A DNA stretch of 64,000 bases, taken from Circinella minor. Its lineage: Eukaryota > Mucoromycota > Mucoromycetes > Mucorales > Lichtheimiaceae. The notes below the pieces were generated by a model. That model searched no databases. It was not told the DNA's origin and worked only from the letters and a program-made list of their open reading frames with translations. Where the stretch lies: contig JAEPRB010000085.1 of NCBI GenBank assembly GCA_016758965.1, positions 20,843 to 84,842 of the forward strand. The letters are read 5' to 3'. The position numbers were made by a program, and so were the translations under genes. Below are positions 1 through 64,000 of the stretch, in pieces (positions within the stretch are counted from its first letter, which is position 1; each line of letters starts with the position of its first letter).

Positions 1-1
1 G

Positions 2-220
2 GAGAGGGCACAACAGCTAGAAGAACAAGTTTTAAAACTAATGGAAACCAAAAAACAAAGGGTACCGAAGTGGAAGAGAGAGGATGAAAAAATTAAGGAG
101 GCTATCAGACAATGTGCAATTGAAAGAAAAGGGTATAATAGAACTGAGGTCCCAAAATCAACGATGTTTCGATGGGCTCAGGAATATAGAGAAACTTATC
201 TTAATATTATTGATAAATAA
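2..220 (+). CDS. 3' end of a hypothetical coiled-coil/HTH-like protein (partial at window edge)
   Basis: An open frame runs in from the window edge and stops at TAA 218-220 (72 visible residues), so the start lies outside the window. The visible part is highly charged, with Glu/Gln/Lys-rich helix-forming sequence followed by a short segment (PKSTMFRWAQEYRE) that resembles the recognition end of a helix-turn-helix. This could be the DNA-binding end of a transposase or a small regulator. I do not recognise the family. Confidence 0.4.
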   Translation, partial: ERAQQLEEQVLKLMETKKQRVPKWKREDEKIKEAIRQCAIERKGYNRTEVPKSTMFRWAQEYRETYLNIIDK

Positions 221-465
221 AAAATACTTCCTTTCTGATTTTTACTGGGTAGTTGTGTCAGTCTATTTTGTGGAGCCCAAAAGTATCCCAGAAAAAATAT
301 TCAAATTTGATTAGGTCTGGGTAACCCATGTTTGCCATATACAAAAAAAATTGTTACCGAAGTACAAAAAAATTGTACTAGAGATAGTGAGAAAATCATG
401 GTAAGCAACTATTTAAGAGCTGGAGAATTGGTTATTCAGATGAACATATTTTATCTTTATTAACA

Positions 466-861
466 ATGAGCACGCAAATTTACAAAGCCAACACCAAGGG
501 CACATCAGATGATGCTAATTCCGACCCCCAAATCGCGTATGATAATTGGATCGAGTCTCTGGATCTGGTTGATGTTGTGTTTGGTAAGTTTAAAAATACC
601 CTAGATATATACATACATATATATATATGGAATGCTTATGGAGAAAAAAAAACTGTTTATTTAGCTTCACCCACCCCTCTCCAAGTCAAAAAGAGGCATC
701 GCGTCACGGAACAAGAACGTCTGGAGATGTTTCATCTTCATTTTGACGAACATCTCCAAGTCCGTGACGTGGTTGAAATAACCGGTTTGGCTTTGTCCAC
801 CGTGGCAACCCACATTGCTCGAGAGAGAGTTCGTCGTCGTAGAATAAACAATAATTCATAA
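466..861 (+). CDS. Small helix-turn-helix protein, one intron
   Basis: Two exons, 466-583 and 665-861, joined by an intron with donor GTAAGT and acceptor TTTAG. The phases agree (1) and give 104 residues. The N-terminal part is acidic. The C-terminal 60 residues look like a helix-turn-helix (TEQERLEMFHLHF...VVEITGLALSTVATHI) followed by an Arg-rich tail (RERVRRRRI). This is the layout of the DNA-binding half of IS630/Tc1-type transposases or of a small regulator. It lies 1 kb upstream of a transposase-like gene on the same strand, so it may be a detached piece of one. Function is inferred only. Confidence 0.45.
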   Translation: MSTQIYKANTKGTSDDANSDPQIAYDNWIESLDLVDVVFGKFKNTLDIYIHIYIWNAYGEKKTVYLASPTPLQVKKRHRVTEQERLEMFHLHFDEHLQVRDVVEITGLALSTVATHIARERVRRRRINNNS

Positions 862-1138
862 AAATAATTACAATTACTTTGGTTTTGATTTGATTTGTCT
901 TGAGAATGGATAAGGATATGTGTCTGTGAGTGGGATTTGTGAGATTGTGCCTGTGTTACATTATGGATTCAATCATAAAAAAAGTATAAAAGCAACACAT
1001 CTGCAATGGAAAAGGATTATTTCATTCGTTTTTAAAATGCCATACTTATACGTTCGTACAGACTTCATTATTGCGGTTCTCCAAATAAAAGGTGTGTTAT
1101 TGCCAACATCACTGATTTTCTTTTGTTAACAATAGCTC

Positions 1139-1522
1139 TTGTTTATAGAATCTGTTCAAACAAACCTTGACTGCGCATTAGTGCTTCATCAAAACCGTAT
1201 ACATCTAATTGAAGTAGAAGGATGGGAGCTGTATGATGAAATTCATAGACGACAACGAGTTAAGCTGCCTGTGGATATAAAACAGCAAATAGCCCAAATG
1301 TATTTCCAAACACGGGAGTCAAAGGATATCATTGCTGTAAGGTTCAATGTATCAAGAAGAGCTACTTGTCGAGTTTTAGCCGAGTGGAATGAAATTGGCC
1401 GGGCCTTGCATCTTCTGGAAAGCCGTTTGTGTATTAGTGGATGTAGCCCACATGAAGAAATTGGCACTAGATTGAGACGTCTTTCAATGATAAGAGACTT
1501 GTGGTCATTTTTGGTAGCTTAG
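1139..1522 (+). CDS. Helix-turn-helix-like ORF, probable internal/terminal exon
   Basis: An open frame of about 127 codons with no ATG at its head. It is preceded by an acceptor-like AATAG, so it is more likely a 3' exon than a complete gene. The segment VKLPVDIKQQIAQMYFQ...DIIAVRFNVSRRATCRVL is typical of a homeodomain-like helix-turn-helix. It may be the DNA-binding domain that the transposase-like gene at 1846-2687 lacks. I could not join it in frame to the upstream sequence at 920-1129. Confidence 0.3.
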   Translation: MFIESVQTNLDCALVLHQNRIHLIEVEGWELYDEIHRRQRVKLPVDIKQQIAQMYFQTRESKDIIAVRFNVSRRATCRVLAEWNEIGRALHLLESRLCISGCSPHEEIGTRLRRLSMIRDLWSFLVA

Positions 1523-1651
1523 TTTAAATAGATTCTTTTAATAATAGCTACATTTCCAATACATATCTCCCATCATTTTTTCCTTTCATCCTTTTTATAA
1601 TGACATGTGTATCCATCTGTGTTTGTACGCTATAACATATTATTTGTCTGA

Positions 1652-1735
1652 GTGTTCCGTGTAACCAACTTCCAAGGCCCTTTTTTTTGTGTGTGATAAA
1701 AAATATTAAATAAGGGTGTTCCGTGTAACCAACTT
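1652..1735. repeat. Pair of identical 20-bp direct repeats
   Basis: The 20-mer GTGTTCCGTGTAACCAACTT occurs at 1652-1671 and again at 1716-1735, on the same strand. The 44 bases between them are T- and A-rich. The repeat is relatively GC-rich for this window. It lies just upstream of the transposase-like gene, so it could be an element end or a binding site. No inverted copy was noticed. Confidence 0.6.
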
Positions 1736-1845
1736 AAATATTATTCAAACTATGATGCTCGAAAAGAAAAAGAATATAAAAAAGCTGTTTATCTACTGCA
1801 ACTTCTGCTTACATTTTTATTCAATTTTATAAACCTACAAGTACC

Positions 1846-2687
1846 ATGTCATATATTGAGAGCTCCAGACAACCATACGATGCAGACGTTGATATGCTTG
1901 AAGAGAAGATGGAAGTGGACGATATCTATCCCATTATATCCAATGAATGCAGTGGAGTTACCAGTGGTGTACAGCCACTTTTGTCAATGGCCAAGGTAAA
2001 AAATAAACAGCAGGCACTTCATTTTTTACTTATTTATGACTGATAACTCTTTATGAATTTTGGCTTGTATTTCAAACTTTTATTAACTAATAGTTGATAA
2101 CTTAATAGGAAACTTCTATATCTAAATCAATGAATCCATCTGTTATGATCAACGGTGTTGACTATTATAAGTGTGTCTTTATAGATGAAAGTTGTTTCAA
2201 CATACACCCCAGACGTCCAGCAAGAGGTTCTTCTGCTAAGGCAAAAATCCCAATGCCTTGCAATCACATCTTCACGTTCTTGGGTGGTATCACTGGTGAA
2301 GGAGTTGTCAGTCTAAGTGCTAGAAGAATGCCACGAAAAAGTAGTAGTATTAAAGACAAGTATGTTGGGTTCCTGGAGGTGTTGGTGAAGGTGCTCAAGG
2401 AAAATGGAATGGGTGGAAGGACCTTAGTTATGGATAATGCACCAATCCATAAAACCCAAGAATTTCAGGAGGCTATTGTAAAACAAGGCTTCCATATAAT
2501 GTATCTTCCTCAGCATCGGCCCTTCTTGAACCCCATGCAAGAATTCTGGTTGAAGCTGAACGCCAGTGTAAATAGAAAGTTGCCAACAGTTGATGCGTTA
2601 CTACCAAGAGTAACCGATTCAGCCAATCAAATTTCTGCCCAAGATTGTCAAAGGTGGATTAAGCATTCGCTTGCCGTCATGGAATAA
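1846..2687 (+). CDS. IS630/Tc1-type DDE transposase-derived protein with Gln in place of the catalytic Glu
   Basis: Two exons, 1846-1995 and 2109-2687, both phase 0, give 242 residues. Residues 1-50 are acidic. The remainder is a DDE_3-type RNase-H-like domain: first Asp in CVFIDESCF, second Asp in VMDNAPIH, and LNPMQEFW where the family has NPIExxW. Exactly 34 residues separate the second Asp from the Gln (CAA at 2538-2540), which is the DD34E spacing, so the catalytic Glu appears replaced. The N-terminal helix-turn-helix of active enzymes is missing. An intact spliced frame with a dead active site fits either a recently disabled transposon or a co-opted domain. Confidence 0.65.
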
Positions 2688-2927
2688 GAGGGAACGTTGT
2701 AGTTTTTGTTTTTACCTTTTATCTTTATATTTTTATCTTGATTATATCATTAATTTTTTTCATATCATTATTTATTATTTATTATTTTTATCTTTATATT
2801 ATTATTATCTTCATATTATTATTTTTTTCATATTTTTTTTTCCATATTTAAATATGGTTTTTTTTAATAAATTATAAAATTTACAACATAAAAATAATAA
2901 GAAAGCTACAGAAAATAGTTTTAATAA
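2688..2927. other. Low-complexity T/A tract downstream of the transposase gene
   Basis: The stretch is built of TTATTATT and T-runs after the stop codon at 2687. The open frames across it are translations of simple sequence (Tyr/Phe/Ile-rich) and are not genes. It could act as the 3' untranslated region of the preceding gene. Confidence 0.5.
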
Positions 2928-3150
2928 GGGATTAAAATCACAGTTCCCAACCGCCATGAAATTTGTAATTCTGCCATCAGCTTAAAATTACAGGCGCCAT
3001 TGTAAATTTTCACACCGCCATTGTAAATTTTCACCTCCTGCCAATCATGAAAATTCCACCGCCAATCAAAAAAGACCCCCAACGCCAAAATGAAAAAAGG
3101 TCTCCGCCATCATGGGAAAAAAAGGCCCGCCAATCATTAGGAAAAATCCT
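2928..3150. repeat. Cluster of short CCGCCA-centred repeats, possible DNA-transposon subterminal region
   Basis: At least seven copies of a CCGCCA or CGCCA core recur at about 15-30 bp spacing, several within longer near-identical blocks (CGCCATTGTAAATTTTCAC twice in a row). The cluster opens with GGGATTAAAATCAC (2928-2941), the same 14 bp that follows the CACTAC terminus at 5799-5812. Dense short subterminal repeats are characteristic of CACTA-type transposon ends, so this is probably an element end whose other half is gone (inferred). Confidence 0.45.
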
Positions 3151-3820
3151 GTAGCACAGCTTAATTTTTTATTTCTCTTATGCTCAATGGCTGATGTCCC
3201 TTATAAGGTGTAGAAGATGCAAGACACTACTAAATAATAAATGCTGAGCTACCACTTGCTTTTTTTTTTTGCTGCTAGACTATCATTCAAAGAAATTTAC
3301 TTGTATCGCTCAATGAAAGTAATAACAGAGAGGAGAACAGATACGTACAGCAGAGTCAGCGCGCGGAAATAAGAGAGTACCGGGTACCAGCCCCTTTACG
3401 TAACACTCATGATGTACGCCATTCTAAATTCTAATAAATCATAGTGAAAGGGATGGAAAGGCGCAGCATTTTTTCCCTTCTTTCTCATTATTTTACAATT
3501 ATTATTATTATTTTACCTGTTTCATCAACTTTATATTATCAAACGGTGTTAGATATATAATATATATATATACTGTCTATTAAAACAAATAAACATTATA
3601 AAAGAGCGAAATCATTGAAACAAAATACTATTATCACTACTAGAACGACAGTATCCTTGGTTAAAAAATATACTTTTCTGATTTTTCATTTTTTTTTTTT
3701 ACCATTGAATTTACTCTGTCGTAAGTTATTATAATAATTATTATATTGAGTCTCTGATATACCAAATAAAAAAAATGATTGACGTGCTAACAAATTCATC
3801 ATGTTTAACGCAGAAAAAAA
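3151..3820. other. Intergenic, upstream of the first HET gene
   Basis: AT-rich sequence with T-runs and a (TA)n stretch near 3550-3570. No coding frame was recognised. Any promoter of the HET gene at 3821 would lie here; I see no distinct motif. Confidence 0.4.
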
Positions 3821-5551
3821 GTGACGTATATCACATATACAAAGACGCAACATATCGATGATAAAATTAAAAGATTCTTAAAGCGTGTTGGATTAACTGA
3901 AGATATTTTTCACACGTCGGCATTGAGAGGTGGTTATTATAACTCTGCCCTACCACCCAAAAAAGTGCCATCACCACTACCAAAATCAGATTTTATGCCT
4001 CGTCGCCTGGTGCGTACATCCAACATGAAAGTAGTGAAAGGGTCCAAAGTACGAGAAGGATATTGTGCATTATCTTATTCATGGAACCAATCAGGTGAAA
4101 TAAAAAAGAATAAAACCACCGGATATATGGAGCGGAATGATCAAGGCAAACACAAGATTGTGTATCCAGGCAAGATTAAATTACGAACAATATTGAGAGA
4201 TCGGAAACGAATTCCAGGCAAAGTCAAACTTGTCACATTTAAAGGACTAATTCAAGAAATATGCAAAGATTTTGGTATCAATTATATTTGGTATGATCAA
4301 ATGTGTATCAATCAAAACAACAAGAGAGAAAAACGCCGTGGCATACGTCAAATGCATGAAATATATAAGAATGCATCTTATACAATAGCATTGGTACCTG
4401 AATTGACTGCTAAGGTATTGGAACGGTCCGCTGAATTTTCGGGCGAAAGGAAAGACAGTATTCCAAACTCTCTTCTAAGGGCACAATGGATGAAACGTAT
4501 GTGGACTTTGGAAGAAACAATACTGTCACCAGAGATGCTTTTAATCGGCAATACAATTCATTGTTGGAAAGATGATATGAAGAGACTCTATTCTACTATT
4601 TTCTCTGAAAGCTTTAGATACATTCCCACTATATTACATTATGCTCACTCACGCTCGAGCACCAAAAAGCACGACCGTGTATTTGCACTTGCCAACATTT
4701 TCCCTGATGTAATAAAACATATTAAAATTGATTACAAGAAAGATATTCACGAATTGGTGATTGAATTCTATGGTCTTCTCGCGAAAAAGGATCTCGCTAT
4801 TCTGTTTTTTGGTCCATATAAAGAATACAAAGTCATGTGTAAAACATTAACCAGCCACAGTACTGAAGGCAGCAGCACAAGCAAGTCAGAATATAGTATA
4901 CCCATTCGAGAATACAATTTACCATCTTGGACAGGTGTTAATGGGGAACATTTCAGGTACGATATTTGCAAAACATCTTTCAAAAACTACACTGTGAACA
5001 GAAGAGTTTTACAAGTCACATGTTTTGCAATGACAAATGATCAACATCATGCTGAAAAGTTAGACCTTGACGTTATCAAAAAGATGCTGCCACCTTTTCC
5101 TGAAAATGATAACGATTGTTCTTGGTCCCTTGTACTTCTGTTCCAGCCACAAGGTTCGACCAATAAAAAGGTCATATCGATCGAGACGGCGAAAGCGCAA
5201 AACCAAGCTTCTACGGATTATGAGCGTATAGCAAAAGAACTTTATGAGTTATCGCATTTTATGCCGATCAAAAAAACAAACCTTCTATGGACCACCGATC
5301 GGAGGAATGTTATGCCGTGTTTTTATTTTGACAGTTTGACAGAACCTCTTGAAGATTCTGCTCAATATGCGCTACTTACCGGAGTACCATTTTGTACACC
5401 TACCTCGGAATGCATTATATACTACCCTGTTGTCAAAAAGGAAGGATATTACTACAAGGCAATTGGTCTGTGCAGAGCAGAAGATAGAAACATGCGCCAC
5501 AATTTTTTGGATGATATTGCACTACAAAAGCAAACGTTTAAAATTCACTAG
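3821..5551 (+). CDS. HET-domain protein, copy 1 (start codon is GTG)
   Basis: Single-exon frame of 576 codons, collinear with the four other full copies here. The HET domain covers residues 81-195: YCALSYSW at 81-88, then YIWYDQMCINQ at 155-165 and the following QMHEIYKNASYTIALVPEL. In known HET proteins this domain can trigger cell death on incompatible contact. The C-terminal 350 residues are a conserved, unnamed region that includes LPSWTGV and ends in KIH. The codon at the family's usual ATG is GTG, and the next in-frame ATG is at 3995 (residue 59). Translation may start there, keeping the whole HET domain, or the copy may be impaired. It lacks the basic PRGRKR insert of its paralogues, having DRKRIPGK there, and is the only copy on this strand. 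Confidence 0.85.
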   Translation: MTYITYTKTQHIDDKIKRFLKRVGLTEDIFHTSALRGGYYNSALPPKKVPSPLPKSDFMPRRLVRTSNMKVVKGSKVREGYCALSYSWNQSGEIKKNKTTGYMERNDQGKHKIVYPGKIKLRTILRDRKRIPGKVKLVTFKGLIQEICKDFGINYIWYDQMCINQNNKREKRRGIRQMHEIYKNASYTIALVPELTAKVLERSAEFSGERKDSIPNSLLRAQWMKRMWTLEETILSPEMLLIGNTIHCWKDDMKRLYSTIFSESFRYIPTILHYAHSRSSTKKHDRVFALANIFPDVIKHIKIDYKKDIHELVIEFYGLLAKKDLAILFFGPYKEYKVMCKTLTSHSTEGSSTSKSEYSIPIREYNLPSWTGVNGEHFRYDICKTSFKNYTVNRRVLQVTCFAMTNDQHHAEKLDLDVIKKMLPPFPENDNDCSWSLVLLFQPQGSTNKKVISIETAKAQNQASTDYERIAKELYELSHFMPIKKTNLLWTTDRRNVMPCFYFDSLTEPLEDSAQYALLTGVPFCTPTSECIIYYPVVKKEGYYYKAIGLCRAEDRNMRHNFLDDIALQKQTFKIH

Positions 5552-5792
5552 GGCGTTCTCTTATTATTATAATATCAAAGCCAACATAATTTATTCTTGA
5601 AATGTATTATAATACTACTATAAAATATGTAGATATTCCTCCAGTTTTTACCCTATCATAGATTCTTTCAACTTTATATCCCCATACGTACAAAAAAATC
5701 AAACAAATTAAGTAAAGAATAAATGAGTTTTTGTATGTGTATTATTACAGTAACTTCTCTATATTATAGAAAATGCCATTAGTTTTTAGTTA

Positions 5793-7740
5793 CACTACGG
5801 GATTAAAATCACTGATAGTCTACGGATCATCTAGAAAAATATATTTTCTCTGAAAATCTACGAAAAATCTCTAAAAATCTTTTATCTAAATCTTTTCCTA
5901 AAGCGTTTATTTTCTAAACTAAATGGTTTATCATGTCTAATTATTTTGTTCCTGTCATATAAAAAAACATGACGGGTTGGTAAAATGTAGTATTTATAAA
6001 AACTCTGATAATCTTTGAAATCTTTGGAATATCTAATGCTGCTGGGTTACAAATAAGTCCGCGTTTTCATGTTTGCAACAACAGAAAGAGGCTGGCCAAG
6101 TGAAACCTTTCTTCTTCCGAGCTTTGCAATTTTCGATGACGATTCCAAAAATACCACGTACAGACTTTTACTGTCGCATTTGTAAGGGTATTTCTTCAAA
6201 ACAAAACACGAAAAAGATAACGAACCTAATAAATGCTTAGCAAACAAAGCAAAAAAAGTAGACAATGGGAACGTGGAAAAAAGTGATCTTCATATAAAAC
6301 ATTGGCGACTTGATTCATTGATGGAATACAATAAATATGTAAACTACAAAAACTTTTACGCGTGTATTTTTTTTAAAGAAAGCATATGATACTTTAGCTT
6401 CTTTTTTTTTGCTTGGTTACTGACTCTTTATTACTGCGGTGCTAGTAACAGAAACGATCGTGCTTCCATGGAAACGAATCAGAACACGCACCAAGTCTTG
6501 GTCTTGCCGATATAGATCATACATTTGAATCAAATGCTACTTTCTTTAAAGCTTGTGAGAACAATGATTTAGATATTAGATCGTATAAAACAGACAAGCT
6601 CGTTGAATGGTCTCAAGCACACGATGGACCATGATAATACTGTTTGTGGTACCAGTGCTGACGATTATGATGGATTATTCTTATCATGATCTGGTTGAAG
6701 GTACTGGAAATAGTGCCGCTCCTGTTAGCAAGAAACTATATATTAAAACTGTTGCGTAGGATGAACTATCAACGAATGATTTCGATAATATGGTCAAATT
6801 GTCAATGCATACATCCATGGCGCGCATCAACCACTCTACGAACATAATCAAGCAAAATCACTTTTGGTAAAAGAAGACTACTATGTTTGTTCAAGTAAAT
6901 ATGATATATGCTGTAGTAGATGTATAATCTATATGTTTTTCTAATGAACGGATATAATGTAAATTTAGATTTCATAAAAAATCACGATTCAAAATCAAAA
7001 AATGCAAAAGAAATGGGAGTGGAAACCAAAACTGCATACTTTCATTATACAACTAGTCATGATAGTGCTGGTGCTTTAGTTAGTATTGAAATATCAAAGT
7101 ATTACGTGCAAAACAAGAAGGACAAAAGAAGGTTAGCAACACAAATGGTAATAACGGAAAAGATAATAACAAAAAGACTGGTAGCAGGTATACAGCAAGT
7201 CTCTCTAAGATAATGAGAAAAGGTAGTAAAAAGTGTAAGTATCAAAATGGTAATAGCAATATAAACAAAGTTCGTCTGCTAAGAAACGTGTTTCCTCTCA
7301 AAAGAAAAACCGATAATCCAAGTGATAATGCTAAAAAAGCAGCCAGTGATACGAGATCTAGAAGAAAAAAAAGTAGCATAGTTAGAGCTTAAAGTAGTAG
7401 TACGAATATTTGATCTGTTTAGTTTTGGGAGCTATATGATGTGGTAATAAAGATTTATAAATAAATACAACTAAATGAATTATTTAGAAAAATATAACGG
7501 CATTTATTTGTCACATTGAATTGGTTTATTTCTATTTTATGTAATGAAAACAGTCATATAAATCTATGGAATATCTACTGAAAAAGTCTGAAAATCTTTG
7601 AGAAATCTACAGCTAATCAACGTAAAATCACTTTTTTTCTTCAAATTGCGGTCTCTGAAAATCTACGAAATTGTCAAAATTCTAGATTTAGACAATCAGT
7701 CTCATACCATAGATTTTCAGTCGCCTGGAAAACTGTAGTG
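5793..7740. mobile_element. CACTA (EnSpm)-like DNA transposon relic
   Basis: The left end reads CACTACGGGATTAAAATCAC, and the right end in reverse complement reads CACTACAGTTTTCCAGGCGA. Both abut TTA (5790-5792 and 7741-7743), a 3-bp target duplication. CACTA termini, 3-bp duplications and short subterminal repeats are the family hallmarks. Variants of AAATCTACGAAA and AAATCTTTGAAA recur inside both ends (about 5860-6030 and 7560-7720). The similarity of the two termini falls off after the first 6-8 bp, so the element is old. The interior holds only broken frames. Confidence 0.55.
6490..7400 (+). pseudogene. Decayed coding remnants inside the CACTA-like element
   Basis: Coding-like pieces follow one another in different frames. 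One reads about 45 codons near 6495-6630 (LADIDHTF, KTDKLVEWSQAHDGP). Another is 6920-7213, a 97-codon frame without family resemblance. A third is a Lys/Ser-rich tail to about 7390. They share a strand and probably derive from one gene carried by the element. No domain was recognised. Confidence 0.3.
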
Positions 7741-7743
7741 TTA

Positions 7744-9102
7744 CAGTAGTAAAAAAAAAAAGATTATTATGTGTTTACGTAATTTATCAATTTGTTGAAA
7801 AGAATGAACAAATCAGTTAAATAGTATATGTCTTTTCTTTTATATATAAGGTAAAATTCTTCATTAATACATACACAATTTCTTTCTTTTTTTTTCGCTT
7901 TATTATAATTAATTATGTATGATATTAACTGACTTTTTATAAGTATATAAAATTAGGGAATTTATTTTGTATCATAAATACATATAAAATATGTGCTCCA
8001 TTTCAATTAACATGTACAACAGGAATGACCAACCCAATTAAATTTTACACCTACTAGCATAAAATGTGTTTTATACTTCTGCACCTCCGTAGGTAGAAAA
8101 AAAAATTATCATTGTTAAGAAAAAGTTGAGTTGGTAAACTGTGCTTTTTAGCAGTTACAATAACAAATTAATAAAAATAAGATTTCGTTATTGGTGGACC
8201 AGATTATCTATTTTTTTTTTAAAGTTCGCTCGAATCGAATATATGTATATATATATTTACGAAATATTCCTTTCATATTATTAAATAATTAATAGGCTAC
8301 TTGATAAATAGTTTATATATTCTCAATAATAATAAAAAAAAGGAGAAAGAAAGAAAGAAAGAAAGAATAATTAGAATTCACACGGGAAAAGGAAAAATAT
8401 AAATAATCGCACGGGTTTATTTTATCTCTTATCTTGATTAAAAGTAAGCCTGGTTATAATTATTAATGAGAAACATTATAAAGATAAGAACAATTTAACT
8501 ATTATAAATATATATCAATAATGGTAATAATAATAATATATATTCACTTTTATTATTATTATATATAAACAATTAACCCTATCTCATTTCAAAAAAAGAA
8601 AAAGCCCTTATAAGATTATATAATTGTAAGGTTTAAAATAAATGTTTGTTCCTGAACCAAAAAAAGAAAAGTCCGATTGTCGCACGGACGAACACAATTG
8701 TTCATGAGAAGTAACCTAAAATATTATCATTCACCTGATTTACGTATTAGTTAACTTAATATCACACACTCAACAAAAAGAAAAAAAGTAATGTTGTTGT
8801 TGTTGTTGTTGTTGTCATTTGTTGTTGTTGTTCTTGTTCTTGTTTGTCGCTGTTGTCTCTTTTCTAATTGTTAATGAGCCAAAAAAAAAAAAAAAGCCTG
8901 AGATTTAACCTTTTTTTTTATTTTTCCCTTTTCTTCCCTCTTTTTCTCTTTTTCTCCTTTTCCTCTTCTTCTCTTTCCTTTTCTCTATTTAACCTCTTTT
9001 ATTTTTATTTTTAATAATAGTTTTATTTTTTGAGACTTGACAAAAAATAAAAAAAAAGAGTAGGAAACAAAAAATTCATATCCTTTTTTTTTTTTCCTTT
9101 TC

Positions 9103-9133
<31 letters not shown>

Positions 9134-9246
9134 CCCCACACATACACCTTTTTTTTTTCCTTTCAGTTTTTAAAGTTACGTACGAAAATATAATAACATA
9201 AGAAAAGATAAAAAAAAACCCGTTGAAATAACAAAATAAATAAATA
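7744..9246. other. Intergenic/5' leader of the RRM gene with simple repeats
   Basis: Contains AT-rich sequence, (GAAA)n near 8348-8365, (TTG)n at 8793-8856, and long pyrimidine tracts (8900-9000, 9080-9160) just before the RRM gene. Pyrimidine-rich leaders are common upstream of highly expressed fungal genes, so 8880-9246 probably holds the promoter and 5' leader. No other gene was seen. Confidence 0.5.
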
Positions 9247-11181
9247 ATGATGGATATGACTCAGCATCAACAACAACAACAACAACTTGAGTACTTATCA
9301 TCACCTACGTCTTACTTGCAACTCACTGCGGAAAGCGCCAAAACGACCTTGTGGTAATATGACCTCCTCTTTCTCCTTTATCCGATAAATTCAAAATACT
9401 CATACATACATAAAAAAAACTATTACTATTATTATTTAGGATGGGAGATCTTGAACCTTGGATGGATGAAAATTATATTCGTCAAGTTTGGCTTGCATTA
9501 GGTGAAAATGTTGTTGTAAAGTTAATACGTGATAAAAGAACTGGGTAAATATATTATTATTTAATATGGAATTATTTATATATAAATGAATTTTATTAAC
9601 AAATATATATTATATATATTTACAACTCTGTGGTTCATATTACATGACAATAAAATATATGGATAAAAAAATTATTTATTACCATGGTTATTACCCACAA
9701 CAACATACTACAACAAACGACGATAACAACCAAATCAATAAAACGATCTTGTTGCTATCTAGTGTTAGTGCAGGTTATGCATTCGTAGGATTTACTTCGA
9801 GTATGTCTGCACAAAGAGCTCTTGCTACTGTACATGGTACTCGAATGCCTAATATGCAAAGAGTATTTAGACTCAATTGGGCATCTGGTGGAGGTATTCA
9901 TGATAGAAAGTAAAAATTATTATTTCCATTTCATTTATATAAATATCATTCTACATATTTATTTTTAATACTAATAATAATAACTTTTATTAATATAAAT
10001 TTTTAGAGAGGATCGTGCACCAGAATACAGTTTATTTGTTGGTGATCTAAGTAGTGAAGTCGATGAAACATTACTTTTGGTAATTTTTTTTTAAAAAAAA
10101 ACACAAATTAATGCAAAAATTATTCTTTTTTTATGCAAAAAAAAAAAAAAAAATAGTAATCTAATATAAAATTACAGAAAATATTTCGTCAACATTATGC
10201 ATCATGTCATTCAGCTAAAGTAATGACAGATCCAATTTCTGGACTTTCAAGAGGATATGGATTTGTACGATTTCATGATTTAAATGATCAACAAATAGCA
10301 TTATCAGAAATGAATGGGGTTTACTGCGGTAATCGACCTATGCGCGTATCACTTGCCACACCTAAAAATAGTAATGCACGTTATCATCAGCTGGCACTGC
10401 AAGCGCCTGCCCTTGTGCAACAACCTACTGACCCAAGTAATACAACTGTCTTTGTCGGAGGACTTTCTTCCCCTGTAACAGAAGATGAATTACGTCGTTA
10501 TTTTACTCCCTTTGGTGATATTGTTTATGTTAAAATACCTCCCAACAAAGGATGTGGATTTGTTCAATATGTATCACGTCCATCAGCAGAATTAGCTATT
10601 GAACAAATGAATGGATTTCAAATTGGGTCTTCAAGAATTCGATTATCATGGGGTCGTTCACAAACAGATAAATCTTTAAATAGTAATAATAATGAGAACA
10701 CGGTTGTAGCAGTTACAAATAATCTGGATCATGATAAAACCAATTCATTTTTGACGACTAATTCAACCCTTTTAAGGTATATATTTTATTTTAAGAGAAA
10801 GCAATAGAGAGAGAATTTATGAATGTGTGTATGTGTAATTTAATATTAAATTATTTTAGATATCAACAACAACAACAACAACAACCAATTCATCCATCTT
10901 TGGAAACACCCATGAATCTTACTATGGGACCTACTCAAAGTGCAACGAGTGGTACAACCAGTATTGATACATTTGGATCTTTTTCACCTCCTTTGACACG
11001 ACATCAATTTTCACCTACGAGTGGGGTTTTTACTACCAATACAAATACTACTACAACAACAACAACAGAATTTGGTCATTTAAAACAAGAAGAATCTTCT
11101 GTTAATGTGAATACTTGGCTTTATTTGAAAAATAATCGTGATCAAGATACTTCTTGGAGATTAAATGGGATTTATGCATAA
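9247..11181 (+). CDS. Three-RRM RNA-binding protein of the Nam8/Ngr1/Csx1 (plant RBP45/47) group
   Basis: Six exons (9247-9353, 9440-9544, 9763-9909, 10007-10079, 10178-10776, 10860-11181) in consistent phase give 450 residues. After a Gln-rich start come RRM1 (LWMGDLEPWMDE...SAGYAFVGF), RRM2 (LFVGDLSSEVDE...GLSRGYGFVRF) and RRM3 (TVFVGGLSSPVTEDEL...GCGFVQY), then a tail rich in Gln, Thr and Ser. The RNP1 and RNP2 aromatic residues are present in all three. Members bind U-rich RNA and act in splicing (Nam8 is a U1 snRNP part), mRNA decay or stress control (Csx1). Which role applies here cannot be told. Exon 3 is placed at 9763 because only that acceptor keeps the T-G-x-S-A-G-Y motif in frame. 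Confidence 0.92.
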
Positions 11182-12138
11182 CTTGTTCAATCCCCTAAAC
11201 TAAAGCCAAAAATGACGGATATTTGATGACCACAGTAACAAAAAAAACAACAAACAGGGTTTCCTACTTCTTCTCAATCTATATATCTTTTTTTTAAAAA
11301 ATCATATGCATTTCTCTCTTTTTGTTTTATTATTTATTATTATTATGTTGTAGTATTATATATATATATTCTTTGTTATTTATATTACCTTTTGAACTTC
11401 TTTCACTCTCTTTTTTTTTTTTTGTTCCATATCATTATTTTTTTTTTACCCATCATTCTTTTTTTTTATTTTGTGCTTTTATAACTTCACTCTTTATTAT
11501 CTGTTTTAGTCTTATCCTGCTCTCTCTCTCTCTCTTTTTTTTATTATTATATTTGCATTCATTATATTCCCCTTCTCTCTTTTATCTTTTTTTTTTGCTA
11601 TGCCCTTTTTTTGTTTGGTTTATTATCATATATAATATATACTTTTTTCTTTGATGTTATATCTCAAACAAACAAAAAAAAAAAACTTTTTTAAAAAAAA
11701 GGGAATTGTTATTGTTCTATGACAAACCCACAAAACAATCTTTTTCATAGTTTTGATCACTAAATCCCCAAATGTGATATTTGAAATCACCTATTACATC
11801 CAATATATTCGTAATTTCGTCTTTTAATAATCAAATAATCCAATTTTCATGACATCTTATTCCATTAATACCATCCCATCCATACTTTTAATAGATTCGT
11901 TCCTTTCCTTCATATTTTGTTGACATGACGACAATAAAAATTTTAATTGAAAAAAAAATTGTATTCTTTTTTTTTCGTGTATGTGATGAGTCTTGTATTT
12001 TTTTTCGGTTTTTGTTTTCTTCCCCACTTTATAAAGAACTTTTTCGAAAAAAAAAAGTCAAAGTCTCGAGGGAAGGGAAGAGAAGGGCGGGGGGTATGGA
12101 GGACAACTTTATACAATTCCTTTACTTTACTTTTTTTT
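11182..12138. other. Intergenic between convergent RRM and SPT4 genes; low-complexity 3' regions
   Basis: Long T/C-rich runs (11290-11670) and poly-A stretches follow the RRM stop codon. The Phe/Leu-rich frames here (11322-11654, 11925-12254) are translations of simple sequence. The region serves as 3' untranslated sequence for both genes, which end facing each other. Confidence 0.6.
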
Positions 12139-12830
12139 TTAATCTTTTACACTTCCATCTCTTGGTCTATAAACAATTCCTTTTCTTTCTAAATCATCTT
12201 CAACATCTTCAGGTATCCGTCCATAAACTCGAATGGCATATACACCTCGTGTAAATTTATCTATTATATTAATATCTTATTAATAAGAAAAAACATTCTA
12301 AAATCTACATAAAAAATAAAACTTACCAATACGTTGCCATCGAGCTACCCAACTTTCTGGAGGTTGCATTAATGCAATAACACTAATTTAATAAATAATA
12401 AATTTAATATTTATACTTCCATTATATATATAAAAGAATGGAGAAAGGGAGAATCCATTTCTTCTCCTTTCCTACACCGATGCATAATATAAATATGAAC
12501 TTTTTTTTTTTACCCTTCAAATTTACTTGATGTACATTCTGATACACGTTCAGGATAATCACGCATTCTTAAAATATCGTCACAATTTTCACAACCATTA
12601 GCACGAAACTGACTTGCATTCTATAATCCATTTTTTTTTTGATCATACAAATATAAAGAAATAAAATAAAATAAAAAGTTTTTAGATCTAATGTATCGTT
12701 ATTATTTATTGTTGTTGGTTATTATTATTCAATATTTAATTATAAATAGAATTAAATAATTTACCTTAACAAGAGAACATAATAAACAAGCTCTTAATTG
12801 TTTCTTATCAACTGGTAAAACGTGTGACAT
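12139..12830 (-). CDS. SPT4: Transcription elongation factor SPT4
   Basis: Four exons on the minus strand (12765-12830, 12514-12620, 12327-12382, 12139-12260) join in phase to 116 residues, matching the human length of 117. The protein opens with LRACLLCSLVK. A four-cysteine zinc site is formed by CLLC and CENC. It continues through RVSECTSSKFEG, VIALMQPPESWVARWQRI and FTRGVYAIRVYGRIPEDVEDDLE, all diagnostic of Spt4. Spt4 pairs with the NGN domain of Spt5 to form DSIF, which holds RNA polymerase II on the template during elongation. The gene is too fragmented by introns to give a long open frame and is easily missed. It faces the RRM gene tail to tail. Confidence 0.96.
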
Positions 12831-14216
12831 GATTATATGATTTAAAGATTAAGAGAAAAGAAATAGTACAGATTTTTAGTACTGTAAAACAAAGGTCAAA
12901 AAAGAATGGTAGAAATTCCGCTGGCTAAAAAATGCAAACCAATAAATTTGTTGGGTTATCAATTTTTTTTAAAACACTACCATTCGAACTACATATATAC
13001 AATTTATATTGTTAAGATAATAATTACATAATACACCTATACAAAAGATGAAATAACGTCAAGGATTACACATTAATGGGGAATACAAGAATCCATATAA
13101 TAAAAAGCAATGTAGTATGACCTTAGATTGTTATAAAAAAGGGACAATAAGATTATCATTTATTTACTACTACTTTTCATATACTTGTGTATTGAGAATT
13201 ACACGCATTTAAGGAACAATAAAAACAAAAAAAAGGTATTTTTTCGTTGACATTATTTATATAGTCTTTAAACGACCACATAAGCAATATTAGAAGTCCA
13301 ATCTATAAAATCTATTTAATTATTTTTAAAATAAATCGATTATGTATCAATAATATTATTATGTAAGAATGATATCATCTCAAAATGGGAGTAAATGGGA
13401 AAAATATTTTTTGTTATTGATTACGTAAACTAATTACTATGCCCACAGAAAATAACATATACGTACCTACCACATAAATTAAAATAGCCCATAATAATTT
13501 ATGGTATATATCTTAAAGTTTCAGAGTTAAAGAATTGATAGCTTTTTTTTTCATACGTAATCAGTGAACTATAGTTTATAATATATTATTTCATATAAAA
13601 AGCTCGGCATAATTTTGAATGCTCTTTCTATTGATCAGTAGGTACGTAAACAAATAAAAAAAACTATACGTATAATATCAGTTAGTATATTAAAGTATAT
13701 AATATTCTGTAATACATACCCATATAGCTATTGTATATAAAACATTTCTTTCTTTTTTATTTTTGATAATAAGATATATACTTTGGGTTCATTTGTTTTC
13801 GCTTTGTGCGAAATTTAACGAAATGAAAAAAAAATATATTTGAGAGGGCAAAATTAAGAATATTTGAAAGTTTGTAATAGTGGGTATCACAATAGCTCGA
13901 CACATTGGGTTACAAAAAAATCATTGAACACATAATTTAGAAACAAATAGTTTGTTAGGATGAGTAAGTTGAAAGGGTTTAAAAACAAATGATAGTTTAA
14001 AATATCGATTTATTAAATAGAAGGCGTAACTGACCAGCGCCTTTGGCACATATAGCCATTTTTCCTTGCAGCACGATGGGTAGAATTATATTATTTATTC
14101 AAAGAGACAAGGAAAGTGGCTTTATATAACTAAAAAATCCCAGCAAGATAAAAGTGAGAATATAAGTGTATAATGATAGAATATTATCTTGGTATCATTA
14201 TTATATTTAATAAATT
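12831..14216. other. Intergenic, no gene seen
   Basis: AT-rich, with many TACGTA-type hexamers and no coding frame that I can support on either strand. The first 200 bases hold the presumed SPT4 promoter. Confidence 0.5.
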
Positions 14217-16615
14217 TCAAACATTTGCTCTTCCATTTATCCTGCACATACGCATTGTCTTATAATAAGCTCCATCCTTTTTGATAACGGGGTAATATGT
14301 TTCAAAACCAAAGGCAGAATTTGTAAAACGTATTCCATCAAGTAACACATATTGACCAGAATCTTCAAGTCTTTCAACTAGGTCATCTAAGTTCCACCAT
14401 GTAATTGAAAAATCAAACATTTTCTTCGTTATCCACTGAAAATTCACATTCTTAATTGGCACAAAATACGATAACTTTTGAAGAAGGGTATGGATGTCTT
14501 TGTAATCTTCAGGCCATAGTTCCATTACGCTTGAAGATAGTGTGTAAACTCCTATGAGTTCTTTTTTCGTGGAACCTTTTAGGCTGGTACAAAGTACAAG
14601 AGTCCAATCACAATTGCTGTTCGATTCTTGTTAAGACAAAGGCGGAAGTATATTCTCAATGGACTGAAGACTTAAAATGTCACTGTGATATTGCTCATTC
14701 ATCATTGCACAACATTAGACATGTAATGCTCTTCCAACAACTGTATAGTTTTTGAAAGATGTTTTGTAGCGACCCCCTTTGAAATGTTGGCCATAAATAC
14801 CAGTTTACGAATATGGTAAGTCAAACTTTTGAATGCGTATGTTATATTCTGTTTTGCTTGTGCTGTTATCTTAGATACTACTGTTGTTACTGAATGACTT
14901 TTTATATATGATTTTGTGATTAGTCGATGTATAGTTTCCAAAACACAGAATACTGAGATCTTTTTTGGTAAGAAGATCATAAAATTGTATTATCAATGCT
15001 TAAATATCTTGATTGTAATCAATTCTACGTAATTTATTTTATAAAATCAGGACAAATATTGGCAAGTGCAAATATACAATCGTGTTCTTTGGTGCTGGTG
15101 CGTACGTGCGCATAATGTAAGATACGTAGTGGCCACGACGTAATTTAATTTATTATCAAAAATTGGGTTCATACGTTTGGATAGGCAATACCACCAACGA
15201 GGAACCTTGCCACCCATCAATAGCATTTTTGATGGCATGAGGGTTTCTTCAAAATACTTATTTGGCCCCGGATTTAAGAGTTAGGGTTTGCTCTTCCCCT
15301 GAAAAAAAAACCGAAATTTTATTAAGAGCCAGATATACATTAGTAAATAGGCTATTTCGTGCTGGAGGAGAGAAATACTTAAGTCAGAACCAATATAGGA
15401 AAAAAAAGAACACTCTAAAAAAACTAAGTGCCTGTATATATAAAGATGTTTATTAGCATATAAAAAGAAGGTAAAAAAATAGTAAAGCTTTAGCAGAGGC
15501 ATATATACTGGGTTTTTAGACTTCTTTTCCACATGATAATTTTTTTATGCACCTAGAATTTTATTTTTGTATACTTGGTTCAATTTTTTTGTGCACTCTA
15601 ATTTTAATTTTGCATATGTAAAATTATTTCGAAAATGGATAATAATAATCTTCTTCAATATATTTGATAAGGACATTAGATATTAAGATTATAAAGAAAT
15701 AACTATAATACTACAATATATTTTCTTCTGATATAGGTGAAGATTGTAAAAAGTTTGTCTGTAAATAAAATTCTAAGTATAGAAAAAAATAATAATTATG
15801 CACAAAAGCAGTCTAAAAATCTAATATATCTGCCTTTTATAAAACTTTACTATTATTTTACCTTCTTTTTATATGCTAATAAACATCTTTATATATACAG
15901 GCACTTAGTTTTTTTAGAGTGTTCTTTTTTTTCCTATATTGGTTCTGACTTAAGTATTTCTCTCCTCCAGCACGAAATAGCCTATTTACTAATGTATATC
16001 TGGCTCTTAATAAAATTTCGGTATTTTTTTTCAGGGGAAGAGCAAACCCTAACTCTTAAATCCGGGGCCAAATAAGTAGTTTGGGGTTTCTTCCAAAGTC
16101 TACAAACGTTTCATCCATTCAGTTTCCCTCAAAGAACTCAGTCATGTAACTAGCAGGAAAGCATTTGCGAGTCCCTATCATTAATTTAGGTACCAATGCT
16201 ATTGTACAATAGGCATTGACATATATTTTATGCATTTGATGTATTTCACTATAGTTTTCCTTCTCGTCGTTTTGATTGATGCACAGTTGATCATACCAAA
16301 TATATATTAAAACCCTTGCCTATCTCTTGTATAAGTCCTTCAAATTTGACAAACGTGACTTTGCGTGGAATTCGTTTTCGACCTCTTGGTTTTTTTCGTA
16401 CGGTCTTGCCTGGATATGCAATCTTGTGATTCCCTTGATCCATACGGTAACTTTTTCTTGTTGTTTCATCTATTAAAATTTCACCAGATGGGTTTCACGA
16501 ATACGATAAAGCGCAATACCCTTCGTGAACTTCAGAATCTGGAATCACTTTCATATTAGATATACGGACCAAGTAGCTCGGCATAAAGTTTGGTTTCAGA
16601 CTTGATTCACTTTTA
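14217..16615 (-). pseudogene. HET-domain protein, broken copy 2
   Basis: Collinear minus-strand similarity to the full copies runs from the C-terminal end (14217-14525, with VLLDGIRFT and YYPVIKKDG) through shifted fragments (14702-14980, 15047-15238) to the HET-domain half (16090-16560, including KKPRGRKRIP and LCINQ). The 834-bp element at 15250-16083 splits it just before the IWTLEET-equivalent segment. Further small frameshifts lie on both sides. The first 55 or so codons, and the PKKIP segment found in the intact copies, are not recognisable beyond 16615. Confidence 0.85.
15250..16083. mobile_element. Mutator-like (MULE-type) foldback element with long inverted repeats
   Basis: The two ends are inverted repeats of about 290 bp (15250-15545 and 15783-16083). 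They are nearly identical over the outer 230 bp and diverge inwards. The tips read CAAAATACTTATTTGGCCCC and CAAACTACTTATTTGGCCCC. The element is flanked by GGGTTTCTT at 15241-15249 and 16084-16092, a perfect 9-bp target duplication. Long inverted repeats with 9-bp duplications are the Mutator signature. No transposase is present, so it is non-autonomous. The open frames along both arms are mirror images of each other and not genes. Confidence 0.85.
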
Positions 16616-16809
16616 TTTTTGATACATTTAAAATGAAAACAAAAAGATGGTAAATAGTATGTTTTTGATATACCTGAGTATACAGTTGAATAAAATATTA
16701 TACATTATTTTATGTTTTTACAGTTGTTTGGGAGTATATGTACATGTCATAAAATGCTTTGAGAAAAAAATTGTGACTTTGAAGGGATGAATGTAGAAGA
16801 AGGATAAAT

Positions 16810-18679
16810 TTATGAAAATAGGTAGACAGGAAGAGGTTTAATATGTGTAAGTTTTTTTGGGGGGATCCAGGTAGGACGAAGCATATTGATAGCGTTTTGG
16901 TCACCGCCTTTTTGATTTAATTCATCTGCTATTTTCTTTGTTGCTTGATAAAATTTCTGGAGTAGTTTGTAAGTATCTTGTAATTGACGGAGGTTACTCG
17001 CAGTAGTTGGTAGAGTACATCGACCTTCTAATACGCCAACATACACACCATCTTCTTCAAGCTTTAATGAGTATAATTTTGCTTCCAAACCTATTATATA
17101 CCCATCAGTTGTTAGGATCGTATTTAACATAATACAATAATATATATTATTGAGCAACAAGTTCAACAATAATACCTGCAAGTTGTATTGCTGGAACACT
17201 CAAATGAACACCACCTCGAATTTCAGCAATCAACTTATCAACTACACATTTGCTTTCAATATATAGTTTTGCTTTGTCATGAGTAATTTTACCAATGGAG
17301 GGGTGTGCCTTGGCCAACTCTCCATTTCCCGTATCCGATTCTCGTTTGCTTTTCTGTGCACCATAATTATCACGAACGACTCTTACATCTACTTTGAAAC
17401 CTGTTTGACCTCCTACTACCTTGGAGCAATCACCGATACTTTCACCCCTACATTAATACCCAATGTTATTACCAATAATAATTACATAGTATAATTGAGA
17501 TAATATACAATATAATCACATCCCAATTCAATACTTACCATTTAAGACGTAAATCTTCATCATCCCTTAAAACACTTTCTAACATAGGTGCCCATACTTT
17601 AACGGTCCAATCACCTTCAGTAATATCCAAGTCACGTCTGAAAATTTTGATCGAAATTGAAGCATTTTAAGACTTTAAGATTCATTAATTAGATACGAAT
17701 ACCCATAACAAATTTTTCTCCGTCCTCAATTACATTATTCTATAATACTTACTATTCAGAATAAAAGTCAAATAAAGTGGATTCAACACCTTTTCGTTTA
17801 AATTCTTCTTTATTAGCATAACCACGACCAGCACCTACATCACGTCTGGAAATCTTCGTCCATAATCTATTAGTACTTGTCTTGGGTAAGTTAGAAATCA
17901 AGAAAATCAAATAAATACCTTTTCTAATTCTTCCACTTTCTTACGAACATCATCATCATAATCAACAACACATTCAAAATCATTAAACCGAGGCTGATAT
18001 CGATTATAAATCCATCTCCATTGATCAATATCAAATAATTCCCATTGAATACAGTTTTCTTTAGCGGTATCAAGAATAGAATTGGCTCCTAAGCTAATTA
18101 CGAAGTAAATAAAAAAAATAATTATTGTTAACAGTATATTCTTATAAACAATATTTCATATACTTTGTCAACACTTACTCTATGATATTTCTTTCTTTTT
18201 CTTGTAATGCAGCATATTTACCAAAGTTTTTTAAACACGCCCTTTTAATAGTTGTTCCAATGGATAATAAAGAGTTTGGAAGTATTACATCATCCTTTTC
18301 AAAAAAACTAAGAGCAAACGATAGTTAGTAAACAATAGTCAATATGCATGACTTATTTCTTTATTATTATAGTTATATTATTGCAATTATCAATAGTTAC
18401 TTGATATGACGCTACTTCACTCAATCGGATCTGTCCTTGAATATTACTAACATCTTGCTTGGAAGCTATTGAGCAAGATCGTGAAGGTTTTTCAGTTGAA
18501 ATTTCATTTCTTAATTCGGTTGTGGATTTTTGGAGCAAAGTCTTTTTAACAGTGGTCAAAGACTGACGAATCTCCTGCTGAACTTCATTTCCTTGGTCGA
18601 TAACTACATTTTCGTGACTACTACCACTAGTTTCTATTTCTTCGGGTTCATCAATTTCTGAACGATTTCTTTTAGGCAT
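16810..18679 (-). CDS. Lineage-specific seven-exon protein, possible nuclease-like fold; stop at one splice junction
   Basis: Exons on the minus strand: 18401-18679, 18179-18294, 17919-18093, 17753-17880, 17539-17637, 17176-17447, 16810-17090. All phases agree and total 449 codons. Segments such as RLWTKISRRDVGAGRGYANKEEF, DLDITEGDWTVKVWAPMLE and GVYVGVLEGRCTLPT resemble a large family I associate with Mucorales, whose function is unknown. KVDVRVV followed by LYIESKCVVDKL could be the acidic core of a PD-(D/E)XK-like fold (speculative). At the exon 4/5 junction the spliced codon is TA+A, a stop at about codon 233, although reading continues cleanly on both sides. Either this allele is dead or the junction is spliced differently. 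The introns are as short as 38 nt. Confidence 0.6.
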
Positions 18680-18689
18680 TCTGTATATC

Positions 18690-19440
18690 AGTAATTAAAA
18701 AGGTAAGTTAAATGACAGGATTAAAAAGTTGAGGTTTTGAATGGAATCCGTAAGAAAAATGAAAAGATTCTTACTCTCAATCAATAAACATAAATATGTA
18801 TGCGCAGGTGTGTAACAAAAGAGAATCACCAACAATGTAAAAGTGTGTGTATATGACAAGATAAAATCACCAACAATGTAAAAGCGTGTGTATATGACGA
18901 ATGTGAGTGTGGGAGCTACAGCTTGGGGAAATGGGCCATGATTTTGAACACGTATACACAAAAATGAAAAATTTCCGGGGGGCTGCTTTTTCAAAATCGT
19001 GAGTATTGCTTGCAGCTCAAATATTTCAACTATAATGTCACTTTCTTTTTTTTTTACACAAATCCATTTTAAATGGAATAGAATACTAGTTTTTACAAGT
19101 CAGCAAACGAGGTGTATATTTTTATATAAAAGCTCGCTCTTCTTTTTATTTTGATGATGCAAAAACTATAACAAAAATATTTATTCTTATACTAATTTAT
19201 ATTCTTTCACAGTTGCTATGGGACTGGCAGTTATTATGGAACAGTCGTGGTGTTATCCTTCCCTTCACCATGGTAATGTTATTGTTATACGATGGTAAGA
19301 AAAAAAAATGCTTTATGAATGGGAGCGGCGGCGATTGTTTATTTTATATTTATGGAATGAGTGGAAAAAGCTAATTATTTTTTTTTACTTGCATAGTTTG
19401 TACATCGTTAAACCTAGGAGAATATCCTTTTTGTTTTGAC
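18690..19440. other. Intergenic with a short tandem duplication and an exon-like fragment
   Basis: Near 18825-18900 a block of about 45 bp (CACCAACAATGTAAAAG plus TGTGTATATGAC) is present twice in tandem. At 19212-19268 an exon-like stretch flanked by CACAG and GGTAATG reads AMGLAVIMEQSWCYPSLHH; its family is unknown. Nothing else was recognised. Confidence 0.35.
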
Positions 19441-20401
19441 TACTGCCTGAAAACCTTCTTTTTTGATGTTGGACTAGCATCAATGGCTTCAGGGCGGCCA
19501 GGAGTAACTTGGATGCACTCATGTGTATTGATGTTGCATACGGAAGATGGTTTTCTGCTGTAGTCGGCGCTTTGATGGCGAATGTGCTTCGACATGGTGA
19601 TTATCTGTGTATATAGTTCAATGCATAGACAGCTGTAGCTTTGAACACCTGCTCAGATTGTTGGATTCCACTATTGGCTTCGTTCAATCTGGGAATCACT
19701 ATGAGGAAGCAAGAATTATTGGTTCACTTATTACTGGGAAGTTTGAGAAGAATAATTGATAAGATATTCGTGAATGGGTTCTTTTTTTGGGTCATTTACT
19801 AACTATGAGTATATATGTAGAGACGACAAGACTAACCATCGGTTACTGCGTGAAAACCTTCTTTTTTGATGTTGGACTAGCATCAATGGCTTCAGGGCGG
19901 CCAGGAGTAACTTGGATGTACTCATGTGTATTGATGTTGCATACGGAAGATGGTTTTCTGCTGTAGTCGGCGCTTTGATGGGTAATGTGCTTCGACATGG
20001 TGATTATCTGTGTATATAGTTCAATGCATAGACAGCTGTAGCTGTGAACACCTGCTCAGATTGTTGGATTCCACCATTGGCTTCGTTCAATCTGGGAATC
20101 ACTATGAGGAAGCAAGAATTATTGGTTCACTTATTACTGGCAAGTTTGAGAAGAATAATTGATAAGATAATTCGTGAATCGGTTCTTTTTTTGGGTCATT
20201 TGCTAACTATGAGTATATATGTAGAGACACAAGACTAACCATCGGCTACTGCGTGAAAACCTTCTTTTTTGATGTTGGACTAGCATCAATGGCTTCAGGG
20301 CGGCCAGGAGTAACTTGGATGCACTCATGTGTATTGATGTTGCATACGGAAGATGGTTTTCTGCTGTAGTCGGCGCTTTGATGGCGAATGTGCTTCGACA
20401 T
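19440..20401 (-). other. Three copies of a 52-codon ORF, one per tandem repeat unit
   Basis: Each 403-bp unit carries a minus-strand frame of 156 nt from ATG to stop: 19440-19595, 19843-19998 and 20246-20401. All three read MSKHIRHQSADYSRKPSSVC and then HEC(or HEY)IQVTPGRPEAIDASPTSKK. Differences between copies are few and the frame survives in all. Coding-like amino-acid composition and a possible acceptor (ATACACAG) just upstream suggest a captured exon, perhaps of a transposase-type gene. I do not recognise a function. Confidence 0.4.
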
Positions 20402-20543
20402 GGTGATTATCTGTGTATATAGTTCAATGCATAGACAGCTGTAGCTTTGAACAACTGCTCAGATTGTTGGATTCCACCATTGGTTTCGTTCAATCTGGGA
20501 ATCACTATGAGGAAGCAAGAATTATTGGTTCACTTATTATTGG
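19441..20543. repeat. 403-bp tandem repeat, 2.7 copies
   Basis: Copies start at 19441, 19844 and 20247, an exact period of 403 bp, and the third copy stops after about 296 bp. The copies differ by only a few substitutions and one-base indels, so the duplication is recent. The last copy breaks off into unrelated sequence at about 20543. Confidence 0.9.
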
Positions 20544-22616
20544 TAATTGTTGGGAGCAATTGTGAATGTGAAATCTGAACCCAGTGGGATCGATTTTGTT
20601 GGAAGCTAAAAGTAATCATCTCTAATCTCTATTAGTATTGCCAGGGTTTACTACTACTATCGGGCACCAAAACAAGAATATTCTTTTCAACATAGACTAT
20701 TGTTGCTACCACAACGACGACTTTTCCATTAGCCATGATCCAGATCCCGGTCAAAGCCTTATTAACTGGATCAAGTAAAGGGATTTACCACCACCATCTT
20801 TCTCATCACAACTCGGTGCACTAACATCAAACAACACAGCCAGCCACATCTTCAGCAAGGTTCCTCAGTACAATGAAGCAAGCTAACTTATTTAGTTATT
20901 TAGTTTTTTTTGTCCCTCCTGCCCCGCATAATATTTTATAAAAATAATAATAATATATATAAAATATATATAATCCTTTCCTCTAGATTATAGCACTCTT
21001 TAGTTTATGATAGTATTTCCCTCTTCATCGTCACCCCTCTTATTTGTTTTCAAAATCTCTTTTTCCTTTTGCCCATGAGGTTTTCATATGACTTTACACT
21101 AACAGCATTGGACTGGAATGGATATGTCCTATTTAGACGCAGCGTTCATTTGGACATTTTTTTTCTTTTCTCTTAATAAACTTTAATCTACTACTATCCG
21201 TATCATAGTATTATATCGATAGGGTTTTTGACAAATATGTTTTTCGTAGCGCCAATGGCCGATAGGCTTTCTTTGGATTTTTTAATTAATCTAGACCATT
21301 ATTCCTTTTTATAATCAAATAAAATAAAATTGCTCTTTGTCCTTAAAGAGAGAAAATATGTTCTTCTAAAATATGCTTTTAATACCTTTAATCTATCTCA
21401 TCTTTGACATTTTTCAAAGTAACATACATCTTCTGCACCCATCCCTCATTATTATTATTCTGATAAACTCATCTGTATAATGCACTTGCCAATAACATTG
21501 TTCGACTACTGCCAGCGTTAGATGTTTCAAAATATTCATTCCTCTGCTTAATTGGACTAAAAGCCACAAACTTTGAAAGCCTACTAAGGAATTTTTTTAT
21601 ATCAAAATTGAAAAAGTAAACCAATTCTTTAATTCTTTCGTTGTCAAAAAGCACGATTTTTGGAGTATTTTGTTAAAATACAAGTGCATAAAAAATCCTT
21701 AGCTATTTGAAAAATCAAGAAATTTTGACTCTTTAATAAGATGGAATGCACCATATATCAAATTAAATTAAGAATTAATTCTTAAAGTAAAAAATCATAT
21801 CCAGTTTTTATTTTTATTTTTGATGGCTTCAGTAATGACATTTTGAAATAATTATGTAATGAAAATATTGTACGTACTTATACTGATATTTGATGTTGTA
21901 TTTATTAATATATATAAGCTTGCTATAACGGGATCCATCGACAAGCAGGACTTTCCAACATAAGTTCATTCCAACAAAAAAAATAACATTTCAAGACTAT
22001 TCCGCTATCTTTCATACAAAGGGTTGTTGTGCTCGAGGCTTGTGCTTGACTCATTCAACAGAGTATTACAACAATATTTCATATGAGAATGCAATAGAAG
22101 TCTTGTTTAAGAATCAGAATCTTGGCTCTGGAGTCTATGATACCATGAGTTGCAAGACGAAGATTATGACTTTTAGAAGAAATTTCTATAAGCTACTTTT
22201 ATTCATATTTATGTAGATTTTTTTTTATCGTTTTGTACTATTATATTTATGTGATCTTTTTTTATCGTTTTACTATGTATGACCTATATTGGTACTTTCT
22301 TACTTCGTAATATGCATTATATAAATTATTCCTTTATCCTATGTATAATAATTCTTTTTTCAGCTGCTCTTATGACCCCACCCATTTAATATTATAATTC
22401 ATGTGTTCTTTTCTTGTAATTTCGTTTATTTACGTATTCTATATATAAAATGTATGATCTACAACAACAGCATTACCATTCAACTTATTCCACACAATTT
22501 TTTTTCTTTCCTTCTGTTTTTTATTGATATATTTTGCTATATATTTACATGTGGTGATAATACATATTAAAAATACTATATGTATACTATGTGTTACTTG
22601 AGTTCTGTTTCTTGTG
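20544..22616. other. Mostly non-coding, with one coding remnant at 21979-22217 (+)
   Basis: An open frame of about 80 codons without a start ends at TAG 22215-22217 (AIFHTKGCCARGLCLTHSTE, then VYDTMSCKTKIMTFRRNFYK). It looks like the 3' end of a decayed gene, family unknown. A shorter minus-strand frame at 21469-21654 is not convincing. The remainder is AT-rich, with an apparent 3' untranslated-like stretch (20900-21240). Confidence 0.3.
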
Positions 22617-23800
22617 TCAAGCCCAAGCTGCTTTCAAAGAATCCTTACCAACATGCGCGAAATATCCCTCTTTCCTTCCTTCTTCATAGATAATTCTCCA
22701 GGGTACTCTTGGTGGATTATCGAGTTCATTCATTTTTCTCTCAATGTACGGAATATTAGCAGTCGAAGGTTGGGCCGAATTGTCAGTTGAGGTTGTTGTA
22801 TTATCATGCGACTGTTGCTCACTTGACGATTCTGGACTCGGCTCGTGGCTGTTGGGTAGGGATGTGTATTTGCGACGAAGTGACACACTCAATTCGATAA
22901 TTTGATCTAAAATATACTTTACCTCATCCTTCGAATCTGACTCCATTGCCGATATTGCTTGTTTTGCTTTTTTCATTGTTTCTGAGCAAATTAGCAATAG
23001 GTCGTCTATCGGTGATGTAGTTTGCTGATCCTTGCACATACCCATTGTAATTCGGTACAGTTTCTGAATTGTCTCATCATAATAATAGGGATAAGTGGAA
23101 AGTATTCGCTCTTGACGGGTTAGAAATAATATTAAAGCGGCAAATGGATGAAGTGGTGGCTTTTGTTGTTCGATGGTGTTACGAGAAACAAAATAACACT
23201 GTTTCGTCCAAGGATTACAATGTTTTGCTTCAAGCAAAAATGGGCTTGAGCTGGATGGTTTAATATGCTCATTGATTTCTTCTGATATCTTGGATATGGC
23301 GATCGTGAGAAACACAGGGGGCTTGGAAAATCTCCTGGTTGCCTCGCTACTGTAACTGATCATTCGTAAATAGCAATTCATATTGACAGTATGTTGTACC
23401 TATACTACCACTCCCGGTAGCATCTCGTCAATGGGGTAATAAACTACGTCTAATATACTACGATTTTGCCACTGTGTTAGACCTGGTTGGTACAAAGAAG
23501 TGTCGCAATTGTCTATCAAGTTGATAAGTTTTTTTTTCCCGGATTGCATCCATAAACTTAAAAAAAATAGAAGCAAAATATAAGGTCCAACTCACCTAAT
23601 ATTGACTGTAGTATAATGTCTTCAATAGATTTCATGTTTAACAATTGACGACTCATGAAATCTGAACCTGGTTTTAAATGATGTGGAATAGTGTAGGAAA
23701 GAAGACTTTGAATTTCTATTACAATAGTTTTATTTTTTATAAAAAGACTGGTGAGTCGATACTTCCTACTAGATGCATTATTTGATTTACCTTCTGCCAT
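22617..23800 (-). pseudogene. Lineage-specific protein, possible nuclease-like, with a single in-frame TAG
   Basis: Exon 1 is 23596-23800. After an intron with donor GTGAGT, exon 2 runs 23512-22617. Together they make 366 sense codons in one frame, broken only by TAG at 23400-23402. The segment around it (ILDVVYYPIDEMLPGVVV, stop, VQHTVN) resembles a Mucorales-type family in which an Asp is followed by Glu-x-Gln, so a single GAG to TAG change at that Glu would explain the break (inferred). Later parts include NPWTKQCYFVSRNTI and HPFAALILFLTRQERIL. The C-terminal third is Ser/Thr-rich. An ATG-started product of 254 residues would begin at 23381 and lack the N-terminal half. A two-base shift or short intron at the TAG cannot be excluded. 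Confidence 0.6.
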
Positions 23801-24493
23801 AATGATAAACAGCCCAAAGTAGAAAGGTTAACAAAGATTAACAAAGGTTAACAACCCAAAGTAAAAAGGTTAACAAAGGTTAATAAAGATTAACAAAAAG
23901 CAGGGTTTGAACATTTTTTTTAAAAAAATTGACATGCACTTTATATGCAATAGATATATAGCCATATATCTATCAGCATTTTCGATCATCACATATATAA
24001 GTCATATAAATCCTGCAGCTTAACTCTAAATATGTTATAAATGAGTTTATCAAGAAACTTGTTTTCACACCTTGGCCACTAGTTTATATTGATAATACCC
24101 AGTTGAGATGATAAAATTCATTGAATTTTATATACACATCACAACTAAAACAATTATTATAAGAATATTAAATATAGTTATTAAAAACAGTAATATTTAA
24201 TTTGAAGATTTTTAAATTTAAAAATAATTATAATTAACATTTATTATTTATTTGATTAAAAATAAATTAGAAATAGAAAAAGATAAAAAATGGATTATTA
24301 TATAATAGATAAAGATAAAATAATATATAAATAAATATACGTAGTATATTTATTTGATTGGGAATTAATTTATATTTTTAAAATACGTATTATAAAATTA
24401 AATATTTAATTTTTAAGATATTTAGAAACATTAAGATATAATAAAGTTACCCTAAAGGGTTAAAAGCTTTCAGTGGGGAGCTAACTTAATTTA
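23801..24493. other. Intergenic, extremely AT-rich
   Basis: At 23818-23895 a short motif (GGTTAACAAAGATTAACAAA and variants) recurs four to five times just upstream of the preceding gene. From 24110 to 24430 the sequence is almost pure A and T, with many small palindromes. No gene was seen. Confidence 0.5.
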
Positions 24494-25200
24494 TATGGTG
24501 CAGGTGTGCAGCTCAACTTAAATAGCCAATTTTTTATTTTGTAACATTTTTTTTCTTAATTCAAACACCGCTAAAGCAGTAATAATTATGTATATATCTA
24601 TATGATAGTCTTTCAATTATAGTAATTACATGAACTATAATAGTAATGGAAGTTCTTTTAAAAATAATAGTTCATCATTATATACTAGTTGATTATATAA
24701 TCTATCAATTTACTTGATAGTTTTTACTATTAACTAATACAAGCTTTATTATTCTTATATATCATTGTCTAAATATGAAATATTACATGTATTTATAAAG
24801 CTATCATAGAGCAAATATAATAGTAAGAAAAAGAGATAATAATGTCTTATATGCTATCTGTCCTTTCACACACCTGTAATGGAATAATCTAAAATTAAAA
24901 GCCAGATCATTTCCACATATGGTTAGTATATTACCATAATAGGTGTTTATATTCATATTCAGCTCATCAGCTGTAACATTTCTCCTCTACCCAGCCTTAA
25001 CTGCCTTACTTCAAACTCTTACTACTTTTCCAATTCAAAAGATATTTAAAATCCAATCCAAGAATCTTTTTCTTTAGATGCTATTCTATCTTTTTCTTGG
25101 TTTTAATTTTGGTTTTGCTTATTTTTGGCGGACTAGATATAATTTGAAATTGGGCAAAATTTTTGAAAAAAATTGGCTATTTAAGTTGAGCTGCACCATA
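24494..25200. mobile_element. MITE with TA target duplication
   Basis: The ends are inverted repeats: TATGGTGCA followed by GCTCAACTTAAATAGCCAAT on the left, and the exact complement on the right (about 25165-25200). The left arm carries an extra 8-bp GGTGTGCA. TA flanks both ends. The 640-bp interior is AT-rich without a coding frame. This fits a non-autonomous DNA element; the superfamily is uncertain. Confidence 0.7.
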
Positions 25201-26059
25201 TAGAGCATATTTGCTCTGCTGTTGTTACACTGTTTCTTTATTGACCAAAGAATTTTTTTTATTCTTTATTACTAGGTACCTTAATTTATTACCCTTGATT
25301 ATGGGATTTATTCATTGCAAGAACCAATCTTCTCAATCCTTGTAATAATTTCATCTTCGGGTGAAATCTTTTCATTTTTATTTTATTATACATACGTATT
25401 CATTAGCATTAGTAATTTTCTTATCACTATCTTTTATTCAAGTATATTCAATAAATATATAAGTTACCCTTATCCATCTTATCACTTTAAAAGTAGTATT
25501 CACTATCATTATTAGTGGTTTCGGCATAGACAAGCAAAAAATTGAAGTCGCATTTTAGAATTTAATTTTAGTAGCACAAAAAGAAACATTCTTCCCCCTC
25601 CCTTATTTATCCCTTTTATCATTATTCCGAAGGTCTTGCTACCAATGTAACTGTAACACTATATCAATTTTGTTATATATTAAGATTTGATTATAACAAA
25701 GAAATTAAATCGGCTACTCACCGCCATACTGTACTTAGTAACTAACATTGAGATCTATGTGATCGCTAAACGTCATTTTCAGAATTTACTAGCTAGATAT
25801 CATATACATATCTTGTTTTCTGATTCTGAATAATTATACTACATTTTCTAATAAGGACATTATCCTTTTTAAGAAACTAAACGCTTTTCAAATTAAATCT
25901 TTACTCCCCTGATTTCTTGTCTGTAGAAAATTAAAAAAAATCTCTGTGATCCACCCCTTTCCTAACTCTTGTAACAGCATAGAATAGGTTACCAATCCGA
26001 TCATGCGAATAAAGATGTAAGCATAACAAAGAAACTGTTTCTTTTATTTCTCCTACTTC
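25201..26059. other. Non-coding, probably the eroded upstream part of the DIRS element
   Basis: No coding frame can be supported. The reverse transcriptase that should precede the RNase H domain is not recognisable, so the 5' part of the element has been lost or replaced. Confidence 0.4.
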
Positions 26060-26836
26060 TTATTCGAGACATGATCATACGTACGCCATCTATCCTCCTT
26101 CATTGGAAATGCCCAAGCAATGTCATTAGCAGTTCTACCAGCTCGTCTCTTTACCCAACAACTAATAGCTTGCTGCAACTACTGCCGCTCCAAGGGTCTC
26201 GATTGGAATGACAAGATCAGACTTTCCCTAGCAGCAATACAAGATTTGAAATGGTGGATACAACACTTAATTCATTGGAACGGTCAGAGTTTCTTACTAA
26301 CCAAACCACACCTCGAAGTATTCACTGATGCATCGGACCTCAGATGGGGTCTAGTGTACAACATGACAATAGTTTCCGGTACATGGACACCTCACCAACG
26401 CCAACAACATATCAATTACAAAGAGCTTTTAACAATACGCCATGCTATACAACAACCAGCATTGACAGGGAAAAATCTTCGCATATATTGCGACAACACA
26501 ACCACCATTGCTTATATCAACCATTTCGGAGGCACTCATTCTACAATGTTAATGACTCTAGCCAAAGAAATTTGGCTCGAGTGCTTAAAAACTAACATAA
26601 GGATTCAATTGACTTATGTTCCGTCGCAGTTCAACCCTGCCGATCCACCTTCACGTCAACTGCATCATCAACTAGAATGGCAGATCAATCACCACTTCTT
26701 TCATCTTCTCAACCATCTCTGGGGTCCACATTCAATCGATCTCTTTACTTCTTCTCAGAATCACAAACTTCCCCTATATATGAGCTGGCAATGGGATCCG
26801 GAAGCAGCAGCCACCAACGCCCTTCTTCAACCATAG
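26060..26836 (+). pseudogene. DIRS-type RNase H domain (3' part of pol)
   Basis: The frame includes the RT/RNase H junction (IGNAQAMSLAVLPARL) and an RNase H core: VFTDASDLRWGLVYN (first Asp), NYKELLTIRHAI (Glu), LRIYCDNTTTIAYIN (Asp) and SQFNPADPPSR. This order is characteristic of DIRS RNase H. There is no in-frame reverse transcriptase upstream, so the gene is 5'-truncated. An ATG at 26120 is internal and not a natural start. Confidence 0.85.
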
Positions 26837-26940
26837 AAACCATGGAAAAGGGTATACGCGTGCCCTCCCTAAAACTTAATTCAACAGACCATACAGAAGA
26901 TTCTTCATGAGAAAGTGGCCATAACAATCATCACACCAAA

Positions 26941-28096
26941 TTGGACGAGTGCAATATGGTACCCAACACTACGCCAGCACAGCAACAATCATCTAATAGT
27001 ACCATGATCAGCAGTACTCGCCGCACCAGGCGACGATCAGACTCTTCTACAGAAGAATCCTCATTGGCATTTAATCGCATGGCTCATAAACGACAACGCC
27101 TAATAATGGATAGTGGTCTCCAAGATAATGCTACTAACATCATGCTTCACCCATCTCATAATCATCAACGTACCAAGCAATATCAGCCTATCCAACAACG
27201 CTTTATTAAATGGGCTTCTCATCATCAAATCAATCCTTTTACACCAAATCTAACTCATTTAATCAACTTTTTGGTTTATGGACATGTTCATCATAATTGG
27301 ACTGCTGGTACATGTGCTAATTATAAATCTGCTATTTTGGACCTGTATGATGACGCTTCTATATTTTACAACAACCGCAATTTTCAACAATTTTTTATTG
27401 CTCTTAATGAGCAAACAATCCGTTCCTTCGATCGTCCAAAATATGATATTTCTCCTCTTATTCAACATCTTACGTATCCAATTGGGGGATAACATTACTA
27501 TGCGTTCCATCGACTTAACAAGAAAAACATGTTTTCTCTTGGCCATTACCGGTTTCTTGCGTCCTTCGGATATAGAACGTATTGATTCTGCGAGAACTGA
27601 AATTTTAAATAACAAGCTTTCTCTTATTATTGTCAAGCCAAAGGAAAAACGGCGTGGCCAGCCTATTGAAAAGTCAATCACAATTCGCTCACATACAAAT
27701 CCTTTGCTATGTCCTATCAAGGCTTATATTAATTACCGTGATCGTTTTTGCGAAGTCCCTTGTACTCGGGCATATCCAATTCGACACGTTTCAAGACGCC
27801 AGGTTCATCGGTTTATTCGTCACGTACATAACAACGCTCAAGCAGTCGGATCCGAAAGGATTAGTAACCATATCGAGTATATGATTGATTTAATTCCAAG
27901 GCCAGAATATTCTGCCCGTCCTAAGGCGCGCGCTTTAGGTTCCACTGCGGCTATTGAGGCAGGTGCCTCACTCGACGATGTCTTGGTTCATGGCTCTTGG
28001 TTTTCGTCATCAGTTTTTGACACTTTTTATTGTCTCTCACGAGAGACCGCGACCAATTTTACAAGCTTAACTTTACCAATGGGTACAACGGAATAG
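26941..28096 (+). pseudogene. DIRS/Ngaro tyrosine recombinase, frameshifted
   Basis: The N-terminal half (26941-27490) has a Ser/Thr/Arg-rich leader and a core-binding-like helix region (FIKWASHHQINPFTP, ANYKSAILDLYDD). The catalytic half lies in the next frame up to 28096. It has the first Arg in ITGFLRPSDIERID, then KARALGSTAA, HGSW and the nucleophile region FDTFYCLSRE. One frameshift at about 27470-27482 separates the halves. In intact elements the enzyme inserts circular cDNA. Confidence 0.85.
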
Positions 28097-28106
28097 TCTC
28101 TGGATA

Positions 28107-28434
28107 CACAATGTATGTCAGTACACTATGAAGAATAATGTCTTCTAAGTCGAGGCCTTTGGCCGAAGACTTTATTCCATTATTCGAATAGTACTGACAT
28201 ACATTGTTCCCACCCTTCCCTTTTATATTCCCTTTATTATTATTATTATTATTATTTTATTCTACCAGGCACTCATGATAAAGAGTAACAAATAGCTAGT
28301 ATTCACACACACATATATATATATTTTCTGTATTTCGAAATAAACAAAGAAAAATGGTTACACAATGTATGTCAGTACTATTCGAATAATGGAATAAAGT
28401 CTTTGGCCAAAGGCCTCGACTTAGAAGACAATAG
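28107..28434. repeat. Inverted/palindromic terminal repeats of the DIRS element
   Basis: Block X (28107-28210) starts with AATGTATGTCAGTAC and ends with its complement, forming a hairpin. Block Y (28357-28430) is the reverse complement of about 75 bp of block X (GTACTATTCGAATAATGGAA onwards), with a (TTA)n and (TA)n spacer between. Such complementary terminal and internal repeats are expected at the right end of DIRS/Ngaro elements. A 12-bp direct repeat (GCGAGCGAACAA, twice) follows at 28446. Confidence 0.75.
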
Positions 28435-29284
28435 CTATTCAACCAGCGAGCGAACAAGCGAGCGAACAAGTTTCAATCACCCGCTCAACAAGATTACAAC
28501 CCCTTTCTTTTTCTTTCTTCATTATATTTTCTTCGTTCCCCCTTCCCCCATCACTCTATCTGCCTCAGAATCACTTTAATTATCTGTTGTATCTTGCAAC
28601 CAATGCTTTTTAATATTTTTCAGTGGCTGTCAATAAATTCACTCACTCTCCTATGAATCTTAGAAAAAAAAGTCGATTCACTTTTGACGAAATAGACATT
28701 CCAAATCGCGTCTCAAAGGTATGTTTGATTTTATTTTGTGTTCAGTGATTCAAAGATGAATGCATATTGAAGCATTTTTTAGAGTTTTGAATTATGGATC
28801 CACGTTATTCGATTGTAATGCATTACTTACAAAAACTGTTCTCTCAAGATCCCGCGATTTCTCGTCGGAATGCTTCTGCCTAATTGTGGAACGATATAAA
28901 AATAATAAAAGTCCACATTGTTGCAGGAACTGTCACTGAAACAACAGCAACTTTAATGAACAGGTATATTTTTTCTTTGTTAGTCCGATTATATCATTGT
29001 AGTTTACTAATGAAAATCCATACTTTAGACAGTACGCGGGAGAAATTTGTTCAAAAAATGTTTTCGAAAAGGGCACTGCTGCCGTAATTGCCGAAAGTTC
29101 TATTAACCTTTCAGTCGTAAACGTAAATCACTGTGTTTATTCCTAGCATACATTTTAAACAGATATGTCTAATTAATAGTTTATATTTAGCCCCGTTTAA
29201 GAAGTACTATGGTAGAGCAAATCTCAAATGAAAAAAAAGGCATTACAAGAGAGAGGCATGAAGTCGGTGAGGGGCCCAGTAGTA

Positions 29285-29460
29285 CAGTTGAACCCCGTTT
29301 TTTGCACAGGTGGGATTTGGCTCGAAAGTAGTGCAAAAACCGGGGGTGTGCAAAAAGTGGGGTTGAAAACATAGTAAAATCAAAGTGGGATTGTGACCAA
29401 AAGGTGTGCAAAAAGAGGGGGTGTGCAAATATCGAGGGTGCAAAAAGCGGGGTTTTACTG
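29285..29460. mobile_element. 176-bp pogo/Tigger-like MITE with TA duplication
   Basis: The left end is CAGTTGAACCCCGTTTTTTG and the right end in complement is CAGTAAAACCCCGCTTTTTG. The similarity continues to about 25 bp. TA flanks both ends (29283-29284, 29461-29462). CAGT-initial ends with a CCCCG core and a TA duplication fit pogo/Tigger relatives of Tc1/mariner. Internal repeats of GTGCAAAAA make up much of the element. It sits inside a coding exon. Confidence 0.85.
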
Positions 29461-30477
29461 TAGTGAAGTGCAAAAACAAAGCAAGGAGAACGAAGAGACT
29501 GAAGACGACATTGAAGCGGGTGAAGATGGTGTGTGGACGCAGTGGAAGAAATTTCTTGATGATCCACAAAATACAAACCATTTAATGCAATTAAGGTAAC
29601 AATAAATAGTTCCGCATAGGGACAATATTAGGAAATGATATGCAATTAATAGCTATATGCATATATATATAGTCCGGAGAAGCATAAGATAATCTGGTGT
29701 GGAATGATTCCGTCGTAGAAGTACGTTACCTTTCGATTTATATAAAAAACTTCAAAAGGAAATCCCTTTTATTACTAGTCATCGAATTAGCTCATATTTT
29801 GTTGATGTGACTAATAAAATTCAAAATTAGGTATGGTATAGAATTTTAATATTTTTTATTCTGCAGGTAACAATACTCTTATTTATATATAGAAATGATA
29901 TTACATAATAGAATAAGCAGTTTCAGAGCTTACATCAATGTTTCCAACCGATAGCTTGCTAACACCTGAAAAAAAGTTTATCTTCAACATGTGCGTCAAT
30001 TTGTGAGTATAAAAATTATTTGTATACTTATACACAGCCGCGTTATAATCTTGGGCTGATTTTCTTATATATATTATTAATATTTAGCTCTGACTATATA
30101 TACGATGATTGCAATGAAGGCACCTTAAACAAAACAGAGAGTTGTTATAGGTTTTATTTGCTTGATGTTTGTCTCAAGTACGCCACCAAATATTTGAGAG
30201 AGAGAAATGTTTATGTAATGTTTTTGCCAAGTGAAATAGAGCTCGGTTCTATGGCCACACAGCTGAAACAAAAAGGCATGTATAATGGTTTATATAAATA
30301 CAATGCAGATGGAATAGTAAAAGATAATTAAAGCGATCTTGAAATTCTTTTAACAGAAGTTTTATCAGTATATGAAAGTAACGGCATTGGAAAAATAAGT
30401 TTTGACTATCATAAGCCAATGTTCGGGTAACTTTCAATGCTACGAACAGCAGCCCAGCTATATAAATACGAGCCGAA

Positions 30478-30570
30478 AAACCGCAGCTCCCGAGGCGTTG
30501 ACACGAAGCGAAGTGGAGGAGCTCAACCCACGAAGGTGCGAAGCTAAAGAAGGGTCGTGGGGTGTTTAAT
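30478..30570. other. GC-rich island inside the decayed gene
   Basis: About 90 bp (AACCGCAGCTCCCGAGGCGT to GAAGGGTCGTGGGGTG) are far richer in G and C than the surroundings. They contain repeated CGAAG and GCGAAG words. No coding match follows in frame. It may be an inserted short element or structured RNA fragment; origin unknown. Confidence 0.35.
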
Positions 30571-31216
30571 ACTCAAAACACGGTTTCTTTATGGACATGG
30601 TCAGTAATTTAAAACTGGTGTTTTTTTTTGTATTTATGGTCCTAATAGCATATTTTAAATAATAACTGTTTTCTTATCTGTATTGTTAGGAACCGGTATT
30701 CGGCATTGGACTATGTCTATCCAATCGCAGGAAATCGTCGTCATGACCAAAAAAGAGTAGAAGGTAGAAATACCAGTAAAATTTTCTCGGAAAGATCTTT
30801 ATCTGATCGAGTTTATTGAATTTTACAAAAAGTCTTGCAGTAAGTTGGCAAAAAAAAAAAAAACAACGAGATATAAATTGATAATATGAAAATTTTAAAT
30901 TATATAACATAAATTATTGAATATTTATGCAGATATCATGTGAAGACACCACAAAAACACTTGCAAGATCGAAAGAAGAACATAATGCGAATAAATTAGA
31001 TAGTTCAAACTGTAAAAGTCTTCTGGGTATTATTGACCCTATCATTATAAGACTTAATGAAGGAAAACATTTGGGGATCGTTGCTGATGAAGGCTCATTT
31101 TTCACGTTGTGGAACCAAAAAATCAGGAAATCTCAGGGTTATAAGCCCCCGGGGGGTTACTATACCAGAAATAAACTTATACTTACTGTGAAGTATAACA
31201 TAGAGGGCTCTGGTTA

Positions 31217-32222
31217 ATTTCATAGAGGCATTTGTTTTCTGGGTATGTGAAAATTAGTGGATACTATGAATTTTTTTTAAAAAATAATGCATATATTGAA
31301 TTCTTTAATTTACTATATTTTTTTTAAGATATCTAAATATTATGTCATTGATAGATAAATTATACGTATGTGCCGGTTCTAAATATAGTTCTACTCCATC
31401 TCCACCACAATGACAGTACTTCTTCCTATATGATATAATAACTTAATTGCAATCCTTGTATTTATTACATAAATATTTTTACCTTATCCGCTAGACATAG
31501 CTGCTATAAAAATATGAAAATTATATTATGTTATTTTTACCTTTCGTTGGCTTTTGCTAAAGTGGATGAGGTATTAAAATTAACTGATATGGATTAAACG
31601 TAGAACCTCTCTAGATTTATGGTATTATCAGGATGACATTAAATAAATAATTAAGATGAAGATGAAGAAAATCTCATTGTAAAGCTAGAAGAAAACAACT
31701 AGTACGTAGAGTTCTAAAAAGTTTATAATGAGTGAAACTTCTGTGAACGCAATAAAAAAAAATAAGAAACCTCAATTAAAATACTTTAAGTTTTTACTTT
31801 ACTGCTATCATTTTACTGATACATTCGTGTCATAATCTTGTTATAATGCTTGATGCAGTGCTTATTTAGCAAGAAACACATAAAAGAAAAAAAGAAAAAA
31901 AAAATCAGATTTAACTTTACGTGACTAACAATATAATATACAATTGTTTATATAGAGTGGAAAGATTATTAGTATAATGTAGTTGTGTATAAATTCCAAG
32001 TCTTTTTTTTTACAAACTAAAACCAAAGCTTTTTATTGCGTGATAATCATAATTAAGCAGTTGAATTAAAATGTTTAGAATAGTACATATTAAAATAAGG
32101 TCAAAAAAATTAAAATAAAAAATAATAATCCAAAGTCGCAACACATGGGTGCTACAATTTTGTAAAGAAAACAAAAAGATGGGGAAGGGAAGGATGTAAA
32201 AGCCGTAGTAATATTAAATACA
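31217..32222. other. Intergenic, no gene seen
   Basis: AT-rich sequence without a supportable coding frame on either strand. It includes the 3' flank of the HET gene that ends at 32223. Confidence 0.5.
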
Positions 32223-33971
32223 TCAATGAATTTCAAACATTTGTTCTTCAAGTGTGATATCATCCATAAAGTCATCGGCTCCTTTTATCATACACATACC
32301 AATTAACTTGTAATAATCTCCATCCTTCTTGACAACAGGATAACGTGGATGTAGGTACTTAAAGTTGAAACCTGTAAATTGTATTCCGTTAAGTAATACA
32401 TACGAAGCAGACTCTTCCAGCGTTTCTGTCAGTTCATGAAGATAAATCGATTTAATCAAAAGTGGAGAGCTTTCATGGATCCATTCAAAATTCGGTTTTT
32501 GGATTGGTATAAAATGTGATAAGTTCCGAAGATGTTCAATAATTTCTTCCTTGGCCTGAAAATTTAGTTCTGTCACTCCCCAGCGCGCATTGTAAATTTC
32601 TATACATTTATCGCTTCTAGAACCTGGTGGTCGTACGCGAGTTATAAGTGACCATCCAGATCTTCCGTTTGTCTTTTGTTGCGGTATGGGCGGTATATCC
32701 TTGGCTCCAATAGATGCAAGAGCAGAAACCTCAGCATGATGCTGATTATTCGTCATTCCACTACATGTCACTTGCATTACTCTTCCATTGAAAGTGAAAT
32801 TTTTGAAAGTTGTATTATAACCATTATGTTCATAGTGCTCTCCATAAACACCTGTCCAAGATGGCAAGTCGAATTTTTGTATGGGTACTTCATAGCTTGA
32901 TTCATTTGCGTTGTCCTCTTTGATACTGTTACTGGATGACGTTTTACATAGCTTTCGATATTGAGTGTGGTTTTTGAAACAAAGAATACTCAGATCATGT
33001 CTTGCTAGAGCGCAATAAAATTGAATAATCAGTTTTTGAAAATCTTGCTTGTAATCAATTGTAATTTCTTTCATAACTTCAGGAAAAGCGTTGGCAAGAG
33101 CAAATACATGGTCGTGTTCTTTAGTGCTGGTGCGTGTGTGCGCCCAATGTAAAATTCTGGCGGCATCGCGGTACGTATTATTATAGAATATTGGACAAAA
33201 AATGTCTGGTGTCCGATACCACCAACAATGAACGTTAGAGCCAACAAAAAGCATTCTTGATGACATGAGTGTTTCTTCCAGAGTCCATATACGTTTCATC
33301 CATTGAGATGTTAGCAATGTCGGTAGAGATACGCCACGCATTAAAAACCGATGATCAAAGATGGAATCGTATGTATATGTGTCTAATTCTGGTATGAGTG
33401 CTATTTTGCAATAGGAATTACTATAAATTTTATGCATTTGATGTATTTCACTGTGTTTTTCTTCTTCGTCATTTTGGTTAATGCACATTTGATCATACCA
33501 AATATACTTGATATTAAAGTCTTTGCATATTTCCTGTATAAGTCCTTCAAATTTGACAAATTTGACTTTGCATGGAATTCGTTTTCGACCTCTTGGTTTC
33601 TTTCGTACAGTTCTAGCAGGAAATATAATTTTATGTTTTCCCTCATCGATACGCCGATGACTTTTTTTCCCCGTTTCATTTTTTATAATTTCACCCGATT
33701 GGTTCCACGAGTAGGATAATGTACAATATCCTTCTTGTACTTCAGACCCTTTCACCACTTTCATGTCATATGTACGAACTAGGTAAGTAGGCATAAAGCT
33801 TGGTTTTGGCAGAGCTGACGGTATTTTTTTGGGTGGTTGACTATAGCGATAGATTCCGTCCGCCCGAGAGAATTTGATGTAATCTCTACCATTCAGTGTG
33901 TAAGAATATGGTATTTTCCTTTTGTCTTTATAGTCGCTACATTGTGTCTTTTTATATGTAATATAGGTCAT
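32223..33971 (-). CDS. HET-domain protein, copy 3
   Basis: Intact single-exon frame of 582 codons with ATG at 33969-33971. The HET domain spans about residues 82-196: YCTLSYSWNQSGE at 82-94 and YIWYDQMCINQ at 156-166. Between these motifs lies a basic block, RKKPRGRKRIP at 123-133, which resembles a nuclear localisation signal or an AT-hook. The C-terminal region has LPSWTGVYGEH, SGWSLITRV, FIPIQKPNFEWI and the family-ending YYKLIGMC...EEQMFEIH. No transmembrane segment or signal peptide is visible, so a cytosolic or nuclear protein is expected. Its closest relative here by sequence is copy 5 (shared GKKSH...DEGKHKIIFPAR). Its role in self/non-self cell death is inferred from the domain. Confidence 0.92.
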   Translation of the reverse strand: MTYITYKKTQCSDYKDKRKIPYSYTLNGRDYIKFSRADGIYRYSQPPKKIPSALPKPSFMPTYLVRTYDMKVVKGSEVQEGYCTLSYSWNQSGEIIKNETGKKSHRRIDEGKHKIIFPARTVRKKPRGRKRIPCKVKFVKFEGLIQEICKDFNIKYIWYDQMCINQNDEEEKHSEIHQMHKIYSNSYCKIALIPELDTYTYDSIFDHRFLMRGVSLPTLLTSQWMKRIWTLEETLMSSRMLFVGSNVHCWWYRTPDIFCPIFYNNTYRDAARILHWAHTRTSTKEHDHVFALANAFPEVMKEITIDYKQDFQKLIIQFYCALARHDLSILCFKNHTQYRKLCKTSSSNSIKEDNANESSYEVPIQKFDLPSWTGVYGEHYEHNGYNTTFKNFTFNGRVMQVTCSGMTNNQHHAEVSALASIGAKDIPPIPQQKTNGRSGWSLITRVRPPGSRSDKCIEIYNARWGVTELNFQAKEEIIEHLRNLSHFIPIQKPNFEWIHESSPLLIKSIYLHELTETLEESASYVLLNGIQFTGFNFKYLHPRYPVVKKDGDYYKLIGMCMIKGADDFMDDITLEEQMFEIH

Positions 33972-36547
33972 TCTCTATTTTAAATACAGTGTATTGTCAG
34001 TAAATACCGGCTTATTTATATGAGAGACAGCAATAAAAAAAAATATAATTATAACTCACGAGATAATAACTTCAACAATAAGCAAAAAGAAAAAAAATCA
34101 GACATATAAAGCTTTTGAAACCAGTCGTACTGAATCAGCAGTGGTTGTATTTTATACTGATAGTTTTTTTTTTTTAATAAACGTCTATCTGCTCTGATAT
34201 GAACGTAAGATGGCTTGGTTGATTTTTATACACTGAGTGTTGTTTAGTATAAAAGTGAAATAAAATAAATAGAAGAAAAAGTTGTAAAGATAAACGTTCA
34301 GGGGCAGTACTCTGCTTTTTAAGTGTTAACCAAAATAATTACGCCACCATGCAATAGTTTAAAAGTGTAACCCCCCTCGAAAACTACTCAAAAGTTTGAA
34401 AGTACACAAATGGATTATTTCTGTATTTGGATTAAATCTGGAAGCGAAAAGTAAAAAAAAAACACGGAACTTTATATAAAAAAAAAGTTTATTTACTTGA
34501 AAAATAAATAAGGCCGGTGATAGAATAATAATTTTAATCAAGAGACTATAAAATAAACCAAATATAATAATCAAAAGATAAACAACTCGAAAAAGTAAAG
34601 CAACTACTTGAAAAAAAAATACGAGGTAAATATAGCCCATCTCAAGTAGTAGTGGCACTTGCCAAAAAAGGGCGTTACCATTTACTACTGTGGTCAATAT
34701 ATTTATTTTAGCCTTTTTTCTTTAATGAACATACGTACAAATCAAATTAATGAAGTCAAACACGGTGTTAACAGTAAGGAATTTTAAACAAAAAAAAAAA
34801 CAACAATCATTTACAAAAAATTTGACCATGGCCAAATGCTGGTAAAATGAATATAACCAGAGGAAATTTCCAGTTTAGGGGCTTCAACCGAACGTAGTAA
34901 GCAATATTTTATCTAACAGTCTAAATAATTTTATCGACGTTCAGCTTGATTTTTGTAACTCGATTATCTGATTTTGTTAAAATCTGAAAACGATCACGTT
35001 GTTCTCTGTTATTGAATCGATTCCTTTTTTTTTTACTACACTGATTAGTCCGTTTTTTTAAATGTTATGTTTTTCTTTCTTTGTTATCTGGATGGGCAGA
35101 TTTATTAGTTTTTGCCTCTTTTTTAAAAAAAAAGATAAAGTGCGATAAGTTTTTCAATTGAAGATTATGTTTAAGATACGTGATATGATGCTCTTCAATA
35201 TCAATATTAATAAAGACGATATTTATATTATAATTAAAAATTGGTTCATCTGTTGTGTAAGGTTGAACGATCGACAAACTATGGATCATGGTATTTTTAC
35301 TGTGTCGCATTAAAAAAATTTCTTAATGTACCTGAAAAAATGTGTAGCACTAAAACATTGATGAGCAGTTTATTCATCATGTCGTGAAACCATTTATGTG
35401 AAACTTCAAACAGGTCAGAGTGAAAAAAATTCTGCGAAAAACATATAAAAGATATATATATTCTATTTGAACATAAAGTAAAAATTTCACTTTCATTCAT
35501 TTCATTTCTTTTTTTTTTTTTTTGTATTCTTGGCTATTTTTATCGAGTAGTGTCGGTATCCTATTCACATACAACAACAAAAAACATTATAGTCGTAATT
35601 CCAATGTAAGAAGTAAATATTATCATCTATCTGTTTACAACAGTAAAAGTCAGTGTTACACAAGAAGACGATCAAAACCTTATAATCAACTTGTCACAAT
35701 AATGTAACCACCGGAATATTGTACCGAGTCTACTACATATACAAGCTTGTAAACAACACTTGTTACCGTCTTCTAAAACTCATCTGCACTCGTTTTAAAA
35801 AATTTATTTTTTTCGTAAGGTACATACGTACATAATATGGAAGACAACAATAATAGTAATACTTAATAACAATAAATATAAAAATATACGTAGTAAAGAA
35901 AAAAAAATATTCAAGGTACGTAGAGTTATAAAGAATTCTGATGTATTTTAGATTAGTTTTCATTTTTCATGCATCTTTTTGTATACGTAAACTCAAAAAA
36001 AAATGCTTAAAACAAAACAGTTAATTTTATAGTATTAATATTATAAATATCGAAATAACATGCGTTTGTAGACGTGTGTAGAAGCACACTTTTTTGTGGT
36101 CCTTCTGACGCTTAGTTTTAGTAGGTCAATTATTCCATACGCTTTATATAATACTTTGTCCTGTAACGTAAAAATTGTTTAAATTAGTATTTATGATATT
36201 AATTGTATACGTAATGAAAACCTTTAATTATATACATACTTATTCTTAATCTTTCATTGTATGCCTCTTTTAAATTCCTAATTCTCTGGTCTTTTGTAAA
36301 AAAAAAAAAAAACAATCAATGAAAAAGAAATATATATACGTATATATACGTACAAAACGTTCGACAGCGTCGAAAGAAAAATATTTAAACTCTATATTAT
36401 AGTGGTGGTATTGCAATTTAGGTTGACAACCTCTTTAAAAAATAAAAATTTAGTGCACACAGGATAACCACGTCATTACTATCAGCACGCGAGAAATTTA
36501 TAAAACGAAAACAAATGTACAGTCTTTTTGATATGATGCTATATATT
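33972..36547. other. Intergenic; conserved HET upstream block, otherwise non-coding
   Basis: About 250 bases upstream of the copy-3 start, a segment like GTTTAGTATAAAAGTGAAAT (34245-34270) recurs in diverged form upstream of copies 4, 5 and 6, so the duplications carried their promoters. Frames such as 34359-34697 and 35065-35500 look like translations of AT-rich sequence. No RNA gene was recognised. Confidence 0.45.
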
Positions 36548-38293
36548 TTAATGAATTTCAAAGATTTGCTCTTCCAGTGTGGTATTATCAAAAAAATGAG
36601 GGTCTTTTCCTATAGTGCAAAGACCAATTGCCTTGTAATGATCTCCAACCTTTTTAAGGATAGGATGACGTACAGCAAACCTTTTGTCATCGAGTGTGAA
36701 TTGTACTTCGGTAAGTAGTACATACTGACAAAAATCTTGCATAGTTTCTACTAATTGATGAAAACCAAACCATGAAGTTGTAATTCCAGATCTTGCAGGT
36801 ATCCATTGAAGATTCATTTTGTTAATCGGTATAAAATGGGATAAGTTACGAAGGTATATTATGATGCTCCGGTAAGCTTCGGGATGTAGTCGGGTTGCTC
36901 CGCTAAATACTGTGTAAACTTCTATAAATTTTTCATTCGTAAACCCTGGTAGCCGTATTGGGATGACAAGAAGCCAACCACAGTCGTCGTTCGCGTTTTG
37001 TTGAGGTAAAGGAGGTATATCGTCCCGTGTAATAGATAGAATAGCTGGAATATCGGTTTGATGTTGATCATTGCACATTCCACGACATGTAATTTTTAGA
37101 ACTCTTCTGCTGACAGTGTAATTTTTGAAAGATGTTTTGTAACCACCATACTTGAAATGTTCTCCATAAACGCCTGTCCAAGATGGTAAATTGAACTTTT
37201 GAATGGGTATATCATGGTCTACTTTCTTCCTTGTGTTGCTATCTTTTTTTGTACTATCGCTACAAGACGTTTTACACATGGTTTTATAATGCGTATATTT
37301 TCCAAAACATAGAATACTGAGATCTTTTTTTGCTAGAGCGCCATAAAATTGCATCATCAGTTCTTGAACATCTTGATTATAATCAATTGTAATTTCTTGT
37401 ATAACACCAGGAAAAATATTGGCAAGTGCAAATATACAATCGTGTTCTTTAGTACTTGTACGCGTATGTGCATAATGTAAAATAGTGGCAACATCACAAA
37501 CGAAATCTTTATAAAAAATTGGAAAATGGTCTTTGGATAAGCGATACCACCAGCAATGAACATTACGACCTACAAAAAGCATTTTCGTTGATAGTATTGT
37601 TTCTTCTAAAGTCCACATACGTTTCATCCATTGAGATCCTAGCAAATAGCCTATACGCATGTCAATCAGGCAAGTAGTAGTATCAGGGTAACGTTTCCTT
37701 ACCCTTGTAATTAATTCAGGTACCAGGGCAATTGTACAATAGGCATGGCTATAAATTTTATGCATTTGATGTATTTCTCCATGTTTTTCCTCTTCGTCAT
37801 TTTGATTGATACACATTTGATCATACCAAATATACTTGATATTAAAATCTTTGCCTATTTCTTGTATAAGTTCTTCAAATTTAACAAATTTGACTTTGCC
37901 TGGAATTCGTTTTCGTCCTCGAGGTTTTTTTCGAATGGTTTTGCCTGGATATATAATTTTGTGTTTGCCTTGATCCATACGATCACAATTGTTTGTCGTT
38001 TTATTTTTTATAATTTCACCAGACTGATTCCATGAATAGGATAATGCACAATATCCTTCATGAACTTCAGAACCTTGAACTAATTTCATGTCGGATATAC
38101 GAACCAAGTAACTTGGCATAAAACATGTTTTTGGCAATAGGAATGGTATCTTTTTGGGTGGGTGATTATAGCGCCGAATGCCTTCTGGACAATGTGTTCT
38201 GTGGACTTTTCCATCTTTTGCAGTAACGAATTGTATTCCTCTTTTTATTTTGTAATCGCTATATTGTGCCTTTTCATATGTAATATATGACAT
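36548..38293 (-). CDS. HET-domain protein, copy 4
   Basis: Intact single-exon frame of 581 codons, ATG at 38291-38293. HET motifs: YCALSYSWNQSGE, the basic insert RKKPRGRKRIPGK, FNIKYIWYDQMCINQNDEEE and MHKIYSHAYCTIALVPEL. The middle region has QWMKRMWTLEETILS and HYAHTRTSTKEHDCIFALAN, which is conserved in every copy. The C-terminal half carries LPSWTGVYGEHFKYGG, YVLLTEVQFT and EEQIFEIH. It differs from the neighbouring copies throughout its length, so the cluster is not a very recent amplification. Strand and order with copies 3 and 5 are head-to-tail. Confidence 0.92.
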   Translation of the reverse strand: MSYITYEKAQYSDYKIKRGIQFVTAKDGKVHRTHCPEGIRRYNHPPKKIPFLLPKTCFMPSYLVRISDMKLVQGSEVHEGYCALSYSWNQSGEIIKNKTTNNCDRMDQGKHKIIYPGKTIRKKPRGRKRIPGKVKFVKFEELIQEIGKDFNIKYIWYDQMCINQNDEEEKHGEIHQMHKIYSHAYCTIALVPELITRVRKRYPDTTTCLIDMRIGYLLGSQWMKRMWTLEETILSTKMLFVGRNVHCWWYRLSKDHFPIFYKDFVCDVATILHYAHTRTSTKEHDCIFALANIFPGVIQEITIDYNQDVQELMMQFYGALAKKDLSILCFGKYTHYKTMCKTSCSDSTKKDSNTRKKVDHDIPIQKFNLPSWTGVYGEHFKYGGYKTSFKNYTVSRRVLKITCRGMCNDQHQTDIPAILSITRDDIPPLPQQNANDDCGWLLVIPIRLPGFTNEKFIEVYTVFSGATRLHPEAYRSIIIYLRNLSHFIPINKMNLQWIPARSGITTSWFGFHQLVETMQDFCQYVLLTEVQFTLDDKRFAVRHPILKKVGDHYKAIGLCTIGKDPHFFDNTTLEEQIFEIH

Positions 38294-40023
38294 TTTTCTT
38301 GTTTAAAAAATGAATGGATTAGTTGGGTTAACATATCATTCAATTCATAGTATGATTAATAAAACTATCATTATAGCGCCTTACGGAAGAGTGGTCTCAA
38401 TAGTAGTAAATATAAAAAAGAAACCACCAAAGTGAATTATTTTGATACCGAATATTGAAGTAGGTAGTAAATTATAGTATTAAGTATCTCTGGTTTTATT
38501 CAATAAATAATATTTATATATCTATTGTACACCGAATGCTGTTTAATATAAAGTTTTAAAAAAAATAATAAGAATAAAAAAAAAAAAAAGAGAATAAAAA
38601 GAAACGCATATCTGTAAGTTATTTTCAATGAAATTATAAAGTTTAAAGTCAGTGGTACTTTGGCTTTATTTAACGTAGCTAGATCAACAAGCTTGAATGT
38701 TGCACAATTAAAAGAACCAAGTGAAAAGGGTATGGGGAGCAGTGAATACTTATTTAAAGTATAAGGTATACGCAAAAACATTATAAATATGTAATTTAAT
38801 CAGAATTTTGTTTTTTAACGAATTTATAAAGTATAGAAAAAGTTTTTTAAAATTATATTTTTACTAAACCTTTCATTTTCCGCCCAATGTTCGCTTTCGT
38901 CATTCCTGTCATATGTTAAAAGCCATTTTAAGAAGTAGGTTACAAATTCTTGTTTTTTTTTTTCACGGATCGTTTTAAACGTGGCTTGACTGATTAAAAA
39001 AAAGGTGTTCAAGGGCTTTGTTAAGGTACTGATGATTTAGCCGCGACGAGTTTGGTTTTCTTGACAGCTACCCATGTTATGACGAAGGTTCATTTAAGTT
39101 GGTGATGAATGCCGTTGGCTTTCCATGGACTGCATTCCAAGTTATTTTTGACTTTAATACAATCTCTTGCACGTCTTTTCGATTTTGACAAGGAAAGTAA
39201 TTCTGGGAAGAGAAAAGGAAAAAGTGAATCATCTCTTTGTTTCAATTTAATTTTTTTTTCTTGTTTGAACGGGGGAGTAATGGTTTTATTTCTATAGCAA
39301 CAGCGTTAAACACAACCTCATTTTCTCTTATATCAGTAGGTATCATGGATCGCTGTTATTTGAAATATAGAAGCTGTCAATGCTTTCCTTGTTATTCTTC
39401 CATCGTTATCGACCAAATAATTTACAGTGCCTATATATATCCACCAAGAAAACAAGTAGGTATTATTTGATTATATCAAATTATATATTGTATAAATTAC
39501 TTTTTAATTTAAAATAAAAAAAATGAACGTTTGGTGGATACGTATTTGATATGATACTCTGAAGTATCCCATAATCGAGAATATATTTTTGTGAAAAATT
39601 CATATCGATGTTAACAATATCGGATGAATCATATTTTGTTGGTTAAAAAAAAAGGAAAAGAGATATATCTGGTCACGGGCTAATCGCTATTAACAAGTTT
39701 TTTTTTTCGCGAATGCAAATTTTTTCATTCTTGTATCAACACTCACAATAGAATGAGCAGTTATTTTTAATTTCTATTACAATATTAATATATGATAATT
39801 ATATATGTAGGGATACAAAATGTTGGAATTTGAGTAATTAGGAATATATAAAGCATCTATAGTAATATTATGTACAATAGATGGCTAAAAAAATTGTGTG
39901 ACAAAATTTTTACATGGACCATATAGAACAACTGCATCACTATGAACGAGCGAGAGGCTTTTTTTTTTAAAAAAAAATGAAAATAAATATACTATAGAAC
40001 ACTATTTCAATAAGACAACTAAT
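38294..40023. other. Intergenic between HET copies 4 and 5; possible coding scraps
   Basis: The copy-4 promoter block lies near 38520-38560 (GCTGTTTAATATAAAG). Around 39085-39180 a plus-strand frame reads SFKLVMNAVGFPWTAFQVIF and then stops. Nothing identifies it. The rest is AT-rich. Confidence 0.35.
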
Positions 40024-41739
40024 TTAGTGAATTTCAAACAGTTGTTCTTCTGGTGCGATATCATTATAGTAGTCAGGATTTACTACAAAACATGTACCCA
40101 TTGCCTTGTAGTAATCTCCATCCTTTTTGATAATAGGACAATATGCAACTGAAGTTGTTGTACTATCGGAACCTATAAACCGTATCCCAGTAAGTAGTAC
40201 ATATCGCTCAGAATCGGCAAGTATTTCTGTAACGTTATCAAGATAGATTTTTGGAAGGTCAGAGCGGAAAGGTATCCACTGAAGGTTTTTTTTTTCGATC
40301 GGCATAAAATGGGATAACCGCCGAACATGGGAGGCGACATTCTGTTTTGTTCTAGTCTGTAGTTGAGTTTCTTTTAAAGCCCTATTCCACACGCATATGA
40401 ACTTTTCATTCGTCGAACCCGGTGATTCTATCGAAATGACAAGTGCCCAACCCCGATCGTTGTTCAATTTCTGTTGAGGTAAAAGAGGTATATCTTCAGA
40501 TTCAATACGAGATGAAATTTTGGAGGAATGTTGTTTATTCGTCAGTCCATGACATGTTACTTGTAAAACTCTTCCAATGACAGTATAGTTTTTGAAGGCT
40601 GTTTTGAGTTTGTTGCAAGAATAATGCTCCCCATGAATACCTGTCCAAGATGGTAAATCGAATTTTGGAATGACTTTCTTTATGCTGGCGTCTTTGGAAT
40701 TATTGTTGATGGATGGTACATATCTGGTTTTAAAAGTACGTTGTCCAAAACACAAAATGCTTAGATCTTTTTTTGCTAAAAGACCATAAAATCGGATTAT
40801 CAATTTTTGAAAGTCTTGCTTGTAATCAATTTTGATATCTCTCATAATATCAGGAACAATGTTGGCAAGTGCGAATATGTGATCGTGTTCTTTGGTGCTG
40901 GTGCGTGCGTGTGCATAATATAAAATATTGGAGACGGTCAGGCCTGAACGTTTATTAAAAATTGGATAAGAAGACTGAAGTCTATGATACCACCAGCAAT
41001 GGACGTTGCGACCTACAACAAGTATTTTTGATGACATGATTGTTTCTTCCAAAGTCCAAATCCGTTTCATCCATTGAGACTCTTCTAAAGAGCGTAAATT
41101 CATATAAGTCAGACTAAGCGACGCATCGGGATGAATTTTTTCTTTCAGTGTGGTTAATTCAGGTACTAATGCTACTGTACAATATGCATTGGTGTAAATT
41201 TTATGCATATGATGTATTTCATTGTGTTTTTCCTCGTCATTGTTCTGGTTGATACACATTTGATCATACCAAATATATTTGATATTAAAGTCTTTGCCTA
41301 TCTCTTGTATCAGGCCTTCAAACGTGACAAACTTGACTTTACGTGAAATTCGTTTTCGACCTCTTGGCTTTTTTCGTATAGTCCTGGCTGGGAATATAAT
41401 TTTATGTTTTCCTTCATCCATACGCTGATGACTTTTTTTACCTGTTTCATTGATTACAATGTCTCCAGACTGATCCCAGGAATACGATAACGCACAATAT
41501 CCTTCGTGAACTGTAGAACCTTGAATTACTTTCATATCGGATATACGAACCAGGTTACTAGGCATAAAGCTCGGTCTTGATAGGATTGATGGAATTTTTT
41601 TCGGTGGTTGGCTATATTGATAAAGTCCTTCTCGCTTACTTTTTCTGACGAGTTTTCCATTTTGTGAAACAAAACAATGTATCCATCTGCCCTTTTTATA
41701 GCCGCTATATTGCGACTTTTCATATGTGAAATACGTCAT
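40024..41739 (-). CDS. HET-domain protein, copy 5
   Basis: Intact single-exon frame of 571 codons, the shortest full copy, ATG at 41737-41739. HET motifs are YCALSYSWDQSGD, the insert RKKPRGRKRISRK, YIWYDQMCINQNNDEEK and MHKIYTNAYCTVALVPEL. These are followed by WMKRIWTLEETIMSSK and YYAHARTSTKEHDHIFALAN. The segment before LPSWTGI is several residues shorter than in copies 3, 4 and 6, which accounts for the length. The C-terminus is conserved (CPIIKKDGDYYKAMGTC, EEQLFEIH). The most similar N-terminal half in the window is that of copy 3. Confidence 0.92.
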   Translation of the reverse strand: MTYFTYEKSQYSGYKKGRWIHCFVSQNGKLVRKSKREGLYQYSQPPKKIPSILSRPSFMPSNLVRISDMKVIQGSTVHEGYCALSYSWDQSGDIVINETGKKSHQRMDEGKHKIIFPARTIRKKPRGRKRISRKVKFVTFEGLIQEIGKDFNIKYIWYDQMCINQNNDEEKHNEIHHMHKIYTNAYCTVALVPELTTLKEKIHPDASLSLTYMNLRSLEESQWMKRIWTLEETIMSSKILVVGRNVHCWWYHRLQSSYPIFNKRSGLTVSNILYYAHARTSTKEHDHIFALANIVPDIMRDIKIDYKQDFQKLIIRFYGLLAKKDLSILCFGQRTFKTRYVPSINNNSKDASIKKVIPKFDLPSWTGIHGEHYSCNKLKTAFKNYTVIGRVLQVTCHGLTNKQHSSKISSRIESEDIPLLPQQKLNNDRGWALVISIESPGSTNEKFICVWNRALKETQLQTRTKQNVASHVRRLSHFMPIEKKNLQWIPFRSDLPKIYLDNVTEILADSERYVLLTGIRFIGSDSTTTSVAYCPIIKKDGDYYKAMGTCFVVNPDYYNDIAPEEQLFEIH

Positions 41740-43176
41740 TGTTTTCTGTTTCTAAAATATAATAAATCGGTCAGTATATATTGTTCGGTAGTTTGATATC
41801 CAATATGGTCAATAAAACTATTATTATAATATTTAACTTACAGTAAAGTGATCTCAATAATAGGTAATCCCAAAAGTAATGAGAGACACTGAAGTAGCAG
41901 TAACAGTATTGTGTACTGATAATTTATTTTTGTTTATTTGGTTTGATGCTTAAACTTTTTGTATTATCGGACACTGTTTATTATAAAGTGGGTGAAATAC
42001 GTAAAAAGGAGTATTTTCCTCATTTCTGTATTTTTGATTTAAAAATAATAATAATAAAGTTTTTAGAGTCATGTGGTATTCTTGTAACCATTTTAACCTT
42101 TATATCATAAACCATCAAGCGTGAATGTTACACAAACAAACAAAAAAATTTCACATAACATAAAAAAGTTATAAGATGCTTTTAGATGAAAGCAACATAG
42201 ATAAAAATTAATGTGACACAATAATTCAATTCCTTTTTCTATGGCTCTGTAGTCAAATAAAAACCTTTTCAAGTTGGTATCCTGTACTACTTCCTTTCTT
42301 TTTTTTATCTTAAGTATTATCAAACAAGATACGTATATACTCATATACTTGTTTTACAATAATTGGACATATTTAAGGCTAACAGATTTTTCGGACATGT
42401 CATCACATCAAGTACAGAGAAAAATGAATGGTCCGTGACATTTCGAAAAGAAAAGTAAGTTAGAATTTTTTTTTGCATAAAAGTCATTTTTGTTAGAGTA
42501 GCAGTAATACGTAATAATAATAATAATAATGTAATCTAAAAAGAAAAAAAAAACAGCAACGTTTTCCTTTCAATGCAAATAAAGTATAATTTTATTTTTA
42601 AATTGTTGTAGTTTAATGATAGCTCATTATATGTATTTTTTTTTTCATCTCGTGAAAATATTTTTTCGACAGTCAACTACAAGCAACCTTTAGTCTAAAA
42701 ACAAAAACCATTTTTTTTTTTTGGTAAATTAAAACATTGTTCATGTTCTACGTACTTATTATTCTTAATACATATTCCGATAATAAGATAATACTCGGCC
42801 AGCAACTATCAAAGGTGGAAGTTAATAAGAAGTAGAAAAGAATAAATTAAATAATTCAAACTATTCGTAAAGAAATGATTCTCAATTGAATGATCCGTAA
42901 TATATTCTATGGGTGGAGAAAACATCCCGTCCTGCAGTCTCTGATCGCTTATATTACAAAATTTTAAAATGTCAAGATTGTGTACATACACGAATACGTT
43001 AGACAAGAAATTGCTATGTTTGGGTGGATCGTTATAAGATAATTAATAATCGCAATAACTCCAATTAGTATTAGTCTCTTCAAAGTAAGAATGATAATGC
43101 TAATAACCTTTTTTTTAATAATAAATTGATGTAATACGTATGCTTTCAACTTCTTTTTAAAGTTGTCCGATCATTA
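41740..43176. other. Intergenic, no gene seen
   Basis: The copy-5 upstream block (GACACTGTTTATTATAAAGT, about 41970) is followed by AT-rich sequence with an (AAT)n run near 42517. The frames at 42105-42344 and 42809-43149 are not supported. Confidence 0.45.
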
Positions 43177-43178
43177 TA

Positions 43179-43973
43179 CCGTCACCGCTCGCTATAACGA
43201 TACCCCCCGTGAGACCAAAAGGGCATCGTTATATTGAATAATCGTTATAACGAATTCTTGATCTGAGTTATAATGCTCGGGTAAAATCCTATCCATATGT
43301 ACTTGACCTCACATGTATCTAATATGACTTGCAAAAAGAAGAAAACTCTAGCACATTATATCATTTATACGATAAATAAGCTATAGAAATAAAGCAGTTC
43401 TTTTTTTTTCTTTCTACAGTTTTCTTTGTTAAATATTCTTTGTCTTATTACTTCTAATTGAATTGCAACCACATGATCACATATAATTAATGCTGATCCC
43501 CTATAAGAAAAAAAATGCGAGCATCATATTATGATAAGCATCAAAAACCGTCTAGGTATTATTGTTTACAAATCCGTGCCAATTGACAAAGAAAAAGTTG
43601 GACAAGCATAATTGGGGAAAAAAGAAAACTAATTTTTATAAGAAAGAAGCAGAAGCAGAATATCACTTGCTTTCTTTTTTTTTTTTTTTTTTTTTGGAAA
43701 AGACGGTGTCTAAAGATAAATTTGATGTTCAAAATATTAACACTTGACAAAAATGTTTAAAACTAAAGTAAGAACATAAAAAATGCCTAACAAACTAGTA
43801 TTATTTCCTTTTTTAAAAATAAAGATATTATTTGTCTGCTTGATATAACGATATTTTTGCCAAAACCCTATCGGATATCGTTGTATAAAATTAACGATAT
43901 TTCCCTGCTTAATCTGTCTTGGACCCCAAAACCCTATCGTTATATCGAATATCGTTATAGCGAGCGGTGACGG
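43179..43973. mobile_element. 795-bp MITE with perfect 24-bp inverted ends and TA duplication
   Basis: Both ends begin CCGTCACCGCTCGCTATAAC and stay identical for 24 bp. TA flanks both sides (43177-43178, 43974-43975). Subterminal copies of TATCGTTATA and CCCTATCG recur in both arms, as in Tc1/mariner-pogo relatives with CGTTATAACG ends. The centre is AT-rich and lacks a transposase. Confidence 0.88.
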
Positions 43974-43975
43974 TA

Positions 43976-45115
43976 TTACGAAATGAAATCTATTGTTGAG
44001 AATAATTTATATAAAAAGTCCACCACAAAAATAATTGAAAAGAAGAAAATATATGTAGTTTAGTTACATAATTTTACATCTACTTGTATAAATAATAGGT
44101 ACCATTTGGATACAGTATAGACAAATCAACTATGCTGTTGTTTCTTAATGTAAGATACTAACAATGACATTTCTACATTTAAAACATGGAATTATGTACT
44201 AATACTAGTAATAGTAATGGAGAGTGAGTAAACAATTAATGGAGTGTTTTTTTATTAAAAATATAATTGCGCTGATGTCTCCATGCGTGCGACTATGTTT
44301 TAGGTACGCTAATTAAAAGATGTGACAATTCTGACTTATAATCTTAGAGCAAGACTGTAAAAATTAATAACCCTGTTGGACATCCTTGGTGCCATTTATG
44401 TATTAATCATAAAAGTTTTTTTTTTAGAAGTACATAATGTGTTTAATTGGTATTACATAAAAAAAGTTTAGAAACAGGAATTTTTTAATACCTTCATGAT
44501 GCTTCTTAGTCTTATTCTAACATAAGGTAATAATAGCAGTTAATAAAATTCGCAAAACAATTGTTACCAGAATTATATAATAAATTTTCAATTATACACT
44601 ATGTATGATAGTATGTGTGATTTATATGCCAATTGAAACCATTAAAAATATTAGTAAGAATTAGGTGACATTTAATAATAATAAAAAGTAATTTATGCAT
44701 GATTTACAACAGAAAATAAAAAACACACACACAAAAGGATGAACAAGCTCATATCCCGGTCCTCCGCACTTGGATTTGAACTCAATCTGATTTTGCCGAT
44801 CGTCCGCACCAAACAACTTTCCCCTTTCAACATTTCGGAACTTTGTTGTTCTCACTTTTGACTACATCTTACGCGTTCACTTAAAAACACTATATCTGTA
44901 TAAAACTTGGTGACTATTTTATAAGTTATGTAAATGTAAACCCAACAAACTTTGCTTATGAGCTAATTTTCTAATTAAAGACTAGTTCATAATGAAAAAT
45001 AGAAAGAAATATCGGTTGTATATAAAAGAGAATAGTTTTCGGGTTTTCACAAAAAACAATTACATCAACTATTTTATCACTATTGTCACCTCTAACTGTC
45101 CAAGTAAGAAAAAAA
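43976..45115. other. Intergenic; promoter region of the questin-oxidase-like gene
   Basis: AT-rich sequence without a convincing gene. At 44740-44830 a stretch of more balanced composition (CTCCGCACTTGGATTTGAAC) stands out but does not fold into a full tRNA by eye. Confidence 0.4.
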
Positions 45116-46732
45116 ATGATTGGTCAAGAAAAAGAACCTGCTGTCAAATCTTTGTTATCGAATTTTACTATCTTGTTACCTGGTGCAACGGTTGGACCTG
45201 ATTTATCCAAACATTTTTTAATTGACAAGAATCATAAGGAGCATCATATTTTTTTTAATAACGACGGATTTCACAAGTAAGTGTACTATTTTTTTTTTGT
45301 TGATTTAAATATTACATATATATACATGAATTCAGCTGTCTAAACATAGTTTTTATACTCCTATTTATATTTATAAAAACATAGCCATTTGCTTCATCAT
45401 TATTTGTCAGCACTTTCACTTGGAGCAACGAACCAACGATTACAAGAAATTTATGATTTCCATGCATCCTATATGCGCCCACTGCCTGATGCCATTCATA
45501 CTATTGATTTGAACTCGGAAAAAAATGATTATCAAGAACTTTTTGGTAATCATGATGCTTATACAAGTTTTCTAAATTTTTTCACAAAAGAAATCAAGCA
45601 TCATGGTATGATGGATACCATACGTAAATGGGTTTTTCGACAAGATAATGATATGTTGTCACGCACTATAGGTGGTATCTATCATCCATTGATTCATTTG
45701 GGTTATGCCGTTGAATTTAATTTGCCTAATGTTGCCGCAGAAGGTTTGGCTTTAGCAGCATGTGAAGATGATTCTCTTTTACCATTCCTAAAAGCTACTA
45801 CTACTACTTCCTCAGAGGTAACCGGTCAAAGTGATGAAAGCCAGAAAGAAGACGAACAAGAGTATACAAGCAAAAGTGGAACTGAGACGTTTGAATCCAT
45901 TATAGCAAAAGTGAAGAACGATTCTGACTTAGATGGTCTTGTTGAATTTGGTGATGCACGTTCATCTTTTAAAATATTTACCAATGATAAAGCGATAGCT
46001 ATCTTAGGCGAATATGCAGCACAATGGGAATATAAAGGTAAATACATTTTCAGCGGCTATTAATATGATGAACAGTTTGATTATTGTAATAACAAATAAT
46101 ACATCCAATGGACTTCAAAGATGGCTGTATGTACATAAATATATCAGATGCTAAATTTATTTTGCTTTTTTTTGTGCATAGATCCACAAACGAGTTTACG
46201 AGAACTTTACATTCAAAGCATGTTATTGTACGCTTCCACTGGAATTCGAGGTCAAGAAATCAAACTTGACTTTTTTTTAATGCACTGTTTGACATCCATG
46301 CATGCAATGCAAGTAATTTTACCTCATCTATCATCCGTCCAAGTTGAACGATCCCTTCGTTTCCATGTAGTTCAAGCTCTTTTATTATATGTTCGATGTG
46401 GTCGACCCAGCCTTGAAATTAAATCTTTGCAAAACTATAAGGCTCCTGGCATGAATAAAGATAACGATAATCCATGGTTGGATGTTGTACGTCAAGCATT
46501 GAATGCACGTGACGTTCATTGTATTAAAGCTATTCGAGCCCTTGCATTAGGTCAAATTATTTATCGTGATGCATTCAATAATAATGAAGATTTGTGGCTC
46601 AAAGCTGCACAAGCTACTCTGAGTGTTGCAGGTGTTCATGAAGACACAACGGAATGTGAGAATTTTACGGAAGAAACAAGAAGATGTTGGAATTTTGATG
46701 GAATCGGATTTGAAGAAACCTGGAATGAATAA
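45116..46732 (+). CDS. Questin oxidase-like protein (AflY family)
   Basis: Three exons (45116-45276, 45385-46037, 46182-46732) in consistent phase give 454 residues. Diagnostic segments of the questin oxidase-like family are present: NDGFHNHLLHHYLSALSLGA, IGGIYHPLIHLGYAVEF, EGLALAACED, then MHCLTSMHAMQVILPHL and FHVVQALLLYVRCGRPSLEI. Characterised members carry out Baeyer-Villiger-type ring cleavage of anthraquinones in polyketide pathways, but many fungal paralogues lie outside any such cluster and their substrates are unknown. No polyketide synthase is nearby, so a housekeeping or unknown oxidative role is likelier. The start is the first ATG after an A-run; the frame upstream has only TTG. 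Confidence 0.9.
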
Positions 46733-49659
46733 TACGACGTACCTACAAGTTCCTTTTTTTATTCTTTTGTCGAGTATATCATAAAAACGCAGTTTAGTAT
46801 ATATAAAATAATAATAAAGTTATTGGATCAATTAACGTTTACGTGCCGCACATAATTATAATAATTTGTACATGTAAACATATGTATGTTGCAGTAATAG
46901 TAATAGTAGTAGTAGTATTGTTATAAATCAATACGTACGTAGTTATATCTTATATTCCAGTCTCTATTTAGCATCAGAATAAGAATAATCATTTATATAT
47001 CGTTTATTACTGACTTCTATGATTATATTAGTGCGTGATAATATAAAACAAATAAGCATAAAAAAAAAGAATTGAAGAAATAACTCAATTCATTGATTAT
47101 AGTAAATACAGTATGGTAATCCTTCTCGCAGCACTGCATTAAAAGGAAACCAATAATTCCGTTCCATTTTGTTTTTGCTCTAGCCAAATTCTTTACCCCA
47201 AGATAACTTTTATTAAACCCACCTTAACATTCTATGAACTCTCACTTACGTTACGTACTCTCCTAGAATATACTCTTTTTTCGATATGATACGTAACAAA
47301 AATGAAACCAATATTATAACTTTACTTGGCACTATTACTGTTATCGTGTCAGTCTCATAGGATATGGATAAACAATGTTTGAAGTGTGGTGGTGTCCTGT
47401 TACGTATACTTTTTGAAGAATCATGAGCTGCTGTTTTGCTTTCAGAGAAAACAGCGAGTTTAACATTTTTATCCATGACCGGGTATTTCACAGTAACTAG
47501 CAATTTAGACTCTAATATAATCTACATATGAAAAAATCGCGCTGCCAACGTATTACAAGTCAAAATGAAACGTCAGTTTTCTTTTTGGCTTCGATATGAG
47601 TGGAACAAAACGATGCGTGAGGGTAGTATAAAAAGCGAAAAGAAAAATTTTCAGCATTTTCTTAACAACAACAATTTTCTTTTCTCTATAATTGATGATT
47701 TTATTTTTGGCGATCTGAAAGAACAAAAAAAGTAAAGATCTATTCATGAGTATTATAAACATGACATTAGCTAAAAAATAAATTGTGATAATGGGTGAAG
47801 CTCGGGGTTCCTTGTGTAACACCATCTGCTGTGTAAAAAAAAACAAGGGTAATTCGTATCACACTTTTTTTTTTTGGCTTTACCTTCCTACAAATCAACT
47901 TCTGGTATAGGGATAAATTTATTTTTATTTTTCTTTATAAATGAGAGCTTTACTAAAAATTAGTAGATTTACTCTAAGGCCGTGTTTTGATAAAACAGTC
48001 ATCCGATTAGCAAGTTACATCATACAAAAAATTGAAATTATATATATAAAAAGAGATGGTTTTGTAATTAAGTTTTAATAATGAATTACACTCGTACTCA
48101 TTAGACGGAAATATATATACGTAAATGGTAAAAACACAGAAGAAAGTTATATTAATATAAAGGAGGGCATTGTTATATAATGATTGAAGTAAAAAAAAAA
48201 TATTATTTAATCGGAACAAAGAAAAAATTCCTTTAGTTCGTTGACATGACAATGACTTATATAGACTTTTGGTGTTGAGATTATAACATGAACTTATAAT
48301 AACATCTACGTAGTCAAATGCTCAGTACGTATATAAAGAATGGAAATTTTTATTTTATCAATAAATAGTGTCATATAAAAGTATGTATTCGATAATATTT
48401 GTTTCGTTCTAAAACTTTGGCTCTAAAACTAAAAAATAGAGTTTGTCACGTCATGCAAAAAAAAACACTTTCTTTTTGTTGCTATGAAATCTTAATATTG
48501 TGTTTGGAATAAAAAATAAACTGCTTTAAAAGCAAACACGAAAGACATCTGCCCGTAATGAAATATATAATGTAGTAGTAATTCATTCAAGTGAATCATT
48601 TTAAACTAATATTTAGCACGTACGTAAACACATTAAAGCGTACCTGCCCCTTTTTTTAATACAGGAACAAAAATCATTTTACGTACTTGAACTTATTAAC
48701 CATTAAAAAACAGAATGGTTTTGGTAAACCCACTTCAATCATAAAAAAACTTTATTAAAAAAACCAACAATAAAAAAAAAATTAATAATAACCAAAAGTT
48801 ATTATTATTAAAAAAAAACCAATAAAAATTTTTTTTATTTTTTTTAAAAAAAAAAAAAAAAAAAAAGAAAGCAATTTCCAAAATTGCTTTCAAAATTTCA
48901 AAACTTCAAAAAGCTCATGTTCGAAAGAACTCAGAGAAGTCTTATTGAAAATCAGAGAAATCTTATTAGTTAAAAAACTCAAGAAATCAGAGATATCTTA
49001 TTGAAATTCAGAGAAATCTTAAAGAAGAAACTCATGAATTGCAGAGAAGTGAAGAAAAAAAAGAAGAAAAAAAAAAAAAAGTAGGAAAAAGTTCCCCCTT
49101 TTTATAACTTTTTTTTCGTGACCGTTTTCAAAAATTTGAATTTCCGTAGTTATGACGCGTTTATGACTGTTCAATTGATTTGAAATACCGAAAGAACCAT
49201 GTGACATTGCTAGATGAAGCAAAAGATAGTAAGCTGTAAGAATGAAATAAAGAGGAATAATGGGAAAAGAAAACTGTTCAATGGTTAAAGAAGTACATAA
49301 ATCGTTTCATGCCGATCCATTTTATTAGTTTGTTTCACAAAGCTACTCCGAAAAAGCACAGACCCCCTTTTCTCACACCGTTTTTTTCAAAAGGAATTTA
49401 AGTTTGTCGCTGAGTTTTTTTTTTAACGAAGAAAATTTTTGCATTGGGGGGACTATTACATTGGTTAGAATTATTTGCTATAAATATTGATTTTTGCTAT
49501 TTATAATTTACCACTCACGTAGTTTTTATAAAATAATTTATTTCTCTGCTGATAAGTATAAATTGTTTAAAAGGACATGATAAATATAAAATTATACAGA
49601 TAAATACTACATGATTCTCTCTTCAAGTACATATGATGAAAAAAAAAACTATCTTAAAT
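46733..49659. other. Intergenic; simple-sequence block 48720-49085
   Basis: No gene can be supported. A minus-strand frame at about 47330-47485 (MDKNVKLAVFSESKTAAHDS) has coding-like composition but no partner exons. At 48720-48870 A- and T-homopolymers dominate. From 48920 to 49055 an imperfect unit of about 35-45 bp (CAGAGAAATCTTATTGAAAA and variants) recurs five or six times. Confidence 0.45.
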
Positions 49660-50165
49660 GATCAATCCATCCTCTTCAAAGCAATCAATGGCTGTACGTA
49701 ACTTGATGATCAGATACGATATTACATGTCAGGTTAAAAAATCCGTTTTGGCTATAGCTCCAGCCTTAATGTAGTTCTGATTGAAATTCTTCAACGGGAT
49801 TAAGAAATGGTAAATATAAAGATATATATAATATATATAGGAAACTACGCTTAACACCAGTTTCTTGACCACTAATTTGTGTGATGATTTCTTGGATTAT
49901 CCATAACTACGTAGAAACCTTCATACATATCGTAGTTTTTCCGAGACATCCATCCCTGTCCCCGAGAACTCACAGACATATCCAGTCCTTGTACCAATCT
50001 TAACTATGTATTGTTCATTAAACTGTACGCTAAATCCTGCTTCATCGATAAAAAAACATACTGCTCGAAATTAGTATTTTGTGTTCCGAGCTCAAACATC
50101 CATTCCTCTCTGCTCTTCATAGTTTCACCTGAGTTCTGATACTCAATCAATGTTTTTTTTTACTT
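49660..50165 (-). pseudogene. Relic of an IS630/Tc1-type DDE transposase
   Basis: Minus-strand reading in shifting frames gives, in order, a charged segment (KSREEWMFELGTQNTNFEQY), the first Asp block (IDEAGFSVQFNEQYIVKIGT), the second Asp block (YEGFYVVMDNPRNHHTN) and the Glu block (PFLNPVEEFQSEL). Frameshifts and stops separate them, one at a T-run that should have an extra base. The Glu of the triad is retained here, unlike in the gene at 1846-2687. The two differ in sequence and belong to different lineages. Confidence 0.75.
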
Positions 50166-53124
50166 TTTTCATGGCAAGTTCATAATCCTTTGCGAGCTAA
50201 GTTCCTTCATCCCATCCGCTATCCGCTTATCCCATCCGACTATCCCCTCTATCCACAAGTGTTGATGTCTTTGGTTTTTATTTATTTAAAATACAGCATT
50301 GAAAGAGCGAGTAATAATTTTAACTCATTTGAAGGATTCATTTGCGAGGTCCATTAAAACTTATAGATCTATACTCATTACTTGACTTGATCCCAGAAAT
50401 GTTGAATCCTCCTAATCGTCACACTGTTTTATATTTCTGATATCACATAATATCCCGTTCATACAACAACATGTGTTATAGATAATAAGAATAAAAAGCC
50501 ATTTTATATTTTTATCATCATACTCCGCACTATTCTTATAATTCATATATTATATTCCATCCTCTTATTCTTATAACAGTTGCCAAACAATTGGTTTCTA
50601 ATGTTCAAAAAAAAGTGGAGTCAATGAATTGCTTATAATATATCCCACTGTTTACCAATAATCACAAAGAAAAATCTAGTGAGAGAAGCGTGGATACTTG
50701 TGGAGAATAATAGTGGTAATAATTATCATTGTTATCATCGCAAGTGATCAATACATAGTAAATATCATAAATATATCAACAAAATAATGCATACATCGTG
50801 TATGCTTTGGTGGAGTCATATTGAAAATGAGTCAAGGAAGCAATGAATGTTGTATTTCGCCATGCTAAAATAAAAATAAAATTTAACATCGTTTCATTAA
50901 TCAACTAGTGCAATGTCGTACGATGTAAAAAAGACACCTGGTATTATGAAGAGATGAATAGTATACCAGTAATGAGCAAGAATAAAATATATTCGTCTAC
51001 GTCAAATGCATAATCGTATATATAAAGATGTGTTCGTCGTTATGAAATGTTGTAAGATTATAAGAAAGTGTCATAATAAAATAAACTTCTGAGATTATTA
51101 TAATTACATTGTATTTAATTGCGTGTGTGTATATTTATGTATGTTAATGATCAGTAGATGTAAAGGTAAATATTGAAATCTAGAGAAAAGTAAGAAAAGT
51201 AAGAGTAAAAAGGTTGTTATGCATATTTAAGCATAACGTGATTTTCGGGTGGAAATTGACGCTTTTTAGTGTACTGTAAATTTTTGGGCAGAATGAATTT
51301 GTGTGGTATTTTTTTATACATTTTTTTGTGCAGTTTACACATTTTTAACAATCTTTATATAAATATGTGTAGGTTATTTATAAATTCTTTTAACAATATC
51401 GCACGAGGTAGTTTTTATCATTTTGATACAAATATTTGTTCACAACGTCTGTGTATTTATAATGATTATCAATAAAATATAGATGTCTTTCTGGCACTTT
51501 TAAAAATTTATAACTGTTGTTGTAATAACACATAATTGATTATGATATCTTTATATTATGAAATATATTTAACTCAATTGAATTATAAATAAATCTAATG
51601 GAAAAAGAAATATGACGCTATATATATATATACGTATATATATATATATATATATTATTTCTTCTATGTAGTTATACTAATAATAAAAGTTAGCATACGT
51701 AGGGTATGAGTTGATGTTTCTCATGTCAAATTTATTATGTGTACGTAATATGTTTGATATGTAGGAATTTCTAATTTACTTTCATATATAACTTGTTGTA
51801 ATAATTTTATGTTTAGTATTTTATCACTCACTGTTAAAGTATTCGTATGTATTTAAATATTTTGATATTATAATATATGTTACTCTATTTTTGTATAGCA
51901 AGGAGGAAGCGAGTTTAGACTAATGTCACTTAGTCTTCCATAATAAATAAACTGGTTTTCCTTATTTGGAAGAGCGATCAAATATAGAATCTGCTTGTCT
52001 GGTTTTTTGTTTTGATAGAATTTCACTTGTACCTGTTAAATTAAGCGATAGCAGTGTTTTTTCAGTTTACACTATTTCAAGTCTGTCAATTATACAATTC
52101 CTGTTTGCAATATATAGAGTCATATAGTGAAATAACGGATAGAAAAGAAACTTAGCACAAGTTAGTTATCAAGTTTACTAATTGTCAATTCCTATCATAT
52201 CCACGCCGTTGCATTAGCTTTTTTTCTTAACAAAATAAAAATTTACAAATATTATTATTGATACGTATCCCCAAATCAACTCCTTAAAAAATGACGAAAT
52301 GATCAGAGTTGTAATACATCCTATGATCATGCTCCTGAGTACTAATAATATTTACAAATGAAAAAAATGTGTTGCTGAAAGTTACGACATGAATGAAAAG
52401 ACACCTCTTCTGTTGTTAAAATGGGGCCTTATATTTATTTTTCGTAGATAAGCTATGACCGACTATTTGATATTGTCCTGAGGTACATGTTCATCCAAAG
52501 CAGAGTAAAAAACATATCAGATTTGCCAAAAGAAATGGGAAATTGCTAAAAGTTTATTTTATTAATAACGCAAAATTGAATTGATCTAGACTTCTATGTA
52601 TACGGTTCTCTTTCTTGCGGTATTTTAAGTAAGACTATATATCAGTAAATAAGAATGGATGGCGTTAACCGAACGCCCCAAAGCGGGAAAACGTTACATT
52701 AGTATTTTAAGGGACAGGGGAGGGAAATAGACGATTGCATACAGTTAACAGTATTCTACAAAGAAGGATAAAAAAAAATATCAAATGCTTTCATGGCTAA
52801 TGATGATTTATATATTGGAATAAATCATAGATGATATGATATCATGTGTATCCGTAACTTTTCTTTATAGTTTTGTCAACGCGTTGGTACGTGTAAAACA
52901 AAAACTAGGAATAACTTGGATTACTTTACAAAAATAAAAGGATAATTCTGGAGCCCCTACATCCTTGTTGTTATTGCAAGGAAGTGACCATACTCCCTAA
53001 AGACGTCGGTCAGTACCTCTTCCATTAAAAAATCTAAATTTTAAATCAGTTCCTTGTTGTTTATACTGGTAAGAGCAAGTGTAGCGGTGGTGTTAAAAAA
53101 CCCCGTAACCTTAAATTTTCTTTC
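50166..53124. other. Intergenic, no gene seen
   Basis: AT-rich sequence with a (TA)n palindrome near 51617-51655. At 50215-50260 there is a small pyrimidine-rich repeat of CCCATCCG and CTATCC. Frames such as 51269-51475 are not supported. The 3' part becomes the promoter of the peptide gene at 53370. Confidence 0.45.
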
Positions 53125-53234
53125 GGGCTGTAACTTCACAGCCTTATGTCCATGGTTTTATTTTACAAGCCCAAGTTACAGCCACCGCGGAAAAAATTAG
53201 GCTGTAAAGTTACAGCACTCGGTGATTTACAGCC
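53125..53234. promoter_or_regulatory. Cluster of six TTACAGCC-type half-sites upstream of the peptide gene
   Basis: Half-sites: GGCTGTAA (53126-53133), TCACAGCC (53136-53143), GTTACAGCC (53175-53183), GGCTGTAA (53200-53207), GTTACAGC (53209-53216) and TTTACAGCC (53226-53234). Two pairs form palindromes, the best being GGCTGTAAAGTTACAGC at 53200-53216. They end about 65 bases before the TATA box. Dense symmetric sites suggest a dimeric regulator. A small inverted-repeat element (GGCTGTAACTT at both ends of 53126-53183) is an alternative. Confidence 0.5.
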
Positions 53235-53298
53235 CCCGCTTGTACATGATCTAGATAGTAGAAACACGGACGATAGAAAAAAAAAGGAAATAAGAAGA

Positions 53299-53308
53299 CT
53301 ATATAAAG
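53299..53308 (+). promoter_or_regulatory. TATA box of the micro-exon peptide gene
   Basis: CTATATAAAG lies about 65 bases upstream of the ATG at 53370. It is followed by a pyrimidine-rich leader with CAAATCAACTACATC, typical of fungal 5' leaders. Spacing and sequence fit a core promoter. Confidence 0.5.
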
Positions 53309-53369
53309 AAAATTTTCTTTTTCTATCAAATCAACTACATCTTTCTTCGTTCAGCAACAAATCATCATT

Positions 53370-56097
53370 ATGAAATACTCTACTATTATTTTCTTTGCCT
53401 GTGCTTTGGTTCTTTCCACAGCATACACTGGTAATGCTCAACCAATTAGTGGCATTCAAAATGCCGATAGTAATACTGCCAGTCATGGAAACAGTGGTAA
53501 GTTACAATATAAAGAAGCAGAGCTAACGTTTTTTATAATAACAGAGAAAAGAGAAAATACTAACAGAATTCATTATTAAAATTATAAACAATATTCGTTG
53601 CTTTAAAAATAAATATGTTGGTTATCAATAGCTCGTAAGTTAAATAAACAAGAAAGTGGATTCAACATTTCTTAGAACGGCAGAGAAAAAACAAATACTA
53701 ACTAAATTCAATGACAAAATGATAACTAACATCCCTTACTTTAAAACCAAACCTGTGACTTATTAACAGCTGGTAAGTAAATAATGGAGTTTACGTTTAT
53801 TATAATAATACAAAAGAAGAAATATTATTAACAAACTCATCGTAAAAATTATAAATGATATCCAATATTTTAAAACCAAATGGTTCGATTATTAGTAGCT
53901 CGTAAGTTAAAAAATAAAGGACAAGAGTTAACGTTTCTTACACAACGGCATAAAAAAGATTTAATACTAACAAAATTCATTGTAAAAATTATAAATCACG
54001 TCCATTACTTTAAAACCAAATATGTGAATTATAAATAGGTCGTAAGTTATAAAATAAGAAATCGAAGTTAACGTTTCTTACAATGGCACAAAAATGGTCA
54101 AATACTAACAGAATTAATTTTGCCAAAATTATAAATGACATCCATTATTTTAAAACCAAATATATGAATTATTTATACATAGGCCGTAAGTTACAAAATG
54201 AGGGAGTAAAGTTAAAGTTTTTCATAAAGGCGGAAAAAAGAACAGATACGTACTAACATAATTTATTGTAAAAATTATGAATATGTATTACTCATTACCT
54301 ACTAAAACCAAATGTGCTGAACATTAATAGAGGGTAAGTTAAAAGATGTGAAGGGGTAGAGTCAACTTCTTATATAATAAAAGAAAAAAACCAAATGCTA
54401 ACAGAATTTATTGTAAAAATTATAAATATTACCCATTTTCTACTTTATAACCAAATGTCTGCTGAACATTAGTAGAGCGTAAGTTAAAACTTGAAGGGGT
54501 AGTAGAGTCAACGTCTTTTATTATAACAAAAACAAATGCTAACGAATTTATTGTAAAATTTATAAATGGCATCCATAACTTTACGTAAATCCGAATATGT
54601 GGATTATTAATAGCATGTAAGTTAAAGAATGGAGTAGTGAAGTCAACGTTTCTTATACGTAATGGCACAACAAAAAAGAACAATTACTAACAAAACTCAT
54701 TGTAAAAATAACAAATACGTAACAATCCGTGAATTTGAAACCAAACATGTGGATCATAAATAGGCAGTAAGTTACAAAATAACGCAGTGAAGTTAACATT
54801 TCTTATAATGACACAAAAATAAACAAATACTAACAGAAATCATTGTAAATATTATAAATGACATCCATTACTTTGAAACTAAACGTTTCGGTTACGTATT
54901 AATAGCTGGTAAGTAATGGAGTTGATGTTTTTATAGTGGCACAAGAAAGATTGATTACTAATATAGTTAACTGTAAAAAAATATAAATGACATTCATTAT
55001 TTCAAAACCAACTGTGCTGAATATTAATAGAAGGTAAGTAACAAAATAAGGGATAGAGTTAATCTTTGTTATAATGGCACAACAAAAGATCAAACACTAA
55101 AGGAATTTATTGTAAAAATTATATATAACATCCATTACTTTCAAACCCGACGTGTTATATTTATAGACAGTAAGTTAAAATATAAGAGGATGGAGCTAAA
55201 CAGAAAAGTTCAAATACTAACAGAATCTATTATAAAACATATAAATGACATCCATTATTTTAACCAAATTTGTGGATTATTTATAGATCGTAAGTTAAAA
55301 ACTAAGAAAGTTGAACTAGCCTTTGTAATTAAGGCACCAAAAAGAACGAATACTAACAGGATTCATTTTAAAAATTATAAATAACACTGATTGCTTTAAA
55401 ATCACATGTGTGGATTATTGATAGCTTGTAAGTTTCGAATAAGGGAGTGAAGTTGGCGTTTTTTGTGATAGCCCAAAAAAGAACAAGTACTAACAGAATT
55501 CATTGTAAAAATTATAACTGACATTGATTACTTTGAAACCTAATGTGTGGATTATTAATAGATTGTAAGTTACAAGATAAGGGAGTGGAGTTAGCATTTC
55601 TTATAATGTCACAGAAAAGTACAACTACTAACAGAATCTATTGTAAAAATTATAAATGACGTCCATTATTTTAAATCGAAATGCGTGGATTACTTATAGA
55701 TCGTAAGTTGAACACTAAGAAAATTGAGCTAACCTTTGTTATTACGTACGTATGGCTCCAAAAAGAACGAATACTAACAGGATTCATTTTAAAACCAAAT
55801 GTGTGGATTATTGATAGCTTGTAAGTTTTACGTAGTATAAGAAAGTGGAGTTAATCCTTCTTATAATGGCATGAAAAAGATCAAATACTAATAGACATCA
55901 TTGTACAAATTATAAATGACATCCATTACTGTAAAATCGAATGACTGTATTATTAATAGTTTGTAAGTTAAAAAATAAGGAAGTGAAGTTAACGTCTTTA
56001 TACCGCCAAAAATTACTTTAATAGAACCAACAAGTATGTAATCGTACAAAAAAGACCAAATACTAACAGAGTCCATTTTAAAAATTATATAGGCTAA
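53370..56097 (+). CDS. Secreted peptide precursor encoded through 18 single-codon (3-nt) micro-exons
   Basis: Exon 1 (53370-53496, 42 codons plus one base) has a hydrophobic signal sequence, with likely cleavage after GNA (residue 23), and ends AGTG|GTAAGT. Micro-exons, each 3 nt, start at 53632, 53770, 53899, 54039, 54183, 54331, 54476, 54614, 54764, 54906, 55031, 55167, 55287, 55425, 55562, 55700, 55818 and 55960. The final exon starts at 56093, with stop TAA at 56095-56097. All 19 introns are phase 1. The spliced frame stays open and adds APARRQEPCTEDNPYYPFC, for 61 residues. Arg-Arg (46-47) suits Kex2 processing and would free a 14-residue peptide with N-terminal Gln and two Cys. If the last acceptor were 56024, translation would stop one residue earlier. 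The role, such as signal, effector or pheromone-like, is unknown. The splicing is inferred. Confidence 0.7.
53497..56092 (+). repeat. Tandem array of 19 homologous introns, 115-147 nt each
   Basis: Each unit reads GTAAGT, about 50 bases, a branch motif (AATACTAACAGAATTC or close), then TTGTAAAAATTATAAATGAC, CATCCATTACTTTAAAACCA, and AATAG or a variant, then exactly three bases before the next GTAAGT. GTAAGT is identical in all 19. TACTAAC is intact in about 13, with single changes in others. Between the branch motif and the terminal AG most units contain no other AG after the first few bases, as branch-to-AG scanning requires. The three bases between AG and GTAAGT take 14 different values among 18 units. 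The last unit has an insertion of about 35 bp before its branch site. Confidence 0.9.
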
Positions 56098-57077
56098 AAC
56101 CAGTAAACGCACTCATTGGGTTAAGGATATATAATAGGAACCAACGGCCGGACCATGAGGCTTGGATAAAAGAAGTGACAACAAATAATTTTCTCCTATA
56201 TATATATAATCACTACAGTAGTTTTTTTTAGAACAACCCTATTAAAAACATTTCTATGTCGGGAACCTTATATTTAATACAAAAATTAGTTCTTTTATAC
56301 TGTGATATTTTATGGCTGACTGCTTAAAAAAAGACTTTCTATTCAGGGAATCATAATTATGAAAAATTTATTATGGGTAGAACAATACATAAGTAAATAA
56401 TTATTATCAATATGATATCGTGATTATTTACTACAAATAATTGTACGTATTATAAATAACATAAATACTTTATTCAATCTGATATTACGTATATACTGTA
56501 TCGTATCATAATTGAGAATACATTGTGTAAAATTATATTGTATCATCTCGGCGGAGTAAATGGGCAAATAAGCATTAGTTGATGAGATTACAGATAAATT
56601 TCTTTGCCTCTAAAAAGAAAATAATGGTCCATGTTTTTATTTTTGACAAATGAAAATCATATTCCAAAGTACGTTGGACCTTTTTATATACTTTGCCGTT
56701 GTTGTAAACCCCAACATTGCACTGGATATATCGTGTAACTATTAATTAACAAATAAAAACAAGCGAATATGATAATAAATTTATTAACGATATATATGAG
56801 GCAATATATCTAAGTATAAATTTTTTACGTATTTTGCATAATATAATAAACTTGAGGTTTTTTTTTTATTTGGTACGCATAGAACTGAATGTTTAGAAAT
56901 ACAAAATGTTGATATTGAGGATGAAATAAGAAAATGAACACTTTTCATTGTAGTATTGCACTAGGTTCACGGATAATGTGTATACAAAACATGAAGCGTG
57001 TCGGCATATAAAGTCAGCATAAGATTTGGGAGAAAAAATGGATGTCCAATATAGTATTATATTAATATGATGGCATT
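56098..57077. other. 3' flank of the peptide gene and intergenic
   Basis: The first 100-200 bases are more GC-rich (AACCAACGGCCGGACCATGA) and probably form the 3' untranslated region of the peptide gene. Beyond that the sequence is AT-rich without a supportable gene up to the end of HET copy 6. Confidence 0.45.
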
Positions 57078-58817
57078 TTAAAGAATTGCAAACATTTGTT
57101 TTTCAGATGCCATATCATTCAAAAGATCGTCCACTCCAAACGTGCTGCAGATACCAATCGCTTTATAGTAATCTCCATTCTTCTTAATAATAGGGTAATA
57201 TGGATGGTTATCGTATAAACCTGTGAACCGTACTTCGGTAAGCAGAACATATTGGGAAAAATTATCAAGGGTTTCTGTCAACCCATCGAAGAAAATATTT
57301 GGCGTGGCAATATCCAATCTGGTTTTTATCCATTGAAGTTTCTTTTTATTGATTGGCATAAAATGGGATAACTCCTGAAGCTTTTGAATAATGTATTCAA
57401 CATTCTGAGTCACTTCCGATTCTCCCGCAACAGAAGGCATAATGCTGATGCATTTCTCGCATGTAGAACCCTGGAATTGTACCCGAACTATTAGTGTCCA
57501 CAAAGAATCAAAATTCATACCCTTTTGAGGAAAAGAAGGTATATCTTCGAAGGTGATGGACGCATGAGCTGAAATTTCGGTATAATGTTCATTATTTGTC
57601 AGTCCTTTGCACGTAAGTTGCAAAACTCTTCCACTGACTGTGTAGTTTTTAAAAGACGTTTTGTAACTACCGGACTTATCATGTTCTCCATAAACACCTG
57701 TCCAAGTTGGTAAGTCGAATTTCTGAATGGTACCTTCGCATTCCGCTTTTGTTGTACTGCTATTTTTGGGATTGTCGCTAGATGGTGTTTCATACGTGGG
57801 TTCATAGTTATCGGCCGTTTTTCCTCTAAAGGTCAGAATACTGATATCTTTCTTTGCTAGAATACCATAAAATTGGATCATTAGCTCGTGAATGTCTTGT
57901 TTGTAATCAATTTTAATTTCCTTCAAAATTTCAGGAAATATGTTGGCAAATGCAAATACGTGGTCGTGTTCTTTTGTACTGATCCGTGTGTGTGCATAAT
58001 ATAAAGCAGTAGTGACATCACAGTGGAAGAGTTCATGAAAAATTGGGAACATCAACTTGTCTAAACGATACCACCAGTAATGATGATCATAACCAACAAA
58101 AAGCATTTTTGATGATATTATTGTCTCTTCCAAAGTCCACATACGTTTCATCCATTGAGAGTGTATCAAAGAGGAATAACTGATGTTAGACCTCCAAAAC
58201 TCTCGATAAAGATATTGACATAAATCTGTGCCTAATTCAGGTACGAGTGCTATTGTACAATATGCATTTCGGTATATATGATGCATTTGACTTATTTGAC
58301 CATGTTTTTCTTCGTCGTTTGTTTGATCAATACACATTTGATCATACCAAATATATTTAATATTAAAGTCCTTGCATATCTCTTGTATAAGTCTTTCGAA
58401 TGTGACAAACTTGACTTTACGTGGAATACGCTTTCGACCCCTTGGCTTTTTTCGTACCATCTTGGCTGGAAATATGATTCTGTGTTTGCCTTGATCAATT
58501 CGTTCCTTATTTCCAGTGATTTCGTTTTTGGTGATTTCACCGGATTGGTTCCATGAATATGATAGCGCGCAATATCCTTCGTGTACTTCAGAACCTTGAA
58601 CCACTTTCATGTCAGATATACGAACCAGGTAATTTGGCATAAAATCTGGTTTTGGCAATATTAATGGCATTTTTTTAGGCGGTTTACTATAGCGGCGAAT
58701 ACCTTCCCAGTCAATAGTTTTATAAGACTCTCCATTGTTTTCAGTGCACCAAACTGGTATTTCTCTTTCCTTTTTGTAGACACTATATTGTGTCTTTTTA
58801 TATGTGACATACGCCAT
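57078..58817 (-). CDS. HET-domain protein, copy 6
   Basis: Intact single-exon frame of 579 codons, ATG at 58815-58817. Domain blocks: YCALSYSWNQSGE, the insert RKKPRGRKRIPRK, YIWYDQMCIDQTNDEEK (Asp where the others have Asn in CINQ) and MHHIYRNAYCTIALVPEL, then WMKRMWTLEETIISS and YYAHTRISTKEHDHVFAFAN. The C-terminal half has LPTWTGVYGEHD, NYTVSGRVLQLTC and FMPINKKKLQWI, and ends EKQMFAIL rather than the family FEIH. It lies immediately downstream of, and convergent with, the micro-exon peptide gene. Nothing in the sequence links the two beyond proximity. Confidence 0.92.
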   Translation of the reverse strand: MAYVTYKKTQYSVYKKEREIPVWCTENNGESYKTIDWEGIRRYSKPPKKMPLILPKPDFMPNYLVRISDMKVVQGSEVHEGYCALSYSWNQSGEITKNEITGNKERIDQGKHRIIFPAKMVRKKPRGRKRIPRKVKFVTFERLIQEICKDFNIKYIWYDQMCIDQTNDEEKHGQISQMHHIYRNAYCTIALVPELGTDLCQYLYREFWRSNISYSSLIHSQWMKRMWTLEETIISSKMLFVGYDHHYWWYRLDKLMFPIFHELFHCDVTTALYYAHTRISTKEHDHVFAFANIFPEILKEIKIDYKQDIHELMIQFYGILAKKDISILTFRGKTADNYEPTYETPSSDNPKNSSTTKAECEGTIQKFDLPTWTGVYGEHDKSGSYKTSFKNYTVSGRVLQLTCKGLTNNEHYTEISAHASITFEDIPSFPQKGMNFDSLWTLIVRVQFQGSTCEKCISIMPSVAGESEVTQNVEYIIQKLQELSHFMPINKKKLQWIKTRLDIATPNIFFDGLTETLDNFSQYVLLTEVRFTGLYDNHPYYPIIKKNGDYYKAIGICSTFGVDDLLNDMASEKQMFAIL

Positions 58818-59841
58818 TTTCTATATTAAGATACTATATGAAAAGTAAAAAGAGACTCATTTAACATCTTAAATATTAGATAAAATGAACGTAATAACCT
58901 ACTACTTATGATAATCCAGCCAGGGAAAAACGAACCACTGATAATACTTTTTTTTTGACCGCAGGTATTGAAGGATAGTATAATTTTATACTGTCAATTT
59001 TTTTTATAACGCTTATATATATACAATAAAAGATATCTACTTAATTTTTGTATACTGAGCAATTTTTAGTACTAAGGTATATGAAATAAATAGACGGTGA
59101 GAAAAATAGTAAACAAAAGAGTAGAAAAAAAAGTTTATACTTTTTGGTTTAGTTTATTGTTTACTTTTATGTTATTATTAGCTAAGCCAAGTTTTTAAAT
59201 GAAACGTTACACACGATATTAATAAGGTATTTTTTTTAAAAAAAGTGTTTGAGGATAAACTACAAAGCACAAAAAAAGGCCACAGAGACACCATGAACGA
59301 GGAATTTTTACTATTGTTGTAACACAGATACATGTAAGTTTATTCTCTCTATTATTGATTGGCTGAATCTATATATAGTCATTAATAATACTCTTTCTTT
59401 TTTTAAAAAAAAAGAACGCTTACATTTTTTAATTTGAAAATTTATTTAACTATTGTAAGCAGAATGTATAATCAGACCCATTTGTACATAAAAAAAGTGA
59501 TCTCCACTTTATTTTTGAGAACTAATAAAAGATTGTCACGTATTCCAAAAAAGCTCATTGATATACTTTTACTTTTATGATAACTGAGCTATATTATGTA
59601 CTCTATCGTACAACCTTACTGTAGTTATTGATGTTCTCTGTATGTATCAAGCAATAAACAAATAAAAAGATTACATTACGTACAGAATACTGGGATTTAA
59701 GATGAAATTTGCATAATGTAGTCATATTACACAGATTGACATGAAGAAGTGTTAAAAGAAACGTACAGCAGGTATATAATATCAGCATGAGGGGAGGCAG
59801 GAGGTGGTAACCAAAAAATATTATTTTGATGTGACGATATT
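58818..59841. other. Intergenic between HET copies 6 and 7
   Basis: Holds the copy-6 upstream block (TTTTTGTATACTGAGCAATT near 59045). The rest is AT-rich with homopolymer runs and without a supportable gene. Confidence 0.45.
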
Positions 59842-60183
59842 TTAATGAATTTCAAACATTTGTTCGTCCATTGGAAAATCATCGAAAACGCCATCGAGGA
59901 CAACTCCTTCACACATACCAAATATCTTATAATACTCGCCATTCTTCATGATAACAGGGTGCTTTCCAAATATCGGGTTGGTCCAATCGGCAAAGCGTAT
60001 TCCAGTAAGTAGAACATATCGAGCAAAATACTGAAGCATTTCTACCAGTTCGTTAAAATAAAACTCTACAGTCTCCAATGTAGGGTCATTAGGAATCCAT
60101 TCAAGATTCTCCTTTTTGATTGGAAAGAAATGTGATATGTTCCGAAGATATATCATGTTAGTCTTGTAAGCTTCAAATGATAT

Positions 60184-60831
60184 TGTTACCCCTTTTTCCC
60201 TTCCCCCCTTTTTTTTAATTTTATTATATATATTATCACCTTATAAATTATCAACATCAGTAATATCTCATTATTATAGTTATTCAACAAATAAAGAAGT
60301 ATTTATCATGAATATTGTGTTCCATTCAGACCGACCGTACCAACTATTAAGATAACCAAGATAATTGCTACATGTACTAGTGAATGTTACCTAAACCAGT
60401 AAGGGGCACACGTACAAGTAATTGAAACATTTACAAGTAATTACAACACTTGCAAGTAACTGTTACAAGTACAAGTTACTAATACTCAAGATTTTCAGCC
60501 AATTATCAACTTAGGACAGATAGATAGAAATTAGTATAAATAAGACATCTTTCTTCCTCAATTAAATCTTTAGTTCTACTAAGTTTTACAAATTTTACGA
60601 TAGACTTTCTAAAGTTATCCAATAAAATACTTAGTTTACTCACTCTTATTTTCTATTTTCACCTTACAATCGGGATTGATTTACTTTGTTGGTTATTAAA
60701 TTAATCAAATTCTTTTATTCTTAAATTTTAATAAGTTAATTATTATAACTTATCCTTTTCCTTGAGTCATATACTCGGAATTATATTACTTTTATTCATT
60801 TTTCTAACACGATACGACAGAGAACGTATCA
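60184..60831 (+). mobile_element. Solo LTR, 648 bp, with 4-bp target duplication
   Basis: Begins TGTTACC and ends CGTATCA, so the ends are near-complementary TG...CA termini. It is flanked by ATAT at 60180-60183 and 60832-60835. Removing it joins the HET frame exactly (GATGTCGAG-ATA-TCATTTG). Inside are a TATAAATAAG box at 60535, a cluster of CAAGTAA words at 60415-60475 that may be an enhancer, and AT-rich 3' sequence. No coding region or second LTR is near, so the element was lost by LTR-LTR recombination. Confidence 0.8.
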
Positions 60832-61922
60832 ATATCTCGACATCTAGTGAGCGTTTTGTAACTTTTATGAACTTTTTAGTTCCGGAACACAGGGATCGTA
60901 TCGGAGCCACAAGTATCCAATCATGAAAATTGTTTGATTTCTGTTGAGGAAAAGGTGGTATATCTTCCGGTGTCATAGATTCAAGACCTGAAATGTCGGT
61001 ACGATGGTCGTTATGCGTTAATCCAGTACATCTTACTTGTAAAGCTCTTCCAATGACAGTGTACTTTTTGAAGGACGTTTTAAGTTTGTTGGGACTATAG
61101 TATTCTCCATAGACACCTGTCCAAGACGGTAAATCGCATTTTTCAATGGGTCTTCTTATGTCTTCACCTTCGTCATTGTTGCCGTATGTCGCTGTATAGA
61201 GATGTATACGTTTATATGGTCCAAAGCACAGAATACGTACTGAGATCTTTTTTTTGCCAGAAGACCATAAAACTGTATAATTAATTCTTGGATGTCTTGA
61301 TTATAATCAATTTTAATTTATTTTATAACGTCAGGAAAAATATTTGCAAGTGCAAATACACGGTCATGTTTTCTAGTACTCGTGCGTGTGGAAGCATAAT
61401 GCAACAGAGTGGAGACGTCACATTTGGTTTCTGAACGACAAATTGGAATAAACATCTCGGATAAGCAATACCACGAGCAATGAGCGTTTCAGCCCACAAA
61501 AAGTGTTTTGGATGACAGTATTGCTTCTACCAAAGTCCAAATATGTTTTATCCATTGCCGCCTCTCATAAACGGTTTACATTTACCACAGTACGCCGAAA
61601 GAGGCTATATGTGCTGGGGCCCAATGTGATTGCCGTTAATTCAGGTACCAATGCTATTGTGCAATATGCATTTGACGAATTTCACGACGTTTTTCCTTAT
61701 CGTCGTCTTGATAGGTGCACATTTGATCAAACCAAAAAAAAATATTTGAAATTGAAATACTTGTATATTTCTTGTATAAGGCTGTTAAATGTAACAAACT
61801 TGACTTTGCATGGAATTCGTTTTCGACCTCTTGGTTTTTTTCGTACGGTTTTGCCTAGAAATATAATCTTGTATTTTTCTTGGTCAACACGATCACTTTT
61901 CCCGGTCGTTTCATCTTTTATA

Positions 61923-62460
61923 CAGTAGACTCCCGTTAATTTCATGTACTTCATTCCTGGCTATTTTGTGAAATTAACAATGGAATGAAATTATCGGTGG
62001 ATTATGTTGGAGGCAAACACCGGTAAAAAATTTAACAGAAAATAATAAATAGACCACGTATATATTAGTGGGTGTCTAATATGCTTCATATTATATAGTT
62101 AATATTTCTTTGTGATAACACCAATTACTAAAGAAAAAGTATATGAACGCTGTAGATACACTCAATGTTGGTACTATAGTAGAGCTATGTTAGTTGCATT
62201 GGTTTTCCTAATAGATTAGATAGTTGCTATCATCTAAACAAACTACTTTGTGTAACTTCTTTATCACAGAAACCCAATTAAAGCCTTTCTCAAGTCATGT
62301 TTTGTAATGCCGCTTAATTTCAAGCCCTGAAAACCATTGTGAAAGTGAAAATAAAGGGGATGTGAAAGTTGACACTATGTTTTGTAATTATTCCTGGCAA
62401 AAACAAGTAAATTAACGGGGGTTGAAATTAAACATGGATGAAATTAACGGGGCTCTACTG
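61923..62460. mobile_element. 538-bp pogo/Tigger-like MITE with TA duplication
   Basis: The ends are CAGTAGACTCCCGTTAATTT and, in complement, CAGTAGAGCCCCGTTAATTT. TA lies on both sides (61921-61922, 62461-62462). CCGTTAATTT and TGAAATTAAC words recur in the subterminal regions. No transposase is present. The paralogous HET genes show the uninterrupted site (TTTTATAATTT), confirming the insertion. Confidence 0.88.
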
Positions 62461-62676
62461 TAATTTTACCCGATAGATCCCACGAATAAAATATTTGAGT
62501 TTAAGGGACATTACGAAAAAAATTGAAAAAGAAAGAAAACTAAAGAAAACATTGTCATCTCAATGTAGCAATATATTAGTACCTTTACTAAGTACCTTTT
62601 TTTAATTACGTATAACTTTATTAGTAATAGTTGACAGCTTAAAAGATATTTTATTTTCTTTTTTGTGTCACCCCCG

Positions 62677-62736
62677 ATTTTTACATGCCTTTGGGTCAAA
62701 ATCCCATATATGCAAAAAACGGAGTTTTACTGTACA
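62677..62736. mobile_element. Fragment or very small relative of the 176-bp MITE
   Basis: The right end, GCAAAAAACGGAGTTTTACT then GTA, matches the right end of the MITE at 29285-29460. On the left only CACCCCCGATTTTTACAT, near 62670, recalls the opposite end. Probably an eroded or internally deleted copy. Confidence 0.5.
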
Positions 62737-62895
62737 TAACCATAACCGATCATCTATCAATTGAAATTAATTAGCATGCGAATAGAATAATTTTGTAAAT
62801 ACTTGCATGACATCATATACTTTTTTTTACAAATCATTTGAACACCTTCGATCACTTTTAACTCTTACTGGAAAAAGAGAAACGTGCCGTATAAT

Positions 62896-63189
62896 AACAC
62901 TGTGAATAGCAATTATGTATGTGAAACTATGGAATATCGATTGCAATCCCCCGATAGCTCATATGAAGTTGTATCTGCATAATACCCTGCCCCTTTACGT
63001 ATTAATGCTGCTATCAACTATGAAAATAAAATACCTGTTTCACCTGCTGTTATTCCGTTTTTCTTAGCTTCGACATCATCGTCATTAAATCGCACAGCAG
63101 AAAATACCCCTAATAACATCACAAACAGTAGTACCACAAGCATTATATGTAATGGTGTAAGACCATTACGACGATATATTCAACCATGA
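62896..63189 (+). pseudogene. Coding remnant of unknown family
   Basis: A 98-codon frame with one internal TAA at about residue 29. Before the stop: NYVCETMEYRLQSPDSSYEV. After it: INYENKIPVSPAVIPFFLAS, then a Ser/Asn/Thr-rich stretch and GVRPLRRYIQP. There is no start and no recognisable domain. It lies just before a possible LTR, so it may be the end of a retroelement gene. Confidence 0.3.
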
Positions 63190-63299
63190 GGTTGTTGATC
63201 TACATGCTTATCCGTAGATTATGTACTAAGGATAGATGATAGCATAGTTGAGCGTGTGGTTGGATATAGAAATATTAAGATAAATATTCTATGTAGAAA

Positions 63300-63487
63300 T
63301 GTTGATTATTGATATTAGATATATTAGTTAGACATTAATTAGCCCCTGATATTTCGAGATATATAAATAAAGGGTTTCCTGACAACCTAGAAACAGTAAT
63401 CGTTTTATTCATATATACACTCGAGCCGTCTTTCTATTTCTACCTATTTCTATATAATTACGCTTCCTCACATTGACCGGCAGAACA
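63300..63487 (+). mobile_element. Possible short Ty1/copia-like LTR
   Basis: The segment begins TGTTGATTATTG and ends GGCAGAACA. It holds GAGATATATAAATAAAGGGT, a TATA box with an AATAAA signal directly behind it, followed by TTTCCTGACAACC. This is the compact layout of short copia LTRs. I find no target duplication (AGAAA versus CGATT), so the ends are uncertain and this may be a decayed solo LTR. Confidence 0.35.
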
Positions 63488-64000
63488 CGATTGTAAGTAT
63501 ACAATAACTGATTATGCGCTATTACATTATATACCAATAACAGCAGAAGTAATGAAAGGATTACCAAGAAAAAAACACGAAGATCAGAAAGAAAAGTAGT
63601 GATACCAGTAATACCCAACCATCGTCTCTAACTCCATTTAGAAAAATCTTACCATTTACATCACCAGAAGTGTTCTTAATTCTCCCCATCAAAATCCATT
63701 TTATTTAGCTAATCAGTGTTTTTAATAACGAGGGTGATACATATTATGTATAATTACAGCCCTGCAAATTCCATACTTCTTCCACCTTTTTGATGCTTCA
63801 AAGAAAAGAAGGCCTAGTTATCAATATCATTGATGGACTGATTAGTATAACTAAATAGTTGATTTTAAACAATGATAATAAATTTTCTTTTCCCCTAGAC
63901 ATATTACCTGGGCTAATAATGGGACACTAAATTGAAACTCTAGTGTCCACGAAATTATAAATTATCTCTAATAAAACTAAAATATTTCCCAGGTAAGCAA
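63488..64000. other. Non-coding end of window
   Basis: No coding frame can be supported. If 63300-63487 is a 5' LTR, internal retroelement sequence would start here, but no primer-binding site or gag frame is recognisable. Confidence 0.4.

Follow-up and report, generated by a model that had tools for sequence, protein, structure and literature searches.

An array of predicted one-codon exons

The window, a stretch of 64,000 nucleotides on contig C85 of the fungus Circinella minor (Mucorales, Lichtheimiaceae), carries a gene that can be read as a signal-peptide exon followed by 19 introns of related sequence, which set off 18 further exons, each exactly 3 nt long. Exon 1 begins with an ATG and adjoins a GTAAGT; its signal peptide was called by eye. 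Parsing the gene as AG-NNN-GTAAGT sites gives 18 sites, and the introns between them (115–147 nt) end at 56092, shortly before a TAA stop at 56095–56097. The features are, in order:

53300–53307, +, TATA-like box, 70 nt upstream of the ATG
53370–53496, +, exon 1, predicted signal peptide and pro-region, 127 nt (42 codons plus 1 nt, phase 1)
53497–56092, +, array of 19 introns, each GTAAGT ... TACTAAC-like motif ... AG
53497–53631, 53635–53769, 53773–53898, 53902–54038, 54042–54182, +, introns 1–5
54186–54330, 54334–54475, 54479–54613, 54617–54763, 54767–54905, +, introns 6–10
54909–55030, 55034–55166, 55170–55286, 55290–55424, 55428–55561, +, introns 11–15
55565–55699, 55703–55817, 55821–55959, 55963–56092, +, introns 16–19
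53632–53634, +, microexon 1, CTC
53770–53772, +, microexon 2, CTG
53899–53901, +, microexon 3, CTC (TAGTAG acceptor, 3 or 6 nt)
54039–54041, +, microexon 4, GTC
54183–54185, +, microexon 5, GCC
54331–54333, +, microexon 6, AGG
54476–54478, +, microexon 7, AGC (TAGTAG acceptor, 3 or 6 nt)
54614–54616, +, microexon 8, CAT
54764–54766, +, microexon 9, GCA
54906–54908, +, microexon 10, CTG
55031–55033, +, microexon 11, AAG
55167–55169, +, microexon 12, ACA
55287–55289, +, microexon 13, ATC
55425–55427, +, microexon 14, CTT
55562–55564, +, microexon 15, ATT
55700–55702, +, microexon 16, ATC
55818–55820, +, microexon 17, CTT
55960–55962, +, microexon 18, TTT
56093–56097, +, start of the last exon; GC finishes the last Cys codon, then stop TAA
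56098–56200, +, shared 3' block, probably 3' UTR

Spliced in silico, by direct reading and by script parsing of 53370–56100, the gene ends in …HGNSAPARRQEPCTEDNPYYPFC followed by the stop, and the decoded protein is MKYSTIIFFACALVLSTAYTGNAQPISGIQNADSNTASHGNSAPARRQEPCTEDNPYYPFC. An earlier note on this DNA had described the same layout (signal exon, 18 one-codon exons, 19 related introns, an open frame and a stop), and that description is exact in the sequence. The decoded protein also matches the note's dibasic site followed by a 14-residue peptide with two cysteines. Units 3 and 7 end in TAGTAG, so that each of these two exons can be read as 3 or 6 nt.

As in micro-exon genes, a large part of the coding sequence lies in many very small predicted exons: in the window gene, microexons contribute 54 of the 181 nt that precede the last exon; in another array gene, g235b, they contribute 153 of 283 nt. 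A protein search with the 61-aa product of the window gene returned no candidate, although genes of this kind would escape gene prediction. No match came from scanning the window for Rfam families and tRNAs.

A family of arrays in the genome

The C. minor genome (46.6 Mb in 619 contigs) contains 13 array pieces and two remnants. The 13 pieces probably represent 12 genes, and these roughly 12 genes of the same layout support the gene model of the earlier note. Eleven arrays have both a signal exon and a last exon: three on C85, three on C235 and one each on C144, C201, C240, C243 and C321. The array on C323 runs off the start of its contig. Another, on C469, lies near a contig end and is without a signal exon; its units resemble those on C323, and it may be the other end of that array. 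Of the remnants, the one on C25 consists of a degenerate signal exon and one intron, and the one on C181 of a few units, a last intron and the 3' block, with no signal exon seen within 4.5 kb.

Counting the window gene itself, homologues of the signal exon were found at 15 places, and one more lies on C323; residues A23 and Q24 are invariant in the 13 that were aligned. The pattern GTAAGT-N(107-137)-AGNNNGTAAGT is found 197 times genome-wide, compared with 40 times for the reversed pattern. Of the matches listed for this pattern, all but those at about 14 places fall within arrays or the C181 remnant. An introner, that is, the same intron dispersed in unrelated genes, was rejected as a candidate: one intron searched genome-wide had at least 36 matches, 35 of them in arrays and the other in a relic array. 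A general link to HET was rejected as well, since only C85 and C323 among the array contigs carry any of the 68 listed HET places.

We delimited the units with a dynamic programming decoder, in which donor, branch point and acceptor each receive a score and any AG between the latter two is penalized. The decoder leaves exon length free between 0 and 30 nt, with a slight length penalty, and ignores the reading frame. Among the 289 curated microexons 281 are 3 nt long, five are 6 nt, and one each is 9, 2 and 0 nt. The pieces contain 18, 18, 12, 13, 8, 17, 11, 51, 14, 43, 32, 28 and 24 microexons (43 in g235c), 51 being the largest number in one gene. A few units are damaged or odd: g85c has the 2-nt exon, g243 has lost an acceptor, g201 has an additional AG upstream of one acceptor, and in g235b the AG of one zero-length unit stands directly against GTAAGT.

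A rule that does not use the decoder leads to the same exon size. Starting from TACTAAC, we took the first AG at least 12 nt downstream and looked for the next GTAAGT within 40 nt. The array stretches contain 212 TACTAAC motifs. For 36 of these no GTAAGT follows within that distance; among the other 176 the gap is exactly 3 nt in 168. In the remaining window, on both strands, the count is 0 of 9.

The exon triplet is near saturation with differences, and the adjoining splice signals hardly vary. Measured over 279 units, the three exon bases have a diversity of 0.74, 0.65 and 0.71, compared with 0.00 at AG and GT and 0.03–0.10 at positions +3 to +6. Neighbouring intron positions reach about 0.6, and the introns of g323 have an average diversity of 0.126.

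Joining order and reading frame

When the exons are joined in order in phase 1, none of 271 junction-spanning codons is a stop (g85c excluded). Shuffling the exon order, which keeps all triplets and breaks the junction-spanning codons, gives a mean of 6.1 stops, and only 3 of 10,000 shuffles reach zero. The absence of stops persists in smaller sets: again excluding g85c, there are 0 stops in 252 codons without the doubtful g201 and g243 (7 of 10,000 shuffles reach zero) and 0 in 201 without these two and C323/C469 (13 of 10,000). Phase 1 also contains nine cysteines, compared with 4.2 in shuffles (19 of 3000 reach nine); the corresponding numbers are 7 against 3.4 (82 of 3000) without g201 and g243, and 7 against 3.5 (89 of 3000) without g201, g243 and C323/C469. 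These patterns support ordered joining and translation of the predicted triplets. The open frame proposed in the earlier note is supported here by the family, by its junction codons as well as by the promoter and 3' regions that its members have in common. In the window gene by itself only 0.85 stops are expected, so that the lack of stops there is weak evidence.

Eight arrays have both ends and only undamaged units, and in each of them a phase-1 stop comes no more than 14 nt into the last exon. The translations of the two long arrays on C235 resemble each other (SLQSNLDEIQYQIRETIAQLHDAISQTKDN… and SLRDAIDTIRDQIRAIVAELRGAIGDQKAEL…), with 56% identity between the precursors. Codon usage is not used as support because phase 1 failed to beat the shuffles: scored against nine ORFs of the window, phase-1 codons have a lower likelihood than shuffled ones (among 5000 shuffles, a fraction of 0.9934 reach or surpass the observed value), and synonymous codon usage of the microexon codons is indistinguishable from shuffles (0.31). 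Support from helix periodicity is mixed, with P values of 0.048, 0.198, 0.015, 0.059 and 0.348 in five arrays, where the g235c list includes the start of the last exon.

One could also argue that units are included combinatorially, with skipping of frame-neutral microexons producing a pool of related peptides from each gene. Except for the 2-nt exon of g85c, all curated microexons of non-zero length are multiples of 3, the near-equal 5' splice sites would make skipping easy in principle, and the TAGTAG acceptors of the window gene would permit variants that differ by one residue. Nevertheless, shuffling the exons brings in stops and lowers the number of cysteines, which favours an ordered main product, and we regard combinatorial inclusion as the unlikely reading of the two.

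It is considerably less probable that each array is a single long intron, removed at once or by ratchet steps that leave nothing behind, with a product ending in ...HGNSG. Skipping all units does produce an open frame with an immediate stop, and the odd unit in g235b looks like a zero-length ratchet site. Yet such an intron would leave unexplained why 281 of 289 units hold exactly 3 nt, why junction codons lack stops and have surplus cysteines, and why variation in the triplets is close to saturation.

Constraint on the splice signals

If the spliceosome takes the first AG after the branch point, then AG should be nearly absent between the branch point and the predicted acceptor. We looked at 149 introns with a single TACTAAC, drawn from 214 strict units, in which the acceptor was defined solely as lying 3 nt ahead of GTAAGT. 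Between branch point and acceptor there are 4 AGs in 9030 bases, compared with 379 in base shuffles (s.d. 14, minimum 337 among 500). The same 9030 bases contain 321 GAs, and upstream of the branch point the same introns contain 643 AGs in 8255 bases. This footprint strongly implies splicing at the predicted points and supports the splicing model of the earlier note.

With this footprint it is also very improbable that the units form a satellite-like tandem repeat or belong to a dead gene, with splice-like motifs left over from recent copying. The units are indeed tandem copies, some arrays are damaged, and the remnants on C25 and C181 exist. Copying, however, would not make AG scarce downstream of the branch point and common upstream of it, nor would it hold splice signals near invariant while nearby intron positions diverge, and it does not account for the retention of signal exon, TATA box and 3' block.

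The median intron length is 136 nt. The distance from branch point to 3' splice site is long, with a median of 69 nt over 238 introns; in 8 of 11 arrays the last intron listed has a distance of 24–28 nt (the g235c value is a decoder overrun). An RNA fold that brings the branch point to the acceptor was considered and rejected, as 73 segments showed no fold signal (mean z 0.08).

Shared gene ends

The predicted genes share their ends as well as their units. We examined 13 upstream regions, those of 12 arrays and of the conventional paralog g211a. Ten have a TATA[AT]A 67–74 nt ahead of the ATG; in g323 it lies 86 nt before the ATG, and the upstream regions of g235b and g235c are without one. All 12 signal exons that lead arrays end in phase 1 and are 127, 130 or 133 nt long. 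The 3' end was read in 12 pieces, and every one of them has the 3' block, recognized in 10 by alignment and in two (g235c and the C469 piece) by local scores of 118 and 80, compared with shuffled maxima of 30 and 29.

The idea that the exons are real but read in phase 0, as a hydrophobic chain that runs into a shared ...HWVEVI stretch within the last exon, draws on the fact that phase 0 is also stop-poor (2 of 283 codons), on T at exon base 2 in 51% of cases and on an open phase-0 stretch in the last exon of several genes, but we give it very little credence given the phase in which the exon-1 donors leave the frame, the interruption of the 3' block by a 1-nt insertion in g235a, a 1-nt deletion in g201 and an early stop in g85c, and a similarity that extends beyond the shared stop.

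Probable unit duplication and codon change

For 119 of 301 introns (one of the 301 is a decoder overrun) the nearest neighbour lies within the same array, in 80 cases at most seven units away, which fits array growth by unit duplication. The introns of g235b and g235c are mostly mutual nearest neighbours.

The codons vary far more than the introns around them. In unit pairs whose flanking introns are at least 0.85 identical (519 pairs, which are not independent) the introns differ by 0.10, and the exon bases by 0.73, 0.67 and 0.46. Such a contrast can result from diversifying selection after duplication, or from conversion of introns with codons held; under both origins the triplets must matter. 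Between g235b and g235c, compared over 19 units, pS is 0.08, pN is 0.26 and the mean intron difference is 0.14. Base 2 differs least between these two arrays; across all arrays it is not the least variable. The few and non-independent differences between g235b and g235c hint at diversifying change.

A probable stepwise mechanism

We consider it very likely that the arrays are best explained as a family of about 12 genes for fast-evolving secreted peptides, whose transcripts are spliced in order, ratchet-like, adding one codon at each step. Each intron has GTAAGT as a strong 5' splice site and a TACTAAC-like branch point, after which the first usable AG would, with few exceptions, serve as the 3' splice site. 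Removal would probably proceed from 5' to 3', intron by intron, through intron definition. A 3-nt exon is too short for the splicing machinery to sit on both sides at once, which makes removal in order probable, and the canonical signals together with the short introns suggest intron definition. Each splice would lengthen the exon by three bases and place its end against the next GTAAGT. This would be recursive (ratchet) splicing, but with a codon retained at every step.

The resulting mRNA would encode a short peptide, and the signal exon suggests that this peptide is secreted. From the product of the window gene, a Kex2-like protease could release QEPCTEDNPYYPFC by cleaving at the dibasic RR. 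The dibasic site ahead of a cysteine peptide, described in the earlier note, fits the window gene but is not found in every array: several arrays decode to helix-like or glycine-rich chains. A dibasic site is present as RR in the window gene, as KK in g85b and as KR in the conventional paralogs P0121 and P0122, and there is none at the corresponding place in g235b, g235c, g240 and g321b.

Arrays would grow and shrink through duplication or loss of intron-plus-codon units, with codons diverging and introns staying similar. With each residue in an intron unit of its own, whole units that are duplicated, lost or exchanged (possibly also skipped) would add, remove or replace single amino acids and leave the frame intact. 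It is conceivable, although we would not bet on it, that the arrays are a device for the rapid evolution or combinatorial production of secreted recognition or antimicrobial peptides.

Relation to known systems

Single 3-nt exons, a 1-nt exon and micro-exon genes for secreted proteins in schistosomes and aphids are known, and the C. minor arrays would be an extreme form of the micro-exon gene. The open-licence PMC literature yielded no array in which one-codon exons alternate with copies of the same intron, in line with the earlier note, which knew of none. The comparison that the note draws with known micro-exon genes has to be corrected. Known micro-exon genes do not all have larger exons: schistosome MEG genes, which encode secreted proteins with a conserved signal peptide, are described as having the protein body in exons of 3–81 bp (PMC10526429). 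Nor do they all have fewer exons in a row, as the aphid megacycle gene is described with more than 100 microexons (PMC9168663).

The C. minor genes resemble the MEG genes in their predicted secreted proteins, signal peptide and very small exons (PMC10526429). As described, MEG genes are set apart by introns of up to 5 kbp and mixed exon sizes, whereas the C. minor introns have the short median length given above and are related copies, and nearly all exons are 3 nt long. Aphid bicycle genes have exons that are larger than one codon. They are portrayed as fast-evolving putative effectors with about 17 exons on average, the internal ones almost all in one phase (PMC9168663). Many small exons in one phase are a feature that the C. 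minor arrays share with bicycle and megacycle genes (PMC9168663). In bicycle genes the internal exons are reported to be in phase 2, whereas all 12 array-leading signal exons of C. minor are followed by phase 1 (PMC9168663), and, unlike in bicycle and megacycle genes, the introns of C. minor are related copies.

Recursive splicing in Drosophila, as it is described, offers another parallel, with an acceptor that adjoins a donor and stepwise removal (PMC8605326, PMC6110457), to which the zero-length unit of g235b comes closest. Recursive splicing keeps nothing between the sites, whereas all C. minor units except this one would keep bases, 3 nt in almost every case. A plant is described as splicing an exon of less than 3 nt, the single-nucleotide exon in APC11 of Arabidopsis; that exon is isolated, whereas those of C. 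minor form an array. Finally, the SP7-like effectors of arbuscular mycorrhizal fungi are presented as a family of secreted fungal proteins that have a signal peptide and imperfect repeats and whose genes are built alike (PMC11333574). Their repeats, however, are protein repeats, and the word microexon does not occur in the main text of that paper (PMC11333574).

If confirmed by transcripts, the arrays would be a new extreme of gene architecture, with runs of as many as 50 or so tiny exons in an otherwise ordinary mould, almost all of them single codons flanked by introns of their own. They would provide an in vivo test of the spliceosome on exons too short for factors at both sides, and a possible ordering by transcription and the accuracy of fifty successive splices would become testable. 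They would also show that automatic annotation overlooks a class of secreted peptides, and proteins would evolve in genes whose units are residues.

Paralogs, relatives and possible function

The family also has members of conventional structure. Three paralogs, two on C211 and one on C216, combine the signal exon and a KR site with an ordinary cysteine-rich second exon; one C211 product and the C216 product are present in databases (P0121 and P0122). A fourth paralog, g321a, has a stop in the signal exon and a single cysteine-rich second exon. Its intron resembles the array introns (local score 71, compared with a shuffled maximum of 54).

A PDB search with P0121 returned nothing up to an E value of 1, and in Pfam searches with the decoded and conventional products all matches stayed below the curated cut-offs. 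The best was P0124 to PF21827 (E 0.019); P0121 (E 0.035) and P0122 (E 0.094) matched Toxin_23 below the cut-off, and the second exon of g321a had no Pfam match. That cysteine-containing, helix-like and glycine-rich chains follow one signal exon, next to cysteine-rich paralogs, suggests that the peptides may serve in defence, competition or recognition. This is the weakest step of our interpretation.

An alignment of 12 sequences matched only four Circinella proteins. Two proteins of Circinella umbellata are related to the family: P0124 contains another signal exon, and the signal exon of P0123 is 86% identical to that of g235c over 43 residues. The tail of P0123 matches a translated intron of the g144 array with a score of 87 (at most 42 in 30 shuffled tails), from which we infer that C. 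umbellata probably has microexon arrays too.

Unusual and decayed arrays

Two members of the array family have noteworthy units. In g235b, one of three array genes on contig C235, the exon of unit 20 has a length of zero, with GTAAGT following directly after AG; judged by its sequence, this unit is a ratchet point within a one-codon array. In g323, the array gene on contig C323, there are seven consecutive AAG exons, for which a run of glutamates is predicted, as duplication of units would lead one to expect.

Remnants of arrays are found on two other Circinella minor contigs:

L064 (contig C25), about 1774-2040, reverse complement: relic array, a degenerate signal exon with stops plus one intron
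L065 (contig C181), about 1440-2250, reverse complement: truncated array, a few units, the last intron and the 3' block shared by array genes

The relic on C25 shows that arrays are lost. For the truncated array on C181, no signal exon was seen within the 4.5 kb read.

The gene model of P0124, a Circinella umbellata protein carrying the family signal exon, is 54 aa long and has the tail EENVNVLVNN after that exon. Compared with translated array introns, the tail gave no clear match (best score 25), and its sequence might derive from microexons.

Other features of the window

Five similar HET-like ORFs form a cluster within the window.

Other ORFs and repeats in the window
3821-5551: HET-like ORF; genome-search HET match inside (C85:24903)
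32223-33971: HET-like ORF; likewise (C85:54220)
36548-38293: HET-like ORF; likewise (C85:58563)
40024-41739: HET-like ORF; likewise (C85:62006)
57078-58817: HET-like ORF; Pfam HET confirmed
45389-46732: two ORFs jointly spanning a questin oxidase-like domain
26120-28096: RNase H-like ORF, then two overlapping ORFs (26941-28096)
2130-2687: DDE_3 transposase-like ORF
19440-20543: tandem repeat, 403-bp unit, 2.7 copies, 97% matches

The questin oxidase-like pair is probably a single gene interrupted by an intron. The ORF group at 26120-28096 is perhaps a retroelement of DIRS type, the database matches covering the RNase H part only.
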